From assembly GCF_000024005.1 (NCBI RefSeq), contig NC_013132.1:6194001-6258000 (forward strand): a DNA stretch of 64,000 bases, given 5' to 3'. The notes under the pieces were generated by a model that was not told the origin of the DNA, did no database searches, and was given only the letters and a program-made list of their open reading frames with translations. Below, piece by piece: positions 1 through 64,000 of this stretch (position 1 is the stretch's first letter; each line of letters opens with the position of its first letter). The DNA comes from Chitinophaga pinensis DSM 2588. GTDB taxonomy: Bacteria; Bacteroidota; Bacteroidia; Chitinophagales; Chitinophagaceae. The translations under genes were made by a program, and so were the position numbers.

Positions 1-1829
1 CGGATGCCAACGGTAATGCTTCTTTTAAAGTGACTTACCCTGATGACATCACTAAATGGCAAACAACTGTTATCGCCATGTCAGGTAAGAAACAAGCAGG
101 CATAAATCAAATGGCTATCCGCTCTTTCAAAACGTTAACTGGCACACTCGCCATTCCTACCTTTACTGTCAATGGCGATTCCGTACTGGTGATCGGAAAA
201 GCACTGAATTACGCGTCAGACAGTATGAATATCAACAGATCCTTCTTTGTCAATAACAATCTCCTGAAACATGCCAATGGCTATCTGACAAATGCCATCA
301 TTGATACGGTGCCGGTAGTGATCAATACTACGGATAGCATCCAGTTCAGGTACACGGTCGAAAAAGAAGGCTACATGGACGGAGAAGAACGAAAAATCCC
401 TGTTATAGAACGTGGAACGACAGAGACAAAGGACCTCTTTACCGCGCTGCGGAATGATACCTCCTTTACATATACACCGGCTTATCATTCACCATTGGTC
501 GTCCACGCAGTATCTGCCGTACTACCCATACTGACAGATGAAATAGAACAGGTGGAAAATTATAAATACCTGTGCAACGAGCAACTGGCATCAAAACTGA
601 AAGCATTCCTGCTGGAAAAGAAGATAGCTGCTTCTCTTCACAAAGACTTCGGAAAAAACAAGGATATCAAACGCATTATCGATAAATTAAACCAGCAAAA
701 GAATCAGGGCATGTGGGGTTGGTGGAGAGAATCCCCTGCATCACTCTGGATCACCAGACATGTAACAGAGGCTATGATAATGGCAGAGACACAGGGTTAC
801 AAGACGGATCTCAATAAAGAAAGTATCATCAACCTGCTCACCAGGGAACTGACAGCTACCAGGTGTAATGACAGTATTGGCTACATGCTTTTATTGTCAC
901 AGCTAAATGCCAGCATTGATTACAAATCCAATATTGACAGCCTGATTGCCCGGTCGGGTAAAAATGGCTACGATACGATCAGACTGACCTTACTGCAACA
1001 ACAAACAGGCCTCCCTGTTGATCTGTCCACACTGCTTTCCCGCCAACAGCAGACCGTCTTCGGTAATACCTTCTGGGGGAAAGATACTGTTCATCTATTC
1101 AATAACAGTATCCAGTCTACTTTACAGATGTACAAAATACTCCGTCATGCAGGTGGTCATGATGCACTGCTGCAAAGCATAAGAGCTTACTTCCTGGAAC
1201 AACGCCAAACTGGTCATTGGCGGAATACCTATGAATCGGCACAAATACTGGAAACCATCCTGCCGGATGTCATGCAGGAAGAAGCACAATCAGCCGCCAC
1301 AGTCGATATCAACGGGAAAAAGATCACTCAATTCCCGTATACAGATACTGTCACTGCCGGGGATATCACCATTCGTAAACAAGGCAAAACACCGGTCTAT
1401 TTCACCGCTTATCAGCAGTTCTTTAATAAAGCACCGGAAAAGATCGCGGGGCTGTTTGATGTGACGTCCGTTTTCGCTGATGCCAATACCACTTTGGCAA
1501 CCCTGGAAGCAGGTAAACCTGTTACACTGACCGTCACTGTTTATGCAAAGCAAACAGCCGATTATGTACTCGTGGAAATACCTATCCCTGCCGGTTGTTC
1601 CTATGCAGACAAATCCGGGCAATGGAGCAACAATGAAGTACACCGCGAACACTTCAAGGAAAAGGTCGGCATTTTCTGTACGCAGCTAACAGCAGGTAAA
1701 CACACTTTTACCGTTTCCCTGCTCCCCCGCTATACCGGAAAATACTATCTCAATCCGGCCAAAGCGGAAATGCAATATTTCCCGGTATTTATGGGACGCG
1801 AGGCTTTGAAACAAGTTTATATTCACTAA
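1..1829 (+). CDS. Alpha-2-macroglobulin family protein, C-terminal part (5' truncated by window)
   Basis: The reading frame is already open at base 3 and runs to the stop at 1827-1829, so only about the last 608 residues are present. The thioester-type motif CNEQ is at 573-584, inside YKYLCNEQLASKL; this matches the CxEQ motif of alpha-2-macroglobulins, where Cys and Gln form the bond that traps attacking proteases. After it comes an alpha-helical stretch like the thioester domain, then a C-terminal beta-rich receptor-binding-like part ending around FMGREALKQVYIH. In bacteria these proteins are periplasmic or outer-membrane protease traps. A lipoprotein gene follows after 11 bases on the same strand, suggesting one transcript. 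The N-terminal signal and bait region are outside the window. The family call is strong; the physiological role is inferred. Confidence 0.82.
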   Translation, partial: DANGNASFKVTYPDDITKWQTTVIAMSGKKQAGINQMAIRSFKTLTGTLAIPTFTVNGDSVLVIGKALNYASDSMNINRSFFVNNNLLKHANGYLTNAIIDTVPVVINTTDSIQFRYTVEKEGYMDGEERKIPVIERGTTETKDLFTALRNDTSFTYTPAYHSPLVVHAVSAVLPILTDEIEQVENYKYLCNEQLASKLKAFLLEKKIAASLHKDFGKNKDIKRIIDKLNQQKNQGMWGWWRESPASLWITRHVTEAMIMAETQGYKTDLNKESIINLLTRELTATRCNDSIGYMLLLSQLNASIDYKSNIDSLIARSGKNGYDTIRLTLLQQQTGLPVDLSTLLSRQQQTVFGNTFWGKDTVHLFNNSIQSTLQMYKILRHAGGHDALLQSIRAYFLEQRQTGHWRNTYESAQILETILPDVMQEEAQSAATVDINGKKITQFPYTDTVTAGDITIRKQGKTPVYFTAYQQFFNKAPEKIAGLFDVTSVFADANTTLATLEAGKPVTLTVTVYAKQTADYVLVEIPIPAGCSYADKSGQWSNNEVHREHFKEKVGIFCTQLTAGKHTFTVSLLPRYTGKYYLNPAKAEMQYFPVFMGREALKQVYIH

Positions 1830-1840
1830 TTTTAGCGATC

Positions 1841-2689
1841 ATGAAAAATCATTCATACCTTTTATTAGCACTGCTGCTGACTGCCTGTGTCGAAAACAAA
1901 CAACATGAGCAGCAGGCCGACAGCACCGTACAGGAAGCAGAAAAACCGGCGAAAACCAAACCTAAGCCCACTACTGCTCCGGAAGGCAAAAAACCGGTTA
2001 CGGAGAAGATTATCAGGGAAAGGGCAGCCGGTACCGTTACACTGCTGGATGAGGCCAATGGTAAACCTGTGGCCCAGGTAAATGATAACGTAGAACTGGA
2101 AGCAGGTATTCCTACCAAAGGATGGTCAGCCACCCTCGTCACGACAGAACTGACCGATGCGCAACAGGAAGGGCAGGTACTGAAAAAAGGATCTCCGATC
2201 ATTGCAAATGGTAAGACTGTCGGTAAGGTGTTAGAGGATGTTGTTATTGAAATGACTTTCAAGAACGATAAAGGGGTGAACACCGGCGTATTCCATGCCG
2301 CTGTACAGCAAGACAAACTCAAACAGGCCACTATTATTGAAAATGCACTGGCAAACTACATGAAAGCACAACCGGAGAAAACAAAAGCCGGGATGGAATC
2401 TTTCATACAGCAATTCCAGCTGGAAGCCATGGATAATAACAAGCCATATATAGAATACTACAACTACGAAAGCGCAGCAGACGATCCGTCTCCTGGTTTC
2501 CGTACCGTACTGGTATTCCACAAAGACAAACTGATTGGTGTGGTTGATTCAAGAAAGTTACAGCTGGAAGGTGTAAAGTATACGACACTTGATCGTGGTT
2601 ATCATGGCTATTTCTTTACTGAGACGGATGAAAAGCTGAAACAGGCGTATATTAAGAAGTTTAACTTCTTCGTGAACAATGCGGACTAA
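1841..2689 (+). CDS. Putative lipoprotein of unknown function
   Basis: The 282-residue product starts MKNHSYLLLALLLTAC, a short hydrophobic signal with the lipobox LTAC, so Cys16 should be lipidated. A charged, Pro/Lys-rich linker follows (about residues 17-60), and then a globular part that I do not recognise. It sits 11 bases behind the alpha-2-macroglobulin-like gene and is probably co-transcribed with it; a hairpin terminator lies just after it. The C-terminal part carries many Tyr residues and a pattern of charged helices. No catalytic motif is visible. It might assist the macroglobulin at the membrane, but only its position suggests this. Confidence 0.75.
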   Translation: MKNHSYLLLALLLTACVENKQHEQQADSTVQEAEKPAKTKPKPTTAPEGKKPVTEKIIRERAAGTVTLLDEANGKPVAQVNDNVELEAGIPTKGWSATLVTTELTDAQQEGQVLKKGSPIIANGKTVGKVLEDVVIEMTFKNDKGVNTGVFHAAVQQDKLKQATIIENALANYMKAQPEKTKAGMESFIQQFQLEAMDNNKPYIEYYNYESAADDPSPGFRTVLVFHKDKLIGVVDSRKLQLEGVKYTTLDRGYHGYFFTETDEKLKQAYIKKFNFFVNNAD

Positions 2690-2692
2690 TTC

Positions 2693-2724
2693 AATTAGGA
2701 ATTAAGAATTAGGAATTAAGAATT
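2693..2724. repeat. A/T-rich intergenic repeat, left arm
   Basis: Tandem units AATTAGG and AATTAAG make up this 32-base stretch directly after the lipoprotein stop. The reverse complement of the same unit pattern occurs at 2845-2884, so the two arms form an inverted pair around a core of about 120 bases. The same units recur at 20265-20418, 32875-32924 and 38090-38121. Confidence 0.75.
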
Positions 2725-2729
2725 ATAAG

Positions 2730-2766
2730 AAAGGAGCTTCTATCACTGGAAGCTCCTTTCTTTTTA
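2730..2766 (+). terminator. Rho-independent terminator of the lipoprotein gene
   Basis: The stem AAAGGAGCTTC pairs with GAAGCTCCTTT, 11 perfect base pairs around an 8-base loop, followed by CTTTTTAT. It lies 40 bases after the lipoprotein stop, between two arms of the A/T-rich repeat, in the gap between convergent genes. Confidence 0.85.
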
Positions 2767-2844
2767 TAAGACAATAAATTGCTGATTTCACCATATTACA
2801 TTTACCCATAGCAGTCAATTACACCCATAGAGCCCAATCCTTCG

Positions 2845-2884
2845 AATTCTTAATTCTTAATTCCTAATTCTTAATTCCTAATTT
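2845..2884. repeat. A/T-rich intergenic repeat, right arm
   Basis: About five units of AATTCTT and AATTCCT run up to and touch the stop codon of the hybrid kinase on the minus strand (2883-2885). It is the inverted partner of the arm at 2693-2724. Confidence 0.75.
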
Positions 2885-5800
2885 ACCCATAGGTTGCAAT
2901 CTGCTCTTCCATCAACTGAATCGTCAGCAAAGATTCCAGCTGCATTGCTTCCATCAGCTGACTGAATTCCGGCTCATGTTTCACCGTCAGCATATCCAGC
3001 TCATCAGCAATACGCGATAATTTACTCAAACCTATGATCTGAGAGGTACCACGTATCTTATGCCCGATACGGTTGATCTTGCGGATATCTACCGCTGCTG
3101 CTGCCGACTGTAATTCTGATATCGCCGATTTCAATTCATCGATCGTCAGTTTTAGCAACTGTTTTAATACCGCCCTGTCCTCTCCCATCAGGTATGTCTC
3201 TAAGGTAGCAATATTGAAATGCTCTTCTTTCACTTCCCTGACAGTAGTGAGATGCACGGGTTCTTCTTCCACTGGAACGGTCAGCCATTTCCGGAAGAGT
3301 TCCATCAGTTTCTCCTGTATAAGCGGCTTGGAAATAAAGTCATTCATACCCGCCTCCATACACTTTTCTCTTTCTCCTTTCAGGTTACCGGCGGTCAATG
3401 CAATAATGGGTATACGCTGTCCTCCTTTGATCTCGCGGATGCGGCCTGTTGCTTCATAACCATTCATGATAGGCATCTGTATATCCATGAGGATCAGATC
3501 AGGCAATTGTGCGCGGCAGATCCGGATAGCGTCTATACCATCCTGTGCCTCATAAATACGGGCATCATGTGCGATACGTTTAACGACGGTGGTCGCCAGC
3601 AACATATTAATCGGATTATCCTCCACAATCAGGATATTTAAACGGCCACCAATCCATTGTTCTGCTTGCTGTTCCTGCTGGTGGCGTTTTCGCTTTTCTT
3701 TATTGATCAGTAAGGAAAGACTATTATATAATTCATGAATTTTAATCGGTTTCACCATCCGTTGTCCGATACCTAATTGCTCACAGGCGGTAATGATCCG
3801 TTCATCATCAGAAGAGCTATGCAACAGTACAATGCCCTGTTCACGGGGTTTCATACCGAAATGATGTCGCATCTTTCTGACAGTTTCCAGTCCGTCCATA
3901 TACGGCATGTGATAATCCATAAGGATGATGTCATAACCATCATTGGCCGATAATAATTCCAGTGCGTCAAATCCGCTACGGGCCTCCGTACAGGAGATCC
4001 CTTTCATCTGTAACATCTCCTTCAGGATATGACGGTTGTTGTCATTATCATCTACGATCAGGACGTCTTTGATACGTTCCAGGTTATCCTGGTTTTCGGC
4101 GGGCGCTTCTACCGTGGTTAATACAATATCAAAATAAAAAGTACTACCCTGACTAACACCGCTTTCAATGTGTAGTTCGCTTCCCATCAGTGCCAGCAGC
4201 TTATTGGAGATGGTCAGTCCTAATCCGGTACCACCGTATTTTTTCGTGGTGGAAGCATCTTCCTGGCGGAAGGCTTCAAATATCTTCAGCTGCTTTTCCG
4301 GTTTGATACCGATACCGGTATCCCTTACTTCAAAGCGTATTTTTGCTTTGTCGTCTTCCAGGAATTCCAGGGGATGTACCTTTAATTCGATCTCTCCGTT
4401 ACTGGTGAATTTAACCGCATTTCCCAGGAGATTAATGAGGATCTGTTTCAGGCGGACTTCATCAAACCAGGCAAACCGGGGTAATTGTGTGGATACATTC
4501 AGCAACATCTCCAGACCTTTGTGCTGGGCCTGATAACTGACGATATCACTTACCTGGCTGCTGAATTCATATAGATCGTATTTGTCAATATCCAGTTCGA
4601 GTTTACCGGATTCTATTTTAGAAAAATCCAGGATATCATTGATGATGCTCAGCAGGGCGTTGGCCGACTGGTTGACGATAGACAGATACTGGTGCTGTGT
4701 TTCATTCAGATCAGTCTTTAAAACCAGTTCGGTAAACCCGATCACACCGTTTAGAGGCGTCCGGATCTCATGGCTCATATTGGCCAGGAATTCTGATTTG
4801 GCCATATTCGCCTGCTCCGCCTGTTGCTTGGCGGCGGCCAGATTGGACTTCTGCAGGATCAGCTGGTGTTCCGCTTCTTTGGTAGCAGATATATCCTGGA
4901 AGGTGCCATACAGACGTTTACATTTGCCGTTTTCAAATTCAGCGTTACCAATCGCCCTGACCCATTTCTCCTGTCCTTTCGCAGTGATGATCTGCAACTG
5001 CAGATCCCAGGCTTCCCCTGTTTCCACACTAATGCGGAGCGCTTCTGAAATAGCCTCCCGGTTATCCCCTTCTTTATAAAAACCGATGGCCGTGGCCATG
5101 GTTGGCTGAAAATTACCAGGTACCTCGTGAATAGCCTTTGTGACGTCAGACCAGAACAGTTCCCGGTTCACCAGGTCAGCTTCCCATCCCCCGATACGGG
5201 ACATCTGGCTGGTACGTTCCAGTATCTCACGGGTACGCTTGAGGTCTCTTTCCAATACCTGCCTTTCCGTTACATCAATGGCGTTGCCGATCACATAAGA
5301 TTCCCCCTTGAGATTCCTGAACAGCACATTGTTGAACAATACAGAGCCCATGGTCCCATCTTTATGAATGGTAATCATGAGACCATGCGCTTTCCCTTCC
5401 GTACCGATTTTCTTCAGATAAGCATGGAGCTCATTTTCATATTGGGCAGGAACGATGTCGGCCAAGGTCATGTCCTTCATTTCCTCGCAGGTATAACCCA
5501 ATATAGCTGCACAGGCATTATTTACGCTTAGTAACCTGCCTTCCAGGTCGTGTGTACACATCAAACCATGAGAATTCTCAAAGAAAGCCCTGAAATTGCG
5601 CTCGCTATCCAGCAATTCCTCATAATGATAATGATCTGTAATATGAGAGACGATCTCCTGGACCAGCAAGGCGATTGCCTTTTCCTGGCCACGGTCCCAC
5701 TGAAGTGAACGGGTATCGCTAAGCGTAAGGGTACCCAGCATACGCCCGGTATTGTCCTGCAGATCGTATGTACGATGGAATGAAGCTTCAGGTACGGTTA

Positions 5801-5933
5801 TAGCAATGCCATGTGCAATGACAACGGATGGCTGTTGATCATCACTGATAGAGATCGTTGCTACCTGTACATTGCAAACCAAAGCCGCTAATTCAGTCAA
5901 TCTATTTAATTCCTGCTGTAGTATTGCATTCAA
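2883..5933 (-). CDS. Hybrid sensor histidine kinase with two receiver domains and an Hpt domain
   Basis: This 1016-residue protein carries a whole phosphorelay in one chain. In order: a GAF-like N-terminal region (about 1-105), two PAS domains (about 110-225 and 235-355), a HisKA domain with H388 in [12 protein letters not shown], an HATPase domain (about 490-605, with DTGIGI and GGTGLGL), receiver 1 with D673 in LMDYHMP, receiver 2 with D817 in LMDIQMP, and a C-terminal Hpt domain with H958 in RIGHKIRG. All phospho-acceptor residues are present, so it should be active. No membrane segments are visible, pointing to a cytoplasmic sensor. It has no output domain. It begins 3 bases after the lycopene cyclase gene on the same strand, so the two are very likely co-transcribed. 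The signal sensed is unknown. Confidence 0.93.
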
Positions 5934-5936
5934 ACA

Positions 5937-7103
5937 CTAAAAACTTTTCGCTGTGGATGAAATTTGTCCTTTCAATTTCTTGAATATTTCTGTTGCAAAA
6001 GCCCGTTTGTGTAGAGTTGTGAAGATACGTAATTCTTCCCAACACGAGGTTTCATGATCCAGGAATTTCAGAATAGTAGCAGGTGCATTTCGCTGGAATA
6101 AGCGTGAAAAGAGCCCTTTTAAAGATACCCCGGGCAACGCGAGTAAACGAAGAAAGATGCTGTTATAAAAACTAAAACGATCAAAACGGATGCCGCCGGT
6201 AGCAGGATGCTCCCCATCCAGGAGCCGCTGGGCGATATGTTGCGAGTGCCGTTGTATAAAGCGGAACGCGTGACCGCCGGAAGCTTTGATATCATAAGCG
6301 CCGGTACCGAGATAGATAATCCTGTCATCGACACTGTTACGGGCATATTCATACAGGGGTATATGCCCGGTCTCTGAATGACTGATGCTATAAAGGCTAC
6401 ATTGTAATTCCTGTCGCATATAGCGCTGTAACACCATATCGTACATCTCCTCACCAGGTATTTCCTCCGCAATAAGTGTATACGTTATCACTGCTCTCGT
6501 AGAGGAATATGGCAGGGTATAAAAGAAACCGCTATCGTCTAATGACACCGCCTTAAAATCCATCAGGGTGGCCATATCCGGGTCAAAACAAGGTGTGACG
6601 GTCTCCACCTGCCAGCTTTTAAAAGACCGGATCAGGTTGCTCTCCGCAGCGTCTGACGCCAGCGGAGGCTGACCACTTTTAAACACATATTCCGCTGTAA
6701 AACGTTGTCCGTCGATAATCACTGCCGATTTTCCCCGTGTGTTAAAAACTTTCCCTATCAACCCTTTCCGGACCGTTACATTGGGAGCTGATGTAATGAG
6801 CTTTTGGGTATAATCGTAAAAGCGGTCGGCAGTAATCATTTTATAATGATAGGGAGCGATGTCTAGCACCTGATGGCCCTCACTACCCGTAAATGATAGT
6901 TTAGCCCAGTAGTGAGAGACAATCTCGTCAAACAGACCGGGATCCTTTTCCCAGAAACACCAATGCTGCCGGTGTTCCTTGTCTTCAATATCTTCTACCA
7001 GAAGAACTTTTTTACCCGCCAGTTTGCGGGCATGAATAAGATGTACAGCCAGGCTTCTTCCAGCGCATCCGGCGCCGGCAATGATGTAGTCGAAATGTTC
7101 CAT
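5937..7103 (-). CDS. crtY: Lycopene cyclase family flavoprotein
   Basis: The 388-residue product starts with a dinucleotide-binding motif, YIIAGAGCAGRSLA (residues 6-19), and has the family's early tryptophan/cysteine region QHWCFWEKDP. The later segment FRFIQRHSQHIAQRLL is also typical of CrtY-type lycopene beta-cyclases, which close the end rings of lycopene to make beta-carotene for yellow-orange pigments. Its length matches the family. No other carotenoid gene (crtB, crtI, crtZ) is in the window, so it sits apart from the main pathway genes or acts alone. The hybrid kinase gene follows after 3 bases. A MarR-type regulator is divergent, 181 bases away. The start is the ATG read from 7103. 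Confidence 0.85.
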   Translation of the reverse strand: MEHFDYIIAGAGCAGRSLAVHLIHARKLAGKKVLLVEDIEDKEHRQHWCFWEKDPGLFDEIVSHYWAKLSFTGSEGHQVLDIAPYHYKMITADRFYDYTQKLITSAPNVTVRKGLIGKVFNTRGKSAVIIDGQRFTAEYVFKSGQPPLASDAAESNLIRSFKSWQVETVTPCFDPDMATLMDFKAVSLDDSGFFYTLPYSSTRAVITYTLIAEEIPGEEMYDMVLQRYMRQELQCSLYSISHSETGHIPLYEYARNSVDDRIIYLGTGAYDIKASGGHAFRFIQRHSQHIAQRLLDGEHPATGGIRFDRFSFYNSIFLRLLALPGVSLKGLFSRLFQRNAPATILKFLDHETSCWEELRIFTTLHKRAFATEIFKKLKGQISSTAKSF

Positions 7104-7194
7104 TCAAACCGTTTTTCAATTCCGCTATGGGGGGTTCTTCAATAATAAAAATGTTGTGTGCAGGGGAAACAAGTATGTTTACACACCAAATTGG

Positions 7195-7205
7195 TACAAT
7201 AATAT
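7195..7205. promoter_or_regulatory. Palindrome between lycopene cyclase and MarR-type genes
   Basis: ACCAA-A-TTGGT is an 11-base palindrome in the 181-base gap between the divergent genes. MarR proteins usually bind short palindromes in such gaps and control both sides, so this is a candidate operator. No clear Bacteroidota promoter was found next to it, so the assignment is by position only. Confidence 0.35.
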
Positions 7206-7284
7206 ATCATTAAGTGGTAAGTATAAAATGTTTTTATACCAGTTTTACTATATAATCTTATTATTATTGCCAAAATAGTTTTCA

Positions 7285-7917
7285 TTGGATTATACATTCC
7301 TGAAAGACCTGATCGTTCTCGCTGAAGAATATGAACGATCGACGGGTAAGGAGCCAAAAACAAATGACTTCATTGCCTGGTTACAAACAAGGGAACTACC
7401 GCCGGTCCCTTTTCACGACACACCGCTTACAAAAGAAGGATATGGCGATGCACATACGCCTGGACTGATCAGTAAACTGATCGTTTATATGTACCGTTAT
7501 GCCAAACTGTATATAAAGAGAGCACTGGAAGGATCTCCCCTTCAGTCGATGGACGAATTCGGATACATGGTTTCCCTGCTGCAATATGAACCTATGAACA
7601 AAACAGCGTTGATACAGCAGAACAGGCATGAAAAGCCCACCGGTATGGAGATTATCAAAAGGCTGGTAAAACTGGGCTATATGGAAGAAACCATACATAA
7701 AGAAGATAAACGCAGCAAGGCGCTGCGCGTAAGCGTAAAAGGCAGGGAATTGCTGGCTGGCCTGTACGGCAATATGGATAAGATCTCCCGGCTGATACTG
7801 GGCGACCTCAGTCCCCTGGAACAGTATCGGCTGGTAGTGACCTTACAACGGCTGGACGACTATCACCATCCTATCTTTATGGATAATCTTTCCAGACTGG
7901 ATGATCTACTGGAATAA
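7285..7917 (+). CDS. MarR-family-like winged-helix regulator
   Basis: The 210-residue protein has a long helical N-terminal part, then a winged-helix region (about 90-160) including NRHEKPTGMEIIKRLVKLGYMEE for the recognition helix and KEDKRSKALRVSVKGRELL for the wing, as in MarR proteins. The start must be TTG at 7285: an in-frame stop lies at 7276-7278 and the next ATG is deep inside the fold. It is divergent from the lycopene cyclase and hybrid kinase pair and converges with the SRPBCC gene, from which it is separated by 2 bases. It may regulate the pigment gene; no ligand can be named. Confidence 0.8.
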   Translation: MDYTFLKDLIVLAEEYERSTGKEPKTNDFIAWLQTRELPPVPFHDTPLTKEGYGDAHTPGLISKLIVYMYRYAKLYIKRALEGSPLQSMDEFGYMVSLLQYEPMNKTALIQQNRHEKPTGMEIIKRLVKLGYMEETIHKEDKRSKALRVSVKGRELLAGLYGNMDKISRLILGDLSPLEQYRLVVTLQRLDDYHHPIFMDNLSRLDDLLE

Positions 7918-7919
7918 GA

Positions 7920-8351
7920 CTATGCCTTTTCTACGAACTCCCGCAGGGAAGTACCGATCAATTGGGTCCAACCCATTACAAAATTCTCCTTTTTGAAGCT
8001 GGCATTGTCCTGCGGGAAAGTCTCCAGACCGGCATGTGTCAGTTTCAACCTGGTTTTATCTCCCTCAGGGAACAACTCAAAGCTGACCAGGGAATCCCCC
8101 TTAAAACCTTCATACCGCCAGCTATAAGTCAGCTTACGATTTTCTTCCACCTCCGTTACCTTACAGAGGTGTTTGAACCGTTCCCCCTTCGGGCCTATCC
8201 CGTAGAAGTGGAATGCGGCGCCTGATTCGGCTTTGAAATCAGGCGTATCAAAATACCATTGCTTCATCTGCTCCTTGCTGGTAATGGCTTCCCATACCCG
8301 CTCTACAGGAGCATCATATGTACGTTCAATAACAAATGGTTCGCTTGTCAT
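7920..8351 (-). CDS. SRPBCC (AHSA1-like) domain protein
   Basis: The product, MTSEPFVIERTYDAPVERVWEAI and onward (143 residues), is a typical activator-of-Hsp90-like START/SRPBCC fold. Hallmarks are the first strand with APVERVW, KEQMKQWY, and the C-terminal helix GWTQLIGTSLREFVE. Such proteins bind small hydrophobic ligands; the substrate is unknown. I take the ATG at 8351 because the similarity to the family begins there; an in-frame upstream ATG at 8390 would place coding sequence inside the palindrome region. Two TetR-like operators lie upstream with no regulator gene beside them. Confidence 0.85.
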   Translation of the reverse strand: MTSEPFVIERTYDAPVERVWEAITSKEQMKQWYFDTPDFKAESGAAFHFYGIGPKGERFKHLCKVTEVEENRKLTYSWRYEGFKGDSLVSFELFPEGDKTRLKLTHAGLETFPQDNASFKKENFVMGWTQLIGTSLREFVEKA

Positions 8352-8394
8352 GTTTTCTGATAGATTTGAAATGTTAGCGGAATAAAACATTATT

Positions 8395-8440
8395 TAACCG
8401 ATCGGTTACAAATACATAAGAAACCATTTGGTTACAGAAA
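8395..8440 (-). promoter_or_regulatory. Promoter with two palindromic operators for the SRPBCC gene
   Basis: On the minus strand TTTC (8440-8437), 20 bases, then TGTATTTG (8416-8409) resembles the Bacteroidota promoter TTTG-N20-TAnnTTTG (first box 3/4, second 7/8). The near-palindrome AACCATTTGGTT (8422-8433) lies between the boxes. The perfect palindrome TAACCGATCGGTTA (8395-8408) covers the expected start of transcription. Their centres are 26 bases apart. This is the layout of a TetR-type repressor site pair. Confidence 0.55.
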
Positions 8441-8481
8441 TTATTCTAGGGAGATCAGCGGTGAGGGACTGTCTGGGCAGC

Positions 8482-9843
8482 TTAGAAGTACATTGACAGG
8501 CGACGTTTCGCCAGCAGTTCTTTTACCGCCAGCTGCAATTCCTTCTCGGAAGCAGCCGTAACATTGACCAGCGAATAGGGATGCGCCCCTACAAGCGCAT
8601 CCCAGCGCCATTGCAACTGGCTGTTGGTTGCTACTAACCCATTATCATACCACCAGGCCGTATAAAGAATGTCCTTTTGTTGCTGTAACCGGGCGGTATA
8701 GATCTGGTGACCGTCAACCGGCGTCTCCTGTACCCTGTAAAAGTTATAACCGCTCCCCTTCCAGCAGATCATGGGATGGTGTTCAGAATAGTAGCCGTTG
8801 GGGATGTGTTTGATGTACACCAGCAAACTATCATTCTGCAATTTGACAATATCTCCGGGTAGTCTGGTCACCGCAAAACCAGGGATCCCCGGCGCTTGTT
8901 TTATGGCCACATTGTCAGCTACTACAAAAGGTTTGTATACAAATGCCAGCAACATCACACTGACCAATGACACATGCAGTAACACCATTTTCAATGCAGA
9001 ACGCAATATATAACGACGCCTGTGTACCTGCTCCGGATAGCCATATCTGTTGATCATCCAGCGTAGCAGAAACAATGCAGGTGCGATCACATACACCAGC
9101 AAACACATGATACCCGCCACATCGTGTAACACGGTATCCGGCATGATACGAAGCCATACCAGGAAGATAATACGCAACAGATTGGACCCTATATTAAGTA
9201 CCATGACAAGCAGCAAAGCCACCAATACCAAACGTGCAGACAATACTTTCTGATACTTCCGCTGGTAAAAACCGATGATCATAATCGCGCACAACAGTGC
9301 TGTAACGGTCATCTGTAAACCCATACAAGCGGGGTCTACAGAAAACTCTTCTCCGTTCATGACAATCATATTGCCTTGTACGCTGATACCACCTCCCATC
9401 AATTGCAATGCAGCTCCTGCCCACTTTGTCAATACCAACCGGATCGGAAAGCTGAACACATCCGCCACACTTTTAAATAGCGGCGTGATGATTCCCAGCA
9501 CCATTAAAGGCAAAGGATTGATACGCCCAAAAAAGGTTTCGGCCAGGAAAAGACAACCACATATGGCGGCAGTCCAGAGCAAAGTATTGGCTGGTACCAG
9601 CAGATAAAGCAATAAGGGCAGAAGTGCCAGCAAAAAGAAACGGAACCCTCCTTTTTCACTATGTTTAAAGGAGGTGACTGTTACCAGCACCAGCACACCC
9701 AGTATGCTGCTGGCTGAAAACCAGTCATGATAGGCATGAAGGCCATAAAAAAGGATGAACCCATAACAGCCGAAGATCAGCAGCGGCCAGCAGCGACCCG
9801 CGTATATCGTCTTCAGCAGTATATGATAGAAATGCTTAGCCAT
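8482..9843 (-). CDS. xrtN: Exosortase N
   Basis: The 453-residue multi-spanning membrane protein has the exosortase catalytic triad: C173 in DPACMGLQ, R224 in NLLRIIF and H240 in VLHDVAG. These membrane transpeptidases recognise a C-terminal PEP-type tripartite signal on exported proteins, cut it and pass the protein to an envelope acceptor. About eight hydrophobic segments fill residues 10-265. A C-terminal soluble part of about 170 residues follows. The neighbouring VIT-domain gene overlaps the start by 8 bases (9836-9843) and has the matching C-terminal signal, which points to the XrtN subtype known from Bacteroidota. The two form a single-enzyme, single-target operon. Confidence 0.9.
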   Translation of the reverse strand: MAKHFYHILLKTIYAGRCWPLLIFGCYGFILFYGLHAYHDWFSASSILGVLVLVTVTSFKHSEKGGFRFFLLALLPLLLYLLVPANTLLWTAAICGCLFLAETFFGRINPLPLMVLGIITPLFKSVADVFSFPIRLVLTKWAGAALQLMGGGISVQGNMIVMNGEEFSVDPACMGLQMTVTALLCAIMIIGFYQRKYQKVLSARLVLVALLLVMVLNIGSNLLRIIFLVWLRIMPDTVLHDVAGIMCLLVYVIAPALFLLRWMINRYGYPEQVHRRRYILRSALKMVLLHVSLVSVMLLAFVYKPFVVADNVAIKQAPGIPGFAVTRLPGDIVKLQNDSLLVYIKHIPNGYYSEHHPMICWKGSGYNFYRVQETPVDGHQIYTARLQQQKDILYTAWWYDNGLVATNSQLQWRWDALVGAHPYSLVNVTAASEKELQLAVKELLAKRRLSMYF

Positions 9844-12370
9844 TGATCCAGTTAAATCGTTTTGAAAAAACAGTGCGGTATTTCAGTCCTATGAGCAGCA
9901 ACACAGCTACAATGATCAGCACCCACTCGTGTGGTTCCGGCACGGCTCCTTTATGTTGTATCGCGGCATTCTTCAGATTACCATTACTATCCTTGATATT
10001 AAAACGGTCGTAGTCTGCCTGTGTCTCCAGGACGATCAGACTGGACAAAGGAGTCACAATATGCGCTTCCTGCGCTTCCGCTACCAACGTATCCGCCGTT
10101 TCTCCGCCTGTCAGCAAATGTGGACCCATCGCATGCATAATATGATTATACGCAAATAAACGTTGCAGGTGATCAGGTGCAGTTGTACCGCCTGTTCCCG
10201 CCTGTGCTGTAATCACCATATCAGCCGATTCTATCACAACACGCTGATCATTTTCAATATCCTGCGGGAAACGTTTGCGCTCTAACAATGCCTGTAAATC
10301 GCTCATTTCTCCCTGGTCATAGCGGAAGCTGCGGCATTCTTTTAATGTACGCAGATAGGGCGATAAGGTTCCCCCCAGGTTGAATAACATCACATGATGC
10401 GATGCGCCTAACCATTGCTTCAGCTCAGTTGTAAAGGTGCAATTGCCCAGGTCATCAAAACCCGGTGACTGCATAACGCTTTTTGTGATCAACAGGGATT
10501 TATCGGCATCGGCAATTTTATGGAAAGGAAACAGGCTAAAACGCTGCGCGGATAATTGCTTGTACAATTCATCGCTGTTAGCAGCTGTCATCTCCCGTAA
10601 TTCGGCACCTGCAGCCACCCATACCCGATAGTTGCTCAAAAGCGCGCATACCTTATTGACTTCAGCAGCAGTCCAGGCACTATTGATATCCAGGTAGACC
10701 GCTTTAATATCCGCCTCGCCCAACTCTTTCCTGTAAGGCGCCGCTATATAGGTCACACCTTTATTGCTGAATACCTGATGCGCCAGACCTTCATCTTTCA
10801 GAGACACTTCCCACGATTCACGGTAACCACCGGCATTCACCAGGGTTTGTCGACCCTCACGACTAAACGCCGCTGAGTAATGCAGGTCAGCAGGTACCGT
10901 TTCAAACTGCACATCTACCCGCTCACGGGCACCATTAGCCGAAGGACCCTTAAACGGAACGTTGCGGTATACCAGCTGACCATGCTCCAGCGACAAGGGG
11001 GCTGTAATACCGATCTTGAACTGACGCTCCTCTCCTGCTAATACCGGAAATACACGTACGGCTACCATATTCCCTTCCCGCCAATGCACGACAGAAGGAT
11101 CTCTGCGCTCATAACCTACGATGCTGGTATAGGCGCTATCCGCTTTCGCTTTTGTGGTCAGAATACCCTTCTCTTCTCTGTTATTGATCCAGAGAGAAAG
11201 AGAAGAGACGACAGCACCTTCGGGCAACTGAAATCTGTAAATAGCCTCTTGCTGATTGAAACGGTCTTTCTCTCCTTCATTCTTGACACTGATAGTCTTT
11301 TCCGTATAGCCGAGGCGTAGTGCGGGCCAGATCTGCGTAGCTGTCTGTACATGTGAAGTAACAAGATCTTCATCCGACCAGAGATGCAATTCCTTATCTG
11401 CCTGATGGTCATACAAAGCATCCAGTATATGTGTACGATCCTCCCAGGGAACAAAAACTGTCCCTCCCAGGGTAGCAGCAATCATCACCAGTGGATCATG
11501 TAATACCCGCTCGCTCCGGGATCTCCCAAAAAAGAAGTTGCTTTCTCCCCAGTTGTCCGGTACAGTATAACCCATATCTGACACCAGCACTTTCTGTGCA
11601 ACAGGACCAGATGGGATTTTCGATACAAGATTCACCCATTGAGGCAAACCATTTTCGGAAGTATCAATGACATATTGTTTGTTTATCTCTAATACAGTCA
11701 TGCGCCAGAGCGACGCATAAATCACTATCAGTAATACCGTCGCTCCGATACCGGAGAAGAAGGCGATATCATAGCTACTCCTTTGCTGACGGTTCTTTCT
11801 CCATACGCGGATCGTATATACGCAAAGTAATAAAGGCAGAATCGCATGTAAGGGAATCCCCAGTAAAAAGAAGCCCATCATACCATACAGACTGAAAGGA
11901 AATATATATACCGTCATATACAGGAAACAACAGAAAGACAGGCCCAGCAGAAAGAACATGCATAGTCTGACTAATACCGGCAGGAAGCGCAGATAAGCAA
12001 ATGCCAGGTAGTTTACTGCACAAAGGATAACAGTGGCGGCAAACCAGGAGGCTGATGCCGCGAATACATCAAAATACCTGTTCAGGGAATAAGCACTCAC
12101 CAGGAATATCAGCAGAAACAGGATCATCAGGGGTAATCCGTCTCTTTTCTTTTTTAAACGCCCGCTGATCAGCAGTGCAATAAAATAGGTACAGGTAAAG
12201 AAATAGTTGGCAAAGAACCAGCCGATATATTCGTCTTCTCCTTTCGGCGGTATCACCTCACCGATACAAAAAAAGATCAGTGTCAGTACCAGTACAAATA
12301 TTCCGAAATTGTACATATTGTCCTTTAACCGTGTTTCAAGAATTCTCAGAGGTATGGATCGTCCTTTCAT
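9836..12370 (-). CDS. XrtN-system VIT domain protein (exosortase target)
   Basis: The 844-residue product has many hydrophobic segments in its first 240 residues. Next comes a VIT-type domain (about 340-490, around FQLPEGAVVSSLSLWINN and VAVRVFPVLAGEERQFKI). A long soluble part follows. The C-terminus is tripartite: the PEP motif in VPEPHEW, a hydrophobic stretch (VLIIVAVLLLIGL), then basic KYRTVFSKR. That end is the sorting signal for the adjacent exosortase. VIT domains are found with von Willebrand-like modules in secreted proteins; the true role of this family is not known. I prefer ATG 12370 (MKGRSIPLR) over the in-frame ATG at 12394, because the latter falls inside a palindrome likely to be an operator. 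Confidence 0.87.
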   Translation of the reverse strand: MKGRSIPLRILETRLKDNMYNFGIFVLVLTLIFFCIGEVIPPKGEDEYIGWFFANYFFTCTYFIALLISGRLKKKRDGLPLMILFLLIFLVSAYSLNRYFDVFAASASWFAATVILCAVNYLAFAYLRFLPVLVRLCMFFLLGLSFCCFLYMTVYIFPFSLYGMMGFFLLGIPLHAILPLLLCVYTIRVWRKNRQQRSSYDIAFFSGIGATVLLIVIYASLWRMTVLEINKQYVIDTSENGLPQWVNLVSKIPSGPVAQKVLVSDMGYTVPDNWGESNFFFGRSRSERVLHDPLVMIAATLGGTVFVPWEDRTHILDALYDHQADKELHLWSDEDLVTSHVQTATQIWPALRLGYTEKTISVKNEGEKDRFNQQEAIYRFQLPEGAVVSSLSLWINNREEKGILTTKAKADSAYTSIVGYERRDPSVVHWREGNMVAVRVFPVLAGEERQFKIGITAPLSLEHGQLVYRNVPFKGPSANGARERVDVQFETVPADLHYSAAFSREGRQTLVNAGGYRESWEVSLKDEGLAHQVFSNKGVTYIAAPYRKELGEADIKAVYLDINSAWTAAEVNKVCALLSNYRVWVAAGAELREMTAANSDELYKQLSAQRFSLFPFHKIADADKSLLITKSVMQSPGFDDLGNCTFTTELKQWLGASHHVMLFNLGGTLSPYLRTLKECRSFRYDQGEMSDLQALLERKRFPQDIENDQRVVIESADMVITAQAGTGGTTAPDHLQRLFAYNHIMHAMGPHLLTGGETADTLVAEAQEAHIVTPLSSLIVLETQADYDRFNIKDSNGNLKNAAIQHKGAVPEPHEWVLIIVAVLLLIGLKYRTVFSKRFNWING

Positions 12371-12380
12371 AATATAAAGC

Positions 12381-12462
12381 ACTTTGAAATACAAAGAAGA
12401 TTTATCTAAAAAAAGCCCGGTAGGGCATTATGTGATTTTACACTCACTTTGAAACACAAAGT
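12381..12462 (-). promoter_or_regulatory. Twin inverted repeats upstream of the exosortase operon
   Basis: Two near-identical imperfect palindromes, CTTTGAAATACAAAG (12382-12396) and CTTTGAAACACAAAG (12447-12461), lie 65 bases apart centre to centre, just before the VIT-protein gene. Between them, on the minus strand, a small hairpin GCCC-TACC-GGGC (12426-12415) is followed by seven T (12414-12408). This could be a weak attenuator in the leader. The duplicated palindrome is strong evidence for a binding site of a dimeric regulator; which one is unknown. Confidence 0.6.
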
Positions 12463-12519
12463 AAGTAAAAGAAATTGATCCGTGCAAATTCCAATTCAAA
12501 AAAAAGTCCTATCTTCTGA

Positions 12520-12553
12520 TTTGCCATATAACACCCCCATGGTATAATATTTG
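12520..12553 (+). promoter_or_regulatory. Candidate promoter of the ergothioneine cluster
   Basis: TTTG (12520-12523), 22 bases, then AATATTTG (12546-12553) matches the Bacteroidota promoter form with one mismatch in TAnnTTTG. It lies about 35 bases before the DUF427 gene, the first gene of the same-strand cluster reaching to 19037. Confidence 0.45.
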
Positions 12554-12587
12554 GGCCTGTAATCATAACACATTAAACGACAACACG

Positions 12588-12869
12588 ATGAAAGCAATCT
12601 GGCACAATGAGGTTATTGCGGAAAGCGACAAAACGGTGGTAGTCGAAAACAATCATTACTTTCCTCCGGCATCGGTAAAACTGGGATTGCTGAATCCTTC
12701 AAACACACATACAAATTGTGCCTGGAAAGGAGAAGCTTCTTATTACGATGTCAATATCAAAGGTAAAGTCAACCACGATGCAGCCTGGTTCTACCCTGCG
12801 CCAAAGCAGGCGGCAGAAAACATCAAAGGCTATATCGCGTTCTGGAAGGGAGTAGAAGTCGTAGAATAA
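12588..12869 (+). CDS. DUF427 domain protein
   Basis: This 93-residue protein matches the DUF427 family over its whole length: MKAIWHNEVIAES at the start, ENNHYFPP, the NTHTNCAWKGEASYYDV core with the conserved Cys and Trp, and AAWFYPAP near the end. The family is a compact beta fold of unknown biochemical role. It is the first gene of a same-strand run with a disulfide oxidoreductase (26 bases downstream), a transporter and ergothioneine genes. Its link to thiol metabolism is by position only. Confidence 0.88.
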   Translation: MKAIWHNEVIAESDKTVVVENNHYFPPASVKLGLLNPSNTHTNCAWKGEASYYDVNIKGKVNHDAAWFYPAPKQAAENIKGYIAFWKGVEVVE

Positions 12870-12895
12870 GCATAAGTAAACGCAAAAGCTGAGTT

Positions 12896-14278
12896 ATGAG
12901 AAAATTTGATGCAATTGTCATTGGCTCCGGCCAAGGTGGTGTTCCTTTGGCTAAAAAGCTGGCTAAAGCCGGCTGGCAGACAGCCATCGTAGAGAAAAGA
13001 TGGATCGGCGGTACCTGTATCAATGACGGCTGTACGCCAACCAAATCAATGATTGCCTGCGGCGCTGCTGCCCATGTCATTGCAAACAGTCAGGAATGGG
13101 GTATCACCGTCAGCGATTTTAAAGTAGATCTTGAAAAGATTGTCCAGCGAAAAAACAAAGTAGTGGAATCCTTCCGTGGAGGTGCTACCAAGGGAATGGA
13201 AAAAACAGAAGGTTTGTCCATTATATACGGAGAAGCCGTATTCACCGGGGAGAAAACACTGAATGTGATCCTGAAGGATGGCGGAGAAGAAGCAATCACC
13301 GCCCCCCACATATTCATCAATACCGGTACCCTTCCCAAAATCCCCCCTGTTCCCGGTCTCGATACGATAAAATACCTGACCAATACCAGCATCATGGAGC
13401 TCACCAAACTGCCCTCCCATCTCGTGATCATGGGCAGCGGATATATCGGCCTGGAATTCGGTCAGTTATTCCGCAGATTGGGGAGTCAGGTAACGATTAT
13501 TGATAGAGGCAAACAACTCTTAAAGCATGAAGATGAAGATGTTGCAGCCGCGGTAAAAAAAGTAATGGAAACTTCCGGCGTCACCATGCATACCGGTGCA
13601 AATGTGCAGAAAGTAGAACAGATCGGCGATACCATCCGACTGCAGTTCACCGCCAACGGAGAAAACCTTACCATCACCGGCTCTCACCTGCTCGTAGCCA
13701 TCGGACGTACCCCACAATCTACCTCTCTGCAGCCTGAAAAAGCAGGACTTGCATTAGATGACAAAGGTTACTTTAAAGTGAACGATCAGCTGGAAACCAA
13801 TGTATCGGGTATCTATGTATTGGGCGACGTAAAAGGCGGTCCCGAATTCACCCACATTTCATACAACGATTACCTCGTTTTGTACAAGAGATTGGTCAAT
13901 AAAGAAGATACATCTATTAAAGATAGACCCGTACCTTACTGCATGTTTACCGACCCTCAGTTAGGACGTATCGGACTGACTGAAAAAGCGGCAAAAGAAG
14001 CAGGATACGATGTGAAAGTTGCCTGCCTCGATATGACGCGGGTAGCCAGGGCCATAGAGACAGGTAACACACAGGGATTTATGAAAGCTGTTATTAATGC
14101 TAACGACGATAAATTACTGGGAGTTGCTATCTTGGGCCCCGAAGGAGGGGAAGTGATGTCGGTAATGCAGATGGCAATGCTCGGAGGTATCACAGCTAAA
14201 CAACTGAGAGAAATGATATTCGCGCATCCACTGTACTCAGAATCAATTAATAACCTCTTTATGACATTGGAAAAATAA
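12896..14278 (+). CDS. FAD-dependent pyridine nucleotide-disulfide oxidoreductase (mercuric reductase-like)
   Basis: The 460-residue protein has the full class I disulfide reductase plan. It starts with FAD-binding DAIVIGSGQGGVPLA (5-19). The redox-active pair is C41 and C46 in GGTCINDGCTPTK. An NAD(P)H motif follows in MGSGYIGLEFG, then the second FAD motif in GIYVLGDVKGG. The C-terminal dimer domain ends in FAHPLYSESINN, carrying the His-Glu acid-base pair. It lacks the heavy-metal domain and the C-terminal Cys pair of true mercuric reductase, so mercury reduction is unlikely. Its place 26 bases after the DUF427 gene and 43 bases before the transporter suggests a low-molecular-weight disulfide as substrate, possibly ergothioneine disulfide. 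That substrate is inference. Confidence 0.85.
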   Translation: MRKFDAIVIGSGQGGVPLAKKLAKAGWQTAIVEKRWIGGTCINDGCTPTKSMIACGAAAHVIANSQEWGITVSDFKVDLEKIVQRKNKVVESFRGGATKGMEKTEGLSIIYGEAVFTGEKTLNVILKDGGEEAITAPHIFINTGTLPKIPPVPGLDTIKYLTNTSIMELTKLPSHLVIMGSGYIGLEFGQLFRRLGSQVTIIDRGKQLLKHEDEDVAAAVKKVMETSGVTMHTGANVQKVEQIGDTIRLQFTANGENLTITGSHLLVAIGRTPQSTSLQPEKAGLALDDKGYFKVNDQLETNVSGIYVLGDVKGGPEFTHISYNDYLVLYKRLVNKEDTSIKDRPVPYCMFTDPQLGRIGLTEKAAKEAGYDVKVACLDMTRVARAIETGNTQGFMKAVINANDDKLLGVAILGPEGGEVMSVMQMAMLGGITAKQLREMIFAHPLYSESINNLFMTLEK

Positions 14279-14282
14279 CCTT

Positions 14283-14305
14283 GCACAATGTGCGGATTAA
14301 AATCC
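14283..14305. promoter_or_regulatory. Two adjacent small palindromes before the ABC ATPase gene
   Basis: GCAC-AAT-GTGC (14283-14293) and GGATT-AA-AATCC (14294-14305) fill most of the 43-base gap between the oxidoreductase and ABC ATPase genes. They may be a processing or weak regulatory site; no promoter boxes are visible. Confidence 0.25.
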
Positions 14306-14321
14306 TCAATGAATCCCGGCC

Positions 14322-15308
14322 ATGATAAAGCTTGAACGTGTCAACAAATCTTTTCAGAACGGCAAGCCTGCTGTCAGTGATGTGTCTTTCGAGGTCAATA
14401 CAGGAGAAACCCTCGTACTGCTGGGTACCAGCGGAAGCGGGAAGACCACTACCCTACGCATGATCAACAGACTCATAGCACCCGATAGCGGAAAAATATA
14501 TGTGAATGGAGAGGCAGTGACCAACCAGGAGACCACTTCACTTCGTCGTAATATCGGCTATGTCTTGCAGGATAATGGATTGTTTCCGCACTACACGGTC
14601 GCAGAAAATATCGGTATTGTCCCCTCTTTACTCAAATGGGATAAAAAACGCATAGAAGAAAGGACCCGTACACTGATGGAAAAATTGCATCTCCCTCCCA
14701 CCGAGTATTATCATGCTTATCCGCAACAACTCAGCGGCGGACAACAGCAACGTGTCGGACTTGCCCGTGCCCTCGCAGCAGATCCCCCGGTATTACTGAT
14801 GGATGAACCTTTTGGTGCACTGGATCCCGTAACGAGAGCCAGTGTCAGAAAAGAATTCCGCTCACTTGACGAGATCAGCAATAAAACCGTCATCATGGTC
14901 ACACACGATGTACAGGAAGCCTTTCAACTGGGCGACCGTATCTGCCTCATGGATAAAGGAACCATTCAGCAGACCGGCACGCCGGCCGAACTACTGTTCG
15001 CTCCCGCCAATGATTTTGTTATACACTTTTTCCAGGAGCAACGTCTGCTGCTGGAATTGAATGCAGTGAAACTGTCAGATATCCGCACGTTACTGCCGAC
15101 AGACCATGTGACGGAAAAAGGTTCGCCTATATTACCGGAAGACGCCTCCTGCTGGGATGCCTTAGAGCAGATGACCACGCTCTCCAAACCCGTGTATTAT
15201 TCTTTTGATGGCAAGCTCATTCGCATAGACAGCGCCGCGTTGATGCAGGCATTTACACAATACAAGCAAACTATCAGCAGCAATGGAAGATCAACCCGGC
15301 TTTCCTGA
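14322..15308 (+). CDS. ABC transporter ATP-binding protein, likely EgtV-type (OpuCA/ProV family)
   Basis: The 328-residue protein has Walker A GTSGSGKTT (35-43), Q-loop GYVLQDNGLFPHYT, signature LSGGQQQR and Walker B LLMDEPFGALD followed by the switch His in MVTHDVQEAF. The spacing and sequence fit the quaternary-amine (OpuCA/ProV) group. The tail after residue 240 is too short for two complete CBS domains, which osmoregulated members often carry. The gene overlaps the permease/binding-protein fusion by 26 bases, a sign of tight co-translation. In most databases it would be called a glycine betaine ATPase. Its linkage to egtB and egtD makes ergothioneine import, as by EgtV, the better guess. 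Confidence 0.88.
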   Translation: MIKLERVNKSFQNGKPAVSDVSFEVNTGETLVLLGTSGSGKTTTLRMINRLIAPDSGKIYVNGEAVTNQETTSLRRNIGYVLQDNGLFPHYTVAENIGIVPSLLKWDKKRIEERTRTLMEKLHLPPTEYYHAYPQQLSGGQQQRVGLARALAADPPVLLMDEPFGALDPVTRASVRKEFRSLDEISNKTVIMVTHDVQEAFQLGDRICLMDKGTIQQTGTPAELLFAPANDFVIHFFQEQRLLLELNAVKLSDIRTLLPTDHVTEKGSPILPEDASCWDALEQMTTLSKPVYYSFDGKLIRIDSAALMQAFTQYKQTISSNGRSTRLS

Positions 15309-16851
15309 ATTTGTGCAACAACAGGCCGGCAAACTACTGGAACAAACGTTGCAACATATCGGGCTAACATTTATTTCTTTACTGATCGCAGTCGTCATCG
15401 GTGTACCGCTGGGCATACTGATCACCCGTAAAAAAAAGCTGGCAGGCGCCATATTAGGCATTGCCGGCGTTTTACAGACCATACCCAGTATCGCCTTACT
15501 CGGTTTCATGATCCCCCTGCTGGGCATCGGCGCCAAACCGGCGATTGTAGCACTCTTTCTGTATGCACTCCTGCCTATTATCAGAAATACCTATACGGGT
15601 ATCCTGCAGGTAGATCCTACCGTTATTGATGCCGCAACAGGTATGGGTATGAGTCAGCAGCAACTGCTGTTAAAAGTACAACTGCCACTGGCCATGCCGG
15701 TAATACTGGCAGGCATCCGAACGGCAACGGTAATCAATGTTGGCGTCGCTACCCTGGCCGCCTATATCGCAGCAGGTGGTTTAGGTGAATTCATTTTTGG
15801 CGGTATCGCACTCAATAATACCAACATGATACTGGCAGGCGCTATTCCGGCTGCCTTATTGGCCATATTGTTTGATGCAGGTGTGGCACGACTGCAAAAA
15901 CTACGGATGCGAAGCGTCAAAACGGCATTGTATATCTTACCTTTTTTGTTGCTTATCTTATCGTCTTTTTACCTGCTTCCAGCCGCATATGGCAGTAGCC
16001 TCGTAGCCGGATTTACACCAGAATTTATGGGGCGTAAAGATGGAAATCTGGGCTTAAAACAGGTATACGGACTGAATATGCGCACAGTCGTGATCAGCGA
16101 TATGATCATGTATAAAGCGGCTTACGAGAAAACCCTGGACGTCATCAGCGGCAGCAGTACAGATGGCAGGGTCAAGGCTTTTGACCTGCAGGTGCTGGAA
16201 GATGATAAACATATCTTTCCCCCCTACTACGCAGCGCCCATCGCACGGCAGGCCACACTCGATAAGTATCCTGAACTCGCGCCCGCACTAAATAAACTAT
16301 CTGGTATAATTAATGATAGTGTAATGACTGAACTGAACTACAGGGTAGATCACCTGAAACAGGATCCCGCACTTGTAGCCAGTGATTTTTTAAAAGCTAA
16401 AGGATTATTACAGCCAGCCAGAAAAGGTGCTAAAGGAACAGTTGTCATCGGTGCTAAAATATTCGGGGACGGCTACATTCTTGCCAATATGTATAAACTG
16501 CTGGTGAACGGGTATACTGACCTGGAAGCAGTCACAAAAACCGGCCTGGGAGGTACTAAAATCTGTTTTGATGCACTCACCAGTGGACAGATAGATCTTT
16601 ACCCCGAATATACGGGTACCGGTTTACTGGTCATTTTACAGACAGATAAAGCTGTTATCGACTCCCTGATTGCGGACAAACAAAAAGTATATGACTACGT
16701 TTCACAGGCGTTTATACAACAGTACCAGATCAGATGGTTACCTCCTATTGGCTTCAACAACACATATGCATTAATGATGCGCAAACAGCAGGCAGCTGAG
16801 CTGCATATCACATCTATATCAGATCTAAAGGAATATTTACAGCATCACTAA
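15283..16851 (+). CDS. Fused ABC permease and substrate-binding protein, EgtU-like, with permuted binding domain
   Basis: Residues 1-205 of 522 are a permease domain with the conserved loop EAA-like region DAATGMGMSQQQLLLKVQLP (115-134). A last hydrophobic segment (215-235) leads outside to an OpuAC-type binding domain. In usual relatives the binding domain begins with a 'vvIGsK...LGGT..cf.AL.sG.IDLYPEYTGT' half and ends with a 'F..R.DG..GL...YGL...LeDDK..FPPY' half. Here the order is reversed: 240-377 holds FMGRKDGNLGLKQVYGL, STDGRVKAFDLQVLEDDK and FPPYYAAP, and 384-522 holds VVIGAKIFGDGYILANMYKL, GLGGTKICFDAL, IDLYPEYTGTG and GFNNTYAL. The frame is intact, so this is a circular permutation and not a break. 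Only 12 bases separate it from egtB. Confidence 0.88.
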   Translation: MEDQPGFPEFVQQQAGKLLEQTLQHIGLTFISLLIAVVIGVPLGILITRKKKLAGAILGIAGVLQTIPSIALLGFMIPLLGIGAKPAIVALFLYALLPIIRNTYTGILQVDPTVIDAATGMGMSQQQLLLKVQLPLAMPVILAGIRTATVINVGVATLAAYIAAGGLGEFIFGGIALNNTNMILAGAIPAALLAILFDAGVARLQKLRMRSVKTALYILPFLLLILSSFYLLPAAYGSSLVAGFTPEFMGRKDGNLGLKQVYGLNMRTVVISDMIMYKAAYEKTLDVISGSSTDGRVKAFDLQVLEDDKHIFPPYYAAPIARQATLDKYPELAPALNKLSGIINDSVMTELNYRVDHLKQDPALVASDFLKAKGLLQPARKGAKGTVVIGAKIFGDGYILANMYKLLVNGYTDLEAVTKTGLGGTKICFDALTSGQIDLYPEYTGTGLLVILQTDKAVIDSLIADKQKVYDYVSQAFIQQYQIRWLPPIGFNNTYALMMRKQQAAELHITSISDLKEYLQHH

Positions 16852-16863
16852 CCACGAAGGTAT

Positions 16864-18015
16864 ATGCAATTGAAAAATGATTTTAACACCGTGCGGAAAA
16901 GGTCCATGCATATCTGCGCACCCCTGAAAACAGAGGACTATGTGGTTCAGCCGGTCGTTGATGTGAGTCCGCCGAAATGGCATCTCGGACACACGACCTG
17001 GTTCTTCGAAACTTTTCTGCTGAAGCCGCATTTTCCGGGTTACAAAGAATTTGATCCGAACTATAATTTCGTATTCAACAGTTACTATGAAACAGTAGGC
17101 GCCCGCGTGATACGCACAGACAGAGGCAACCTAAGCCGCCCCGCTGTGGAAGACGTTATGCGCTATCGTGAGCATGTCGACAAAGCCATGCAGGCATTCC
17201 TGGATACACCATTGTCTGACGAACTGAAAACACTGGTTGTACTCGGCCTCAATCACGAGGAACAACACCAGGAACTACTGTATACGGACATTAAGTTCAT
17301 CCTGGGGCACAACCCGCTGATGCCCGCCTATTCTGATACGCTGGTCGATAACTACATCGCGCCCGCTACAGAAAAACCATTCGTGGAAATGGAAGCAGGC
17401 CTCTATGACATCGGTTATAAAGGCGACGGTTTCTGTTTTGATAATGAACTGGGCAGACATACCGTCTATCTCCAGCAATATAGCATTGCCTCCCAACCGG
17501 TGACCAACGGAGAATACCTGGAATTCATGGAAGCAGGCGGCTATACAGACTTCCGTCACTGGCACGCAGAAGGCTGGGACTGGGTAAAGAAAAATGAAGT
17601 AAAAGCGCCGCTTTACTGGCATCATGTGGATGGCAAATGGCAACATTATAACTGGCAGGGACTCCAGCCAATAAATGAAAATGAGCCTGTTTGTCACATC
17701 AGCTATTATGAAGCCACCGCTTATGCCGCATGGAAAGGTTTCCGGCTGCCAACCGAATTTGAATGGGAAGCAGCATCGGCACAATTTTCCTGGGGACAAA
17801 GATGGGAATGGACGGAAAGTGCATACCTCCCTTATCCAGGCTTTGTAAAAGCTCCCGGCGCCATTGGCGAATACAACGGCAAATTCATGGTCAGTCAGAT
17901 GGTATTGCGTGGTGGTTCGGAAGTAACGCCTCCCAATCATAGCCGCGATACCTACCGGAACTTCTTCCATCCTTCATTGAGATGGCAGTTTACCGGCATC
18001 AGACTGGCAAAATAA
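16864..18015 (+). CDS. egtB: Ergothioneine biosynthesis sulfoxide synthase EgtB
   Basis: EgtB is a non-haem iron enzyme that joins oxygen, hercynine and a thiol (cysteine or gamma-glutamylcysteine) to form a sulfoxide on the way to ergothioneine. The 383-residue protein has the expected DinB-like helical domain followed by a formylglycine-generating-enzyme-like domain (from about 175, with FRLPTEFEWEAA and LRGGS). The three iron-binding His are H43 in HLGHTTW, H131 and H135 in LNHEEQHQ, matching the HX3HXE pattern. It lies 12 bases behind the transporter fusion and 29 before egtD. It is somewhat short for the family, close to cysteine-using forms. Neither egtA nor egtC is present here, which fits direct use of cysteine. 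Confidence 0.93.
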   Translation: MQLKNDFNTVRKRSMHICAPLKTEDYVVQPVVDVSPPKWHLGHTTWFFETFLLKPHFPGYKEFDPNYNFVFNSYYETVGARVIRTDRGNLSRPAVEDVMRYREHVDKAMQAFLDTPLSDELKTLVVLGLNHEEQHQELLYTDIKFILGHNPLMPAYSDTLVDNYIAPATEKPFVEMEAGLYDIGYKGDGFCFDNELGRHTVYLQQYSIASQPVTNGEYLEFMEAGGYTDFRHWHAEGWDWVKKNEVKAPLYWHHVDGKWQHYNWQGLQPINENEPVCHISYYEATAYAAWKGFRLPTEFEWEAASAQFSWGQRWEWTESAYLPYPGFVKAPGAIGEYNGKFMVSQMVLRGGSEVTPPNHSRDTYRNFFHPSLRWQFTGIRLAK

Positions 18016-18044
18016 TTTAATCTCATTACTCTAATCATAACATT

Positions 18045-19037
18045 ATGGCCACCACCTCTGTAATGCATACGGTATTAGTTCCCGTGAAACAGGACCAGCA
18101 GGAAATCTTTTTACAGGATGTGATCCGCGGACTCAGTGCAAAAAATAAGTACCTGGACTCCAAATATTTTTATGATGCCGAGGGCGACCGCCTTTTCCAG
18201 GAGATCATGCGTTGCCATGAATACTACCCGACCAATTGCGAAATGGAAATATTACAGGAACAGTCAGCTGCCATCAGCCAGACCATCCTCTCTTATACCA
18301 ATCGCTTTGATGTAGTGGAACTAGGCGCAGGCGATGCGACAAAGTCCATACACCTGCTCCGGGAATTACTGAACACAGGCAAAGATTTCACCTACTACCC
18401 TGTCGATATATCCGGTAACGTCATTACACAACTGGAGCAGTCTTTACCTTCCCAGTTACCCGCACTGAAAGTGCACGGTTTACACGGCGAATACTTTGAC
18501 ATGTTACAGGAAGCCAACGTGCTCTCTGATAAAAACAAAGTAGTGCTCTGTATGGGTGGCAACATCGGTAATTTCACACCGGTAGAAGCAAGAAAATTCG
18601 CCCGCCAGTTAAGGAACTATCTGCAACCGGGCGACCTGGTGATGATCGGCTTCGACCTGAAAAAACATCCGCAGATTATACTGGACGCTTATAACGACAG
18701 CGCAGGGATTACAAAGGATTTTAACCTCAATCTGCTGAAGCGGATTAACCGCGAACTGGGAGGTAATTTTGATATCACGAAGTTTGATCATTATCCGACG
18801 TACGATCCGGGCACAGGAGCCTGCAAAAGCTACCTGGTAAGTTTGGAAGAACAGGATGTGACTGTCGGCGGACAAACATTCCATTTTGGTCTCCACGAAT
18901 ACATATACATGGAGATTTCGCAGAAGTATGACCTGGAAGCAACAGAGCAACTGGCCGTACAGTCAGGCTTTGAGACGGTGGCTAACTTCTTCGACAACCG
19001 TAAATGGTTTGCAGATAATATGTGGCTTTGCGTATAA
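18045..19037 (+). CDS. egtD: L-histidine N(alpha)-methyltransferase EgtD
   Basis: EgtD adds three methyl groups from S-adenosylmethionine to histidine, giving hercynine, the first step to ergothioneine. The 330-residue product has the SAM loop VVELGAGDATKS (90-101), the HEYYPT tyrosine pair (58-63), N173 in GGNIGNF and the histidine-pocket pair E290 and S292 in YIYMEIS, equivalent to the mycobacterial Glu282/Ser284. Length and order match the family. It is the last gene of the cluster and is followed by a terminator. The lyase for the final step (egtE) is not in the window; another PLP enzyme could serve. Confidence 0.94.
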   Translation: MATTSVMHTVLVPVKQDQQEIFLQDVIRGLSAKNKYLDSKYFYDAEGDRLFQEIMRCHEYYPTNCEMEILQEQSAAISQTILSYTNRFDVVELGAGDATKSIHLLRELLNTGKDFTYYPVDISGNVITQLEQSLPSQLPALKVHGLHGEYFDMLQEANVLSDKNKVVLCMGGNIGNFTPVEARKFARQLRNYLQPGDLVMIGFDLKKHPQIILDAYNDSAGITKDFNLNLLKRINRELGGNFDITKFDHYPTYDPGTGACKSYLVSLEEQDVTVGGQTFHFGLHEYIYMEISQKYDLEATEQLAVQSGFETVANFFDNRKWFADNMWLCV

Positions 19038-19051
19038 CGCAGGAAAAATAT

Positions 19052-19090
19052 AAGAGGCTGTTCGCTTGTAAAAGTGGACAGCCTCTTTTT
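19052..19090 (+). terminator. Terminator after egtD
   Basis: AAGAGGCTGT pairs with ACAGCCTCTT around a loop of about 17 bases, and is followed by TTTATTTT. It lies 15 bases after the egtD stop and closes the ergothioneine cluster. Confidence 0.85.
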
Positions 19091-19116
19091 ATTTTAATCA
19101 ACCTTTCTTTCCTATC

Positions 19117-19605
19117 CTATTTCCAGGCCCCCAGTAGCCTCCTGAGCACAATGATCTCTCCTGTATGATAACTGGTATGATCTGCAATCAACATCGCTTC
19201 ACGCAACAGATGCTGTCCATCTCCATGCGCAAATGGCTTATACAAGTCTACATCAGGATCATTTAATAACGCAACAAATTCCTTCAGATCGCTTTTAATC
19301 TGCGCCAGACTATGCTTCCATGCCGCATCATCTTTCGGCGCTTTCTCCTTCGGCCAATAACCTTCCGGCCAATCAGGAGACGTATGTTCTGCATCACGGG
19401 AAAACTCAAGAATGTCCCACTGTGTAATGCGGATGTGTTCCACCAGTTGCCAGATACTGTAAGGCATCCCCTCAGGCGCCTCTCCCCTCAGTGCAGCCGG
19501 CAGGTCCTTTACAGCATCTTCAAAGGTAGCATGTGCATGTCCCCCGTTTAGGAACTGCTCCAGTGTCTTTACGATCTCTTTATCATGATTGCGCGCTGTA
19601 GTCAT
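19117..19605 (-). CDS. DinB-like (YfiT-type) metal-binding protein
   Basis: The 162-residue protein has the four-helix DinB fold with the three metal ligands H57 (WQLVEHI), H143 and H147 (ADHTSYHTGEI). Many members are thiol-dependent S-transferases or metal-dependent hydrolases acting on small molecules. It is divergent from a TetR regulator (104 bases between the starts) and converges on the ergothioneine cluster. EgtB also has a DinB-like domain, but this is a stand-alone protein. The substrate is unknown. Confidence 0.85.
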   Translation of the reverse strand: MTTARNHDKEIVKTLEQFLNGGHAHATFEDAVKDLPAALRGEAPEGMPYSIWQLVEHIRITQWDILEFSRDAEHTSPDWPEGYWPKEKAPKDDAAWKHSLAQIKSDLKEFVALLNDPDVDLYKPFAHGDGQHLLREAMLIADHTSYHTGEIIVLRRLLGAWK

Positions 19606-19671
19606 ATTGAAGACAATTTTACGTGATAATAAATGTACAGATATGCACCAAAAGAATGCCAGTTGAAAATA

Positions 19672-19703
19672 TTTGCTTACTTACTTACAAGTAAGTAATT
19701 TTG
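19672..19703 (+). promoter_or_regulatory. Promoter with embedded TetR operator
   Basis: TTTG (19672-19675), exactly 20 bases, then TAATTTTG (19696-19703), a perfect match to the Bacteroidota form. The 18-base palindrome TTACTTAC-AA-GTAAGTAA (19681-19698) fills the spacer and touches the second box. The first ATG of the TetR gene is at 19710, so transcription would start within a few bases of the start codon and the message may be nearly leaderless. Confidence 0.75.
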
Positions 19704-19709
19704 CTTTCT

Positions 19710-20267
19710 ATGCAGGATACCAAAGAGAAAATTATTGCGCTGGCAGACCAGCTGATCAGGACCAAAGGATACAATGCCTTTAGTTATAAAGATATATCTG
19801 ATCCGCTGGAGATAAAAAATGCGGCTATTCACTATCATTTTCCCACCAAAACCGACCTGGGCATAGCGGTGGTAGACTTTGAAACTGAACGCTTTAAGGA
19901 GCATACCGCCAAATGGTCCGGCATGTCGGAAGATAAACAGCTGAAACAGCTGTTTGAGACCTTTAACAGGAAACATAAAGAGGGGCTGGTCTGCCTGATG
20001 GGCACCCTGTCCCCTGACTATAAAACCTTCCCCGAGTCCTTACAGGAAAAGGTCACAGGAATGTCAACGGCTTTTGCCAACTGGACTTCTCAATGTCTTG
20101 AAAACGGACGTAAAAAAGGAATCTTTGCGTTTGATGGCGATGCTGACGACAGGGCCTTACTGGTACTTAGTAATCTACTGGCTTCGCTGCTGATGAGCAG
20201 GGTCATGGGACCAAAAACATATAGTAAAATAAGTGGTCAGTTATATAAAGACCTCTTGAAAAAGTAA
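19710..20267 (+). CDS. TetR family transcriptional regulator
   Basis: The 185-residue protein begins MQDTKEKIIALADQLIRTKGYNAFSYKDISD and has the TetR helix-turn-helix with IKNAAIHYHFPTKTDLG as recognition and connector region. The C-terminal ligand domain is of the AefR/YxaF-like kind. I start at ATG 19710; an in-frame TTG at 19701 lies inside the promoter box. The 18-base palindrome directly upstream is its likely operator, giving self-repression. It may also act on the divergent DinB-like gene. Its stop runs into the A/T-rich repeat. Confidence 0.88.
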   Translation: MQDTKEKIIALADQLIRTKGYNAFSYKDISDPLEIKNAAIHYHFPTKTDLGIAVVDFETERFKEHTAKWSGMSEDKQLKQLFETFNRKHKEGLVCLMGTLSPDYKTFPESLQEKVTGMSTAFANWTSQCLENGRKKGIFAFDGDADDRALLVLSNLLASLLMSRVMGPKTYSKISGQLYKDLLKK

Positions 20268-20290
20268 TTAGGAATTACGAATTAGGAATT
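20265..20290. repeat. A/T-rich intergenic repeat, left arm
   Basis: TAATTAGG-AATTACG-AATTAGG-AATT overlaps the stop of the TetR gene. Its inverted partner is at 20379-20418; the core between them (about 88 bases) contains a small hairpin, GGCTGCT/AGCAGCC-like, around 20333-20351. Confidence 0.7.
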
Positions 20291-20378
20291 GGTTAGCCAT
20301 ACCATTCAATATTAATAAGGCATTGATAAAGACTGCTATTCATAGCAGCCCTTTATCCGCATACCATTCCTTCCAGCT

Positions 20379-20418
20379 AATTCGTAATTCCTAATTCCTA
20401 ATTCCTAATTCTAAATTA
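20379..20418. repeat. A/T-rich intergenic repeat, right arm
   Basis: AATTCGT followed by repeated AATTCCT units, inverted relative to the arm at 20265-20290. It ends 10 bases before the FabF start codon, so it forms the leader of that gene. Confidence 0.7.
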
Positions 20419-20428
20419 AACAAGATAC

Positions 20429-21682
20429 ATGCAAACACTTAAAAGAGCAGTCATCACCGGCCTTGGCGCACTCACTCCGATTGGCAACAACGTGGCTGAT
20501 TTCTGGAACAACCTGGTAGCAGGTAAGAGCGGAGCTGCACGCATTACGAAGTTCAATCCGGATCCATTCAGGACGCAGTTTGCCTGTGAACTCAAGGATT
20601 TTAATCCGGCCAGTGTACTGGACCGCAACGATATACGCAAGACAGATCCCTTTACACAATATGCACTGGTGGCTGCACAACAGGCAGTGACTGACTCCGG
20701 ACTGGATTTCTCCAAAATGGATCCCTTCGACAGCGGTGTGATCTGGGGCTCCGGACAAGGTGGAATGCTCACCTTCGAAGAACAGGTAAAAGAATATACA
20801 GTGGGCAATTATGTACCACGCTTCAACCCTTACTTCGTACCTAAGCTGATCGCCAATATGGCTTCAGGTATGATCTCCATCCGTTTTGGACTGATGGGGA
20901 TCAACTATACCACCGTATCAGCCTGTGCAACGTCTAACACAGCTATCATGGATGCCCTCAACTACATCCGTCTTGGTAAGGCAAAAGTGATCATCACAGG
21001 CGGTTCCGAAGCGCCGATTACAGAAGCTTCCGTAGGTGGCTTCTGTGCAATGAAGGCCATGTCTACCCGCAATGATGATCCGGCAACAGGTTCCAGACCG
21101 TTTGATACAGACAGAGACGGTTTTGTGATGGGTGAAGGCGCTGCAGCGCTGGTCGTGGAAGAATATGAGCATGCAGTAGCCAGAGGTGCACATATCTATG
21201 CTGAACTGGTAGGCGCCGCCATGACAGCAGATGCATACCATATGACAGCCACACATCCGGAAGGAAAAGGCGCATTACAAGGTATGAAAATAGCCCTGAA
21301 AGACGCAGACCTGCAGGCCGCCGATGTTGACTATCTGAATGCACATGCCACCTCTACACCGGTAGGTGATCTGAGCGAACTGGCAGCTATCAGAAGTCTG
21401 TTTGGAGATGCACCTGCACATTTATCCATCAGTGCTACAAAATCCATGACTGGACACCTCCTGGGTGCTGCAGGCGCTATTGAAGCAATTGCTTCAATCC
21501 TCAGTATAAAAAATGGAATTATTCCGCCAACTATCAATACCACACAACTGGATCCTGCTATACCTGCAGGCTTACAGATCGTGCTGAAAGATGCGATACA
21601 TAAGAAAGTACGCGTGGCGATGAGCAATACATTCGGTTTCGGTGGTCACAATGGAATTGTGGTATTCAAAGAAATGAACTGA
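20429..21682 (+). CDS. fabF: Beta-ketoacyl-ACP synthase II (FabF)
   Basis: FabF condenses malonyl-ACP with a growing acyl-ACP in fatty acid synthesis. The 417-residue protein has the Cys-His-His triad: C166 in VSACATS, H306 in NAHATSTPVGD and H343 in SMTGHLLGA, plus the C-terminal FGFGGHN loop. Length and order fit the type II enzyme. It stands alone, with no acpP or fabD nearby, so it may be a second copy used for a special lipid or pigment such as flexirubin-type products; this is inference from isolation only. The A/T-rich repeat lies directly before its start. Confidence 0.9.
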   Translation: MQTLKRAVITGLGALTPIGNNVADFWNNLVAGKSGAARITKFNPDPFRTQFACELKDFNPASVLDRNDIRKTDPFTQYALVAAQQAVTDSGLDFSKMDPFDSGVIWGSGQGGMLTFEEQVKEYTVGNYVPRFNPYFVPKLIANMASGMISIRFGLMGINYTTVSACATSNTAIMDALNYIRLGKAKVIITGGSEAPITEASVGGFCAMKAMSTRNDDPATGSRPFDTDRDGFVMGEGAAALVVEEYEHAVARGAHIYAELVGAAMTADAYHMTATHPEGKGALQGMKIALKDADLQAADVDYLNAHATSTPVGDLSELAAIRSLFGDAPAHLSISATKSMTGHLLGAAGAIEAIASILSIKNGIIPPTINTTQLDPAIPAGLQIVLKDAIHKKVRVAMSNTFGFGGHNGIVVFKEMN

Positions 21683-21698
21683 TCATTGATCACAGCGA

Positions 21699-22022
21699 CT
21701 ATTTCCCTTTAAGGGGAGTGAGCAGCCCCGTAAGGCCGTTCAATTTTATCTCATAGACCGTCGCCAGCAACATCCCCAGTTTGCCATCAGGAAACCCCTT
21801 CCGCTGGAACCATTCCAGGTAAGAAACAGGCAGGTCGCACAGCAATACGTCTTTGTATTTACCAAACGGCATTCTCATTGTCACCAGCTGCTGAAATATC
21901 TCCCGGTCAGGTTGTGCGAATTCCATGATTAATTGATTTAAAATCTGTTCCGATCCCAAAGATAGGCGCAAAACACCGTGCACAGAAAAAAGTTCATTTA
22001 TTTTTTCCGTTCGCAAATCCAT
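21699..22022 (-). CDS. DUF3820 family protein
   Basis: The 107-residue protein carries the DUF3820 signature MPFGKYKDVLLCDLPVSYLEWF in its middle. The family is small, of unknown function, and often called a putative quorum-sensing-regulated factor. The ATG at 22022 is preferred over the in-frame TTG at 22028. The gene converges on fabF with 16 bases between. Confidence 0.8.
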   Translation of the reverse strand: MDLRTEKINELFSVHGVLRLSLGSEQILNQLIMEFAQPDREIFQQLVTMRMPFGKYKDVLLCDLPVSYLEWFQRKGFPDGKLGMLLATVYEIKLNGLTGLLTPLKGK

Positions 22023-22278
22023 AATCAAACGCTATACGTAAGTACCAACATCAATTATAATAATTCTATATCTGTTTGATATAGCAGCATTCTTTGAGGG
22101 GACAATTTTTTTAAGGGACAATAGAATATGTGTTTTTGACAGCTTGCTTTCAATTGCTGTTAGTGGTATGCTTTCACCTATACTTAATATAACATAATTA
22201 GTCTTTTCTTTTCATTTTGCAGTGTTGTAAACTTTTTTTTAAACATCCCCCCAGAAGAGTGGTTATTTCAGAACATCC
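22023..22278. other. Intergenic region before the PAS kinase gene
   Basis: Together with the hairpin that follows, this 311-base gap separates two divergent genes. It is A/T-rich and has no convincing open frame. I see no clean TAnnTTTG promoter; TGTTTTTG at 22131-22138 is a one-mismatch candidate without an upstream box. A small RNA ending at the hairpin 22279-22311 is possible. Confidence 0.3.
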
Positions 22279-22311
22279 GGTTACAGCCCTCTGTGGCTGT
22301 AACCCTTTTTT
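22279..22311 (+). terminator. Strong hairpin with T-tract in the leader of the PAS kinase gene
   Basis: GGTTACAGCC pairs perfectly with GGCTGTAACC around a 6-base loop, followed by CTTTTTT. It has all features of an intrinsic terminator but lies only 22 bases before the start of the kinase gene reading the same way, with no gene upstream on that strand. It is either an attenuator or the end of a small RNA. Confidence 0.75.
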
Positions 22312-22333
22312 GTGAAGTAAGGAGAGTAAGAAC

Positions 22334-23488
22334 ATGAACAGGAGAAGCGCACTACGTAAACGACTGCAGCATACAGAACGGGAGCTACGGGCAGCCAGGC
22401 TGGAATTAAAACAAACCCGGGACAACTATCAGAACATGGTAGAGGAAGTGAAAGACTATGCCATATTGTTAATGGACATAGACGGCAACATCCTCAACTG
22501 GAATAAAGGCGCGGAGAAGATTAAAGGATATACAGCCAGCGAAATCATCGGAAAAAATTTCCGCTTATTTTATACTGCCCGGGACAGAGCAAGTCTGGTA
22601 CCGGAACAACTCCTGCATTCAGCAGTAAAAGATGGCCGCGTACAACATGAAGGATGGCGGGTACGGAAAGACGGAGCGCTCTTCTGGAGCAATGTGACCA
22701 TCACTGCCATACATAACCGCGATGGACAGGTTACCGGCTTTCTGAAAATAACCCACGACCTCACCGACAAGCGGCTGGCAGAAGAAAACAGCCGCCTCTA
22801 CACAGAGAAACTGGAGATAAAGAACAGCGAACTTGAACAATTCACCTATATTGCCTCGCATGACCTGCAGGAACCCTTACGTTCTATCAGCAGCCTGGCA
22901 GAAATGATCTCAGAACAGTATCACGGCAAACTGGACGAAACAGCAGATACCTACCTGCATTTTATATTACAGTCAGTAAACCGCATGAGTCAGCTGATCA
23001 AAGGATTGCTCGACTATTCCCGCCTGGGGAAAGCAAAACTGGACCCCCAGGTAGATTGTAATGTGATCATGGAAACAGTGCTTGCGGACCTGCAATCAGC
23101 AATCAAAGACAGTAATGCGATCATTAACGTAAAACAGTTACCTGTACTGAGTGCTTACCCGATGGAACTGAAACTCCTGTTTCAAAACCTTATCAGTAAT
23201 GCCATCAAATTCAGAAAAAAGGATCAACAACTGTATGTAAACATTTCAGCCTGCCTGACAGATGATGGCTGGATCTTCCAATTTCAGGACAACGGTATCG
23301 GCATAGATCAGCGATTCAGTGATAAGATCTTCGAAATTTTTCAAAGGCTACACAGTAAGTCAGCTTATGAAGGGACCGGCATTGGTCTCGCACACTGTAA
23401 AAAGATTGTAGCCATGCACAATGGCAGGATCTGGGTCGACTCTATTCCTGGTGAAGGCAGCAAGTTCTATTTTATTATTTCGGTATAA
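22334..23488 (+). CDS. PAS-domain sensor histidine kinase
   Basis: The 384-residue protein starts with a coiled-coil (about 5-35), then one PAS domain (about 36-145), a HisKA domain with H176 in ASHDLQEPLRS, and an HATPase domain with N-box NLISNAIKF, DNGIGI and GTGIGLAHC. The H-box type is that of bacteriophytochrome-like kinases, though no bilin-binding domain is present. It has no membrane segments. A single-domain response regulator follows after 21 bases. A terminator-like hairpin sits right before the start codon. Confidence 0.9.
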   Translation: MNRRSALRKRLQHTERELRAARLELKQTRDNYQNMVEEVKDYAILLMDIDGNILNWNKGAEKIKGYTASEIIGKNFRLFYTARDRASLVPEQLLHSAVKDGRVQHEGWRVRKDGALFWSNVTITAIHNRDGQVTGFLKITHDLTDKRLAEENSRLYTEKLEIKNSELEQFTYIASHDLQEPLRSISSLAEMISEQYHGKLDETADTYLHFILQSVNRMSQLIKGLLDYSRLGKAKLDPQVDCNVIMETVLADLQSAIKDSNAIINVKQLPVLSAYPMELKLLFQNLISNAIKFRKKDQQLYVNISACLTDDGWIFQFQDNGIGIDQRFSDKIFEIFQRLHSKSAYEGTGIGLAHCKKIVAMHNGRIWVDSIPGEGSKFYFIISV

Positions 23489-23509
23489 CCAACCAACCAC
23501 TAACCCGGC

Positions 23510-23923
23510 ATGAACAGGAAACTCAACTCCATTTTGCTCATCGAAGACGATGAAGCAACTAATTTCATTAATCAGATGGTGATAAAACGTCTGGATTGTA
23601 CTGACCATGTACATGTTTCATGGAATGGCGCCGACGCCCTGGATTATCTGAAAAACTGTGTGGCAAGAGCTACCTGTCAGCAACCAGAACTGATACTGCT
23701 GGACATCAATATGCCGGGCCTGAATGGCTGGGAATTCCTGGATGAATATGAAAAACTGGAACCGCATGAAAAAGGGAAGATTGTCGTGGTGATGCTGACG
23801 ACCTCTCTCAATCCCGAAGACAGACACAGAGCCAGTCGTAACCCCTGCGTCGCCGGTTTTAAAAACAAACCCCTCACCCCCTCACTGATGCAAGAAATCT
23901 TAAAACAATTCTTTCCGCTATAA
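23510..23923 (+). CDS. Single-domain response regulator
   Basis: The 137-residue protein is only a receiver domain: acidic pair in LIEDDEATN, phospho-acceptor D65 in LILLDINMPGLNG, and the conserved Lys in FKNKPLTP. It has no output domain, as is usual for the partner of phytochrome-like kinases (Rcp1 type). It likely takes phosphate from the kinase just upstream. The 3' end overlaps the convergent unknown gene by 6 bases. Confidence 0.9.
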   Translation: MNRKLNSILLIEDDEATNFINQMVIKRLDCTDHVHVSWNGADALDYLKNCVARATCQQPELILLDINMPGLNGWEFLDEYEKLEPHEKGKIVVVMLTTSLNPEDRHRASRNPCVAGFKNKPLTPSLMQEILKQFFPL

Positions 23924-25150
23924 CCAGCCCCGTTCTTTCCAGGCAGCTATCGTCGCACCTGTTGCTCCACATTCGCGCAGCACATCCTCAAAGTCCTCCA
24001 TTTCCGCACCCCAGTCTACCGCATAAGCCGTAAACTCCTCACTTACGGGTATACGCCCGAATAATTTAGTGGTGGTCAGAATATGCCCTACTTTACGCAA
24101 CATCAGGCTACCCATCTCCCATTTCTCCTCCTTACTGATAATCTTTATCAGCTGTGTAAAAGGCCGCTCAAATTTCTCCCGGTTGACCTCCAGATAAGCA
24201 TGGTCCAGCTCCGTCGCTAAAAAGATCAGATCAAAAATATCTTCGTCAGGATGCTGCCGGGAAATCTGCCTCGTAACAGCTACTGAACGTGGTGATAAAG
24301 AAGGAATATAAGTATCTGCGTAGTGATAATTCAGTTCAAGTAAAGACAAAGGCGTTTCTACCTCCTGCTCCTCCAGTGTATCCACAATAGCAACAGCCAT
24401 ACTCTCCGCAACAGTATTCATCAGCGATTGTATATCCAGATTGGCCACTGGTCTTACATATGCCAGCTCATTCTCTCCGCTTTCATACACCATCCTGATC
24501 TCATCAAGAATGCCGTCATCGCCGTATCTGTATAGATTCTCGTACTTGATCTCTCCCACGCCCGGTACAATCCCCAGACAATCCGCTTTCACAATACGTC
24601 CGTCTATAATCTCATACTGTTCGATATTACAAAACAAAGAGTGCTCATAACTCACGATACTGCTCACCTTTTCTTCAGCAGTCATATCTGCATATTCCTC
24701 TCCGATCCCTCTGCCATTCACCATTAACGACTGATAGGCTATCTTCTGACCGTTTTCATCAAAGCGGATCCTTTTGATGCCGGAAGGTATCTGTGTCTCA
24801 AGATTGTATTCTATGTATTCTACCCATTCTTTACCATAGGAATAATAACCTGCCCAGAATACATTATTAGCCGGCTTTCCATAAGATGTATAACAGGGCA
24901 TTCCGTCCTCCGCAAGACCATAGAAATGATAATCACCTAACTCACGTACATTACCTACCGGGAACACCTTCTCATCTGGCTGTAAAAAAGCAGGAGTACC
25001 ATAATCATCGAGATCGTATCTGTAACCTGGGATATATTTTTCAGTGGCTATTTTGCTTTTAAATTCCTGTAAAAGGTCAAATTCAACAAAGGCTTGTTTC
25101 CATCGGGATAGGATATTCTGCTTCAATAAGTCCAGGTACATCTGCGGCAT
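23918..25150 (-). CDS. Uncharacterised protein
   Basis: I do not recognise this 410-residue protein. It has no signal peptide and no membrane segment. Composition is acidic and rich in Tyr and Glu. The first part (about 20-200) is beta-rich with many aromatic pairs (YHFYGL, FWAGYYSYGKEW); the second part (about 245-410) looks alpha-helical. I start at ATG 25150 (MPQMYLDLL), since the upstream in-frame ATG at 25201 lies in A/T-rich leader-like sequence. The end overlaps the response regulator stop by 6 bases from the opposite strand. Confidence 0.75.
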   Translation of the reverse strand: MPQMYLDLLKQNILSRWKQAFVEFDLLQEFKSKIATEKYIPGYRYDLDDYGTPAFLQPDEKVFPVGNVRELGDYHFYGLAEDGMPCYTSYGKPANNVFWAGYYSYGKEWVEYIEYNLETQIPSGIKRIRFDENGQKIAYQSLMVNGRGIGEEYADMTAEEKVSSIVSYEHSLFCNIEQYEIIDGRIVKADCLGIVPGVGEIKYENLYRYGDDGILDEIRMVYESGENELAYVRPVANLDIQSLMNTVAESMAVAIVDTLEEQEVETPLSLLELNYHYADTYIPSLSPRSVAVTRQISRQHPDEDIFDLIFLATELDHAYLEVNREKFERPFTQLIKIISKEEKWEMGSLMLRKVGHILTTTKLFGRIPVSEEFTAYAVDWGAEMEDFEDVLRECGATGATIAAWKERGWL

Positions 25151-25222
25151 TTTGAATAAAATTAATATTTTAAAATAAAAGATGCTACTTGGTTTGTTCA
25201 ATTGGTTTACAGATCATTATAA

Positions 25223-25257
25223 AGCCCACCTGAAAGATATAACCTTCCAGGTGGGCT
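25223..25257 (-). terminator. Terminator after the SusC/SusD/DUF3823 operon
   Basis: AGCCCACCTG pairs with CAGGTGGGCT, 10 perfect base pairs around a 15-base loop. It lies 25 bases after the DUF3823 stop on the minus strand and is followed by TTTATAAT in that direction. It is also near the leader of the unknown gene ending at 23918. Confidence 0.7.
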
Positions 25258-25282
25258 CACTATTTTTAATTATGACTCCTAT

Positions 25283-25960
25283 CTATTCAATTTTAATGGG
25301 TTGCGAGTAAATATGCTCCGCAACGCCTGCTGTCTTGACACTTACGCGTGCAAAGAAAAATGACTGTCCCGAAAGACTGCCTGGAATTGTCAGAGTGACA
25401 GTAACAGGCGCGTTGATATCAGTAATATCGCTCCCGTTGACCGCCGCAGAGCCCAGATTGTTTACAGCATCAACAATATTGGTCTTGCCGACAAACAATG
25501 CTACTGATTCAAGTGTACCCCCATTAGCAACTTTCACTATAGAGAACGTACCCGTCACCGTCGTACCTGATTTACTGATCGTCGCGTTTTTGATCACAAA
25601 GTAAGGCTGCACAGGTACTTCTATTACGGTATTGCCATTGACGGTAACGTCAATAGAGTCGATATTATTCACCCATGGTCCGTTACCCGGCAGGCGGACC
25701 AGCTTATAACTGCCATTGAATAACGAGGCAGAAAAAGTACCGTCCTGTGCCACGTAGACAGGTATTTTCGTGAACAGCTCAAAACCATGTTGCCAGAGCT
25801 CCAGCTGCACACCATTCGAACGAAGGCCTACTGCTTCTTTGTCATATACGACTTTACCGGAAAGCAGGGAAGACGGCTTTTCGTAGTTGTCTTTCTTACA
25901 GCCATTCACCAGTACCAGCAGTAACAGTGTAATGACGTATGACGATATTAATCTGATCAT
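25283..25960 (-). CDS. DUF3823 domain lipoprotein of a Sus-type locus
   Basis: The 225-residue product has a lipoprotein signal ending VLVNGC, so Cys21 is lipidated. A carboxypeptidase-regulatory-like beta domain follows (about 30-110, with LSGKVVYDKEAVGLRSNGVQLELWQHG), and then a second Ig-like part, as in DUF3823 proteins. These lipoproteins are encoded right after SusC/SusD pairs and are thought to be surface glycan-binding accessories. The gene lies 19 bases after the SusD gene on the same strand. Confidence 0.87.
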   Translation of the reverse strand: MIRLISSYVITLLLLVLVNGCKKDNYEKPSSLLSGKVVYDKEAVGLRSNGVQLELWQHGFELFTKIPVYVAQDGTFSASLFNGSYKLVRLPGNGPWVNNIDSIDVTVNGNTVIEVPVQPYFVIKNATISKSGTTVTGTFSIVKVANGGTLESVALFVGKTNIVDAVNNLGSAAVNGSDITDINAPVTVTLTIPGSLSGQSFFFARVSVKTAGVAEHIYSQPIKIE

Positions 25961-25979
25961 GTCAGTTCGTTTTAACAGG

Positions 25980-27869
25980 TTAATGGAATGGATTTTTTAC
26001 AATCTTCGGATTATTGTTCAGCACAGATTGATTGATCGCTGTATAGTAGTTCCCCAGCCGGAAAAAGCGGGGTGCTCTGAAACGGGGCGCTACCATCTTC
26101 ACAAATACATACTTGCCGTCTCTCGCAGCATCTCCCGGACGGATCACACGATAAGGATACAAGGCGTAGATCATCGCATCCGGACTGGAAGTACTGCCAT
26201 TCCATACCTTATCCGCCGTTCTCCAGCGTTTGAGATCCCATAAACGGTGATCTTCGAACGCCAGTTCTACCCTGCGCTCATTGCGGATCCGATCGATCGT
26301 CAGTGTCGTCAGACTATTAGGCCCAAAACCTGCTCTTTCGCGCAGTGCATTGATATAAAGCAGCGCATTGCCTGTCTGTCCCAGCTCAAATGCCGCCTCC
26401 CCCGCGTTCAGATAAATCTCTCCCAGACGGAACCATACCCACCATACATCACTCTGTACGCCACGGGTACTCGTCTTATCATTCGCATCGATAAACTTAC
26501 GCAGATAGAATCCTGTATTGGATACTTCCTGTATAGAGCGGTGCGGACCAGAAGTACCTGTCAGCAGTTTACCATCGCTGTAAGTGGTACCCAGATCGCT
26601 GCCCTCCACGATATCATAGGCATTACGACCCGCGTTCCATACAAGTACGCCCGCCTGAATAGATACCGGCAAACTCTTAAACGACGTACCCGGATAGATA
26701 ATCGTACCATACAGACGCGCATCTTTATTGCTGAAGATATCAGCTACATTGTTGTAGTAGATATAGTCTGTATTATCAGCAGTACGTGTCTTCAACGCCC
26801 CATTTGTTCCGTCTTTGTATTCATAAGCCTCCACCAGGTTCAGCGAAGGCACCACAGAAGAAGAGCCCAGGTTGTCCTCTCTGATACCACGGGCAATATT
26901 GTCATAAGAAAACACATGCTTGCGGGTGGGCAACAGGAAGTCTTTCACAAAGATCGCTTCCCTGTTATTCGCCTTCTTGGTCACCGCTTCATAGAAGTTT
27001 TCTCCCAGATCCGGATTGTTCTTATACAAAGCATAAGGACCACTGTTGATGATTTCTTTGGATGCATCCAGGGCTTTCTGATAATAGCCATTCGCCATAC
27101 CAGCGGGAATACCCACTTCTCCACCTGCAGTGGTAATAGGCGCGGCCATAAGACCGTTATACTTTGCCAGTGATCCCGCATATAACATCGCCCTGCTCTT
27201 TAATGCAAGTGCGGTGTATTTGTTGGCGCGGGTAGTACTACCGTCATTGCCGATCAGGTCTTTAATCGCATCTACTTCCGAAGCAATGAAATCATACACC
27301 TCCGATTCCTTTGCACGTGGTTGCTGAAGACTCTCCACATTACCGGAATAATCATACACCAGTTGTTTGGTTACAAGGGGTACGCCGCCTAACCGTTTTA
27401 CCAGGTTGAAATAATTCAATGCGCGCAGGAAACGTAATTCAGCGGAATATTGTTTCTTTGAAGCATCGGACAGCTTTATGCCATATTTCTCGATATTTTC
27501 CAACGCCAGGTTGATATCCCTGATGTAAGTGTAATTCCAGAGATACCAGCTGTCATAACCATAAGAAGTGATGTTATTGCGGCCATCTTCATTAGATTGA
27601 CCACTCCACATCCCCTCGTCATAGTTCGCCAGATTACGCCACTGAAAAAGCCGGCCATCGGCGCCTTCATTATTGACATCGGTCAACCCGCTCTCTGCAG
27701 GTATCCTGTCATAAAAATTCGCCAGCAATGCGACGATCTGTTTAGGATCATTCCATACCTGCTCGTCTGAGAGGATGGTGCGTGGTTCTCTGTCGAGCCA
27801 GTCTTTCATACAACTGGTCAGCAGGAACAGTCCCGTTGCCATCAGGCAGTATATATAAAGTCGTTTCAT
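25980..27869 (-). CDS. SusD/RagB family outer-membrane lipoprotein
   Basis: SusD proteins are lids that bind glycan or peptide over the SusC pore. This 629-residue protein starts MKRLYIYCLMATGLFLLTSC, with lipobox LTSC. It has the SusD-like N-terminal region (WNDPKQIVALLANFYDRI), TPR-like helices and the C-terminal RagB domain with LWDLKRWRTA. I start at ATG 27869; an in-frame ATG at 27890 would overlap the SusC stop. It is encoded directly after SusC and before the DUF3823 gene. Confidence 0.92.
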   Translation of the reverse strand: MKRLYIYCLMATGLFLLTSCMKDWLDREPRTILSDEQVWNDPKQIVALLANFYDRIPAESGLTDVNNEGADGRLFQWRNLANYDEGMWSGQSNEDGRNNITSYGYDSWYLWNYTYIRDINLALENIEKYGIKLSDASKKQYSAELRFLRALNYFNLVKRLGGVPLVTKQLVYDYSGNVESLQQPRAKESEVYDFIASEVDAIKDLIGNDGSTTRANKYTALALKSRAMLYAGSLAKYNGLMAAPITTAGGEVGIPAGMANGYYQKALDASKEIINSGPYALYKNNPDLGENFYEAVTKKANNREAIFVKDFLLPTRKHVFSYDNIARGIREDNLGSSSVVPSLNLVEAYEYKDGTNGALKTRTADNTDYIYYNNVADIFSNKDARLYGTIIYPGTSFKSLPVSIQAGVLVWNAGRNAYDIVEGSDLGTTYSDGKLLTGTSGPHRSIQEVSNTGFYLRKFIDANDKTSTRGVQSDVWWVWFRLGEIYLNAGEAAFELGQTGNALLYINALRERAGFGPNSLTTLTIDRIRNERRVELAFEDHRLWDLKRWRTADKVWNGSTSSPDAMIYALYPYRVIRPGDAARDGKYVFVKMVAPRFRAPRFFRLGNYYTAINQSVLNNNPKIVKNPFH

Positions 27870-27889
27870 GATTCGTGGATTAAGATGCA

Positions 27890-30800
27890 TTAAAAGGATA
27901 CGTTAAAACCAAAGTTGTACAGCCGTTGCTGCGGATATACCAGGCCATTGGAAGAACCAATCTCAGGATCTATCTCATACTCTTTCACGTTGTCTATAGA
28001 GAAGAGATTTGTGCCATTGGCATACACACGCAGTCCGGAAATACCAATCCTCTTGACAAACTCACGGGAGAAGTTGTAAGCCAGCTCCAGGTTTTTCAGT
28101 CGGATATACCTTACGTTGGTGATCCAGAAATCGTTTACAGCGTAATTCACATGAGTAGTATTATCCTTTCTGATAGCAGGGTATTTGCCACTTACCCATT
28201 TGCTGTCTGCATTATAAGGATCTTCTCTATGCCAGCGGTCTGTCAGCATATAGGCAGGAGACGAACCATTATTCTGGAAAGGATAACGCAGCTCCCAGTC
28301 ACGCAGGAAAGACTGCATTGCAGCTCCTGCAAAATCAAAGCGCAGAGAGATCCCTTTCCAGGATACACTACTGTTGATACCAAAGCTGACATAAGGCTGC
28401 GCACCCTGCGCATAACCGATAGGACGCTGGTCCTGTCCATTGATGATCTTATCGCCGTTGACGTCTTCATACATAAAATCGCCCGGTAATTCGGTACGGT
28501 TACCCTGTCCGTCATTGTCGATACCATAGTTTTTAATCTGCTCTTCCGACTCAAAACGGCCCGTCACATGATACCCCCAGGTGATATTCGACCAGCGGTC
28601 TTCAATAGAGTTTCGGTATTTATCCCATGCATTACCAAAACGCGGTTTATAAGTACTGACGCTTCTCAGTCGTGCATAGGTGGCATTCACGCCGATGGAA
28701 TAACGCACATCTCCGGAAGTACCGGTATAAGTCACCATACCTTCGATACCACGTGTTGCATCTTTATTGAGGTTGGCATTCGGCAGCGAATAGCCCACTT
28801 CACTAGGCAACAATACGTCATAACGGGCTGCTGGCAGTCCTGAGCGACGGCGTTCAAACACATCCAGTTGTCCGCTTACACTGTTGTTCAGGAGCGTAAA
28901 GTCAAGACCTAGGTTGAAGTTTTTATTCTTCACCCAGGATAGTTCTGTTACCGGTAAACCACGTGGTCGCAAACCAATTACATAACTACCATTCATTACA
29001 GCGCCTCCCTGGTTGAAATTATAACCGGCGAGATAGTCAAATGCATTTGGTGCATTCCCGTTGGAGAAACCGATCTCGCTACCCGTTTCACCATAGGAAG
29101 CTCTCAGTTTAAGGTCATTCAGCACATTACCGAACTTCCCTTTCAGCCAGGATTCTTCGGAGACCCTCCAACCGAGTGATACGCCCGGGAAGAAGCCCCA
29201 GCGTTTACCCGCAGCGTAGAGGTAGGAACCATCATAACGACCAAGTATTTCCAGCAGGTATTTGGATTTATAGTCATAGTTGATCCTGCCGATATAACCT
29301 GCTCTGGCTTCCAGGTTCCACTCATCTGAGAGATAGTCCTGTTCAACCAGGTACTGTACAGGCACATAGTTGTTCGTAGGGATGGTATGCACCACATAGT
29401 ATGAGTTTTCATAGTCCGACAACTCATATGCTGCAATAGCGGAAACATTATGGTTCTTGAATTTACGCGCATAGCTCAGCTGAAACTGTGCATAACGGGA
29501 AATAACATTTCGCTTATGTCTTTCACGCCATGGATTCTGATTACCAAAGCCTGGTTCGGTAAAATAGCTGTCTGTGTTCGCATCGTATTTATACGCGTTC
29601 CAGGTATACTCAAAGCCGTCAAACTCCTCGTTGAGATAGTTGTAGGAGTATACGCCTTTCAGGCTCAGACCGAAATCAAAATCATACTGCGCATTCAGAT
29701 TGACGTTCATCCCTCTCCACCATTCGTCCAGGTAACCGGTCACGTCATCTCTGTAAGTCACAGGGTTAACGTTTACGTTATGCGTCTGATGAATATAATT
29801 GGGATTATCATTCGCGTAAGGGCTTTCCGTAGGCCACATACTGAAGATGCTCAGGAAGGGATTGAAATAGTCATCCAGACCGGGTACACCTACGTTATGA
29901 CGTTTTTCAAGACGGCCACTGATCTGTGTACCGACTTTTAATCCTTTCGCCAGACTAGCCTCCAGGTTGGCCTGCAGATTGGTACGCTCATAGGTAAAGT
30001 CTTTCACGAGCGCGTCCTGACTCAGTCTGCTGACAGACATATAATAACTGGTACGCTGTGAACCACCGGAAGCATTCGCACTGATGTAGTTCTGAGGTAC
30101 ATTAGGGCGGAGTACTTCCTTGTAGTAGTCATAACTCTTATAACCTTTCTCCGTTCCGGCTTCCCATTTCGAAAGTTCGCCGGGCGTATACAGCAATGAC
30201 GGATCACGGCCGAGATTCTGTTCTGACTCTACAAGTGCGCGCACATATTGTCCGGCATTCGCCGGATATGGGTAACGCGTAAAGTTCTGGAAACCGTAAT
30301 AACCAGACAGGTTAATACGCGGTTGTTCATTCTTCGTTCCTTTTTTGGTAGTAACGAGTACCACGCCATTACTGGCGCGCAAACCATAAATGGAAGCAGA
30401 AGCATCTTTCAGGATGGTGATGCTTTCAATATCCTCCAGACCTAGTGTATTGAAGATATCCTGTCCGGAGCCGGTGGTTAATCCGAAGGCGGATGTAGCC
30501 GTATTACCTGTATAAGGCACCCCATCGATAACGAAGAGCGGCGTACCCAGGTTACGGATCTGAAGATTGGTACCATTACCCGGACGGGAATCGGTGGCAC
30601 GGGCCGTTATACCCGGCATTTTACCCACGAGGGCAGCCGACGTGGTCGTAGCAGGTGTTCGTACGAGATCGTCCGATTTAAGGGTACTAACGGCGCCTGT
30701 AACGGAGGCCTTTCGTTGCGTACCATAACCTACCACGACAATGTCTGTCAGATTACTGGCCTGTGAGGAGACAGTGATCTGCAATTTTGCTTCCCTTCCC

Positions 30801-31057
30801 AGTACAAGCTCCTTGGTCTGGAAACCTACGATGCTGACGGTAATAACAGCGCCGGGCGTGGCCTGAATGGAAAACGAACCATCATTCTTCGTGACCACTC
30901 CTTTGTTACTGTTCCTCACTGATACGGTGGCGCCCGGAATGGGAATGCCTGTGGAATCTGTTACTGTTCCTGAGTAAGTAACGTTGTTTGTCTGCTGCGA
31001 AAAGCCTTGGAGGAAAGCAAATAGCAACAGCACTACGAGTACGTAGAGCGTTTTCAT
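27890..31057 (-). CDS. SusC/RagA family TonB-linked outer-membrane transporter
   Basis: The 1055-residue protein has a signal peptide ending near GFSQQ, a carboxypeptidase-D-regulatory-like domain (about 28-100), a plug domain starting with the SusC signature LTDIVVVGYGTQRKASVTGA, and a long beta barrel ending in FGFNVSF, with the terminal aromatic residue used for barrel assembly. It lacks the extra STN domain of sigma-regulated members. It imports oligosaccharides using TonB energy together with the SusD partner. No hydrolase is encoded in the same run; the nearest is the predicted GH87 gene 2.6 kb away on the other strand. Confidence 0.94.
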   Translation of the reverse strand: MKTLYVLVVLLLFAFLQGFSQQTNNVTYSGTVTDSTGIPIPGATVSVRNSNKGVVTKNDGSFSIQATPGAVITVSIVGFQTKELVLGREAKLQITVSSQASNLTDIVVVGYGTQRKASVTGAVSTLKSDDLVRTPATTTSAALVGKMPGITARATDSRPGNGTNLQIRNLGTPLFVIDGVPYTGNTATSAFGLTTGSGQDIFNTLGLEDIESITILKDASASIYGLRASNGVVLVTTKKGTKNEQPRINLSGYYGFQNFTRYPYPANAGQYVRALVESEQNLGRDPSLLYTPGELSKWEAGTEKGYKSYDYYKEVLRPNVPQNYISANASGGSQRTSYYMSVSRLSQDALVKDFTYERTNLQANLEASLAKGLKVGTQISGRLEKRHNVGVPGLDDYFNPFLSIFSMWPTESPYANDNPNYIHQTHNVNVNPVTYRDDVTGYLDEWWRGMNVNLNAQYDFDFGLSLKGVYSYNYLNEEFDGFEYTWNAYKYDANTDSYFTEPGFGNQNPWRERHKRNVISRYAQFQLSYARKFKNHNVSAIAAYELSDYENSYYVVHTIPTNNYVPVQYLVEQDYLSDEWNLEARAGYIGRINYDYKSKYLLEILGRYDGSYLYAAGKRWGFFPGVSLGWRVSEESWLKGKFGNVLNDLKLRASYGETGSEIGFSNGNAPNAFDYLAGYNFNQGGAVMNGSYVIGLRPRGLPVTELSWVKNKNFNLGLDFTLLNNSVSGQLDVFERRRSGLPAARYDVLLPSEVGYSLPNANLNKDATRGIEGMVTYTGTSGDVRYSIGVNATYARLRSVSTYKPRFGNAWDKYRNSIEDRWSNITWGYHVTGRFESEEQIKNYGIDNDGQGNRTELPGDFMYEDVNGDKIINGQDQRPIGYAQGAQPYVSFGINSSVSWKGISLRFDFAGAAMQSFLRDWELRYPFQNNGSSPAYMLTDRWHREDPYNADSKWVSGKYPAIRKDNTTHVNYAVNDFWITNVRYIRLKNLELAYNFSREFVKRIGISGLRVYANGTNLFSIDNVKEYEIDPEIGSSNGLVYPQQRLYNFGFNVSF

Positions 31058-31423
31058 AACGTTGGGTTTAGTTGTGTGTTTTTTTCGAGGTTTGTTAATT
31101 GCGCTACAGTTCCTGGCCGGTCAGTACCTCCGGCGTTTTTCATGCTAACGGTGAAATTCAGAAATGAATATAATATAAATGTCAAACATACAGTTATTTA
31201 TTTTCAGACTTTTTTATAGGATAGAGAAGCGGCATGACAGCAGTGATTCTTTTCGATATTCGTCAATCAATGTTCGTATCATGTTTGTTATTATCTGATA
31301 CACAGATCAGCATATTAAAGAATGACGAAAACTGATACGACGCCTATCATATGATGGTCAAATCAGCACATCGGGGATCATGAATTCTTTGCCGTATATT
31401 TATGGATAACCAGATATATCTTT
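31058..31423. other. Intergenic region upstream of SusC, with candidate promoter
   Basis: In this 366-base divergent gap the minus strand carries TATGTTTG (31190-31183), a perfect match to TAnnTTTG, giving a leader of about 120 bases for SusC. I see no matching upstream box at the usual distance. A hairpin-like CCGG-rich segment (CTGGCCGGTCAG, CCTCCGG) lies at 31110-31135. No open frame of note is present. Confidence 0.4.
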
Positions 31424-32188
31424 ATGGCAAAACAAACCTCGCTGATCACCTTCACCGGCAAACTCGGTAACATGATTGGCTATCAAAGAAAGAACCATTA
31501 CTTCCTGCGTAGTGCACCGGATACAGTCCGGCAAACGGAAAATACCCGGCGTGCAGCGAAACGCTTCGGCTCCGCAAGTAAAAAAGGCGCGCTCATCCGT
31601 CACGCTTTTTGTGGGCAAATGGAGGGGGATATAGACGGAACACACGTCAACCGTCTTACTAAGGCATTCATCATGAATGGGAGAAATCATGAGGCTGCAC
31701 TCAAGGGTTTCCGCTTCAATCAGTATACGGGCATTGACCACTTCTTTTCAATAGCGCCTGCATGTTCACCGGAAGGAGTCGTACATATTCCTGCACAGCT
31801 ACTGCCGGTGATTAAAGGCAGCACAGCGCTTGAAGTAAAAGTGATCACTGCTACCGTCAGCTTCGGTACACAGCGTATTATACATACTAATATACATATT
31901 CTGACGCTGAATCCCGGTGAATATTTTGCAGGTGCATTCTTTAAGATAGACCAGAGTAGTACAGGTATATCAGTGGTAACAATACAAGTGAGAGCGCTTC
32001 GGGAGGGAATACCTTCCTACAGTAAAAAACACATGGCTGCGGATATTATCGCAGTGATCACACCTGAAAGAGAGTATACTTCTGATAAAGCTGCTTATGT
32101 ACAACAGCACTTTTCACATAACTTATCTGAGGTTCATTTTACGAATGCTCATTTGCATCAGTCACCTGTATTTATTCAAAGAGAATAG
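31424..32188 (+). CDS. Uncharacterised Bacteroidota protein (GKLGNMIGYQRK family)
   Basis: The 254-residue protein begins with a short beta/turn motif ITFTGKLGNMIGYQRKNHYF followed by LRSAPD and a basic helix (RRAAKRFGSASKKGALIRHAF). The opening resembles the Gly-rich start of DUF6266-type proteins in the same phylum, but the rest differs. The C-terminal two thirds look beta-rich. No signal peptide or catalytic motif is seen. It is monocistronic, divergent from SusC. Function unknown. Confidence 0.7.
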   Translation: MAKQTSLITFTGKLGNMIGYQRKNHYFLRSAPDTVRQTENTRRAAKRFGSASKKGALIRHAFCGQMEGDIDGTHVNRLTKAFIMNGRNHEAALKGFRFNQYTGIDHFFSIAPACSPEGVVHIPAQLLPVIKGSTALEVKVITATVSFGTQRIIHTNIHILTLNPGEYFAGAFFKIDQSSTGISVVTIQVRALREGIPSYSKKHMAADIIAVITPEREYTSDKAAYVQQHFSHNLSEVHFTNAHLHQSPVFIQRE

Positions 32189-32451
32189 ATAATACGCTAC
32201 CTGAAAGATATAAAATGGTTATTAAGATAGATTGTCGTTTTTGTTTATTGAATGCCCGGTTTCCCGGATGCCTGCGGAGCTTTACCGCAGCGGAGCGTGC
32301 ATTCCCTCCTGCCCCGTCATACAGGAATACTATTAATAATTGCACACATTGATCTAAAGAGAATCAATTCGCGATCAAGTCCACGTATACGTCGGGTATG
32401 TAGCGGCGATACATCCTGTTTATCTGCTATAAACAGGATATTTAACAAACG

Positions 32452-32874
32452 TCAGACTGGCGTCGACGTCTTCATCACATAAAATGCAGTGATCAGGTTT
32501 TTGAATTCTTCTTCGGTATATCCCTCTTTCACATGCACCTGGCGTACACATTTCTTTCCCTCAAATACGTTCAGTATAGCGTCCTTCGCCTCACCTGTCG
32601 ACCCTGAATGAATCAGTTCCAGCCAGATGTCCTGTACATGATAGCTGACAACATTCCTGATCAGTAACTTAGCGCCTGTCAACACAAGCATATTGTCTTC
32701 CAGCACAATAGAATAAGTCTTTTGCTGTCTGCTGGCAATAGTCAGCAAGATCAGAAACGCCAGGAAAAATACCCATACCCCATCACGGGAATAACAGAAC
32801 ATCACCAATGCGATCAGCCCAATGCCCACTCTCATCCAATGCTGTACAATATTATACTCAGTACCAAGCTTCAT
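32452..32874 (-). CDS. Small membrane protein, tandem paralogue B
   Basis: The 140-residue protein has two hydrophobic segments near its N-terminus (about 14-55) and a soluble beta-type domain after them, in the manner of bacterial PH-like membrane proteins. It is clearly similar to the next gene upstream: both share a strand with 'I.LE..' and the ends VRQVHVKEGYTEEEFKNLI and IHQVYANRGFEEADFRRLI line up. Function unknown. The two genes are separated only by an A/T-rich repeat. Confidence 0.7.
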   Translation of the reverse strand: MKLGTEYNIVQHWMRVGIGLIALVMFCYSRDGVWVFFLAFLILLTIASRQQKTYSIVLEDNMLVLTGAKLLIRNVVSYHVQDIWLELIHSGSTGEAKDAILNVFEGKKCVRQVHVKEGYTEEEFKNLITAFYVMKTSTPV

Positions 32875-32924
32875 TTAATTCTTAATTTTTAATTCTTAAT
32901 TCCTAATTCCTAATTCCTAATTAT
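32875..32924. repeat. A/T-rich intergenic repeat, single arm
   Basis: About seven units of AATTCTT, AATTTTT and AATTCCT fill the whole gap between the tandem membrane paralogues and run into the stop of the upstream one at 32917. No inverted partner lies nearby. Confidence 0.7.
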
Positions 32925-33345
32925 TCACCCCCTGTCCGGCAATCTTAAATTTCTCCAGTTTAACGATCAGCCGCCTGAAATCAGCTTCCTCAAATCCACG
33001 GTTGGCATACACCTGATGTATACATTTCGTTCCATTGAAGATATGCAGGATCGCCTCTTCAGGATTTTCCTCCCCACCAGGATAAACCACCTCCAGTCTG
33101 ATATGCTGGATGTCCCTGCTGGTCGTCCGCTGAATAAAGAACTTGAACCAGGTAATAGTGATCCTTTCTTTATCCAGACGAATGGTAAAGATAAATGGTC
33201 TGACGCCGATCAGCCACACTGTCAATGCGATATAAGTAAACAACACCCAGGGACTATATTCCAAAAATGTCATCGCCGCAAGAAACAGGCCCCACACTCC
33301 TAACAAGACATATCCGATCTGGGAGAAACGAGCTTTAATTTCCAT
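32917..33345 (-). CDS. Small membrane protein, tandem paralogue A
   Basis: The 142-residue protein MEIKARFSQIGYVLLGVWGL and onward has two membrane segments (about 11-28 and 33-50) and a soluble C-terminal domain like its neighbour. The shared pattern suggests a tandem duplication. No known family is recognised with confidence; a PH-like membrane domain is possible. Confidence 0.7.
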   Translation of the reverse strand: MEIKARFSQIGYVLLGVWGLFLAAMTFLEYSPWVLFTYIALTVWLIGVRPFIFTIRLDKERITITWFKFFIQRTTSRDIQHIRLEVVYPGGEENPEEAILHIFNGTKCIHQVYANRGFEEADFRRLIVKLEKFKIAGQGVNN

Positions 33346-33679
33346 GGTATAGGTATTTCATAGGTAGCGCTAAATTAAACAAAATATCCGGCCAAAAAAT
33401 GACATGAAATACCTGGGAAAACATCAGACTGATGAAGGCAGTCCCCCTCCAGAACACCTATATCAATGAAGGTAGTTATATATCTGCAGCCTACTGATAA
33501 TGAGAAAATTAAAGAAGAAGACCTGCTTGCAACCGCCCGTATTTTCTATATTTTCTCCGTACTACTTGCCCATTTCAGCCGACTTCTTTTCCTTTGAGAT
33601 ACCACGGATGAAAATATTACCACGTTGTTGAAAATGAGAGGCCCCTGGAAAACACTCCTGTCTCTAAATACCTACCATA
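33346..33679. other. Intergenic region with an 11-base inverted repeat
   Basis: AGGTATTTCAT (33351-33361) and ATGAAATACCT (33404-33414) are perfect inverted copies with 42 bases between them. The region is the divergent gap between the membrane paralogues and the GH87-like gene. No clean promoter box was found, and no coding region beyond short frames. Confidence 0.4.
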
Positions 33680-36600
33680 ATGAGAAAACCCGTTTCTTTT
33701 CCCTCGAAAGCGGAACATTCCGCGTCAATTACGCAGGCTGGTCCTGCCCGGCTCAGGTACCTGAGGAAAATTCCTTGCTGGTACCGTACGATATGCTTTT
33801 TACTGTTACTGATGCAAAGTAGCGTACTGCTGGCGCAAAGCGATGGCTTACCTCGCGGCGCATACCAGATGCCTTACACCCGTTATGAAGCAGAAAATGC
33901 AGCCTTAGACGGAGGTGCAGCCCTGGAGCAATCACCTCAGTTCATTCAGACACAAATCGCCTCCGAAGCATCTGACCAGAAGTATGTCAGTCTCGCTACA
34001 AATGGCGCAGGTGTTGAATGGACCCTTACGCAGCCCGCACAAGGGGTGAACCTGCGTTTCACCATGCCTGATGACAATACAGGCGCAGGCCGTACCGGTA
34101 GCCTCGGTTTGTATGTCAATGGCGTTAAAGTACGTACGATCAACCTTTCCTCCTACTGGGCCTACCAGTACTTCCCGGCTGCCGACCCAGTGCAGACGCC
34201 CGGAGGAAAAACCTTCATGCGTTTTGATGAAGTCCATTTCCGGCTCGATGCGCCCATGAATGCAGGCGACAAACTCAGCATCCGCAAAGACAACAACGAC
34301 GCCATTACTTATGGTATCGACTTTGTGGAAGTAGAAGCTGTCCCTGCAGCCTTGCCGCTACCAGCCAATTTCCTGTCTGTTGCAGATTATGGCGCTACCG
34401 CCAACGACCAGACAGACGACTTTGCGGCGTTCAATACCTGTATCGCCGCAGCGGCTTCACAGGGTAAACACGTGTATATCCCGGCAGGTCGTTTCCTGTT
34501 GAGCGATAAACTGGCCCTGAATGTCAGCAACATGAAAATCCAGGGCGCAGGCATCTGGTACACAGACGTTAATTTCTCCACCGACAAACAATTTTATGGC
34601 GGCTTTATGGGCCGTGCCAGCAATGTAGAGATCTCTAATTTTACACTCAGTACAATCAACAATGACCGGCTGAAATACGACGAATCCAATCCGAGACTCC
34701 CTGGTGAAATGTACAAAACCTATAAAGGTTTTATGGGTACTTATGGCACCGGCTCCCGTATACACGATATATGGGTGGAGCACTTCGAATGCGGTTTCTG
34801 GATAGCTGGTTACGATCCCCCTTATCCGATCGACATCACTAACAACCTGGTTATTTCCAGATGTCGTATCCGCAACAACTATGCAGACGGTGTAAACTTC
34901 TGTCAGGGTACTTCGAACTCCGTAGTGGAACAATCCAGCGTACGGAATAACGGTGATGATGGTCTGGCCGTATGGCCTGCCAACGCAGCAGGCAATAACG
35001 CTACCTGTCGTAACAACATCTTCCGGTACAATACCATCGAAAACAACTGGCGCGCAGGCAGTATCGCCCTGTTCGGCGGTACCGGACATGAGATCCATCA
35101 CAACCTGATCAAAGACGGCGTGGGCGGTTCCGCAATCCGTTTTACCAACGACTTCCCCGGCTTTACGTTTGAATATCCTGGTGATCTTATCAAAGTATAT
35201 GAAAACACCATGATCGGTTGTGGCACGAGCTATGACCTGTGGGACCAGAAAAGAGGTGCGATCGAATTCTATGCAGGCGGTACCGGTATTTTCAACATGC
35301 AATTTGACAACAATACCATTCTGCGCTCGCAACGCGACGGTATCCAGATCTACGGCAATAATCTGCATCACCTCGTATTCAATAACACCACCATCGACGG
35401 TACCGGCCTCGATCCTGTTGTAAGAGATGTGCCTTCTGACGTATACGGCGGTTTCGGACTATATGTCCAGGCAGGATCGCAGACGGCCACATTCAACAAC
35501 CTGACAGTCACCAATGCTGAATCAGGCGCGTACCTTAACCGGAATAACAGCTTCCAGCTGATCATCCAGAACATCAACATTCCCGTATCAGGCGTGAATA
35601 TCAAACCGGCGAATGATACCACCCTCACAGAAGGCCAGGTATTGCAGCTGTCAGCTGATATCATCCCTGCTGATGCGACCAACAAAAACGTCACCTGGAA
35701 TAGTTCTAATCCTTCTGTAGCAACAGTAGACGCCAGCGGTAAAGTGACCACTGTAGGTATCGGTACAGCCAATATCACTGTGACTACGGCCAGCGGTAAT
35801 TTCACCGCTACGCGTAAAGTAACAATACTACCCGGCGTGAATATCACTGCGACTTTACCGAATGCAGCTGAAGGCGGCGCAGCAGGCAGATTTACAGTCA
35901 GCACCTCTTCCCTGTCACAAAGCATTAATGTGAAATATGCGGTATCCGGTACCGCCAGCGCCAATGATTACAATGCCAACCCTCCACTGAGTGGCACAAT
36001 CACACTAACGCCGGCACAACCATCCGCAGTCATCAACATTACAACAGTGGATGACGCCGTGTTTGAAGGTCCGGAAACATTACGCCTGACCTTAAAACCG
36101 GATGCTTCCTATAAACTGGGCGGTGATACCATCGCCACCATTACGATTGCCGATAACGATAATCCTCCTTGCATATCACCTGTCATCGCACAGGTATCCG
36201 GTACGGCCCCTGTCATTGACAATACAATCGATGCAGCATGGTCTATTGCTCCGGTGAGGAATATCAGCAATGTCATATTAGGTGGACTACCTTCCGATTA
36301 TGCTGGTAAATGGAGAGCCATGTATGATAATACCAACCTCTATCTGTTGATAGAAGTCAATGATGCAACCCGCATTTCCGACTCTGGCGCCAGCTGGTGG
36401 GAAGATGATGTTGTAGAAATATTCCTGGACGGCGACAACAGTAAAGGAAGTGCCTACGATGGAGCAAACGACTTCCAGCTGGGCTTCCGTTGGAATGACA
36501 ATGTAGTACACACCGGCTCCAATTCTGCAACGAGAACAACAGGTATCAACTTCAGACAATATACCACTGCAACCGGTTATAACCTGGAAGTGGCTATTCC

Positions 36601-37936
36601 GTGGACAACCATCGGAACAACACCAGCTGTAGGTAAACCTATCGGACTCGACATACAGATCGACGATGATGATAACAATGGTACACGGGATGCGCAGATC
36701 GCTTCTTTTGCCACGAATACCACGGCATTCTCCAATCCTTCCGTATTTGGTACCGTATACCTCACCACCTGCAGCGGTCCGCAGAATCAGCCGCCTGTGG
36801 TAAATGCCGGCGCAGACATTACATTGGCGGCTAATACCACAACGGTTACTTTACAGGGTACAGGCTCAGATCCTGAAGGGAATGCAGTGACCTACAGCTG
36901 GACAAAAGTAAGCGGTCCTGCCGCTACGATCAGCAATACAGCCATTGCCAATCCTGTTATCAGCGGTCTGACAAACGGCAGCACTTATGTGTTCCAGTTG
37001 ACCGTAAATGATGGTACATCGTCTTCCAGCGACCAGGTACAGGTGATAGTAGGCTCAGTCATTGATCCGAATCAACCGGGTACTATACAGGCAAGTCCTG
37101 CTGCCGGTACGATCACCGTAAATGGTAATCTGAATGAAAGCAGCTGGAATCTATCACAGTCGATCAGCAAGGTAACCACCGGTTCGCCTAACAACACAGC
37201 CACCTTCGGCGTACTCTGGGATGCAAACAACCTGTATATCGGTGTAAAAGTGCTGGACGGCTCCCTCTATGCAGATTCTCCTGATCCATGGGATAATGAT
37301 GCCGTTGAAATCTTCATCGACGCCAACAACAATAAAGGAAGCACTTTTGACGGACGCGATAACCAGTTCATCAAAGCATACAACAGCAGTTCCCTGTTCA
37401 GTAAAACAGCTGTAACAGGCATACAACACGCCTATGCTGCTATCACCGGCGGATACACCATAGAGATGAGTATTCCGTGGTCACAGTTGAATATTACGCC
37501 TGCTGCAGGCGTATCCTTCGGTTTTGACGCAGCGTATGACGATGATGATAATGGCGGAGCGCGTGACGGTCAGGCAGTATGGTTTGGTTCCTTATTCAAC
37601 TATGAAAATACTTCAGGATATGGTACGGTGATACTGGCCAACAGTTCACCGGCAGCCGTAGCGGCAGCAGTCGCCAATGAAGTTATTGCAAAGCTGAAAG
37701 AACCTGCTATACAGATCTTACCTAACCCTGCTACGGATGGTCAGGCCAAAGTGATCATCTCCAACTACAGCGGTCAGGGACACCTGTTTGTCTATGATCT
37801 GAGCGGCAGACAGGTATATGCGGCCAAAGCACAGCCGGAAGTAAGATTGAACCTTCCGCAGTTGCCCAAAGGCGTATACGTTGTAAAATTCACCTATGGT
37901 GAAAAAGCAATTACGAAAAAACTATTGATACAATAA
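33680..37936 (+). CDS. Secreted multidomain protein, predicted GH87 alpha-1,3-glucanase with T9SS signal
   Basis: Of 1418 residues, 1-54 are a signal with a long basic start and cleavage near LLAQS. A CBM6/35-like beta domain spans about 66-222. A right-handed beta-helix (about 230-590) starts with SVADYGATANDQTDD. Three aspartates there, D403 in YADGVNF and D426/D427 in NNGDDGLAVW, are spaced 23 and 24 residues apart, as in the catalytic Asp triad of GH87 alpha-1,3-glucanases. Next come a Big_2 Ig domain, a Calx-beta domain, a CBM9-like domain, a PKD/Ig-like domain, a second CBM9-like domain, and a type A T9SS sorting end (LPNPATDGQ to ITKKLLIQ). It likely cuts fungal or bacterial alpha-1,3-glucan at the cell surface or outside. 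A polysaccharide lyase of the same fold is the main alternative. Confidence 0.8.
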   Translation: MRKPVSFPSKAEHSASITQAGPARLRYLRKIPCWYRTICFLLLLMQSSVLLAQSDGLPRGAYQMPYTRYEAENAALDGGAALEQSPQFIQTQIASEASDQKYVSLATNGAGVEWTLTQPAQGVNLRFTMPDDNTGAGRTGSLGLYVNGVKVRTINLSSYWAYQYFPAADPVQTPGGKTFMRFDEVHFRLDAPMNAGDKLSIRKDNNDAITYGIDFVEVEAVPAALPLPANFLSVADYGATANDQTDDFAAFNTCIAAAASQGKHVYIPAGRFLLSDKLALNVSNMKIQGAGIWYTDVNFSTDKQFYGGFMGRASNVEISNFTLSTINNDRLKYDESNPRLPGEMYKTYKGFMGTYGTGSRIHDIWVEHFECGFWIAGYDPPYPIDITNNLVISRCRIRNNYADGVNFCQGTSNSVVEQSSVRNNGDDGLAVWPANAAGNNATCRNNIFRYNTIENNWRAGSIALFGGTGHEIHHNLIKDGVGGSAIRFTNDFPGFTFEYPGDLIKVYENTMIGCGTSYDLWDQKRGAIEFYAGGTGIFNMQFDNNTILRSQRDGIQIYGNNLHHLVFNNTTIDGTGLDPVVRDVPSDVYGGFGLYVQAGSQTATFNNLTVTNAESGAYLNRNNSFQLIIQNINIPVSGVNIKPANDTTLTEGQVLQLSADIIPADATNKNVTWNSSNPSVATVDASGKVTTVGIGTANITVTTASGNFTATRKVTILPGVNITATLPNAAEGGAAGRFTVSTSSLSQSINVKYAVSGTASANDYNANPPLSGTITLTPAQPSAVINITTVDDAVFEGPETLRLTLKPDASYKLGGDTIATITIADNDNPPCISPVIAQVSGTAPVIDNTIDAAWSIAPVRNISNVILGGLPSDYAGKWRAMYDNTNLYLLIEVNDATRISDSGASWWEDDVVEIFLDGDNSKGSAYDGANDFQLGFRWNDNVVHTGSNSATRTTGINFRQYTTATGYNLEVAIPWTTIGTTPAVGKPIGLDIQIDDDDNNGTRDAQIASFATNTTAFSNPSVFGTVYLTTCSGPQNQPPVVNAGADITLAANTTTVTLQGTGSDPEGNAVTYSWTKVSGPAATISNTAIANPVISGLTNGSTYVFQLTVNDGTSSSSDQVQVIVGSVIDPNQPGTIQASPAAGTITVNGNLNESSWNLSQSISKVTTGSPNNTATFGVLWDANNLYIGVKVLDGSLYADSPDPWDNDAVEIFIDANNNKGSTFDGRDNQFIKAYNSSSLFSKTAVTGIQHAYAAITGGYTIEMSIPWSQLNITPAAGVSFGFDAAYDDDDNGGARDGQAVWFGSLFNYENTSGYGTVILANSSPAAVAAAVANEVIAKLKEPAIQILPNPATDGQAKVIISNYSGQGHLFVYDLSGRQVYAAKAQPEVRLNLPQLPKGVYVVKFTYGEKAITKKLLIQ

Positions 37937-37951
37937 AACACCAGATACTTA

Positions 37952-37994
37952 AAACTACAACACCTGCTTCTAAATAAAGCAGGCGTTGTAGTTT
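37952..37994 (+). terminator. Long hairpin after the GH87-like gene
   Basis: AAACTACAACACCTGCTT pairs with AAGCAGGCGTTGTAGTTT, 18 positions with one mismatch, around a 7-base loop. It starts 15 bases after the stop. The T-run is weak (TTTG), so it may also act as an mRNA 3' protector. Confidence 0.7.
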
Positions 37995-38089
37995 GAGGTA
38001 TTTAACAAAGGATGAACTCATAATTTAATTTCGATATTTTTACATTTCCTACAGCCCCTCCATATCTAACCTGGCAGCCCTTTCACATC

Positions 38090-38121
38090 AATTCTTAATT
38101 CTTAATTCCTAATTCTTAATT
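38090..38121. repeat. A/T-rich intergenic repeat, single arm
   Basis: AATTCTT and AATTCCT units, the same pattern as at 2845-2884, lie in the gap between the GH87-like gene and the convergent membrane protein. Confidence 0.7.
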
Positions 38122-38153
38122 GATCCGGTATAGGGATAATGACAGACCGCGGA

Positions 38154-38546
38154 TCATCCTTCTATTTTAGGTGTTGCACTCAGTGGTGTATAACGTGCTT
38201 TTGCTTTTCTTCTGCCTCTGAAGAACAGATAGAGGTTCAGGAACAACATGAGACCCAGGTTAATACAGAAACCGCCTATTTTAGTACTCAGCGCTTCTAC
38301 CATATCCCGGTTGTCAAGCAAACCACGCGTGATCTCCATTACCCAGAAAGCAAAACCCAGATTGATCAGGTAAAATCCTGTTTCAAAGAGTTTGTTAGTG
38401 GCCAATGCGATATCAGACTTGCCGTTAAAAATATCCTGCATGAATACTTTACTGTTCTTAAATAAAGTATGCGCTACATACCATGTTAGAAAAATAACGA
38501 TCGGCAGATAGATCAGGTAAGCGGTGAAATTGAGCGTTCTAGCCAT
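38154..38546 (-). CDS. Small integral membrane protein, tandem paralogue
   Basis: The 130-residue protein has three to four hydrophobic segments (about 5-28, 55-75, 85-110) and a basic C-terminus (RGRRKAKARY). It resembles the next gene: FETGFYLINLGFAFWVM lines up with LLIGYYLVNLGYAALMI. It lies 11 bases after that gene on the same strand, so they form an operon. Function unknown. Confidence 0.7.
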   Translation of the reverse strand: MARTLNFTAYLIYLPIVIFLTWYVAHTLFKNSKVFMQDIFNGKSDIALATNKLFETGFYLINLGFAFWVMEITRGLLDNRDMVEALSTKIGGFCINLGLMLFLNLYLFFRGRRKAKARYTPLSATPKIEG

Positions 38547-38557
38547 ACAACAGTGTT

Positions 38558-38911
38558 TTAAGGGTGAAGAATTGTTTTATTTCGTTTACTGATAAAGTAA
38601 ATAACAAGCATGTTGATATAGTGCATAACAGCCAGTGTCATCACTATCTTTCCGGTCATCACGGTGATGGACAGAAACAGTTCCACCCAGTTGTGAATTG
38701 TGCTCCAGGTACTGATCATCAATGCAGCATATCCCAGATTGACCAGGTAATAGCCGATTAGTAATATGCGGTTAATAGCGTCAGTGAGAGACACATCATC
38801 CTTCAGCAGACCGAGTATAAAAACCCTGCCGTTACGAAAGAATACAAGGCCAACACGCACAGTTATCAGGTAGGTGATCAGGAGATAAATGATGTAAGCG
38901 AGTGTGTTCAT
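38558..38911 (-). CDS. Small integral membrane protein, tandem paralogue
   Basis: The 117-residue product starts MNTLAYIIYLLITYLITVRV; ATG 38911 is chosen because it aligns with the start of the neighbouring paralogue, while the in-frame ATG at 38986 would add an unrelated basic stretch. Three to four membrane helices are seen. It is the first gene of the pair and is divergent from the LysR gene. Function unknown. Confidence 0.68.
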   Translation of the reverse strand: MNTLAYIIYLLITYLITVRVGLVFFRNGRVFILGLLKDDVSLTDAINRILLIGYYLVNLGYAALMISTWSTIHNWVELFLSITVMTGKIVMTLAVMHYINMLVIYFISKRNKTILHP

Positions 38912-39064
38912 ACCGGGTACATTCAGGTGACTGGCAGAAGGTTGCTTTTGTGATACAAACCTAGGTATTAATATTCGAACTTTCAAAATATTCTGAAAGT
39001 TTCATTGTGTAAAAATCATAAGTAACTGATATTCTATTTGATAGTTTTCCGCCTGATGAACTCT

Positions 39065-39096
39065 TTTGGAACAGACTGGTATTTTAAATACCTTGG
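39065..39096 (+). promoter_or_regulatory. Promoter of the LysR-type gene
   Basis: TTTG (39065-39068), 20 bases, TACCTTGG (39089-39096). The second box differs from TAnnTTTG at one base. The start codon follows 17 bases later. Confidence 0.55.
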
Positions 39097-39112
39097 ATAC
39101 AAATAAAAGCCT

Positions 39113-40009
39113 ATGTTATCGACCCGGCATCTGGTATTTATGGAAGTGGCCCGTGAAAGGAGTTTTTCGAAAGCAAGCGAAGTATTATTCATCTCACAGC
39201 CCGCAGTGAGCAGCCATATTAAAAGCCTGGAAGAACAGTATCAGACGAAACTATTTGAGCGAAAAGGACTCCATATAGAGCTGACAGAAGCCGGGCAGTT
39301 ATTATACAAACGGCTGCTGACAGTAAAAATGATCCAGCAGGAGACGGAGTTCGACATTTCCGTCATGAAAGACAAATTACAGGCTACAGGCAGACTGAAC
39401 CTGGGCGCGAGCACTACAGCCGCCCTATACATACTACCCCGGGTAATGTCCGCCTTTAACCAGGAATATCCCAGGGTGGAGATCTCCCTGCTGAACAGGA
39501 ACAGCGAAATCGTGCTGGATGCCCTCCTGAACAATGAAATAAATATCGGGGTGACCGAAGAAAAAGGTAAGCTCAGTAATGTGACTTATCAGCCCTTTTT
39601 AAAGGATCAGATCGTAGCAGTATGTAGTCATAACAATCCCCTGGTAAGAAAGAAGGAATACCCCCTTAAAGAGATCCTGAACATGCCCCTCGCCATCCGT
39701 GAACGCGGCAGCGGTACCCTGGAAGCAATCAAACAGGGGTTGAAGAAAAGTAAGATCGGCCTTGATGATCTCAAAATTAACGTCCGGCTTGGCGGAACGG
39801 AAGCATTAAAGAATTTCCTGGTAGAATCCGGTTGTGTAGGATTTTTGTCTACGCGTTCGATTGTCAAGGAGTTACAACTTGGAGAACTGGCGGTTTTACA
39901 GTTCGAAGGCCTGCGTATCGAACGTAGTTTTTACTTTATTCAGCGCAAAGGTGAAACCAGCGAACTGAATAAGCGTTTCATCAAATTAGCAAAATCTATC
40001 TATAACTAA
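39113..40009 (+). CDS. LysR family transcriptional regulator
   Basis: The 298-residue protein has the N-terminal winged helix-turn-helix of LysR proteins (MLSTRHLVFMEVARERSFSKASEVLFISQPAVSSHIKSLE) and a two-lobed effector domain (about 90-298) with the strand GRLNLGASTTAALYILPRV. The overall look is CysL/YeiE-like. It is divergent from the membrane paralogues, with about 200 bases between. Neither its target nor effector can be named; no cysteine or sulfur assimilation gene lies next to it. Confidence 0.9.
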   Translation: MLSTRHLVFMEVARERSFSKASEVLFISQPAVSSHIKSLEEQYQTKLFERKGLHIELTEAGQLLYKRLLTVKMIQQETEFDISVMKDKLQATGRLNLGASTTAALYILPRVMSAFNQEYPRVEISLLNRNSEIVLDALLNNEINIGVTEEKGKLSNVTYQPFLKDQIVAVCSHNNPLVRKKEYPLKEILNMPLAIRERGSGTLEAIKQGLKKSKIGLDDLKINVRLGGTEALKNFLVESGCVGFLSTRSIVKELQLGELAVLQFEGLRIERSFYFIQRKGETSELNKRFIKLAKSIYN

Positions 40010-40039
40010 ATCTTATGGCTCATAAGATTTCCATATGGC

Positions 40040-40067
40040 TTTGATTATAACCTAAGGGCTACATTTG
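40040..40067 (+). promoter_or_regulatory. Promoter of a small gene
   Basis: TACATTTG (40060-40067) is a perfect TAnnTTTG box with TTTG (40040-40043) upstream at a slightly short 16-base spacing. The start of the 89-residue frame follows 20 bases later, supporting that small gene as real. Confidence 0.5.
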
Positions 40068-40087
40068 TCGTACAAACAAGTGCTTTT

Positions 40088-40357
40088 ATGAACATCCTTT
40101 TTTACTACGAAGAATTGTATAATACGACTACTGAAAGATTGAAAACGTTAGCTGGTCTCTCTATACAACACAAGAACAACCTGCTTAGACAAATGAAGGA
40201 ACATACGCCAACTTTCTTTACTACCAGTTCCGACATTGAAACGCTTGCAAAGAAGGCAGTTGCCTCTTTAGGAACCATGTTGTGCCCGGAAGCCTCCGCA
40301 GAATATGCTGGTATGAGTAAATTGCTGGAAATGGATATGTCTGAAGGCGCTGAATAG
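40088..40357 (+). CDS. Small uncharacterised protein
   Basis: The 89-residue protein MNILFYYEELYNTTTERLKTL has no signal or known motif; it appears helical and Thr-rich. It has its own likely promoter and converges with the next gene (4 bases apart). I call it real mainly because of that promoter and the tidy spacing. Confidence 0.55.
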   Translation: MNILFYYEELYNTTTERLKTLAGLSIQHKNNLLRQMKEHTPTFFTTSSDIETLAKKAVASLGTMLCPEASAEYAGMSKLLEMDMSEGAE

Positions 40358-40361
40358 CAGC

Positions 40362-40832
40362 TTACAACCGCTCAAGCTGCCTTTGGTAATCATATTGGAG
40401 ATCTTCATGTTGCAGTGAAATAGATTTCTCAATCTTTTTCACCTGTTGCACGTATAGCTTTGTGAGCGCTACGCTCTCTCCTATCTTGAACCCCGCTTTC
40501 TTTACCTTCGTACAGAAATACAACAACAATTCTACTTCGGCCTGTTTAGAGCCGGTATACTTGATATGCTTGTTCGTAGCGCGGAGGATCTTGCGGAGAT
40601 GCTTCTTCACAAAATAAATATGCTGTTTAGGAGCTTCTGCAAAGGCTTCGTCCATCTCCTGCTTGACAGACTCTATATAACTCTGCAGGTCGTGGGATTC
40701 AAACAACAGATAGTTCAGCAGTTCCTTATTCTCCTTCTTGAACTTAGCCAGACGCAGACATAGTTCCACCAGCTGTGCCGGTGGAACCTCCTGCAATTCT
40801 TTCTTTAATTCGCTGACACTGGCGGCTTTCAT
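40362..40832 (-). CDS. Uncharacterised helical protein
   Basis: The 156-residue protein MKAASVSELKKELQEVPPAQL is almost all helix and strongly charged, with a Leu-rich start (LVELCLRLAKFKKENKELL) and a Lys-rich middle. No family was recognised. ATG 40832 is preferred over the GTG at 40835. It begins 2 bases after the stop of the SRPBCC gene on the same strand, so they are co-transcribed. Confidence 0.72.
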   Translation of the reverse strand: MKAASVSELKKELQEVPPAQLVELCLRLAKFKKENKELLNYLLFESHDLQSYIESVKQEMDEAFAEAPKQHIYFVKKHLRKILRATNKHIKYTGSKQAEVELLLYFCTKVKKAGFKIGESVALTKLYVQQVKKIEKSISLQHEDLQYDYQRQLERL

Positions 40833-40834
40833 CA

Positions 40835-41215
40835 CTATTCAGTATAAAAGTCAATCAGTGCGCCAAAGTAAGTCTCATTCCATCCACCTACGATGTCTTC
40901 GTAAGCTTCGTCTGGTATATTGGTATGCCTGAGTTCAACGTCGGTGCCTTTTTTGTTCGGATGCAGGATGATCGTCACAATAGACGCATCTTCCTGTTCA
41001 CCGAAATACCACTCCTGCACAATTTTCTTATCTTCTTCAAATTCCAGGTTCATCCCTACAATACTATCGCCCCAGAGGGAGAATTCCGTACCAGGCTCGG
41101 TAGACATTTCCGCAGGCTCGCCCGTCCAGAGTTGAATAGTAACCGGATTGGTGAGCGCTTTATAGAGGTCTTCCGGCGGCGCCGGGATGATGAAGTGTTT
41201 TTTGTAGTCTTTCAT
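40835..41215 (-). CDS. SRPBCC (AHSA1-like) domain protein
   Basis: The 126-residue product starts MKDYKKHFIIPAPPEDLYKALTNP, the usual first strand and helix of the fold, and ends GGWNETYFGALIDFYTE in the long C-terminal helix. ATG 41215 is chosen because the fold begins there; the frame upstream of it is not conserved in style. It is the first gene of a pair with the helical protein. Ligand unknown. Confidence 0.83.
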   Translation of the reverse strand: MKDYKKHFIIPAPPEDLYKALTNPVTIQLWTGEPAEMSTEPGTEFSLWGDSIVGMNLEFEEDKKIVQEWYFGEQEDASIVTIILHPNKKGTDVELRHTNIPDEAYEDIVGGWNETYFGALIDFYTE

Positions 41216-41393
41216 GGGCGCGAAGGTAGGGAATAAACAGCTATAATTTACTTGATAGTAAGCGGGAAAGTCTTCAGTATATATCCAGGGAGAAATCGTT
41301 AATAACAGCGGCAGGATGCTTATAGATGGCCTCTTTAATTGATCGGGAAGCATAAACGAACATAGGTATAAGAAAAAAAATCCAGCATAATGC

Positions 41394-42062
41394 TCAATAC
41401 CCTCCTACGACGATGGGCTGTTCCTCAAAAATCCCTTCTAAACGCGTGCCCCAGTCAACTAACAGCGTCTCCCGCTCCTCCACAGATTGTCTGACCGGCG
41501 CATATACCACCTGTGGCGCCAGCACACTAAACCCTACAAATTCCAGCATACCACGGTGTACCGGTTTCAGAATACCCGCCAGATCCCCATGTAATCCATC
41601 CTTCAGATAACTTTCCTCCGAGCCTCCCGTCGTAAGTGACAACAGCGCCTTCTTCCCTTGCAGCATACCGGTTTCATAACAGCGGCTATTGCCATAAAAC
41701 CGCCCCATCGCAAATACGCGGTCTACCCAGCCTTTTAATACACCCGGTACCGTGAACCACCACAATGGGAATTGCCAGATCATCAGATCACACCATTCCA
41801 CTTTCTGCTGCTCCTGCGCAATATCTGCCGCAAAACCAGCACTTTCCACCGCATGCATTTCTTCCAGCTGCTGTTTAAAGAATGCCGCATCATAAGTAGT
41901 GGTAAAATTATTCCGGTCAGACACCGGGTTAAACTGTGCCCTGTAGAGATCAGATACCTGCACCTCATGCCCCGCCGTGGTCAGTACCGCTATCGCCCTT
42001 TCAAACATTGCCCCATTCATACTCTTCAATTCCGGATGGGCTAGTACAATCAGTATTTTCAT
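41394..42062 (-). CDS. Flavodoxin-fold NAD(P)H-dependent oxidoreductase
   Basis: The 222-residue product starts MKILIVLAHPELKSMNGAMF, the flavin-binding start of the NQO/MdaB/KefF group, and carries the typical FPLWWFTVPGVLKGWVDRVF segment. Such enzymes reduce quinones or azo and nitro compounds with two electrons, helping against electrophile stress. ATG 42062 is chosen over 42110 because the family begins there. An HxlR regulator is divergent, with a palindrome in the gap. Confidence 0.88.
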   Translation of the reverse strand: MKILIVLAHPELKSMNGAMFERAIAVLTTAGHEVQVSDLYRAQFNPVSDRNNFTTTYDAAFFKQQLEEMHAVESAGFAADIAQEQQKVEWCDLMIWQFPLWWFTVPGVLKGWVDRVFAMGRFYGNSRCYETGMLQGKKALLSLTTGGSEESYLKDGLHGDLAGILKPVHRGMLEFVGFSVLAPQVVYAPVRQSVEERETLLVDWGTRLEGIFEEQPIVVGGY

Positions 42063-42091
42063 ATTTTTATCCCGTTTTATGGTAACAGCAG

Positions 42092-42130
42092 CAAAATTAT
42101 ACTGCTGCACATTACCAGGTACCAGTGCAG
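42092..42130 (-). promoter_or_regulatory. Promoter and inverted repeat between oxidoreductase and HxlR genes
   Basis: On the minus strand TAATTTTG (42099-42092) is a perfect TAnnTTTG box for the oxidoreductase. Directly upstream of it lies the inverted repeat CTGCAC (42105-42110) and GTGCAG (42125-42130), with GGTACC at its centre. This is where an HxlR dimer would block the promoter. Confidence 0.6.
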
Positions 42131-42162
42131 CTTATTGTATGCAGCACACAAAAGTGTAAGTA

Positions 42163-42540
42163 ATGGGAAAAAGAAAAATCACATCCAGCAATTCGCTCAA
42201 TCTGCAAAAGCTGATCGGCTTCTGCGGAATGATGTATGCCGTCGACATGCTGGCAGGAAGATGGAAACTCGTCATCCTGTATAAACTGGAAAAGAAAACG
42301 CTTCGTTTCGGCGAACTCAAAGCCATTATCCCCGAAATCTCCGACCGGATGCTCACCCTACATTTACAGGAACTGGAAAAGAACGGCCTGGTCATCAGGA
42401 CCGCCTATGCCGAAATTCCTCCACGGGTGGAGTACCGGCTATCCGACAGTGCCCGGAAACTAACCCCTATCTGGCAACAACTGGAAGAATGGGCCATAGA
42501 CCATAAGACCCTCATGGATAAAAATATCCCCGATTTGTAA
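42163..42540 (+). CDS. HxlR family transcriptional regulator
   Basis: The 125-residue winged-helix protein has the HxlR core: MLAGRWKLVILYKLEKKTLRFGELKAIIP, SDRMLTLHLQELEKNGLV and the wing PPRVEYRLSDSARKL. An early Cys in GFCGMMYAVD could sense oxidants or electrophiles, as known in relatives such as YodB. The divergent oxidoreductase is its likely target. Confidence 0.9.
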   Translation: MGKRKITSSNSLNLQKLIGFCGMMYAVDMLAGRWKLVILYKLEKKTLRFGELKAIIPEISDRMLTLHLQELEKNGLVIRTAYAEIPPRVEYRLSDSARKLTPIWQQLEEWAIDHKTLMDKNIPDL

Positions 42541-42643
42541 GCCCTCCTGTAAGTTTTCTGAAAAAGCTGCAACTAACAGTTTCGTAAAGCAGGCATTAAC
42601 GCCGCCGGAAAAGCAGAACGAATATCATCATCAATAAAAACAC

Positions 42644-43120
42644 ATGGATGAAACGCAGTTTTTACAGCTAATCGAACAACACCAACAGATCATTCATAAG
42701 ATCTGCTGGCTCTACCGGGATTCCCCGGAAGACAGGGAAGATCTCTTTCAGGAGATTGTATGCCAGTTATGGAAATCAGCTCCCTCATTTGAAGGCAGAT
42801 CCCGGTTCAGTTCCTGGCTGTACCGCATTGCTATCAATACCGCCCTGACTGCCTTCCGCAGGAAACAACCTGATCTCAGATACCCCTCCGTCCTTCCTGA
42901 TATGCCGGCAGGCATACCGGATGACAATGAACAAATGGAACGCCTCCGGATAGCAATCCGGCAGTTAAATGATACAGACAAAGCAATTATCACGCTGTAT
43001 CTCGAAGAACTCAGCTACCAGGAAATAGCAGCTATTACAGGCATGACGGAGAATAATGTCGGCGTGAAGATCAACAGGATAAAAAACAAATTGCATCAAC
43101 TATTACAGCAAAAAAAATGA
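42644..43120 (+). CDS. ECF-type RNA polymerase sigma factor
   Basis: The 158-residue protein has region 2 (DREDLFQEIVCQLWKSAPSFEGRSRFSSWLYRIA) and region 4 (LNDTDKAIITLYLEELSYQEIAAITGMTENNVGVKINRIKNKL). It is followed after 3 bases by a membrane protein gene, which replaces the FecR-type anti-sigma factor usual in Sus loci. The SusC gene begins 1.5 kb downstream on the same strand, but a gene on the other strand lies in between. Confidence 0.9.
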   Translation: MDETQFLQLIEQHQQIIHKICWLYRDSPEDREDLFQEIVCQLWKSAPSFEGRSRFSSWLYRIAINTALTAFRRKQPDLRYPSVLPDMPAGIPDDNEQMERLRIAIRQLNDTDKAIITLYLEELSYQEIAAITGMTENNVGVKINRIKNKLHQLLQQKK

Positions 43121-43123
43121 CCC

Positions 43124-43672
43124 ATGCAAAACGATCCTTTAAAATCAATGTGGAACAACCTGGGCAATACGCCTAAAGATCAACAAACACTTAAAACAAT
43201 GTTATCTGCACCTGGCTTCCGTAAGATGCGCAGACAACTATTCATAGAGACAATTGCATTTATCTTATTCCTTATTGTCTATTATGATTTCTTTGATGGT
43301 GACAGAAAGCCCATATATGCGAATATCGCATTGGTGAGCGCTTCGCTGTTTGCCATCATACACAGCATCCTGGGATACAAACTAGCCACCAAAACACTAC
43401 ATGCAGATACAATCACACAGTCGCTCCGGCAATCCCTTTTACGCCTGCAGAGATACGCAGTCATATCAGTCAGCAGCAGAATCATAGCCGCAGCCTGCCT
43501 GTTGATTTTCTTTACATCAGTAATCAGTTTCACCAACCATAAATACCTGCTGCTATTGCTGATACTCGCTATTTTTTCTGTTCAGATCATCCTGCTCCGG
43601 CATGTCTGGAAAAAACGAATCACGAAACTAAAAAGCGACATTGCAAACTTTGATACGCTGCTTCCGGAATAA
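43124..43672 (+). CDS. Membrane protein, likely sigma-factor partner
   Basis: The 182-residue protein has a soluble N-terminus of about 35 residues (QNDPLKSMWNNLGNTPKDQQ) and four hydrophobic segments (about 40-55, 63-82, 122-138, 142-160). The start resembles that of other Bacteroidota membrane proteins encoded right after ECF sigma genes. The tight 3-base spacing suggests it controls the sigma factor by holding it at the membrane. That role is inference. Confidence 0.75.
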   Translation: MQNDPLKSMWNNLGNTPKDQQTLKTMLSAPGFRKMRRQLFIETIAFILFLIVYYDFFDGDRKPIYANIALVSASLFAIIHSILGYKLATKTLHADTITQSLRQSLLRLQRYAVISVSSRIIAAACLLIFFTSVISFTNHKYLLLLLILAIFSVQIILLRHVWKKRITKLKSDIANFDTLLPE

Positions 43673-43677
43673 CCAGC

Positions 43678-44082
43678 CTAATCCTGCTGACGCAGCTCTG
43701 CCTGTCGCAGTAATATATCTATCGCAAGCAGATCAATTTCCTCTTCCTTTTCGCCGGGTGTAGGTGCTGATGCCATTCTCTTCAGAGATAGGAGCAGCAT
43801 CTCATCCAGCTGATGCGGAACATCCCCCAACAGACATAAAACATTACGTTTCCAGGTCTCGTCGTATGTCCGGAAGACGTCCAGTATTTCATTTTTTATG
43901 TCATTAACATAGGGTATCAGGTAATCAGATACGTCTGAAGCAATCGGCCAGTTCAGATCCTGCAACCAGGTCAGCAATGCAGGTACATCCTCCCGGATCT
44001 GCGCCGGCGTCATGGTCCGTAGCAACGCTACAGCCTTATCGTCAAACTTTGTTTTCGGTATATACGGTTTACTATTTCCCAT
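43678..44082 (-). CDS. DUF5071-like protein
   Basis: The 134-residue product starts MGNSKPYIPKTKFDDKAVALL, and the middle DVPALLTWLQDLNWPIASDVSDYL fits the DUF5071 helical-repeat family of unknown function. ATG 44082 is preferred over the in-frame ATG at 44109. It converges on the membrane protein gene with 5 bases between. Confidence 0.75.
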   Translation of the reverse strand: MGNSKPYIPKTKFDDKAVALLRTMTPAQIREDVPALLTWLQDLNWPIASDVSDYLIPYVNDIKNEILDVFRTYDETWKRNVLCLLGDVPHQLDEMLLLSLKRMASAPTPGEKEEEIDLLAIDILLRQAELRQQD

Positions 44083-44643
44083 CAGCTTTCCCCCATCGCC
44101 CCGGCACAATTACAGCCATGGGCATAATTAACAACACCTTCCACTTGAAAGATATCTCCGTATTCAACATAATGAATCATGATAACTACACTTGTTTTAA
44201 GTACTAATCAGGCGGGTTAAAATATCAGGGTATTCTCTACAGGCACACTCATAGTACAGGGATCAGACCGCAAGTTACAAATAAATTGTATCCTGTGAAT
44301 AGACTTCAACAAATCGCAAACGACTCAATATCAGCCTATGTCCCCAGGCAGTCATCACCTCTAAGTACCAACTGTCCTATACTGTCCCATACCAATATTC
44401 AATTACAAATAAGTAGTATTACACTATTATACTAATCAAATAGTGTCATTATAACACCTATTTTATACTTTTATGACCTGATATCCATAAAAACGACAAC
44501 CATCGACGCTTCCATGTTATAGCACATACCTGTACAACGCGTTCATACACAATTGCTACAATTCCACGAGAATAGCCCGACCAGCCATACTATCATTGGC
44601 GGTTTCCACTGAGAACATTTCACGCATTTATAAAAAAACGTTT
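44083..44643. other. Long intergenic region upstream of the second SusC gene
   Basis: No gene is supported in these 561 bases. An inverted repeat ACACTATT (44421-44428) with AATAGTGT (44439-44446) lies about 200 bases before the SusC start, and TACTTTTA (44466-44473) follows it as a one-mismatch promoter box. Together they suggest a regulated promoter with a leader of about 165 bases. Confidence 0.35.
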
Positions 44644-47600
44644 ATGAAAACACTGACAATGCTGCTGTTGCTCATTTGCGCCTTCCATGCGCATATCTCA
44701 CTCGCAGCCATTCACTCCTCCGGCCCTCCCATCACCATCAGCGGGAAAATTACAAGCAGCGATGGTACACCCATCATCGGAGCTACCATACGTGTCAAAG
44801 GTTCATCCGCCGGCGCTACTACCAATGCCAATGGCGTATTTACACTGACCTCCGTTGCAGATAATGCGGTCCTTGTCATCTCCAGCATGGGTTACAACAC
44901 CATGGAATGCACACTCAAACCAACTGAAAAAGGCATTGCCGCGACGCCTGCAAAAGCAAGTGATGCAGCGAACATCCGGCTGACGGAAGGGCCGTCTCCT
45001 GTGCTGAATATCACCCTCACTGCATCCGTACAGGAATTGGGGGAAAGTGTAGTCATTGCCTATGGTACTGTTAAAAAACGCGACCTGACCGGCGCTGTTG
45101 TTTCAATCAAAGAAGCGGATATCACCGCTACGCCTGTTAACAATGCCATGGAAGCATTACAGGGTAAAGTAGCCGGCATGGATATCATGCGGGGATCAGG
45201 GGCCGTAGGTACCAACCCCAATATCCTTCTGCGTGGCAGCCGCTCCATTTATGGTGATAATAGTCCGCTGTTTATCATAGACGGTATACAAAGCAGCTAC
45301 GATCAGATCAACCCTTCTGACATCGCCTCTATCGATATCTTAAAAGATGCCTCTTCTACCGCCATCTACGGATCCGCCGGCTCCAATGGCGTAGTAATCA
45401 TCACCACGAAAAAAGGGAAGACGGGCAAATCTTCGGTGAACCTGGATGTATTCTATGGCCTCTCCGGTAGTCCGCACTTCTTTCACGGGATGACAGGGGA
45501 TGAATACACCAATTACCGTAAAGAATTATACCGTACCGCCAACGGAGAATATCCACAGGATATGTCTCAGATCTTCACCACCGAACCGGTGTTGGATGCC
45601 TACAACAAAGGGAAGTGGATTGACTGGGTAGGATTGATTACCGACAACACCGCCACGCAGCAGAAATATCACCTTTCCCTCTCTGATGGCACCGGAAAAA
45701 CAAAAGTCTACACCTCCTTTACCTATACAAAGGAAGAAGGTATTCTCAGCAATGAAAACCTCAACCGCTATGCATTACGTATGAACCTGGACCGCGACAT
45801 GGCCAGCTGGATGAAAGTCGGTACCAATATCAACCTCAACTACTCCATCCAGAATGCCAGGGGCAAAAACATCTTTACCAAATCATTATCGGCATTGCCA
45901 CTGGGTGATGCCTATGATGCCAATGGTAATATCAACCCGGTATTTGTACAGGGCGAAACCACACCGCTTGGCGATCAGCTGCCTAATCAGTATGCGGATA
46001 ACACACGCACCACCTTCGCATACATGAACGGCTACCTGGATATCAAGCCCTGGAAAGATCTCTCCTACCGTTCCGTATTAGGTGTCACGCTCAACAATTA
46101 TCGCAATGGTAAATACTGGGGCAGACAAGCCGTTTCTAACGTCGTAACCGGCTATGCAGCGCCGCTGGCTGCTATCTATAACGGATTCACTTACGGATAT
46201 ACCTGGGAGAATATCCTTACCTACAATAAAACGATCGCCACAGATCATCAGCTCACCGTCACCGGTGTCACCTCCTGGGCGAAGAACAGTGCTGATTACA
46301 ACAACTCACTAGGTCAGGGTCAGGAGCTGGATTACTACCAGTTTTACAACCTGGGCAATGGCACACAGAAAACAGGGAACGCCTCCTCCTACGAACAACG
46401 TCAACGTCTGTCCTTTGCCGGCAGGATCAACTATAGCTTCAGAGGCAAATACCTGCTGACGCTCACCAACAGATGGGACGGCGTATCGCATCTCGCCAAA
46501 GGGCATAAATGGAGCACCTTCCCCGCCGCTGTAGTCGCATGGCGTGTATCGGACGAAAGCTTCATGCAGGGTGCAGGCAACTGGATGGATGAACTAAAAC
46601 TCCGTGCAGGCTATGGCGTAACGGGTAACTCCGGTGGTATGTCCGCCTATTCCTCTCAGACGCAGGCCGCTACCTACCAGGCGATCTCCCTGGATGGTAA
46701 ACTCGTTCCTAACGTCCAGAACTTTGGTACCTACTCCAATCCCCTTATCAGCTGGGAAAGAAGTTACAATACCAACATCGGACTGGACCTCACCATATTA
46801 AAAGGCCGTATCACCCTGAATGCAGATTATTACAACACAGACACCAAAGGGCTCTTATTCAAACGCTCCCTGCCGGTCACTTCCGGTCTTACTGCATGGG
46901 CCTCTCCTTTACAGACCTGGCAGAACATCGGGCAAACCAACAACAAAGGTGTAGAAATCACACTCAGCACCCGTAACATTGTGAGACCTGCTTTTGAATG
47001 GAGTACCAATTTCTCCTTCACCAGTAATAAAGAAAAGATCGTATACCTGCCGGATGGCGACGTGATATCAGAAAAACTCTTCATCGGACAACCCATCAGT
47101 GCCCATTACGATTACAAATACCAGGGTATCTGGGCCACCGCCGATGAAGCTACCGCCACGCTTTACGGCGCTAAACCTGGTTTTGTGAAAGTAGCTACCA
47201 ATGAGAAATTTGATGCCAATGGCACAGGCGATAAAGGCGTACACCCCTACTCTATCAACGACCGGATGGTACTGGGTTCAACCGTGCCTAAATGGCTCCT
47301 GGGCGTCAATAACAATGTCACTTTCCGCAACTTCGATCTCAACGTATTCACCATGATGCGCTGGGGACAAATGATCAGCAGTAGCCTGCTGGGCTGGTAT
47401 TCTACAACGGATGACGGTCAGCCGGCCGGCATCAGTTACTGGACGCCCGAAAATCAATCCGCACGCTATCCGCGTCCCGGTATCAACAGCACTACGGGTA
47501 TAGAGTCACTTCGTTATGTAGACGGTTCTTTTATCAAGATCAAAACAATTACACTCGGCTACACCTTCCCTGCCCATCTGACGAAATACGCGCATATCAG

Positions 47601-47745
47601 CAAGGGCAGGATCTATGCAAGCGCCTACAACCCGCTGATCTTTACCAGGAATCGCGATCTGAAAGGGACAGATCCTGAAACAAATGGTTCTGATACCTTT
47701 CCGCTCTTCGCGACCTACGTATTTGGTATGAACATCACTTTTTAA
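44644..47745 (+). CDS. SusC/RagA family TonB-linked outer-membrane transporter
   Basis: The 1033-residue product starts MKTLTMLLLLICAFHAHISLA, a signal peptide, which supports ATG 44644 over the upstream ATG at 44596. A carboxypeptidase-regulatory-like domain follows (ITISGKITSSDGTPIIGATIRVKG), then the plug with SVVIAYGTVKKRDLTGAVVS and the barrel ending FGMNITF. An unusual stretch between the first two domains (about 85-115) is rich in Ala, Lys and Pro. It forms a pair with the SusD gene 11 bases downstream. With the GH20 and GH127 genes nearby it suggests uptake of an N-acetylhexosamine- or arabinose-containing glycan. Confidence 0.94.
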   Translation: MKTLTMLLLLICAFHAHISLAAIHSSGPPITISGKITSSDGTPIIGATIRVKGSSAGATTNANGVFTLTSVADNAVLVISSMGYNTMECTLKPTEKGIAATPAKASDAANIRLTEGPSPVLNITLTASVQELGESVVIAYGTVKKRDLTGAVVSIKEADITATPVNNAMEALQGKVAGMDIMRGSGAVGTNPNILLRGSRSIYGDNSPLFIIDGIQSSYDQINPSDIASIDILKDASSTAIYGSAGSNGVVIITTKKGKTGKSSVNLDVFYGLSGSPHFFHGMTGDEYTNYRKELYRTANGEYPQDMSQIFTTEPVLDAYNKGKWIDWVGLITDNTATQQKYHLSLSDGTGKTKVYTSFTYTKEEGILSNENLNRYALRMNLDRDMASWMKVGTNINLNYSIQNARGKNIFTKSLSALPLGDAYDANGNINPVFVQGETTPLGDQLPNQYADNTRTTFAYMNGYLDIKPWKDLSYRSVLGVTLNNYRNGKYWGRQAVSNVVTGYAAPLAAIYNGFTYGYTWENILTYNKTIATDHQLTVTGVTSWAKNSADYNNSLGQGQELDYYQFYNLGNGTQKTGNASSYEQRQRLSFAGRINYSFRGKYLLTLTNRWDGVSHLAKGHKWSTFPAAVVAWRVSDESFMQGAGNWMDELKLRAGYGVTGNSGGMSAYSSQTQAATYQAISLDGKLVPNVQNFGTYSNPLISWERSYNTNIGLDLTILKGRITLNADYYNTDTKGLLFKRSLPVTSGLTAWASPLQTWQNIGQTNNKGVEITLSTRNIVRPAFEWSTNFSFTSNKEKIVYLPDGDVISEKLFIGQPISAHYDYKYQGIWATADEATATLYGAKPGFVKVATNEKFDANGTGDKGVHPYSINDRMVLGSTVPKWLLGVNNNVTFRNFDLNVFTMMRWGQMISSSLLGWYSTTDDGQPAGISYWTPENQSARYPRPGINSTTGIESLRYVDGSFIKIKTITLGYTFPAHLTKYAHISKGRIYASAYNPLIFTRNRDLKGTDPETNGSDTFPLFATYVFGMNITF

Positions 47746-47756
47746 TCCTGGCAATC

Positions 47757-49565
47757 ATGAGAAAGAATATATTACCTGCTTTACTACTTAGTTTGCTGAC
47801 AGGCATCAGCGCCTGCTCACTGGAAGAAGTCAATCCGTCCGGATTCACCATTGAATCGGTCGCCGCTTCTTCTGTCGATGGCTACAGAAACCTTGTTAAT
47901 AATTGCTATTTCGGCATGGAACGCCAGTTATACGGCTATAACCAATGGATGATGTTCTGCGAAGCAGGCACCGATATCTGGACCTATCAGAAGAATGGCG
48001 TTTCCTGGTCGCAGTTCTTTAAATACAATGCCGGCGCCGCTTCCAATCTCACAGTCGGCAATGGTGTCTGGAACTCCTGTTACGATGGTATCGGTTCCTG
48101 TAATACCGCTATCAGATATGCAGCAATCGCGCCCTTCACAACCGAAGAAGAAAGAAACAAAGTAGTAGCAGAAGCCTATTTCCTCCGCGCCATGTATTAC
48201 TACAACCTGGTAGAGCAATTCGGCGGCGTTACCTTAACAACCGTTCCTGCAGCTACGGTTGATCTGCATCCTGTCAGAACCTCCGCACTCGATACCTATA
48301 AACAACTGATCATTCCTGACCTGGAATTTGCTGTTAAATGGTTACCTGTTGATAATGGCACTACCAAACCGTCTAAGAAGGCTGCCCTGGGTTTCCTGGC
48401 CCGTGCCTGCCTCCAGACAGTCGAATACGACGAGACTAGGGCAATGGCGTCTAAAGCACTGGAAACAGCTAAATTGCTGATCGATGATTGCGAAAGTGGT
48501 GGCAGTAAATACAACACCTACCTCTATCCCACCTTCGACGACGTATTTCTGGAAACCAATAACTACACAAACAAAGAGTCCTTGTGGTCACACCGTTTTG
48601 TCGTGGGAGGCGTCAGCAATAATGCCTGGAACATGAATATGAACAATGAACTGTTCTATTGTGTAGTCACCGACTTTGGCGCAATGCAACAGGTAGGGAC
48701 AGATTATACAACCTGGGGACATCGTTCCGGCGGACAATTCATGCCCAGCGCCTATCTCCTTGGCTTGTTTGTACAACCGGACGGCTCACTGGATCCCCGT
48801 TATCATAAATCCTTCCAGACCTCCTGGACGGTCAACAAGCCGACTTATAGCTGGACAGACGCTGCACTAAAAATATTTGACCGGAGTAATGATATCAGCA
48901 CGGGTACAACCCTCAATACAGGAGATCCCGGTATCGCATTCATCCATCCCAATGATCCGGACTATAGCGCCCGCGTAGCAACGAAGTTGTCGCAGCCCTA
49001 TCTCGTCGTTGACTATGCCGATGTATACGATGCCGGTACAAAATCCGTGAAGATGCAATATAACCGGGTAAACAGACCACTCGATGGCGGAGGTACCACT
49101 ACCACCAATCCCTTCTTCAGTTTCTACCCTTCACTCACCAAACATAACAGCAGCAACTACTACGTTAATAATCCAAACAACAACCGCTATGGTAATCTGA
49201 ATGCCACCTTTATAATGCGCATGTCGGAAGTCTACCTGATCGCGGCAGAAGCCGAATTGTATGCTGGCGGTGGGAATGCCCTGCAATACATCAACAGGAT
49301 CAGAACAAGGGCAGGCGCCGTTCCGCTGGGAAGTGTAAACATACAAGCCATCCTCGATGAAAGAGCACGGGAACTCTGCGGAGAATATGTACGTTTCTAT
49401 GATCTTAAACGTACGAAGAAGCTGAACAAAGCGTATCTCCTGTCAACAAATCCTGACGTCGGACAGTATTTCATCGACAATCAACATGAAGTACGTCCTA
49501 TTCCGTCTGCATTCCTGAATACTTTACAGGAAGGAGGCAGCTATTATCAGAACCCGAATTATTAA
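47757..49565 (+). CDS. SusD/RagB family outer-membrane lipoprotein
   Basis: The 602-residue protein starts MRKNILPALLLSLLTGISAC, a lipoprotein signal with Cys20. It has the SusD N-terminal helices (VDGYRNLVNNCYFGMERQLYG), the AYFLRAMYYYNLVEQFGGV repeat region and the C-terminal LCGEYVRFYDLKRTKKL and VRPIPSAFL segments. It is the surface lid partner of the SusC gene just upstream. A two-way terminator follows. Confidence 0.93.
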   Translation: MRKNILPALLLSLLTGISACSLEEVNPSGFTIESVAASSVDGYRNLVNNCYFGMERQLYGYNQWMMFCEAGTDIWTYQKNGVSWSQFFKYNAGAASNLTVGNGVWNSCYDGIGSCNTAIRYAAIAPFTTEEERNKVVAEAYFLRAMYYYNLVEQFGGVTLTTVPAATVDLHPVRTSALDTYKQLIIPDLEFAVKWLPVDNGTTKPSKKAALGFLARACLQTVEYDETRAMASKALETAKLLIDDCESGGSKYNTYLYPTFDDVFLETNNYTNKESLWSHRFVVGGVSNNAWNMNMNNELFYCVVTDFGAMQQVGTDYTTWGHRSGGQFMPSAYLLGLFVQPDGSLDPRYHKSFQTSWTVNKPTYSWTDAALKIFDRSNDISTGTTLNTGDPGIAFIHPNDPDYSARVATKLSQPYLVVDYADVYDAGTKSVKMQYNRVNRPLDGGGTTTTNPFFSFYPSLTKHNSSNYYVNNPNNNRYGNLNATFIMRMSEVYLIAAEAELYAGGGNALQYINRIRTRAGAVPLGSVNIQAILDERARELCGEYVRFYDLKRTKKLNKAYLLSTNPDVGQYFIDNQHEVRPIPSAFLNTLQEGGSYYQNPNY

Positions 49566-49569
49566 AATA

Positions 49570-49603
49570 AAAAAAGCGGTCACCTATGGCGACCGCTTTT
49601 TTA
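49570..49603. terminator. Bidirectional terminator between SusD and GH20 genes
   Basis: AAAAAGCGGTC pairs with GACCGCTTTTT around a short loop, with T-rich ends on both strands. It separates the convergent SusD and hexosaminidase genes. Confidence 0.9.
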
Positions 49604-49619
49604 CTATTATATAGCTCTT

Positions 49620-51938
49620 TTATTTTCTCTTGAACCAGCTATCCGGCACTGCCTGGATTTTACCACCATTCACCCTGTATTCGAGTTTCAACGTGTATCC
49701 GCCGCCACCTTCTACAAACTTCAGTTCAAACGGATGCAACCCTTTCTGCAAGGCTACCTGTCCGCTCTTCTGTACAGGCGCGTGCCAGCCGTCATTATCT
49801 ACTACTTTATCTCCTTCGATATAGAGGTTTGCACCATCGTCTGCTGTCAGGAAGAAGCTGTAAATCGCTGTTTCAGGCACTTCAATATACCCTACCAGTT
49901 TCGCACCAAAAGCTTTACCGCCTTTACCCATTCCTTCCGGAATGATCGCATTGCTGACATGAACGATGCTGTCTGCAGTATCAGGCAGTTTGGTGACGCC
50001 TTTATAGGAGCTACCAAAATACTGTACCTGTAAGCCGCTCTGTAAACCCTCCACATTCACCGGAGGGAAGAAAGACTGCTTACGGTAGTTCAGCGTATAA
50101 ATATCGCTGCTGCTGCCGGACGGACTGAAAGAAGCCAGTTTAATGGTACCCGGCCCCGGTACGATAAACGCTTCCGGTAATTCAGGTGAAGACATCGTCG
50201 GCGCGGTTCCATCCGTCGTATAACGGATACTGATATCCGGAGCCGGCTTTTGTAATTTCAATACCGTTTTACCTACCAGTACGTTATCATCCGTAAAACC
50301 ATCCAGGTCAGGCATACGGTAATGCACCTTCAGCTGATCCAGGCGCTTGTATTGTTGATGCAGACGCAACAGATAGTTATCGTAATCCTGACGATGTGTC
50401 CAGAGTACTTCTGCCAGTGCAGTCATACGAGGGAAGATCATAAAGTCGGCACGTTTTTCAGAAGGAATCCATTCCGTCCAGGTATTTGCCTGTGCACCGA
50501 TGATATGCGCTGCTTCATCTGCTGTCAGTCCTTTTGGTACCGGGTCGAAGTGATATACATTAGAGATGGAATTGCGGTCAGGAATACCATCGAAATACAA
50601 TGGATTACCTGGTGTCATAATCACCTTGTTCCCGTTTTTCGCTGCCTTTACAGGCGCATCAGGTACCCAGCTACGCCAGTACATAAGTATAGCGGTTTCA
50701 CTGATACCACCTTCCAGGATCTCATCCCAGCCGATCAGCTTTTTGCCTTTTGAATTGAAAAATTTCTCCATTCTCTTGACAAAATAGCTTTGCAGTTCTT
50801 CAACAGTCTTCAGGTTATTAGCCTTCATCACACCTTCACAAAGCGGAGATTTTGCCCAACTGCTTTTTTCTACTTCATCAGCGCCCAGGTGAACGTATTC
50901 AGAAGGGAATAAAGCGAAGATCTCTGAATAAACATTCTCTGCAAATTCAAAAGTCTTCTCATTACATGGGCAGATCGGTGTGGTAAATAATGGCCCCCAG
51001 GTAGAACCGCCTTCGCAGCTCAGATAAGGGTATGCTTTGATAGCCGCCATCATATGACCCGGCATATCGATCTCAGGGATCATATCGATGTGACGTGCCG
51101 CTGCATAGGCGATCACCTCTTTCATCTGTGCCTGGGTATAGAAACCGCCATACAACGTTTTGCCATTTTTCCGGATGATATGGGATTGATCAATCGCCAT
51201 ATCCGGATTGGTCTTCGCCTTTTCCATACATACAGAGTCCTGGTTATTAAATTCTCTCCAGGCGCCCTGTTCTGTCAGTAAAGGATATTTTTTAATCTCG
51301 ATACGCCAGCCCTGGTCATCCGTAAGATGAATATGAAACTTGTTCATTTTGTACAGGGCGAGCAGGTCGATGAACTTTTTCAGATAATCTACAGAGAAAA
51401 AATGTCTGGACACATCCAGGTGCATACCACGCCATCCGTATACAGGATGATCTGTGATCTTTACTGCAGGTATCGCCATCTTCGCCAGCTTTGCGTTTTT
51501 CACCCCTTCAATAGCGACAGGCATCAGCTGACGTAGCGTCTGCACCGCACGGAACATACCTGTCGGTGTTTTCGCGGCGATGGTCACCTGCTGTGGCGTT
51601 ACCGCTAATGTATAATCTTCTTCTCCTGCCAGCTGAGTGTCCTGTTTCAGCACGATGGTACCATTGCCTGCTTTTGCGGCAACAGGTAACGCCTGTCCGA
51701 GCCCCTGTCTGATCAGTGCCTGTAACTGAGCGGCTTCCTTGCTGAAAAATGTTTTGTCGGAAGGTAATACCAGTCTGGTCTTTGAAGTAATCACAAAGTC
51801 GCCTGCAGCGGGCACCAGTTGCTGAGGGTAAGGGACAATTGCATAACGTGCAGGGTCCGCCTCCTGCGCACGGGCTACAGATATACTCAGCAATACGCTG
51901 AATAAGACCGCACCCATAAGCCTGAATGGTTTAAACAT
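49620..51938 (-). CDS. Beta-N-acetylhexosaminidase, GH20, with PA14 domain
   Basis: The 772-residue product has a signal peptide ending VARAQ. A GH20 N-terminal domain spans about 30-155. The catalytic barrel (about 165-500) contains the acid pair D354/E355 in HLGADEVEKSSW and the landmark FHIHLTDDQGWRIEIKKYP. A chitobiase-like C-terminal domain (ISIRYTTDGTAP) and a PA14-like domain (about 640-765, LTADDGANLYIEGDKVVDNDGWH) end the protein. It removes terminal GlcNAc or GalNAc from glycans, probably in the periplasm or at the surface. ATG 51938 is chosen because the signal peptide starts there. The PA14 part may bind glycan. Confidence 0.93.
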   Translation of the reverse strand: MFKPFRLMGAVLFSVLLSISVARAQEADPARYAIVPYPQQLVPAAGDFVITSKTRLVLPSDKTFFSKEAAQLQALIRQGLGQALPVAAKAGNGTIVLKQDTQLAGEEDYTLAVTPQQVTIAAKTPTGMFRAVQTLRQLMPVAIEGVKNAKLAKMAIPAVKITDHPVYGWRGMHLDVSRHFFSVDYLKKFIDLLALYKMNKFHIHLTDDQGWRIEIKKYPLLTEQGAWREFNNQDSVCMEKAKTNPDMAIDQSHIIRKNGKTLYGGFYTQAQMKEVIAYAAARHIDMIPEIDMPGHMMAAIKAYPYLSCEGGSTWGPLFTTPICPCNEKTFEFAENVYSEIFALFPSEYVHLGADEVEKSSWAKSPLCEGVMKANNLKTVEELQSYFVKRMEKFFNSKGKKLIGWDEILEGGISETAILMYWRSWVPDAPVKAAKNGNKVIMTPGNPLYFDGIPDRNSISNVYHFDPVPKGLTADEAAHIIGAQANTWTEWIPSEKRADFMIFPRMTALAEVLWTHRQDYDNYLLRLHQQYKRLDQLKVHYRMPDLDGFTDDNVLVGKTVLKLQKPAPDISIRYTTDGTAPTMSSPELPEAFIVPGPGTIKLASFSPSGSSSDIYTLNYRKQSFFPPVNVEGLQSGLQVQYFGSSYKGVTKLPDTADSIVHVSNAIIPEGMGKGGKAFGAKLVGYIEVPETAIYSFFLTADDGANLYIEGDKVVDNDGWHAPVQKSGQVALQKGLHPFELKFVEGGGGYTLKLEYRVNGGKIQAVPDSWFKRK

Positions 51939-52013
51939 AATAGATTCTTTAAGCATGATAATGGAAGCAGGCAAAATACCAAGAATCTCAGCAGCAAACT
52001 AATGGCATATTGC

Positions 52014-52652
52014 TCATTCCTGCGGTAATATTGACGCTTCCGGTTGCCAGTTCTCTATTTTCAGCAGGCGGAAGAAGGTTTCTTCTTCTATTTCCCGCAC
52101 CCCTCCTGGAGGCAGGTCGCCCAGCTCCATATCTTCTATGGATACGCGGATCAGACGATCGCAATGGTGATGGATAGCCGAGGTCATCTTACGGACCTGG
52201 TGGAATTTTCCTTCTGTAAGAGTGATCAGCAGCCAGGAATGAGGCAGAAATTCCTTAACGGGGTGATGTTCGCGTGGCGCAATATAAGCGGGTTTCTCAA
52301 CGATCTCCGCTTCACAGGGCGTAGTGACCCAGTCTACACCTCCTTTGATCCGGATGGTAACGCCATTTCTTAACTTTTCAATCGTCTCCTGGGTGACAAT
52401 ATTTTTCACCATCACCAGGTAAGCTCTTTTATGGGGTTGTTCACTTTCAAAAAGCAGGCGGGTCACCCTTTTATTGGTCGTCAGCAGGAGTAACCCCTCT
52501 GAATTATTATCCAGCCTGCCCACGGCATGTGTACCTTCCGGAAAGTCAAAATCGAGGTCCCCCAGTAACCGGACCTTATCAGGGCTGATAAACTGGGAAA
52601 CCATATTATACGGTTTGTTAATAGCAAAATAACGATGTCCGCTTACACTCAT
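52014..52652 (-). CDS. Pseudouridine synthase, RluE/RsuA type
   Basis: The 212-residue product has the family's GRLDNNSEGLLLLT with catalytic D48, and the later KFHQVRKMTSAIHHHCDRLIRVSI. There is no S4 RNA-binding domain, as in E. coli RluE, which modifies 23S rRNA. ATG 52652 is preferred to the GTG at 52655. It is a stand-alone housekeeping-type gene between two glycoside hydrolase genes. Confidence 0.9.
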   Translation of the reverse strand: MSVSGHRYFAINKPYNMVSQFISPDKVRLLGDLDFDFPEGTHAVGRLDNNSEGLLLLTTNKRVTRLLFESEQPHKRAYLVMVKNIVTQETIEKLRNGVTIRIKGGVDWVTTPCEAEIVEKPAYIAPREHHPVKEFLPHSWLLITLTEGKFHQVRKMTSAIHHHCDRLIRVSIEDMELGDLPPGGVREIEEETFFRLLKIENWQPEASILPQE

Positions 52653-52763
52653 CACTTCGATACTTTCAATTTTTCAAGTTTCTTCCTTCAGCTGACGATT
52701 CTCCTCGTCCAGTCTGATGAGGTGCAAATTTCAGATAAAATCCGATTAATGCTGATTAATATA

Positions 52764-52798
52764 TTTCAAATGATGTCACACGACAATACATAACTTTA
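52764..52798 (+). promoter_or_regulatory. Candidate promoter of the GH127 gene
   Basis: TTTC (52764-52767), 23 bases, TAACTTTA (52791-52798). Each box has one mismatch to the Bacteroidota form. The start codon is 28 bases later. Confidence 0.35.
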
Positions 52799-52825
52799 GC
52801 CATTGCCAAAACTCATTCTCATTTT

Positions 52826-55228
52826 ATGAAATTATGCTTCGTTATTCTTTCACTGACAGGCATCAGTACAATGGTACAGGGACAGCTGAAAAGAGATTAT
52901 CCCATTCAGCCGGTTGCGTTTACTCAGGTACAGGTAACAGATAACTTCTGGGCGCCAAAAATAAGAGTAAATGCGGACATAACAATACCCTATACGTTGG
53001 AACAATGTCAGAAAACCGGCAGGATTGATAATTTCAAACGTGCGGCACATACCCTGCCGGGTGATAAAATGACAGAGTATACGTTCGATGATACCGACGT
53101 CTATAAAGTAATAGAAGGCGCCTCGTATAGTCTCCAGATGAAAAAAGATCCTGCACTGGAAAAATACCTGGATACACTGATCGATATTATCGGCGCCGCA
53201 CAGGAGAAAGATGGCTATCTCTACACCTTCCGGACCGTCAACGCCGCACAACCGCACGCATGGATAGGATCCCGCAGATGGGAGGAAGAAGAAGATCTCA
53301 GTCATGAGCTATATAACTCCGGACATCTCTTTGAGGCCGCCGTCGCCCATTACCAGGCTACCGGCAAACGCAACCTGCTGGATATCGCTGTTAAAAACGC
53401 AGACCTGCTGGTGCAGACATTCGGTTTTGGTAAAGAAGAACGATTCCCTGGTCACCAGATCGTTGAAACGGGTCTGACTAAAATGTACCGTGTTACCGGT
53501 AATAAATCCTACCTCGACCTTGCGAAGTTCTTTCTCGATGTACGCGGTCCGGGTAAAAAACATAGCGGTGAATATAATCAGTCTTATAAAAAAGTAGTAG
53601 ACCAGCACGAAGCTGTCGGACATGCAGTAAGAGCCACCTACATGTACACCGGCATGGCAGATGTAGCCGCCCTGACCGGCGATCGGCAATACCTCCATGC
53701 AATAGACGATATCTGGCACGATGTGGTAGAAAAGAAATTGTACATCACAGGAGGTATCGGCGCTACCGGTAATGGAGAAGCTTTCGGGAAACCATATGAC
53801 CTGCCGAATATGTCTGCTTATGCAGAAACCTGCGCGGCTATCGCCAACGTATACTGGAACAGCAGGATGTTTCTCCTTCATGGCGATGCGAAATACATCG
53901 ACATTCTGGAGCGTACACTGTACAATGGACTCCTGTCAGGTGTATCGCTCAGCGGAGACAGGTTCTTTTACCCCAACCCGCTGATGTCCATGGGCCAGCA
54001 TCAGCGTAGCGCCTGGTTTGGTTGCGCCTGTTGTATATCCAATATGACACGCTTCCTACCCTCCATGCCGGGATATGTATATGCGCAGAATAAAAACGAT
54101 CTCTACGTCAATCTGTTTGCAGGCAATACAGCCAATATAACGCTCCCCGCCGGCAAAGTACAGCTGGTACAGCAAACCAACTATCCCTGGGATGGTAAAG
54201 TAGCCATCACTGTCAATCCGGCTAAAACAACACCTTTCACCCTGCACATCCGCATACCTGAATGGGCCAATGACAAACCTGTTCCCGGCAATCTCTATTT
54301 CGATGCAGACAGCAGCGCACAGCAGGCGCTGGTCATTCTCCTGAATGGCAAACCACTCTCCTATAAAACAGAAAAAGGATACGCCGTACTGCAACGTAGC
54401 TGGAAAGCCGGCGATAAGATCAGTTTTGAATTCCCCATGCAGGTACAGAAAGTACTGGCCAGTACATCTGTAACCAGTGACAAAGACCGCTTCGCCTTAC
54501 AACGCGGTCCGCTTATGTATTGTCTGGAAGGCCCGGACAACAAAGACGCCGCCGTACAGAATATCGTAGTGGATAAAAATGCTGTTGTCAATGCCGTTTA
54601 TAAACCCAGCATGCTGAACGGCGTAACCGTACTGGAAATGCAGGGTACTGCTGCCAGCAGACAACTAAACACCGATCAGCTGATCAGTACCACACAGATG
54701 GTCACCGCCATTCCCTATTACACATGGGCGAACCGCGGCCCTTCAGAAATGACCGTATGGATTCCTTATGAAGCTTCCGCCGCCAGACCAAAACCCGCTC
54801 CGACCATCGCCTCCAAAAGTAAAGTAAGCGCCTCTACGCCCAATAAAAGGATGTACCTCGCACTAAACGACCAGTACCAGCCGCTGAACTCGCAGGATAA
54901 CAATTCCATGTACCTGCACTGGTGGCCGAAACACAATACACTGGAATGGGTACAGTATGACTTTGACCAGGAATACACGGTGTCCGGTTCCGAAGTTTAC
55001 TGGTATGACGACAGTCCGTTTGGTGGTTGCCGCATACCCGCCTCCTGGAGAATACTGTACAAACAAGGTGACCAATGGATCCCTGTAAAGAATACAACGC
55101 CTTATTCCGTACAGAAAGACAAATACGATAGCGTACAGTTTGAACCGGTAAAAACAAGCGCCTTAAAGCTGGAAATACAGCTTCCGGTAGAAAATGCTGC
55201 AGGTATTCATGAATGGATTGTAAAATAA
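52826..55228 (+). CDS. Beta-L-arabinofuranosidase, GH127 (DUF1680), with C-terminal extension
   Basis: This 800-residue protein has a signal peptide ending MVQGQ and the GH127 alpha/alpha barrel. The residues known from Bifidobacterium HypBA1 are all present with matching spacing: acid/base E318 (GEAFGKP), zinc ligands E334 and C336 (AETCAAI), and the C402/C403 pair in CACCISN (nucleophile and zinc ligand). It removes terminal beta-L-arabinofuranose from plant hydroxyproline-rich glycans. After about residue 640 an added domain (LHWWPKHNTLEWVQYDFD and onward) has the look of a discoidin-like carbohydrate-binding fold. The MBL-fold gene follows after 28 bases. Confidence 0.92.
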   Translation: MKLCFVILSLTGISTMVQGQLKRDYPIQPVAFTQVQVTDNFWAPKIRVNADITIPYTLEQCQKTGRIDNFKRAAHTLPGDKMTEYTFDDTDVYKVIEGASYSLQMKKDPALEKYLDTLIDIIGAAQEKDGYLYTFRTVNAAQPHAWIGSRRWEEEEDLSHELYNSGHLFEAAVAHYQATGKRNLLDIAVKNADLLVQTFGFGKEERFPGHQIVETGLTKMYRVTGNKSYLDLAKFFLDVRGPGKKHSGEYNQSYKKVVDQHEAVGHAVRATYMYTGMADVAALTGDRQYLHAIDDIWHDVVEKKLYITGGIGATGNGEAFGKPYDLPNMSAYAETCAAIANVYWNSRMFLLHGDAKYIDILERTLYNGLLSGVSLSGDRFFYPNPLMSMGQHQRSAWFGCACCISNMTRFLPSMPGYVYAQNKNDLYVNLFAGNTANITLPAGKVQLVQQTNYPWDGKVAITVNPAKTTPFTLHIRIPEWANDKPVPGNLYFDADSSAQQALVILLNGKPLSYKTEKGYAVLQRSWKAGDKISFEFPMQVQKVLASTSVTSDKDRFALQRGPLMYCLEGPDNKDAAVQNIVVDKNAVVNAVYKPSMLNGVTVLEMQGTAASRQLNTDQLISTTQMVTAIPYYTWANRGPSEMTVWIPYEASAARPKPAPTIASKSKVSASTPNKRMYLALNDQYQPLNSQDNNSMYLHWWPKHNTLEWVQYDFDQEYTVSGSEVYWYDDSPFGGCRIPASWRILYKQGDQWIPVKNTTPYSVQKDKYDSVQFEPVKTSALKLEIQLPVENAAGIHEWIVK

Positions 55229-55256
55229 CTAAAATTTTTAGTAAACTTGCGGTGCT

Positions 55257-56078
55257 ATGTCACTGCAAATTACGTCACTCAACTCCGGCAGCAACGGAAA
55301 CTGTTATTATATCGGAAACGCCACAGAAGCCGTTCTGATAGATGCGGGTATCTCCTGCCGGGAAACGGAGAGACGGATGAAAAGGCTGGGATTGAAGATG
55401 GATATAGTAAAAGCCATCTTTATTTCGCACGAACATTCCGATCACATCCGCGGACTGGAAGTATTATCTAAAAAATACAGTCTCCCGGTCTATATCACCG
55501 AGAAAACCATGCTGCACGGTGGCCTGAACCTCCATGCAGATAACGTAAAGGTCTTTGATGAAGCAACGCCCGTAATCATCGGTACATTGACGGTACATGC
55601 ATTCTCTAAAGCGCATGACGCTATAGAACCACATAGTTTCATGATCACAGCAGATGAAATATGTATCGGTGTGTTTACAGACATTGGTGTGCCCTGTAGT
55701 AACCTGATCAGGCATTTTAAACAATGTCATGCGGCATTCCTGGAAGCCAACTATGACGAAAAGATGCTGGAACAGGGACGGTACCCGTTTTTCCTGAAGA
55801 AGCGCATCCGGGGAGGGAAAGGTCATCTTTCTAATACACAGGCGCTGGAAGTCTTTAAAGCGCATAAGCCGGCATATATGACACACCTCCTGTTATCCCA
55901 TCTTTCCAGGGATAATAATAACCCCGAACTGGTGCTGGAGCTTTTCCGTCCGCACGCAGGCAGAACCGAAGTCATCGTCGCTTCCCGCGACGTTGAAACA
56001 GCTGTATACCACATCAGCGCCATTCCACAGGTCATTGTCCCCCAGGTACAATACGTACAGGGACAACTCGCATTCTAA
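55257..56078 (+). CDS. Metallo-beta-lactamase-fold hydrolase, YycJ/WalJ-like
   Basis: The 273-residue protein has the metal site H58, H60, D62, H63 in ISHEHSDH and the opening LNSGSNGNCYYI, matching the YycJ/WalJ group of MBL-fold proteins, which are linked to cell-wall and DNA-maintenance functions and may be nucleases. The later DIGVPCSNLIRHF and LSHLSRDNNNPEL complete the site. The length fits. It is on the same strand as the GH127 gene but is a housekeeping gene in most relatives. Confidence 0.9.
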   Translation: MSLQITSLNSGSNGNCYYIGNATEAVLIDAGISCRETERRMKRLGLKMDIVKAIFISHEHSDHIRGLEVLSKKYSLPVYITEKTMLHGGLNLHADNVKVFDEATPVIIGTLTVHAFSKAHDAIEPHSFMITADEICIGVFTDIGVPCSNLIRHFKQCHAAFLEANYDEKMLEQGRYPFFLKKRIRGGKGHLSNTQALEVFKAHKPAYMTHLLLSHLSRDNNNPELVLELFRPHAGRTEVIVASRDVETAVYHISAIPQVIVPQVQYVQGQLAF

Positions 56079-56111
56079 CATATATCATCTTTCCGACTAA
56101 TCTTTGTCATG

Positions 56112-56140
56112 TTTTATCTTGGCAGGCAGGCATAATTTTG
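56112..56140 (+). promoter_or_regulatory. Promoter of the acetyl-CoA hydrolase/transferase gene
   Basis: TAATTTTG (56133-56140) is a perfect TAnnTTTG box with TTTT (56112-56115) 17 bases before it. It lies inside the region that would be coding if the gene began at ATG 56104, so it supports the start at 56167. Confidence 0.5.
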
Positions 56141-56166
56141 GGGCATCGTTCTTAAAATACAATACT

Positions 56167-57465
56167 ATGTCTGACATTTCATATATCACCGCGGCGGAAG
56201 CCGTAAAGTGCGTTGAGTCTGGTAATCGTGTATTTATTCATGGTAGCGCAGCTACACCCGTTCACCTGCTCAGGGCATTACAGAACAGGCACGCCGACCT
56301 CAGTGATGTAGAACTCGTCAGCATCACCACACTGGGAGATGTTGACTTCGACAACCCGCTATACCGTAAAAGTTTTTATGTCAATTCATTGTTTGTTTCC
56401 GCCGCCAACCGCTCCGTCGTAAACAGTGACGACGGCGACTATGTACCCATCTTCCTCAGTCAGATACCACAGCTGTTCAGAGATAATATCTTACCACCGG
56501 ATGTGGCTATCGTACAGGTATCCCCTCCCGATGCGCACGGATACTGTTCCCTTGGTACTTCTGTGGATATTGCCAGAGCAGCGATCGACGTCGCTAAATA
56601 TGTGATTGCACAGGTCAATCCCATGATGCCGCGTACACATGGCGAAGCCTTCATACACTTCTCCCGCTTTCATGCGGCGGTATGGCAAAAAGCCGCATTG
56701 CCGGAAGTAGATTACTCTCAGCAAGCCACAGCAGTAACAGAACAGATCGGCCGTAATATCGCCGAACTGGTGGAAGATGGGGCGACATTGCAATTAGGTA
56801 TCGGTAATATTCCTGACCAGGTGCTGAAGAACCTCACGCAACACAAGAACCTGGGACTACACACCGAGATGTTGTCAGATGGGGTGATTCCGCTGATTGA
56901 AAATGGCGTGATCAATAACAGTCTGAAAAAACTGAACAGGGGCAGATCAGTGACCGCATTTATGGCGGGCACACGAAAATTATACGACTTCGTCAATGAC
57001 AATCCTGCCCTTAGGGTCATGGATATCAGCTATGTGAATGATACGAGCATTATCCGTCAGAATCCTAAAGTGACGGCTATAAATAGTGCGATCGAAATAG
57101 ACCTGACCGGCCAGGTATGCGCGGATTCTATTGGTACTTATCAGTATTCCGGTATCGGCGGACAAATGGACTTTATGCGGGGCGCTTCCCTCTCAGAGGG
57201 TGGTAAACCCATCATCGCATTGCCGTCCGTAACCAGTAAAGGCATCTCCCGCATTACCCCCTTCCTGAAAGAAGGCGCAGGTGTAGTGACGACCCGTGGA
57301 CATATGCACTGGGTGATCACCGAATACGGCAGAACCAATCTGTTTGGGAAAAGTCTTAAACAACGTGCAAAAGCACTGATAGAGATCGCCCACCCAGACC
57401 ACCGGGAGGCGCTGGAAAAAGCATATTTCGATCGCTTCGTAAAGAAAGTTTCAGTTTTAGGTTGA
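56167..57465 (+). CDS. Acetyl-CoA hydrolase/transferase family protein
   Basis: The 432-residue protein is a class I CoA-transferase of the acetyl-CoA hydrolase/4-hydroxybutyrate CoA-transferase group. The likely catalytic Glu is E234 in GLHTEMLSDG; the CoA loop is YSGIGGQMDFMRGA. It moves CoA between acyl groups, for example acetate and succinate or butyrate. ATG 56167 is chosen because family similarity and a promoter both point to it. It stands alone, between the MBL-fold gene and the HxlR gene, which lies 3 bases away and convergent. Confidence 0.9.
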   Translation: MSDISYITAAEAVKCVESGNRVFIHGSAATPVHLLRALQNRHADLSDVELVSITTLGDVDFDNPLYRKSFYVNSLFVSAANRSVVNSDDGDYVPIFLSQIPQLFRDNILPPDVAIVQVSPPDAHGYCSLGTSVDIARAAIDVAKYVIAQVNPMMPRTHGEAFIHFSRFHAAVWQKAALPEVDYSQQATAVTEQIGRNIAELVEDGATLQLGIGNIPDQVLKNLTQHKNLGLHTEMLSDGVIPLIENGVINNSLKKLNRGRSVTAFMAGTRKLYDFVNDNPALRVMDISYVNDTSIIRQNPKVTAINSAIEIDLTGQVCADSIGTYQYSGIGGQMDFMRGASLSEGGKPIIALPSVTSKGISRITPFLKEGAGVVTTRGHMHWVITEYGRTNLFGKSLKQRAKALIEIAHPDHREALEKAYFDRFVKKVSVLG

Positions 57466-57468
57466 AGG

Positions 57469-57867
57469 TTAAAGATGGCTTAGTGCATCCTGTAGGTCTA
57501 ACTGATTTACGGGATGCATAATCCTTTTACGGTGAGAATGACCCCATTTCGCCATTTCGTCAATGATGCTTTCCAGGGTTTTACCATAATCAGTCAGTTC
57601 ATACTCCACAGTGACAGGTTTGGTATCGTAAACCGTTCTTCTCACCAGCTCATTCATTTCCAGCTCCCGCAACTCCTTGGAGAGCATTTTAGAACCCACT
57701 CCCTCTACTTCCCTCTGCAGTTCCATAAAGCGGCGTTTTCCAAAACGTAAAGACCCGATAATAGCGATCTTCCACTTACCATTCAGCACGTCCATCGTAT
57801 CGTGGATGGCACGGAGATGCTCCGTACAAGTTTCAGACTTCTCTGATGTCTGTGTTTTCCTGTTCAT
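57469..57867 (-). CDS. HxlR family transcriptional regulator
   Basis: The 132-residue protein has the HxlR core: DVLNGKWKIAIIGSLRFGKRRFMELQREVEGVGSKMLSKELRELEMNELV and the wing VEYELTDYGKTLESI. It is divergent from a DsbA-like gene, with a long palindrome between them. Relatives with an early Cys sense disulfide or electrophile stress; here a Cys is in SETCTEHLRAI. Its likely target is the divergent thiol-fold protein. Confidence 0.9.
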   Translation of the reverse strand: MNRKTQTSEKSETCTEHLRAIHDTMDVLNGKWKIAIIGSLRFGKRRFMELQREVEGVGSKMLSKELRELEMNELVRRTVYDTKPVTVEYELTDYGKTLESIIDEMAKWGHSHRKRIMHPVNQLDLQDALSHL

Positions 57868-57886
57868 AATACTTCCCTATAGTTTC

Positions 57887-57911
57887 CCCGATGAAAGTAC
57901 TTTCCATCGGG
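57887..57911. promoter_or_regulatory. Palindromic operator between HxlR and DsbA-like genes
   Basis: CCCGATG and CATCGGG flank AAAGTACTTT, itself a palindrome, so the whole 25-base stretch is nearly symmetric. It lies 19 bases before the HxlR start and 56 before the DsbA-like start, as expected for an HxlR dimer site. Confidence 0.65.
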
Positions 57912-57966
57912 ATACCACTTTCAAAAGTAAAGTATGTTTAGGAACTTTACAAAAGAAAACGATACT

Positions 57967-58686
57967 ATGAGCACAGCGAATAAAATGAAAGTAGAGATCT
58001 GGTCAGATATCATGTGTCCCTGGTGCTACATCGGCAAACGCCGGTTTGAAGCCGCTATGGAACAATTTCCTGACGCCGGATCTGTAGAAATAGAATGGCA
58101 CAGTTTCCAGCTGGATCCTACCATCGAGTCAGGACACGGCGACAACCTGTATACCTACCTGTCCAAAAGAAAGGGCATCCCTTACGAACAGGCAGAACAG
58201 ATGAATAACCAGGTAACAGGATTAGCAGCGACCCTCGGACTGACTTACAATATGGAACAGGCGGTTGTAGCCAACTCCTTTGACGCCCACAGGCTGATAC
58301 AGCTGGCTAAAAAACACCAGTTGGGCGATGCTGCCGAAGAAAGATTATTTAAGGCTTATTTCACCGAAGGAAAGGATTTCAGTAATCCGGATACCCTGGT
58401 GGCCCTGGGTAAGGAAATCGGTCTGGAAGAAAGCGTATTAAAAAACCTGGTTGGTAGTCAGTCATTTACAACGGAAGTACGTCGTGATATCGATGAAGCA
58501 GAAACACTGGGTATCAGAGGCGTTCCTTTCTTCGTTTTTGACAGGAAATATGGTGTTTCCGGCGCACAGGCCTCCGAAACCTTCCTGGAAGTGCTGACGA
58601 AATCTGTAGGTGAATGGAAAAGTACGCAGCCTTCAGATCTGGAGATCATAGAAGGTCAAACCTGCGGACCAGACGGAGATTGCTAG
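57967..58686 (+). CDS. DsbA family oxidoreductase, FrnE-like
   Basis: The 239-residue product has a thioredoxin-fold CPWC active site (C17, C20) in EIWSDIMCPWCYIGKRRF, then the helical insert and FDAHRLIQLAKKHQ typical of FrnE/2-hydroxychromene-carboxylate isomerase-like DsbA proteins. The cis-proline loop is RGVPFFVFD. No signal peptide is seen, so it acts in the cytoplasm, probably in thiol stress. The C-terminus has an extra CGPDGDC with two Cys. ATG 57967 is chosen because the fold begins soon after. Confidence 0.9.
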   Translation: MSTANKMKVEIWSDIMCPWCYIGKRRFEAAMEQFPDAGSVEIEWHSFQLDPTIESGHGDNLYTYLSKRKGIPYEQAEQMNNQVTGLAATLGLTYNMEQAVVANSFDAHRLIQLAKKHQLGDAAEERLFKAYFTEGKDFSNPDTLVALGKEIGLEESVLKNLVGSQSFTTEVRRDIDEAETLGIRGVPFFVFDRKYGVSGAQASETFLEVLTKSVGEWKSTQPSDLEIIEGQTCGPDGDC

Positions 58687-58728
58687 TATAAATGCTTTTT
58701 CTTCGATGTATCCCCATATTACATCGCT

Positions 58729-58776
58729 ATTACGCCGCTATCTCTTCGTTCAGGAACGGAGCGGTAACGGCGTAAT
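58729..58776. other. Nested inverted repeats (possible structured RNA or mRNA 3' end)
   Basis: ATTACGCCG (58729-58737) pairs with CGGCGTAAT (58768-58776). Inside it CCGCT pairs with AGCGG, and further in CGTTC pairs with GAACG around AG. The 48-base element forms one long imperfect stem. It lacks a T-tract, so it is not a standard terminator. Confidence 0.5.
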
Positions 58777-58899
58777 GACGTTATAATGCCCTTCTAATGG
58801 GACATTCAAGACTATCTGAACGAACAATTATCTGCAGCTGCTGACATACTGTTGTCATCTTCGTATCTTTCCTTTGTCCACGGAAACAAACAACAACTG

Positions 58900-59958
58900 A
58901 TGACAGCCAAACAACTCCTGCAGCAACGCCTTACTAATCAACAACTTGCAACACCCGCTTTTAAAAACGCCCCGGATCTGGTACACTGGTGCGGCGCAGT
59001 ACAGGCCCAGGACTACGAAATGTCCAAGTGGGCGGTCGGTATGCGACTGCCTGCGGCCAATCACCGGGAAATAGAACAATGTATTGCCGACGGTAAACTG
59101 GTACGTACCCACATATTGCGCCCCACCTGGCACCTGGTACACCCCTCCGATGTACGCTGGATGCTGGAACTGAGCAGTCCCTATATAAAGCAGTCAATGG
59201 GCACTTATAACCGCAAACTGGAACTGGATGATAAAATATACCGGAAAAGCAATAAAGTCTTCGAAAAAGCCCTTAAAGACGGCAAACAACTGACCCGTAC
59301 CGAACTTACAGCCGAACTCCAAAAAGCAAAGATCGCTACCGATGATCTCCGTATGAACTTCCTGCTGATACAGGCAGAACAGGATATGATCATCTGTAAC
59401 GGTGGTAAACGTGACAAACAGATCACCTATGCCCTGTTTGAAGAACGTGTAGCTCCCGCGCCCGGCAAAAACCGGCAGGAAGCCCTGGCTACATTGGCAC
59501 TCCGCTATTTCAACAGCCACGGTCCCGCTACCCTGAAAGATTTTACCGGCTGGAGCGGACTGCCCGTCACAGCCGCCCGCGAAGGATTACAACTCGTACA
59601 GGATCAGTTGCATACAGCACCCTTCGGCGAATTAACCTGTTATGGTCCGGCACAAGCAACGGAAGCCACATCCACGGGCAATGACGTATTGCTCATTCCT
59701 AACTATGACGAATATCTTGTTGCCTACAAAGACAGGGAAGTGATACACAGTGGCGACAGCGCATCCTCCCTGAACCGGGACGGCAATCCCCTCTTCAGCA
59801 ATATCATCCTTGTCAAAGGACAGATCGCGGGTACCTGGAAGCGGACATTTAAAAAGAAAGAAGTGCTTATCGACCTCTACCCCATCACCCCCTTCAACAA
59901 AAGCACACAAGGCAAACTGGACAAGGAAATAGCCCGCTTCAAACAGTTCTACAACTAA
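58900..59958 (+). CDS. Winged-helix DNA-binding domain protein (HTH_42/YcaQ-like)
   Basis: The 352-residue protein starts MTAKQLLQQRLTNQQL and matches the winged-helix family PF06224, with QAQDYEMSKWAVGMRLP and LRPTWHLVHPSDVRWMLEL as landmarks. E. coli YcaQ of this family is a DNA glycosylase that opens interstrand cross-links; whether this paralogue has that activity is not clear. ATG 58900 is chosen because the in-frame ATG at 58852 adds a stretch unlike the family. It stands 24 bases before the S41 peptidase gene. Confidence 0.85.
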   Translation: MTAKQLLQQRLTNQQLATPAFKNAPDLVHWCGAVQAQDYEMSKWAVGMRLPAANHREIEQCIADGKLVRTHILRPTWHLVHPSDVRWMLELSSPYIKQSMGTYNRKLELDDKIYRKSNKVFEKALKDGKQLTRTELTAELQKAKIATDDLRMNFLLIQAEQDMIICNGGKRDKQITYALFEERVAPAPGKNRQEALATLALRYFNSHGPATLKDFTGWSGLPVTAAREGLQLVQDQLHTAPFGELTCYGPAQATEATSTGNDVLLIPNYDEYLVAYKDREVIHSGDSASSLNRDGNPLFSNIILVKGQIAGTWKRTFKKKEVLIDLYPITPFNKSTQGKLDKEIARFKQFYN

Positions 59959-59982
59959 CAATAAATATGTTACCTTGGGTAT

Positions 59983-61314
59983 ATGTTCACCCGTATTACA
60001 ACCCTGCTGACAGTCATCATCCTGCACTGTTGCTGTTTTTCCGTTTCTGCGCAACGTGCGGATTCGCTGAAGGCAGACCTGCAACTACTGAAAACAAAAC
60101 TGCTCGCTACACATCCCGATATATATGCTTACATACCTGAAAATAAATGGGCAGATTTATTCGACAGCTGTTACCAGCAGATCAATGATGATACAGACGA
60201 ACGGCAGTTCTATGGTATCGTGAAAATATTGCTGAGTGCTGTAGGTGACGGACACCTGTCCAGCGGCGCACCCGCCCCGTTCGCACAATTCATTCATACA
60301 GAAAATAGTTATCTGCCCCTGCTGACCTACATTACGGAAGACAGCATTTTCATCACCAGCAGTGTAGACAATACCATTCCGGCAGGTAGTCAGCTGATCA
60401 GTGTCAACTCACATCCTGCGAATGTCATGCTGGAAAAAATGCGGGGATACCTGATGGCTGACGGTTATAACACGACAAAGAGAAATCTTGTACTGAACCA
60501 GATCTTTTACTTTTACTATTACCTCGCTTACGGCTATTCCGGGGGCTTCACGGTAACATATACAGCACCCTCCGGACAAACAAAAACAGTCTCTCTGACG
60601 GCCGCAAAAGAAACCGCCATCAATGCATTAAAAACACCGTCCACCACGACGACGCTATTGTCTTTTTTCATCACAAATGCTAAAACCGGCATCTTAACTA
60701 TTAAGACTTTCGGTTATAGTGATCTGCAGGAAGCTAAACTGGACTACCCCGCTTTTCTCGAACAATCATTCCGGCAGTTAAAGAAAGCAGGTGTTAAAAA
60801 ACTGATCATTGACCTGCGGGATAATGGTGGCGGCAGGGATGCCTATGGCGTACTGCTGTACAGCTATCTTTCCAGGCAACCATTCCACTACTACCGCTAC
60901 CTGGAAAAAGATAAAAAGAAACTCAGCGGCAAACCAGGACTGGGCTTACAACATCCCGTCGTGCTACACTATGATTATCAGGTCGCAGTATTGATCAACG
61001 GACAAACCTTTTCTGCTGCTGCAGAATTTTGCGCCGTTGCATATAGCAATGACAGAGCGATTTTCTTCGGAGAAGAAACCGGTGGCGCTTATGAAGGCAA
61101 TCACTCCGGACAACTGATAGAAACAGTGCTTCCATTCAGTAAAGTCAGCATATGGATTCCCACCGTCAAATATGCCATGGATGTGCGTCCGCCGAAACAC
61201 GCCGGCCATGGTATCATTCCTCATAAACCGATACAAATGACTGTTGACGCATACATGCAGCAAGATGACAAAGTGATGGAAGCAGCATTACAATGGACAC
61301 AAGCACTTAAATAG
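59983..61314 (+). CDS. S41 family (C-terminal processing type) peptidase
   Basis: The 443-residue protein has a signal peptide ending VSAQ. A helical region with SAVGDGHLS (85-93) and a tail-specific-protease domain follow. RDNGGGRDAYG (279-289) is the oxyanion region and S344 in GQTFSAAAEF is the nucleophile. No PDZ domain was recognised with confidence. The usual S41 Lys partner is not obvious in the order expected for CtpA, so it may belong to the tricorn-like subgroup. It likely acts in the periplasm or is lipid-free at the surface. It is followed by a strong two-way terminator. Confidence 0.87.
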   Translation: MFTRITTLLTVIILHCCCFSVSAQRADSLKADLQLLKTKLLATHPDIYAYIPENKWADLFDSCYQQINDDTDERQFYGIVKILLSAVGDGHLSSGAPAPFAQFIHTENSYLPLLTYITEDSIFITSSVDNTIPAGSQLISVNSHPANVMLEKMRGYLMADGYNTTKRNLVLNQIFYFYYYLAYGYSGGFTVTYTAPSGQTKTVSLTAAKETAINALKTPSTTTTLLSFFITNAKTGILTIKTFGYSDLQEAKLDYPAFLEQSFRQLKKAGVKKLIIDLRDNGGGRDAYGVLLYSYLSRQPFHYYRYLEKDKKKLSGKPGLGLQHPVVLHYDYQVAVLINGQTFSAAAEFCAVAYSNDRAIFFGEETGGAYEGNHSGQLIETVLPFSKVSIWIPTVKYAMDVRPPKHAGHGIIPHKPIQMTVDAYMQQDDKVMEAALQWTQALK

Positions 61315-61334
61315 TACAAGGATATCGCAGCTAC

Positions 61335-61380
61335 ATCAGCAAAACGCTTACACGAATGATCGTGTAAGCGTTTTGCTGAT
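61335..61380. terminator. Bidirectional terminator, 21-bp perfect stem
   Basis: The two arms, 61335-61355 and 61360-61380, are perfect reverse complements around the loop ATGA. Runs AAAA near one end and TTTT near the other occur inside the stem. It separates the convergent S41 peptidase and YeiH-type genes, 11 bases from the latter. Confidence 0.85.
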
Positions 61381-61391
61381 GATAAAAAGGC

Positions 61392-62393
61392 TTAGGCTGC
61401 AAGTGTCATCACCGCCCACAAAGCCGCGCCGGAGATCAATACCCAGAGGAATACTCCTTGCATAAGCGGCTTCACACCAACCCCTTTCAGTACATCCCGG
61501 GAGAGTCCTGCTCCGATCAGGAATAAGGTGATGGTAAGACCTGTTTTCGCTACGCGGACCACCACCTCACCCGCTGCTTCCATAGGGAAATAGGTATGTG
61601 CCAGCATCGCGAGAATAAACAAGCCGATGAAATAAGGGATCTTCATTTTCTGCTTACCTGTTTTAAAACAGATGGCTGTCAGCAGGGTCACAGGAATGAT
61701 CCAGAGAGCACGGGCCAGCTTAACGGTAGTCGCTACTTCTAATGCCTGCGGACCGTACTTACCGGCTGCACCTACTACTGAACTGGTATCATGGATGGCA
61801 ATCGCACTCCATAAGCCAAACTGATTCTGTGAAAGATGTAAGAGATGACCGACAAAAGGAAACAGGAACAAGGCCGCGGAATTGAGGATAAATACAGTGC
61901 CCAGTGCAACAGAGAGTTGTTTCTCTTCCGCCTTAATCACCGGAGATACTGCGGCAATGGCACTACCACCACAGATGGCAGTTCCACAGGATATCAGGTG
62001 AGAAGTCTTGCTATCTATTTTCAACAACTTTCCGGTCACATAACCGATCAGCAATGTACCCGTAATAGAGGCAATGGTAAATATAAAACCTTCACTACCC
62101 GCTTTCAGCGCACTGTGTATATTCATCCCGAAACCAAGTCCTACAACAGAAATCTGCAACAATATATGCGTGGCTTTATGATTCAGATGCAGGAATGGAT
62201 GACCGATAAACTGTGCGATGATCAGTCCACCCATTAGTGCAACCGGAGCAGAGATCCAGGGTGTCATACATACAGCCAGTGCCAGTATAAAAATCACTTC
62301 ACGCGTCGTAATACTCCTGTCCAGGAAATGCTTTCTGCCTGTATGTGGGAGCCCCTCCTGTCTGACCCCTTCATTGTGCACGATTGTATTCAT
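61392..62393 (-). CDS. YeiH family putative sulfate exporter
   Basis: The 333-residue protein has about nine to ten hydrophobic segments and the family landmarks VALMGGLIIAQFIGHP, GLGFGMNIHSAL and SCGTAICGGSAIAAVSPV. YeiH-type proteins are predicted transporters of sulfate-like or sulfonate anions; direct evidence is sparse. It stands alone on the minus strand. A weak promoter-like pair (minus strand TTTC and GACATTTG, 62457 to 62426) precedes it. A TetR regulator lies 274 bases away, divergent. Confidence 0.88.
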   Translation of the reverse strand: MNTIVHNEGVRQEGLPHTGRKHFLDRSITTREVIFILALAVCMTPWISAPVALMGGLIIAQFIGHPFLHLNHKATHILLQISVVGLGFGMNIHSALKAGSEGFIFTIASITGTLLIGYVTGKLLKIDSKTSHLISCGTAICGGSAIAAVSPVIKAEEKQLSVALGTVFILNSAALFLFPFVGHLLHLSQNQFGLWSAIAIHDTSSVVGAAGKYGPQALEVATTVKLARALWIIPVTLLTAICFKTGKQKMKIPYFIGLFILAMLAHTYFPMEAAGEVVVRVAKTGLTITLFLIGAGLSRDVLKGVGVKPLMQGVFLWVLISGAALWAVMTLAA

Positions 62394-62613
62394 ATTGCTA
62401 GTCTTTTATTTTCTTTTTGATGACACAAATGTCAGCTCTTCCGGGGTGTAAAGGAAATCATCATAAGTGATTACGGATAACTTTAAGTTATAAATAGACA
62501 GCAAATCAGGTTATACTAAGGCACTTGTCCACATTTTACACCTGCTTGCATAATTACATTATTTATTGATTATCAATAAATTACAAACAATCACTTCTGA
62601 AGGAATTAATTTA

Positions 62614-62645
62614 TTTGGTAGATAATACCAACTGGTATAATTTTG
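62614..62645 (+). promoter_or_regulatory. Promoter with embedded TetR operator
   Basis: TTTG (62614-62617), exactly 20 bases, TAATTTTG (62638-62645), a perfect match to the Bacteroidota promoter. The palindrome ATACC-AACT-GGTAT (62625-62638) lies between the boxes. The same palindrome, with small changes, recurs at 63272-63287 before the dehydrogenase gene. Confidence 0.8.
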
Positions 62646-62667
62646 TATTGTCTTAATCAAAACACTT

Positions 62668-63252
62668 ATGAGCAAGGCAGAAAAAACAAGACAGTTTATT
62701 GTAGAGAAGACCGCACCCATTTTCAACACAAAAGGATTCGCAGGTACTTCCCTATCTGACATGACAGAGGCTACCGGATTAACAAAAGGTAGCATCTACG
62801 GCAACTTCGCTAACAAGGATGAAGTGGCACTGGCCTCATTTGATTACAATCTCCTCAAACTAAGGTCCTACCTCAACGCGGAAGAAGAAAAAGCAATAAC
62901 GATCAAAGACAAACTGAAAGTACGTACCAGGATCTTCGCCGACGAACGTCCTGTTGCCTATCCGACAGGCGGTTGTCCGCTTTTAAATACGGCTACAGAA
63001 GCAGATGATACACATCCGGCACTGAGAGCAAGAGTAGCAGATGCCTTGGAAGCAATAAAAGACAGGGCTGTCAGGTTGATCGAAACAGGTATTCAGAGCG
63101 GAGAAATCTCCGCAGGTACTGATCCGGAACAAGCCGCATTGACACTAATGGCCATGGTACAGGGCGCTATCATGATCGCCCGGACTACCGCCAAACGTAG
63201 CTATGGTAAGAGTATCATGGAAGCGACACAACGATACATTGATTCACTCTAA
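62668..63252 (+). CDS. TetR family transcriptional regulator
   Basis: The 194-residue protein has the TetR helix-turn-helix (FNTKGFAGTSLSDMTEATGLTKGSIYGNFANKDEVALA) and a C-terminal TetR_C ligand domain with GGCPLLNTATEADDTHPAL, a Cys-containing loop of the NemR/AcrR-like group. The GGCPLLN loop is typical of members that sense electrophiles through the Cys. Two copies of a shared palindrome, one before this gene and one before the dehydrogenase that follows 63 bases downstream, indicate that it represses both. Confidence 0.9.
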   Translation: MSKAEKTRQFIVEKTAPIFNTKGFAGTSLSDMTEATGLTKGSIYGNFANKDEVALASFDYNLLKLRSYLNAEEEKAITIKDKLKVRTRIFADERPVAYPTGGCPLLNTATEADDTHPALRARVADALEAIKDRAVRLIETGIQSGEISAGTDPEQAALTLMAMVQGAIMIARTTAKRSYGKSIMEATQRYIDSL

Positions 63253-63271
63253 ATATTTTTTTACATATAAA

Positions 63272-63287
63272 TATACCAATCGGTATA
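63272..63287. promoter_or_regulatory. Second TetR operator, before the dehydrogenase gene
   Basis: TATACC-AATC-GGTATA is a near copy of the operator at 62625-62638. It lies 28 bases before the start codon of the dehydrogenase. Confidence 0.75.
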
Positions 63288-63315
63288 ATCCATATAACAC
63301 ATAAAACAAAAGAAA

Positions 63316-64000
63316 ATGAAAACAGTAAATAATACCGTATTAATCACTGGCGGTGGCGCCGGTATCGGTTTTGAAACAGCTAAATTATTATCAGAAAGTG
63401 GTAACCAGGTGATCATCACTGGTAGAAATGCAGATACACTTAACAAAGCAGTGGCTCAGCTGAAAAATGTGACAGCGATCGTTTCAGATGTATCAAAAGA
63501 AGCAGATGTACTGGCACTGGTAGATACACTGAAAAAGGACTTCCCGGCACTGAATGTCGTAATCAATAATGCAGCAGCGGCACAGGTATATAAACTGGAA
63601 GCAGGTGCAGATGCATTCAGCAAAGCGGCACATGAAATGCACACCAACTACCTGTCTGTTCTCAGACTGAATGAATTACTGTTGCCATTGTTATCTCAAC
63701 AGGCGGAAGCAGCGATCGTAAACGTTTCTTCTATCGTAGCAATTACACCGGGTCACAGATTACCAGGATACGCCGCCAGCAAAGCTGCGCTCCACTCCTA
63801 TACACAGACACTCCGTTTCACACTGTCCGATACTAATATCAAAGTATTCGAACTGATGCCGCCACTGGTAAATACAGAGTTCTCCAAAGAGATCGGTGGT
63901 GAAAATGGTATGCCGGCAGCTGGTGTAGCCAGCGCTTTACTGGATGCATTTGCTACTGACAACTACGAAATACATGTAGGCAATACCGCCGACTTCTATA
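63316..64000 (+). CDS. Short-chain dehydrogenase/reductase (3' truncated by window)
   Basis: The frame starts MKTVNNTVLITGGGAGIGFETAKLL and stays open to the window end (228 residues seen). It has the Rossmann motif TGGGAGIG, NNAAA after the fourth strand, the Ser in VNVSSIVAITPG and the catalytic YAASK, so it is a classical SDR, most like DltE-type oxidoreductases. It probably reduces or oxidises a small carbonyl compound with NADPH or NADH. Its operator and neighbour suggest induction by the ligand of the TetR regulator. The last part of the gene is outside the window. Confidence 0.9.
   Translation, partial: MKTVNNTVLITGGGAGIGFETAKLLSESGNQVIITGRNADTLNKAVAQLKNVTAIVSDVSKEADVLALVDTLKKDFPALNVVINNAAAAQVYKLEAGADAFSKAAHEMHTNYLSVLRLNELLLPLLSQQAEAAIVNVSSIVAITPGHRLPGYAASKAALHSYTQTLRFTLSDTNIKVFELMPPLVNTEFSKEIGGENGMPAAGVASALLDAFATDNYEIHVGNTADFY

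Follow-up and report, generated by a model that had tools for sequence, protein, structure and literature searches.

Organisation of the locus

The window analysed here is a stretch of 64,000 nucleotides from Chitinophaga pinensis DSM 2588. A permease fusion gene lies in it between genes for a DUF427 protein, an oxidoreductase and an ATPase upstream, and for EgtB and EgtD downstream, all on the same strand (Table 1). The fusion gene is an uninterrupted open reading frame of 522 codons with an ATG start, and the frame is thus intact, as had been predicted from the nucleotide sequence. A BPD_transp_1 permease with an adjoining gene for a ProV/OpuCA-like ATPase is the combination of a betaine/choline-type ABC importer; the best NCBIfam match of the ATPase (TIGR01186 proV, 301.1 bits) is below the cut-off of that model (326.6 bits). 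The anchor helix should place the binding domain outside the membrane, so that the predicted chain runs from the permease through a single anchor helix to a periplasmic binding domain that stays tethered to the membrane. The importer may be assembled from two fusion chains and two copies of the upstream ATPase.

The DUF427 gene is found upstream in several loci of relatives and opens the conserved cluster in some of them. On a Rhizobium plasmid, a DUF427 gene (L255, 5244-5528) adjoins a separate betaine-type ABC transporter. A second EgtD homologue, 56% identical, is encoded away from the cluster in the same genome (C1:5540293-5541210, minus strand).

Table 1. Genes of the cluster and parts of the fusion protein (positions in the window).
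Feature	Position	Strand	Basis or remark
DUF427 (PF04248) small protein	12588..12869	+	Pfam E 8e-34
FAD pyridine-nucleotide disulfide oxidoreductase (PNDR), CINDGC motif	12896..14278	+	Pfam, motif; NCBIfam matches shown all below cut-off
ProV/OpuCA-type ABC ATPase	14322..15308	+	Pfam and NCBIfam; 3' end overlaps start of fusion gene
Whole fusion gene, permease with permuted binding domain	15283..16851	+	522 aa
Permease core BPD_transp_1, residues 1-205	15283..15897	+	Pfam 40-205; helices of full-length model
Anchor helix, residues 209-231	15907..15975	+	Hydropathy; helix 209-231 in full-length model
DII (usual C-terminal part, here first), residues 239-377	15997..16413	+	Pfam, EgtUC alignment, rotation control
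New linker, old C-terminus to old N-terminus, residues 378-383	16414..16431	+	EgtUC alignment
DI (usual N-terminal part, here last), residues 384-520	16432..16842	+	NCBIfam, EgtUC alignment, rotation control
EgtB, ergothioneine biosynthesis	16864..18015	+	TIGR03440 549.5 bits, cut-off 360
EgtD, histidine N-methyltransferase	18045..19037	+	PF10017 E 1e-97; TIGR03438 287.0 bits, slightly below cut-off 290.9

Exchanged order of the binding domain

The binding domain matches the OpuAC family (PF04069) with 186.7 bits against a cut-off of 21.2, as one domain split over two stretches. The best stretch, residues 236-371, corresponds to profile positions 111-256, so that the domain begins with what is the latter half of the profile. 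In the alignment with EgtUC from Streptococcus pneumoniae (PDB code: 9egi), residues 384-517 correspond to residues 5-134 of the chain and residues 239-377 to residues 138-276. The gap between the DII and DI matches is four residues in 82 of 133 permuted relatives and at most 15 in all of them.

As a control, the domain was scored as it stands and after rotation at the junction, taking the best single alignment to profiles of natural-order domains. With the profile of permease-first fusions the score of the window domain rises from 144.2 to 278.4 bits, and with that of binding-domain-first fusions from 110.3 to 232.9 bits. Rotation raises the score in all 133 permuted relatives (medians from 144.7 to 277.3 bits and from 116.3 to 243.1 bits, respectively) and in none of the natural-order fusions (0 of 7 and 0 of 35), although these two sets also built the profiles and their own scores are favoured by this. 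The comparison of natural and rotated order that the original prediction had called for therefore favours rotation, and a natural order of the window domain is ruled out. The exchange of the two halves is borne out by the split Pfam match, the EgtUC alignment, and the rotation control alike.

An error of frame or assembly, or a chance similarity, could in principle imitate such an order, and one relative in the genus (G025) is indeed broken over two frames; for the window itself nothing speaks for it. The genome is a single contig, the same order occurs as a collinear full-length protein in a single frame in 33 of 36 genomes of the genus (two frames in one, no match in two), and the rotation controls agree. 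The possibility of an artefact is practically negligible and was dropped in view of the one-frame proteins of the genus. In G025 the permuted fusion lies in two overlapping frames (L094, 8520-10062).

Cut point, lobes, and tether

The cut lies between ISDLK and LVAGFTPEF, exactly where it had been placed by the original prediction. The exchanged parts DII and DI differ from the two lobes of the domain, judging by the alignment and the limits given for EgtUC in PMC9732360 (D1, 233-331 and 445-506; D2, 341-432). When these limits are transferred, lobe 1 of the window protein would comprise approximately residues 317-378 and 383-485, the hinge strands approximately 305-316 and 486-494, and lobe 2 approximately 239-304 and 495-520. 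Since the cut is inside lobe 2, both termini belong to lobe 2 and lobe 1 is continuous. It appears, therefore, that the tether enters lobe 2 in the window protein and lobe 1 in EgtU, and it would pull on lobe 2 and no longer on lobe 1. Pocket and hinge probably remain the same in space. Of the two consequences that had been predicted, a different placement of the membrane linker is supported by the alignment mapping; the hinge itself should keep its position in space.

By a simple hydropathy count, both types have a short spacing: the last hydrophobic segment is separated from the domain by 1-9 residues in seven natural-order permease-first fusions and by 2-7 residues in 106 of the 133 permuted fusions.

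Distribution of the permuted order

In a sample of the class, the permuted fusion is present in 25 of 396 genomes. A search of a phylum sample by Pfam family, counted by hand, found the permuted pattern in 23 of 392 genomes and a natural-order match within an open frame of at least 480 residues in 34; all of these 34 natural-order fusions have the binding domain first (DI-DII-permease). The best 80 loci among named genomes are all from Bacteroidota and all permuted, including one (L164) in which DII appears as two separate matches. A search of Bacteroidota for the same order had been proposed with the original prediction, and in these samples it recovers that order repeatedly.

Three protein searches, two with permuted queries and one with the halves of the domain put back into natural order, were evaluated for the best 120 of 6,088 to 7,965 matches each. 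In all 266 proteins from these lists DII precedes DI: 262 are permease-DII-DI, three are permease-permease-DII-DI, and one is a DII-DI fragment. Lists of the best 120 favour permuted relatives and are therefore uninformative on the frequency of the natural order. The rotated query, which was aimed at natural-order neighbours, again returned permuted proteins because both pieces score in either order. Some of the best 120 matches of a divergent member are labelled Microcoleaceae, Geitlerinema, Baaleninema, KSB1, Aminicenantes, Scalinduaceae or Thermodesulfobacteriota, the last six being source labels only and several of them MAGs. The permuted clade is thus mostly from Bacteroidota, plus proteins labelled as cyanobacteria, KSB1, and others.

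It is well supported that the swapped order defines a clade and is not peculiar to one protein or genome. The original prediction had considered that this order might be standard for the whole subfamily, and in part this proved to be the case, since all 266 collected proteins and the best 80 named loci share it. As the swap is the normal form of a large importer family, it is a little-noticed variant and no one-off.

Three of the collected proteins (P0070, P0087, and P0155; 779-805 residues) carry a tandem permease pair with a single permuted binding domain. Since P0070 is placed apart from the other two in the 62-row tree described below, the doubling of the permease may have occurred twice.

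Phylogeny and origin of the permutation

To place the permuted fusions, joint trees were constructed from permease and binding domain, with the parts of all rows concatenated in natural order. The permuted fusions form one clade, with support of 99/96 in a tree of 57 rows (27 of them permuted) and of 97/95 in a tree of 62 rows (37 permuted). They group with the permease-first natural-order fusions (100/99 and 90/78, respectively). The seven such fusions collected are plasmid-borne, their hosts being Firmicutes, a fusobacterium, and a cyanobacterium; the plasmid search covered 40 of 1004 records, twelve of which were examined. The nearest to the permuted clade are two divergent permease-first fusions in the 57-row tree (95/83), a placement that the 62-row tree leaves unresolved. 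Single-domain trees gave weaker support for the clade (88 and 89). In a first permease tree a long-branched haloarchaeal permease fell within the permuted rows, and in a binding-domain tree with stand-alone outgroups the natural-order L250, likewise on a long branch, did so too; when restored in the 62-row tree, L250 falls outside the permuted clade. The rows of the 57-row, 62-row, and outgroup binding-domain trees were thinned by hand. The single-domain and 57-row trees omit L247, L250, L253, L255, and the stand-alone permeases of the phylum, and the 57-row tree also omits L252.

The binding-domain-first fusions of the phylum might be considered as the source of the permuted form, as they occur in the same phylum and the permease of one of them (G202, L055) is 55% identical to that of the window. 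However, they form a clade of their own (100/99; 90/78 with L250 added), the permuted rows join the permease-first fusions instead, and no rotation of DI-DII-permease yields permease-DII-DI, which places the event within the binding domain. Such an origin is improbable. Binding-domain-first fusions constitute a third architecture (G202, L188-L205, L213-L227, and L250), with an N-terminal hydrophobic segment in 33 of 35, and are common in other families of the phylum.

Most likely, a single permutation occurred in a permease-first ancestor. Its simplest route, on general grounds, would be a tandem duplication of the binding-domain segment in a natural-order fusion followed by loss of the outer pieces, i.e. 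from permease-DI-DII-DI-DII to permease-DII-DI; no permease-DI-DII-DI-DII protein was found among the 266 collected from the best 120 matches of each search. Overall, the fusion protein is best explained as the membrane half of a quaternary-amine ABC importer, the binding domain of which was permuted within lobe 2 in one event, and a probability of roughly 0.8 is given to this explanation as a whole.

Association with ergothioneine genes

Of 70 named loci, 50 encode EgtB and EgtD within 5 kb and in the same orientation; ten of the best 80 are omitted since they have less than 3.5 kb on one side. These neighbours are found in Chitinophagaceae (12 of 12), Sphingobacteriaceae (27 of 28), Weeksellaceae (8 of 8), and Spirosomataceae (3 of 5), and are absent in Cytophagaceae (0 of 4), Hymenobacteraceae (0 of 9), Lewinellaceae (0 of 1), Fulvivirgaceae (0 of 1), and two unplaced loci. 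A further set of 36 regions, which shares six proteins with the named loci, has EgtB/EgtD nearby in 26 and the permuted fusion in 35. When carriers and EgtD are counted as one set over the 396 genomes of the class sample, an EgtD homologue (a match to the EgtD of the window at E up to 0.001, the weakest with 165.7 bits) is present in all 25 transporter carriers. Of the 371 genomes that lack the transporter, 56 have such a homologue (Fisher p 2e-19, with no correction for relatedness). An EgtD homologue is also present in 64 of 64 carriers of a carrier-enriched, partly overlapping set, and is missing in the two transporter-less genomes of the genus and in G202, which has DI-DII-permease.

The oxidoreductase of the window has a CxxxxC motif and belongs to the gene cluster linked to egt. 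On plasmids of Leuconostoc and Liquorilactobacillus, a distantly related protein (27-29% identity) likewise follows the EgtU-type transporter (L254, 4511-5494; L256, 3970-5010). The FAD oxidoreductase of the cluster is a candidate ergothioneine-disulfide reductase; near the eight Weeksellaceae loci none was found.

Conservation of the binding pocket

According to PMC9732360, the carboxylate, imidazole, and amine of ergothioneine are held in EgtU by K242, T275, T296, N339, Y341, E375, R379, and Y443. In the alignment to EgtUC these are kept in the window protein as K392, T425, T446, N493, Y495, E247, R251, and Y315, and their conservation among the 133 permuted fusions is 132, 133, 133, 133, 131, 132, 131, and 133, respectively. 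The residues described in that report as determinants of affinity for ergothioneine, G244 and a Y-to-F switch, are different: G244, F293, and Y337 of EgtU correspond to F394, Y443, and F491, with F (129) or Q (4) at the first position and Y and F in all 133 at the other two. The description of the domain as EgtU-like is thus correct for the overall sequence and incorrect for these specificity residues. Other subclusters of the network in PMC9732360 are also described as lacking G244 and the switch, and one such transporter, from Helicobacter pylori, has lower affinity yet contributes to ergothioneine uptake. The cage residue Y419 of EgtU is S291 in the window protein; among the 133 fusions it is Y in 101, S in 30, and F in 2. 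All 30 fusions with the serine, which include rows of the same genus, are among the 98 egt-linked ones; the 35 others have none.

Two views of the ligand may be weighed. The F/Y/F pattern at the positions of G244, F293, and Y337 is that of ProX from Archaeoglobus fulgidus (PMC9732360), the top NCBIfam matches are glycine-betaine and choline models, albeit far below their cut-offs, and the domain is the sole PF04069 match found in its own genome; these points suggest an importer of osmoprotectants in general, such as glycine betaine or choline, which came to lie in an egt operon by chance. The links to EgtB/EgtD among gene neighbours and at genome level argue against it, as does the retention of K242, T275, T296, E375, and R379, the contacts of the carboxylate and imidazole, in 131 to 133 of the 133 fusions. 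This view is rather unlikely. Judging from genes and residues, the importer is, somewhat more probably than not, tied to ergothioneine makers, with ergothioneine, hercynine or a related betaine as ligand. Because the fusion gene travels with egtB and egtD, its role in Chitinophaga and relatives may be the import or recapture of ergothioneine or hercynine, although this step is weaker than those concerning the architecture.

Comparison with known systems

Each of the three elements, the fused permease, the permuted betaine-binding domain, and EgtU, has its precedent; the combination of all three and its breadth were not found among the open-licence PMC papers listed (at most 20 per search). None of these deals with a comparable permuted fusion, and none was found that has both Chitinophaga pinensis and ergothioneine. 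Annotation that ignores the order of domains hides the whole clade.

OpuA from Lactococcus lactis (PDB code: 7AHC; domain, 3L6G) is also a fusion of permease and binding domain, in natural order; its permease matches by sequence, the binding domain barely (E 0.0043). The DI-DII-permease fusions of other families of the phylum and of Gemmatirosa unite the same domains, but in natural order with the binding domain first and a DII-permease spacing of 6-23 residues. Treponema pallidum MglB-2, reportedly a sugar-binding protein of divergent topology in a paper that is said to mention circular permutation, is likened here by description alone. ProX from A. fulgidus (PDB code: 1SW1, and relatives) is a stand-alone protein and has the natural order, unlike the window domain, to which it gives a 206-bit profile match in two pieces.

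In chain order the closest structural match is OpuAC from Bacillus subtilis (PDB codes: 2B4L, 2B4M, 3CHG, and 5NXX), a separate, unfused binding protein with the order DII-DI, whereas by sequence the window domain belongs with EgtU, OpuBC, and ProX. The precedent of a permutation between OpuAC and ProX, on which the original prediction drew, is real, and circular permutation among glycine-betaine-binding proteins has been reported with CPSARST (PMC2395249). The identical chain order, together with termini at almost the same places in the structure, might suggest that both permuted forms go back to one permuted ancestor. However, the identity to OpuAC is 15% in the structural comparison as against a match of 262.7 bits to the natural-order EgtUC, and the permuted rows lie among natural-order EgtU/ProX-type domains in trees built without OpuAC. 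OpuAC is absent from the PDB sequence-profile matches at E up to 10, an absence that is no proof in itself. Common descent is very improbable and was dropped for the low identity and the missing profile match. Tentatively, the same site in lobe 2 may have been permuted at least twice in betaine-binding domains and become fixed here in a tethered salvage pump of ergothioneine makers with its own disulfide reductase. If so, the clade would be a natural experiment on the role of the tethered lobe in docking and transport. The clade also points to a transporter and a reductase with a link to ergothioneine in those Bacteroidota that have egtB and egtD.

EgtU from S. pneumoniae and other Firmicutes resembles the window system in its fusion of permease and binding domain with a separate ATPase gene, in a sequence identity of 44% along half the domain, and in most pocket residues, but it has G244, F293, and Y337, all three of which the window protein lacks. 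It is described in PMC9732360 as an uptake system of Firmicutes, whereas the window gene lies beside egtB and egtD. EgtU has the natural order DI-DII with the tether on lobe 1; the window protein has DII-DI and, by the mapping of published lobe limits, probably the tether on lobe 2. Since both orders thus occur in homologous tethered importers that can be aligned with confidence, one can directly test how docking, closing, and transport depend on which lobe is tethered.
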